5,156 nt of DNA from an uncultured Bacilli bacterium (GTDB lineage Bacteria; Bacillota_I; Bacilli_A; RF39; UBA660): contig CANPYU010000089.1 of NCBI GenBank assembly GCA_947588665.1, positions 1 to 5,156 of the forward strand, in the 5' to 3' direction. A model generated the notes under the pieces. The model made no database searches. It worked only from the letters and a program-made list of their open reading frames with translations, and was not told the origin of the DNA. Every line of letters starts with the position of its first letter. The stretch's first letter is position 1. Below, piece after piece: positions 1 through 5,156 of the stretch. A program made the position numbers and the translations under genes.

Positions 1-280
1 CCCTTACAAATTCATCTTCACTATCATGAGAATAATCCGCATTCATCTCCATAGGTAACTTATAAAACATCATATGCTCTGGAGTACATTCTACAATTTT
101 TCCTGTTTTAGTTGTTATTTTTACAACTCTACCTTCATAATTGCTTTCTATTAATTTTTCTGCAACCTCAAAATTAGTTTTACCAAAACCAACTCCACTT
201 AAAATTAAATCTCCATCTTTTACATTCTCAATCGCTTTAACCCCATCTGAGGTAACAACTTTTGTTCCTGGTATTAAACA
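1..280 (-). other. Intein N-terminal splicing domain (Hint fold) inside pcrA, truncated by the window edge
   Basis: From Cys245 of the pcrA frame the protein stops resembling a helicase and matches the start of an intein. Block A begins CLIPGTKVVTSDGVKAIENV and continues to KDGDLIL (residues 245-271), with the nucleophilic Cys1 and the typical GTxV, DG and GD positions. Block B is present as GKIVECTPEHMMF (304-316), with the TxxH pair at Thr310 and His313, which are intein residues 66 and 69. The insertion lies in helicase motif III between Gln244 and the expected Ser of GDxxQSIY, so Ser would be the +1 extein residue. Insertion at an ATP-site motif is the common habit of inteins. The last 24 residues seen, up to Arg337, show no LAGLIDADG motif. 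The C-terminal blocks F and G (His-Asn at the junction) and any homing endonuclease are outside the window, so the size and splicing competence are unknown. A hedgehog-like or bacterial intein-like domain is less likely, because the insertion sits precisely in a conserved helicase site. Confidence 0.9.
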
Positions 281-1012
281 TTGATTAACATCTCCCACTA
301 CAAATATATTTTTATGTTCATCTGCAAGCATCTTACTTAATTTATATTGTACTTCATTTGTATCTTGATACTCATCTATTAATATATATTTATAATGATC
401 TTGATACTTTTTTAAAATTTCACTATTTTCTTTAAATAATTTAACAGGTAAAGAAAGTAAATCATCAAAATCCACACTGTTGTTCCGTCTCAAAACTTTT
501 TCATACTCTTGATATATTGGAATAACTTGTTTTTCAATCGCTGTTACAAAAAACTTATCAATTTCCATATCTGTTAATAATTCATTTTTAATAAAACTAA
601 TTTTATTTCTAACATAATAAGGACTTATTTCTTTTGGGTCAACATTTAAATTTTTCATAATCCTTTTAATCAAACTTAAAATATCTTCACTATCAATAAT
701 TGTAAAATTCTTAGCCATACCTAAAGATTCTAAATTTTCTCTAATTACTTTAAGTCCAAAAGAATGAAAAGTTCCCACAAAAACATGATTATCAGGCACT
801 AAAACATTTAATCTTTCCCGCATTTCTTTAGCCGCTTTATTGGTAAATGTAATAGCTAGAATATTATAATCACTTATTCCCGTTTCCATTAAATGAGCTA
901 TTCTAGTTGTTAAAACTTTAGTTTTCCCAGATCCAGCTCCCGCAATAACTAAACAAGGACCATCTATATGATTTACTGCTTCTATTTGTCTTTCGTTTAA
1001 ATTACTATTCAT
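1..1012 (-). CDS. pcrA: PcrA/UvrD-type superfamily 1A DNA helicase, N-terminal part, interrupted by an intein
   Basis: This is an ATP-dependent 3'-5' DNA helicase of the UvrD/PcrA/Rep family, which acts in the cytoplasm in repair, replication restart and removal of RecA or stalled polymerase. The frame is open from ATG 1012 to the window edge, giving 337 codons. Visible motifs are the Q-motif LNERQIEAV (residues 5-13), Walker A GAGSGKT (25-31), motif Ia TFTNKAAKEM (55-64), motif Ib GTFHSF (80-85), DFDDL (181-185), Walker B LIDEYQDTN (211-219) and the start of motif III, VVGDVNQ (238-244). After Gln244, where the family has SIYRWRGA, the frame continues into an intein (Cys245 onward). Domains 1B, 2A and 2B lie beyond the window. 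I chose ATG 1012 because it gives the usual short leader before the Q-motif and follows a GGTGG site 5 nt upstream. An in-frame ATG at 1030 would add six residues (MKVVVV). Rep or UvrD are alternative names; PcrA is favoured by the Gram-positive setting. Confidence 0.93.
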   Translation of the reverse strand, partial: MNSNLNERQIEAVNHIDGPCLVIAGAGSGKTKVLTTRIAHLMETGISDYNILAITFTNKAAKEMRERLNVLVPDNHVFVGTFHSFGLKVIRENLESLGMAKNFTIIDSEDILSLIKRIMKNLNVDPKEISPYYVRNKISFIKNELLTDMEIDKFFVTAIEKQVIPIYQEYEKVLRRNNSVDFDDLLSLPVKLFKENSEILKKYQDHYKYILIDEYQDTNEVQYKLSKMLADEHKNIFVVGDVNQCLIPGTKVVTSDGVKAIENVKDGDLILSGVGFGKTNFEVAEKLIESNYEGRVVKITTKTGKIVECTPEHMMFYKLPMEMNADYSHDSEDEFVR

Positions 1013-1028
1013 TACTACCACCACTTTC

Positions 1029-1056
1029 ATTATATCAAAATATCCCTATCTTACAA
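1029..1056 (-). promoter_or_regulatory. Candidate SigA-type promoter for pcrA
   Basis: A perfect TATAAT (1034 to 1029) lies 16 bp from TTGTAA (1056 to 1051), which matches 4 of 6 bases of the -35 consensus. Transcription would start near 1022, leaving only about 10 nt before the ATG at 1012. That is short for a leader that should hold a ribosome binding site, and TATAAT is easily met by chance in such AT-rich DNA. pcrA may instead be read through from murI. Confidence 0.3.
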
Positions 1057-1067
1057 AGAATTAAACC

Positions 1068-1808
1068 TTATTTTTTGAACTTAATAACATTTAAAAACCT
1101 TTTTTCTTTTTCTAAATTATCAGTTGTATCTTTAAAAATAATTTTTTGTTTACCTTGAGATAAATTAATCATTTCTATCTTTCTTTTAAGTTCTTTCACA
1201 ACACCCTTATTACCATCATAAAAATTAACATTCCCTAAAACTTCTTTTATTTCTTCCTTTATTAAAGAATAATGTGTACAACCTAAAACAACATTAGAAA
1301 CACCTTTATAATTTTCTAAATGCTTTTTTAAATATTCTCTTATCTTTTCTCTCTCATTTTGTTCAATCAAATCAGCTAAACCTCTACACTCATAAATAAC
1401 AGTTTTATGATTATCATACTTATTATATAACTCTCTAAATTTTTTTGAATTAAGAGTTCCCTTTGTTGCTAATACCAAAGTTTTACTATCATAATTAAAA
1501 TCATACACCATTTTAATCGCTGGCTCTATTGCAATTATTGGCACCTTAAACTCTTGTCTTAAATATTCTTTACATATCGCACTCGCAGTATTACATGCTA
1601 TAACAATTATTTTACATCCTTGATCTACTAAATATTTACATACATTCCATGTAATATTTTTTAAATCTTCTTCACTTTTATCCCCATAAGGATTATTAAA
1701 TGAATCACTATAATATAAATATTGATAATTTGGAAGTTCTTTTAAAATTTCTTTTAAAACTGTGGCACCCCCAATTCCTGAATCAAATATCCCAATCATC
1801 TCATTCAT
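1068..1808 (-). CDS. murI: Glutamate racemase
   Basis: Cofactor-independent racemase that converts L-glutamate to D-glutamate in the cytoplasm for the second residue of the peptidoglycan stem peptide. At 246 residues it is slightly shorter than the usual 255-270. The Asp/Glu racemase signatures are all present: GIFDSGIGG near the N-terminus (residues 6-14, with Asp9 and Ser10), YSDSFNNPYG (33-42), the first catalytic cysteine in ACNTAS (71-76, Cys72), IEPAIK (94-99), ATKGT (114-118) and the second catalytic cysteine in GCTHY (176-180, Cys177, followed by His179). The start at 1808 is chosen over the in-frame ATG at 1799 because AGAGG sits 5 nt upstream of it. The gene starts 11 bases after the stop of the upstream unknown gene, so the two are probably co-transcribed and perhaps translationally coupled. 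No separate promoter is visible. The all-lysine end (KFKK) and shortened C-terminus look natural rather than truncated. Confidence 0.96.
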   Translation of the reverse strand: MNEMIGIFDSGIGGATVLKEILKELPNYQYLYYSDSFNNPYGDKSEEDLKNITWNVCKYLVDQGCKIIVIACNTASAICKEYLRQEFKVPIIAIEPAIKMVYDFNYDSKTLVLATKGTLNSKKFRELYNKYDNHKTVIYECRGLADLIEQNEREKIREYLKKHLENYKGVSNVVLGCTHYSLIKEEIKEVLGNVNFYDGNKGVVKELKRKIEMINLSQGKQKIIFKDTTDNLEKEKRFLNVIKFKK

Positions 1809-1813
1809 ATTAA

Positions 1814-1818
1814 CCTCT
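1814..1818 (-). promoter_or_regulatory. Ribosome binding site of murI
   Basis: AGAGG with 5 nt spacing to ATG 1808. It begins one base inside a second, adjacent in-frame TAG that follows the TAG stop of the upstream gene (tandem TAGTAG at 1822-1817). Ribosomes finishing the upstream gene would therefore stop right on this site, which favours coupling and decides for the upstream of the two possible murI starts. Confidence 0.75.
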
Positions 1819-1819
1819 A

Positions 1820-2347
1820 CTATTCTTTTTTTAAAACTCTTCTTAAATCATTATTAAGCTCATATTCTGCCTCTTTAAGTAAACTTAACTTATAATGTAT
1901 AACGGTCATTTGAGTTTCTAAACTTTTAAGTTCTTCTTTTAATAAATATTCATATTCTTTTATAATCATTTGCAATTCTTTTATATTTCTTTCTTCTTCT
2001 AATGTATAATCATTTAAATTATCTGCTATATCTTTAAAAGAATTTATTTTTAATCCCATAACATTATTAATAATAAAATTATATTCTAAATTTTGAATAT
2101 TTAAAATTGGTTTTAAACTATATAATACTTTTCCATCTTCTAAATGTATTTCATCAAAAAAATTTTCAAACTCTTCATGAACTCTTACATCCCAAAAATG
2201 TGAAGTAACTACATATATACCCTTTTCTTTTAAATTATTAACAAATATATTATATTCATTAATCGTAACAGTCTTTCTTCCATTTCTAGCATATAATGCT
2301 AAAATCGCATGAGCGATTAAAAAAGAAGGACTTAAACTTACTTCCAT
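1820..2347 (-). CDS. Unrecognised 175-residue protein with C-terminal coiled coil, in the pnp-murI operon
   Basis: I do not recognise this family. The frame is well supported: ATG 2347 has a strong GGAGG 6 nt upstream, and the gene fits tightly between pnp and murI (gaps of 16 and 11 bases) on the same strand. There is no signal peptide and no convincing membrane segment, so it is probably cytoplasmic. Residues 1-80 look like a compact mixed alpha/beta domain: a hydrophobic helix (about 8-20), a second helix (30-42), a short strand IYVV (44-47), an acidic helix around EEFENFFDEI (58-67) and a strand pair near 73-80. This order is reminiscent of a winged-helix fold, but that is only a guess. 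From about residue 115 to the end the chain is rich in Glu, Lys and Leu with heptad-like spacing, which suggests a long helix or coiled coil and oligomerisation. It ends with the basic RRVLKKE. The position next to pnp invites a role in RNA metabolism, but the sequence itself does not show one. Confidence 0.85.
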   Translation of the reverse strand: MEVSLSPSFLIAHAILALYARNGRKTVTINEYNIFVNNLKEKGIYVVTSHFWDVRVHEEFENFFDEIHLEDGKVLYSLKPILNIQNLEYNFIINNVMGLKINSFKDIADNLNDYTLEEERNIKELQMIIKEYEYLLKEELKSLETQMTVIHYKLSLLKEAEYELNNDLRRVLKKE

Positions 2348-2353
2348 GTCTTT

Positions 2354-2358
2354 CCTCC
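2354..2358 (-). promoter_or_regulatory. Strong ribosome binding site of the unknown gene
   Basis: A full GGAGG core (in TGGAGGAAAGAC) stands 6 nt before ATG 2347, inside the 16-base gap after the pnp stop codon. It is the main evidence that the downstream frame is a translated gene. Confidence 0.85.
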
Positions 2359-2363
2359 ATTTT

Positions 2364-4523
2364 TTATTTTTTATTTTTATTTTCTTTATTATCTTTCTTT
2401 GGTAAAGCTGCTTTTCTCGATAAATTTAAACGCCCTCGATTATCATACCCTAAAGCTTTAACCATTATTTTATCTCCAAGACTTACTATATCTTTTGGTT
2501 TATCAACTCTCTTATTATCAAGTTCCGAAACGTGTACTAAACCTTCACATCCTGGCCATAATTCTACAAAACAACCAAAATCTTCAATTTTTACTACTTT
2601 ACCAGTATATACAGCATTTATCTCTACCTCACGCACAACTTCCTCAATCATTTTTCGCGTTTTAGCAATAATTTCGGCATCTTGATGATATATAATAACT
2701 CTTCCATCATCCTCTAAATCAACTTTAACTGCATCTTTATCATTAACTGTTTTAACATTGCTAGCTTCCAAAATAATTTTAGTAATCATTTCTCCACCCC
2801 GACCAATAACATCCTTAATCTTTTCTGGATTAATTTTAAATGTATCAATCTTTGGAGCATATTTACTAAGATTTTTACGTGGTTCACTAATACAATTACC
2901 CATTACATCCAAAATTTGCAATCTTGCTTTTTTAGCCTGAGCTAAAGCTTCCTTTAATATTTTTTCAGTAACTCCTTTAATCTTAATATCCATTTGAAGT
3001 GCACAAATACCCTTTTTAGTACCTGCTACTTTAAAGTCCATATCTCCCATATGATCTTCCAAACCTTGAATATCGGTCAAAATAGTGTATTTTTTACTAT
3101 TTTCATCTTGGATAAGACCCATCGCAATCCCTGCAACAGGAGCTTTAATTGGCACTCCTGCTGCCATTAAAGAAAGACATCCTGCACAAATAGTTGCTTG
3201 ACTGCTAGATCCATTACTTTCTAATATTTCACTAACTACTCTTATTGTATAAGGAAAATCTTCTTCACTTGGAATTACCTGTGATAAAGCTCTTTCTCCA
3301 AGCGCTCCATGACCAATTTCGCGCCTTCCTGGAGCTCCATATCTTCCTGTTTCTCCTACTGAAAAAGCTGGAAAATTATAATGTAACATAAATCTCTTAG
3401 AATCTTCTAAACCGAGTCCATCAAGTATTTGATGTTCTCCAATTGCTCCTAAAGTAGTAGTAGCAAGACTCTGTGTTTCTCCTCTAGTAAAAACTGCTGA
3501 TCCATGGGTTCTTGGCAGTAAATCTATTTCACAAGATAAAGGTCTTATTTCATCCATTGCTCTTCCATCTGGTCTAATCTTTTTATCTGTAATCAATTTT
3601 CTAACTTCTTGAGCCTCTATTAAATTAACTATCTTTTCTACTTGTTTAATTTTTTCTGAAGCATCTTCCCATTCAGCATAAACTTCTGTAAAATTCTCAA
3701 TTGTTCTTGTTTTAACTTCATCAATTGCCGCATATTTTTCCAACTTATCTTTAATTTGAATTGCTTTTAACATATCACTCGTTGCAAACTCTTCTACCGC
3801 CGCTTTAACTTGAGGATCTAATTCTGCCTTTGCAAGCTCAATTTTTTCTTGACCTATCTCATCAATAATATCTTGTTCAAACTTGCATAATACTTTTATT
3901 TGTTCTTCTCCAAACATTAAAGCTTCAAGCATTTCCTTTTCACTTAACTCCTGAGCCCCAGCTTCCACCATACATATTGCATCTTTAGTACCTGCGACAG
4001 TTAAAGAAAGAGTACTTTCTTCAACTTGTTTAGCAGTTGGATTAATAACTAACTCTTTTCCAATTTTTCCTACCATCACACCTGCAACCGGACCATCAAA
4101 AGGAATTTTAGATATTCCTAAACATAAACTTGTCCCAAATAAAGCGGCCATTTCTGGACTATTATCAGGATCTACAGATAAAACTGTATTAACAACTTGT
4201 ATTTCTTGTCTTAAATTCTCATCAAACATTGGTCTAATAGGTCTATCAATTAAACGAGCAGCAAGTGTTGCCGCATCACTAGGTCTTCCTTCTCTTTTAA
4301 TAAATCCTCCAGGAATCTTACCTACTGAATAAAGTTTTTCTTGATATAAAACTTGTAAAGGAAAAAAATCCTGTTCTACAACTTCTTTACCCATCACACA
4401 AACTGATAATACTACAGTATCTCCATATCTAACAAGTACTGCCCCATCTGTTTGTTTCGCTAATTCTCCAGTCTCAACAATCAAATCTCTTCCTAAAAAA
4501 TCTAACTTAAATACCTTTTTCAT
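2364..4523 (-). CDS. pnp: Polyribonucleotide nucleotidyltransferase (polynucleotide phosphorylase)
   Basis: Phosphorolytic 3'-5' exoribonuclease that degrades RNA using phosphate, releasing nucleoside diphosphates, and can run in reverse to add tails. It acts as a ring-shaped trimer in RNA turnover. The 719 residues are normal for the family and all domains are present, numbered from ATG 4523: first RNase PH domain (about 1-135) with [10 protein letters not shown] (72-81); helical linker (about 140-310); second, catalytic RNase PH domain with FTRGETQSL (345-353), SNGSSSQ (436-442) and the [14 protein letters not shown] segment whose Asp484, Asp490, Asp494 and Asp496 include the metal-binding acids; KH domain with GRGG (574-577); S1 domain (about 628-705); and a lysine/asparagine-rich tail. 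An in-frame GTG at 4553 would add ten residues, but it lies only about 3 nt from the predicted transcript start and has no ribosome binding site. ATG 4523 follows GGTGAT (4532-4527), which pairs with the 3' end of 16S rRNA. It lies downstream of rpsO, a widespread arrangement, and leads the unknown gene-murI unit. Confidence 0.98.
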
Positions 4524-4562
4524 TACATCACCATTTTCTTTCAAGTATATCACATTAATTTA

Positions 4563-4591
4563 ATTATACAATTCAAACTATTTTCTGTCAA
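4563..4591 (-). promoter_or_regulatory. Full-consensus SigA promoter driving pnp and downstream genes
   Basis: TTGACA (4591 to 4586) and TATAAT (4568 to 4563) match the consensus at all twelve bases with the optimal 17-bp spacer. Transcription should begin near 4556, giving a leader of about 33 nt before ATG 4523. The -35 box lies two bases beyond the U-tract of the rpsO terminator, so pnp appears to have its own strong promoter as well as any read-through from rpsO. Confidence 0.88.
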
Positions 4592-4593
4592 TC

Positions 4594-4623
4594 AAAAAAA
4601 GACACCTAAAATCTAGAGTGCCT
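4594..4623 (-). terminator. Intrinsic terminator after rpsO
   Basis: The RNA folds as AGGCAC, a bulged U, CUA, loop GAUUU, then UAG and GUGUCU, with one G-U pair, and is followed at once by a run of seven U (4600-4594). The first stem base is the last A of the rpsO TAA stop codon, so a ribosome at the stop could cover the stem. It should end most rpsO transcripts while allowing some read-through into pnp. Confidence 0.85.
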
Positions 4624-4892
4624 TATTTTCTTAAACCTAACTTACTAATTACATTTCTATAACTAACAACATCATTATCTTTCAAATAAGCAAGTAATTT
4701 TCTTCTCTTACCAACTTTCATTAAAAGTCCACGATTTGAATGATAATCATGTTTATGTACTTTTAAATGTTCTGTTAAATCATTGATTTCATGAGTTAAA
4801 ATTGCAATTTGTACTTCTGTCGAACCACAATCTTTATCATTTTTACCAAACTCTTTAACTAATTTAGCTTTTGTCTCTTTAGAAACTGCCAT
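4623..4892 (-). CDS. rpsO: 30S ribosomal protein S15
   Basis: Small-subunit primary binding protein that contacts the three-way junction of helices 20-22 of 16S rRNA and allows S6/S18 to bind. The 89 residues match the usual length exactly. Family positions visible include the [10 protein letters not shown] segment (21-30), the RNA-binding loop [15 protein letters not shown] (42-56) with the expected His42, Asp49 and Ser52, and the basic KRRKLLAYL stretch (62-70). The frame stays open further upstream to 4973, but those codons (rich in Leu and Arg) are leader sequence read through. ATG 4892, encoding MAVSKE, is the canonical start and is preceded by GAGGAGG with 7 nt spacing. The gene has its own promoter, a leader of about 80 nt with regulatory features, and a terminator, so it can form a monocistronic message. 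Autoregulation by S15 is known in several bacteria and is plausible here. Confidence 0.98.
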
Positions 4893-4971
4893 TATTATTC
4901 CTCCTCTTCTATCTAATCGGTTTAATCTAAGTAATAATTTAAGGAGTAAATTAAAACTTGGAATAAACTTC
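4893..4971 (-). promoter_or_regulatory. rpsO 5' leader with putative S15 autoregulatory structure
   Basis: The leader is about 80 nt from the predicted transcript start to ATG 4892. It contains a perfect 7-bp stem (UAAUUUA, 4953-4947, with UAAAUUA, 4941-4935) that closes a five-base CUCCU loop (4946-4942). The loop is complementary to AGGAG (4905-4901) in the rpsO ribosome binding site, so a loop-to-site pseudoknot is possible. Upstream, UUAUUCC (4966-4960) is complementary over 7 bases to GGAAUAA (4901-4895), which runs from the binding site towards the start codon. S15 is known to repress its own message through leader structures in E. coli and in bacilli. That this leader binds S15 is inference. 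Confidence 0.55.
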
Positions 4972-4977
4972 AATTAC

Positions 4978-5006
4978 ATTATATTATAAACTTATTTAAA
5001 AATCAA
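4978..5006 (-). promoter_or_regulatory. SigA-type promoter of rpsO
   Basis: TTGATT (5006 to 5001, 4 of 6 bases of consensus) is separated by 17 bp from a perfect TATAAT (4983 to 4978). A second, overlapping TATAAT sits at 4988 to 4983 but with a short 12-bp spacer. Transcription should start near 4971. The promoter lies in the gap after the upstream gene's terminator, as expected for an independently expressed rpsO. Confidence 0.72.
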
Positions 5007-5068
5007 CTAAAACTTAATTATTCACACTTTTAATAGTTACAATTCACAGCTAAATGTTAAGGCATGCC

Positions 5069-5092
5069 AAAAAGCAACAAATTTATTCGTTG
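5069..5092 (-). terminator. Terminator overlapping the stop codon of the upstream gene
   Basis: CAACGAA (5092-5086) pairs with UUUGUUG (5081-5075) over 7 bp, including one G-U pair, around a UAAA tetraloop that contains the TAA stop codon. It is followed by C and five U (5073-5069). On the plus strand the same hairpin is followed by seven T (5092 is followed by the run at 5093-5099), so it could in principle work both ways. The stem is AT-rich and probably only moderately strong. Confidence 0.6.
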
Positions 5093-5156
5093 TTTTTTTG
5101 AAGCTTATTTTCTAGTATTTCTTCAATTGTATAGGGATTTCCATTTAATAATCGTA
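5083..5156 (-). CDS. C-terminal 23 codons of an unidentified protein
   Basis: The frame enters from the right edge and ends at TAA 5085-5083. It reads RLLNGNPYTIEEILENKLQK followed by NNE, a normal-looking amphipathic helical C-terminus. The coding call rests on this composition, on the strand shared with all other genes, and on a terminator placed exactly at the stop. In Bacillus the gene before rpsO is the riboflavin kinase/FAD synthetase gene, so that is one candidate, but these residues are too few for me to assign a family. Confidence 0.6.
   Translation of the reverse strand, partial: RLLNGNPYTIEEILENKLQKNNE

What the first reader, a model, noticed from the sequence alone, without database searches (positions are those of the whole stretch)
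1..280. Intein inserted in motif III of a PcrA/UvrD helicase
The pcrA frame passes without a break from VVGDVNQ into CLIPGTKV and on through a clear block A (Cys1, GTxV, DG, GD) and block B (TPEH). The site lies between the motif III Gln and the expected Ser +1, so the unspliced helicase would be inactive: it would lack an intact ATP-coupling motif. Inteins are uncommon in housekeeping genes of Bacillota, and one in an important repair helicase raises the question of whether splicing is conditional. Helicases are a known intein host class in general. I cannot say whether this insertion site in PcrA has been described.
Basis: partly seen in the sequence, partly recalled or inferred. Interest (0 to 1): 0.82.

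Follow-up and report, generated by a model that had tools for sequence, protein, structure and literature searches.

The report
Protein-splicing insert in a repair helicase
A bacterial DNA-repair helicase is interrupted at a working motif by a self-removing protein insert that seems to have lost its DNA-cutting domain, and relatives suggest that the full insert carries an unusual nuclease that helped it to spread.

Summary
Confirmed. A partial minus-strand pcrA (1030..2) runs unbroken from VVGDVNQ into an intein at Cys codon 280-278; intein_Nterm scores 34.4 bits, cut-off 24.5. The window stops 93 residues into the intein. Three relatives, 73-83% identical over the matched stretch, continue to HN|CIYAFRGAN and the rest of PcrA. 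Of 36 genomes of one relative's genus, 6 carry the intein, 25 have an empty site and 5 are unreadable. So it is a precise, sporadic insertion, not a chimera; +1 is Cys, not Ser.

Beyond the finding: full-length relatives (353-374 aa) nest a domain that I read as a divergent GIY-YIG nuclease; in 52 aligned, Tyr, Gly and Glu are invariant and Arg is kept in 50, though family profiles are weak. The window's last 13 residues resume after that domain, so its copy is a nuclease-less mini-intein. The tree needs four losses. Same-site inteins are already annotated in phage UvrD helicases. A GIY-YIG nuclease inside an intein was not found described in nine searches of an open-licence library. Splicing and homing are inferred; conditional splicing is untested.

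The parts
281..1030 (-). pcrA N-extein, residues 1-250 (Met at 1030; a second in-frame Met at residue 7), ending in motif III VVGDVNQ
   Evidence: TIGR01073 pcrA residues 9-251; Pfam UvrD-helicase 269.3 bits; coordinates
278..280 (-). Cys1, first residue of the intein (N-splice junction between 281 and 280)
   Evidence: Cys1 in 52 of 52 full and 5 of 5 other mini-inteins aligned
2..280 (-). N-terminal 93 aa of the intein (blocks A and B and the linker), cut by the window end
   Evidence: TIGR01445 intein_Nterm 34.4 bits, cut-off 24.5; alignment A1
74..85 (-). block B TPEH (residues 66-69 of the intein)
   Evidence: sequence; Thr66 and His69 in 52 of 52 full and 5 of 5 other mini-inteins
40..41 (-). 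deletion scar: intein residue 80 is followed directly by the counterpart of L003 residue 194; about 113 codons that hold the nuclease in L003 are missing
   Evidence: tail ADYSHDSEDEFVR best matches L003 residues 194-206, in frame, score 30 against 19 for the next best place
2..40 (-). remnant of the linker that follows the nuclease in full-length relatives
   Evidence: 27 of 40 nt identical to L003 and to L020 at that place; shuffled tails as good anywhere in 0, 4, 20 and 8 of 2000 for L003, L020, L021, L022. The second-best place (21 of 40 nt) lies in the C-terminal Hint part, also beyond the nuclease

Best explanation
The window holds the start of a mini-intein, most likely class 1 (Cys1, TxxH; His-Asn and Cys+1 in relatives), in motif III of PcrA, at a site used by one intein family. 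The ancestral form is a mobile intein: a Hint splicing domain with a GIY-YIG-type nuclease and a second domain nested between its two halves. The nuclease would cut intein-free pcrA/uvrD alleles near the conserved motif III codons, and repair from the intein-bearing allele would copy the intein in (inferred). The host protein is made as a precursor; the intein excises itself and joins VVGDVNQ to CIYAFRGAN, giving normal PcrA (inferred from kept catalytic residues and purifying selection). The window's lineage lost the nuclease by an in-frame deletion of about 113 codons and keeps a splicing-only intein that should no longer home by itself. Shown: the insertion, the site, empty alleles, catalytic residues, absence of the nuclease at its place, sporadic distribution. 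Inferred: splicing, cleavage, homing.
Against: The window's own C-terminal half is not visible, so its His-Asn and its ability to splice are inferred from relatives. No splicing or cleavage was measured. Pfam GIY-YIG is hit only weakly (best E 0.0079, 2 of 7 domain sequences) and not at all in 9 whole proteins at E 0.1. No GIY-YIG structure was among the 50 rows shown of the PDB searches, which the other domain filled, and the GIY-YIG rows in the viral library have low TM-scores (0.24-0.29 of the query) and large rmsd. Without L022 the intein-bearing congeners are not rejected as one clade (p 0.229), so part of the distribution may be vertical with losses. The L001/L002 exchange concerns two nuclease-less copies, so its donor and mechanism are unknown; one 30-codon block inside the intein shows no drop (6 of 28).
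Confidence: 0.9

Rival explanations
1. Assembly chimera or sequencing artefact: the intein half was joined to pcrA by mistake at 280.
For: The window ends only 93 codons past the junction.
Against: The same junction, in the same gene and frame, occurs in three separate MAG assemblies, and both junctions were read at this site in 53 of 66 homologous proteins, one of the two in the other 13. rpsO, pnp, murI and pcrA follow each other in the window, L001 and L003 (Pfam; ORFs).
Confidence: 0.01
2. A dead or decaying intein that no longer splices, in a pcrA pseudogene or spare copy.
For: The nuclease is gone and the window end hides the C-terminal half.
Against: The visible half keeps Cys1, Thr66 and His69 and evolves under constraint (dN/dS 0.085-0.147 over 75 codons); the N-extein is open and 91-93% identical to L001/L002; the five other mini-inteins keep His-Asn.
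Confidence: 0.06
3. A domesticated regulatory intein: splicing is conditional (for example redox-controlled) and switches PcrA on under stress.
For: Nuclease lost, splicing half constrained; a 93-residue stretch of the second inserted domain is kept in 5 of 5 complete mini-inteins; an extra Cys in the ending CVHN is present in 5 of 5 minis and 14 of 52 full inteins. Conditional splicing is reported for mycobacterial DnaB inteins (PMC6195587 and PMC7360933, titles and abstract starts in the search listing).
Against: Constraint is also expected if splicing is simply needed for PcrA to work. The extra Cys may only follow lineage. Nothing was tested, and the window does not reach the C-junction.
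Confidence: 0.12
4. The nuclease-like domain of the full-length relatives is not a nuclease but a structural insert.
For: Weak family scores, no solved GIY-YIG structure in the rows shown, low TM-scores.
Against: Invariant Tyr, Gly and Glu over inteins down to 31% identity to L003, GIY-YIG names among the viral matches, and repeated loss of this part while the rest stays, which is hard for a part needed in folding.
Confidence: 0.12

Closest known systems
UvrD-helicase inteins of phages SPO1 (FJ230960), CampHawk and JohannJBalmer (MZ501084)
   Same: Same host family and, in SPO1 and JohannJBalmer, same site: VGDDDQ|C...HN|SMYSFRG and VGDEFQ|C...HN|CIYQFRG, with nuclease-like ..VYLM..DFRVG and ..VYLM..GFRVGIT at the same place. 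CampHawk: an intein in UvrD at Cys292-Asn576 (PMC3868849, passage), junction not read by me.
   Different: Phage helicases, not bacterial PcrA; 24.6% (residues 1-242 only) and 27.8% identity to the L003 intein; the window copy has lost the nuclease.
UvrD/Rep/PcrA inteins at the P-loop, as listed in a review (PMC5874633, passages)
   Same: Same host family.
   Different: Other site: there the P-loop, here motif III.
Mini-inteins such as NpuDnaB and gp41-1
   Different: Complete relatives of the window's type are 231-240 aa against 127-142 aa in those solved chains, because a second inserted domain stays behind.
GIY-YIG homing endonucleases of group I introns and free-standing phage genes, with the T5orf172 subfamily (PMC1564403 and PMC10448857, passages)
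   Same: Order Tyr, (x)IG, Arg, Glu; named viral matches.
   Different: Nested in an intein; Arg stands where YIG has its first Tyr in 49 of 52. PMC1564403 (2006) says that the superfamily had not been found in inteins.
AceL NrdHF split intein with a GIY-YIG ORF (PMC7891396, passage)
   Same: Intein associated with a GIY-YIG nuclease.
   Different: There the nuclease is a separate ORF between two halves of a class 3 split intein; here it is inside one continuous intein.

Membership tests
PcrA/UvrD helicase (host) | SF1A helicase core and C-terminal half after splicing | tested here: met
   N half in the window; C half only in relatives. The window's own C half is not held.
Intein (class 1) | N-terminal nucleophile Cys1 with block A | tested here: met
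Intein (class 1) | block B TxxH | tested here: met
   TPEH at 74-85
Intein (class 1) | C-terminal His-Asn followed by Cys/Ser/Thr +1 | tested here: inconclusive
   outside the window; met in L001, L002, L003
Intein (class 1) | in-frame, precise insertion with intein-free homologues | tested here: met
   6 occupied, 25 empty, 5 unread of 36 congeners
Intein (class 1) | excises itself and ligates the exteins | not testable with these tools
   needs expression
Mini-intein | no homing endonuclease domain | tested here: met
   nuclease missing at its place, sequence resumes beyond it; the unseen C-terminal half could in principle hold one elsewhere
GIY-YIG homing endonuclease (full-length relatives, not the window) | conserved Tyr, Gly of YIG, Arg, Glu | tested here: met
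   Tyr85, Gly97, Glu142 52 of 52; Arg117 50 of 52; assignment of these columns to the motifs is mine
GIY-YIG homing endonuclease (full-length relatives, not the window) | family profile match | tested here: inconclusive
   PF01541 best E 0.0079 in 2 of 7; phrog_314 homing endonuclease 0.019 in 2 of 7; none at E 0.1 in 9 chosen whole proteins
GIY-YIG homing endonuclease (full-length relatives, not the window) | fold | tested here: inconclusive
   viral library: group I intron, GIY-YIG and homing endonucleases at E 1.4e-3 to 1.5e-2 with low TM-scores; PDB rows filled by the other domain
GIY-YIG homing endonuclease (full-length relatives, not the window) | cuts the intein-free allele | not testable with these tools
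   needs an assay

The most novel reading that the evidence does not exclude
Motif III of UvrD/PcrA-type helicases is the home site of an undescribed class of inteins whose mobility is driven by a nested GIY-YIG nuclease, circulating among several bacterial phyla and phages; the nuclease is deleted again and again, leaving splicing-only inteins (like the window's) that keep a second inserted domain and may have been put to use in controlling the helicase.
Probability: 0.4. Interest if true: 0.62.

Novelty: new variant of a known kind. Interest (0 to 1): 0.5.

Why it matters
Intein-borne homing nucleases are most commonly LAGLIDADG (PMC7765530, passage). A GIY-YIG nuclease nested in a continuous intein, found at one helicase motif in Bacillota, Chloroflexota, Elusimicrobiota and phages, would add a nuclease family to inteins. 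One bacterial genus offers empty, full and nuclease-less alleles side by side, so the homing cycle, and the question whether nuclease-less inteins are kept for a use, become directly testable.

Tried and rejected

Rows dropped: the tree used 29 of 34 sequences (five too short at the site); the tree used 53 of 66 proteins (13 without both junctions) plus 4 loci and the window; the structure alignments used 49 and 46 of the 66 proteins; one search used 9 chosen proteins; sequences of 13 of the 66 were printed. Phage junctions were read in 4 of 65 matching records.

Literature: 9 of 10 searches used. 'Not found described' rests on these and on passages found by term in PMC5874633, PMC1564403, PMC7765530, PMC7891396, PMC8772380, PMC10448857, PMC6801210, PMC9957025, PMC3868849, PMC7824862, PMC6390638 and PMC3943268; in PMC2814812, PMC8529194 and PMC5784728 none of the terms occurred. 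No paper was read whole. For 'intein' with 'GIY-YIG' 88 papers matched and 25 were listed. A paper cited there on a new endonuclease family of split inteins (Dassa 2009) is not held.

Full report
Observation. The window (28.6% G+C) holds, all on the minus strand, rpsO, pnp, an ORF of unknown family, murI (Pfam Asp/Glu racemase; the name murI is mine) and the first 343 codons of pcrA. The pcrA frame passes at codon 251 (280-278) from VVGDVNQ into CLIPGTKVVTSDG. The 93 residues from there match the NCBIfam intein N-terminal model at 34.4 bits, above its cut-off of 24.5, and intein or intein-like chains of solved structures (best E 6.8e-6).

Completing it from relatives. A scan of one genome per species with the intein piece found 3 relatives, 73-83% identical over the matched stretch, in MAGs titled uncultured Bacilli bacterium, isolates Lapin-... 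(a rabbit source is my guess from the name). In each, PcrA and the intein are one open frame: inteins of 240, 239 and 361 aa ending in His-Asn, then CIYAFRGANFRN and in all 449-450 residues of PcrA. rpsO, pnp, murI and pcrA follow each other in the window, L001 and L003, with small extra ORFs in some. The junction is thus not a chimera, and +1 is Cys in these relatives.

Empty sites. In the genus of L003, 36 genomes were searched: 6 carry the intein; 25 have motif III uninterrupted (23 read directly, with S or C after the Gln; two inferred from adjoining matches); 5 give no sequence at the site. In 291 genomes drawn from the family, 4 hold a full-length intein of this kind, L003 itself included. 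The insertion is exact to the codon and sporadic.

The family. A protein search with the L003 intein found 65 proteins; one with the L001 intein found 21, one of them new. Of the 66, 53 show both junctions at this site and 13 show one of the two. Names given by sources include Elusimicrobiota, Haloimpatiens, Marinisporobacter, Crassaminicella, Geosporobacter, Caldilineaceae and Chloroflexota. Both searches only reach proteins of a set length range, so hosts of other sizes could be missed. In viral contigs 5 loci encode the inserted domain: all lie in UvrD-family helicase ORFs (Pfam for four; L051 has the same ORF as L050), three at the same site and two three codons further on. Among 50,697 phage records 65 match, 38 over at least 80% of the intein. 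The four junctions that I read are two Escherichia phages and SPO1 in UvrD helicases at the same site, and one Streptococcus phage in an adenine methyltransferase. The depositors of SPO1 and JohannJBalmer annotated these as inteins, and the CampHawk announcement reports an intein in its UvrD helicase (PMC3868849, passage). A review lists UvrD/Rep/PcrA among intein hosts, at the P-loop (PMC5874633). Host and site are therefore not new as such.

What the window's copy is. Its last 13 residues, ADYSHDSEDEFVR, align in frame with L003 residues 194-206, just after the nuclease (score 30, next best 19). Shuffled tails do as well anywhere in 0 of 2000 trials against L003, and in 4, 20 and 8 of 2000 against L020, L021 and L022. 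About 113 codons with the nuclease are therefore missing in the window itself. The second-best place lies in the C-terminal Hint part, also beyond the nuclease, and would make an even shorter intein; the nearest relatives L001 and L002, which keep the second domain, speak against it. On the PcrA tree window, L001 and L002 form one clade (100/98) beside nuclease-bearing L003. On the intein tree the nuclease-less state needs four changes, one of them between the near neighbours P0038 and P0010. All five complete mini-inteins keep a 93-residue stretch of the second domain.

Mobility. The seven intein-bearing members, L022 included, are rejected as one PcrA clade (AU p 0.003); without L022 they are not (p 0.229). 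Between L001 and L002 the intein differs at 11 of 210 same-residue codons, the exteins at 145 of 649 (p 1.2e-9), while against the window no such drop is seen (15 of 76 against 49 of 223; 17 of 72 against 49 of 232). The low stretch roughly coincides with the intein, with one block inside it (6 of 28) that does not drop; nucleotide identity stays raised for some 400 bases downstream. Recent transfer or conversion of the intein between the two lineages explains this best. Since both copies lack the nuclease, either the donor still had it or general recombination did the work.

Mechanism and limits. Splicing is inferred from catalytic residues kept in relatives, from constraint on the window's half (dN/dS 0.085-0.147), and from the need of a working PcrA, which is recalled knowledge. 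Homing is inferred. Conditional splicing is untested; the one hint, a Cys in the ending CVHN of 5 of 5 minis and 14 of 52 full inteins, lies outside the window and may only follow lineage.

Noticed in passing
window 1820-2347 (-): A 175-aa ORF between pnp and murI has no NCBIfam match and only one Pfam match, below its cut-off (E 0.028). L001 and L002 hold two ORFs there (190/146 and 197/159 aa), L003 none of 80 aa or more.
   Followed up: partly
L055 1625-3736: A Streptococcus suis phage adenine methyltransferase carries a related intein with a similar nuclease-like segment (TYLMRKGDRWRVGIT), so the nested domain may not be confined to helicases.
   Followed up: partly
L050 and L051, 5008-8010: Two viral contigs with the same UvrD-family ORF have this kind of intein three codons downstream of the usual site, QNVY|C...HN|CFRG.
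   Followed up: partly
P0064: A predicted protein joins PcrA and the intein's N part to a domain listed as PF04079 (ScpB, recalled name); chimera or rearrangement.
   Followed up: no
L017-L019 (G223 contig 15, 15634-19599): Three neighbouring open frames of 578-596 aa each match the intein N-terminus at 34% over 74 aa.
   Followed up: no
L005 3-7575: A ribonucleotide reductase ORF in a viral contig appears to hold two inteins and a neighbouring actin-like (Volactin) ORF a third, with LAGLIDADG_3 matches.
   Followed up: partly
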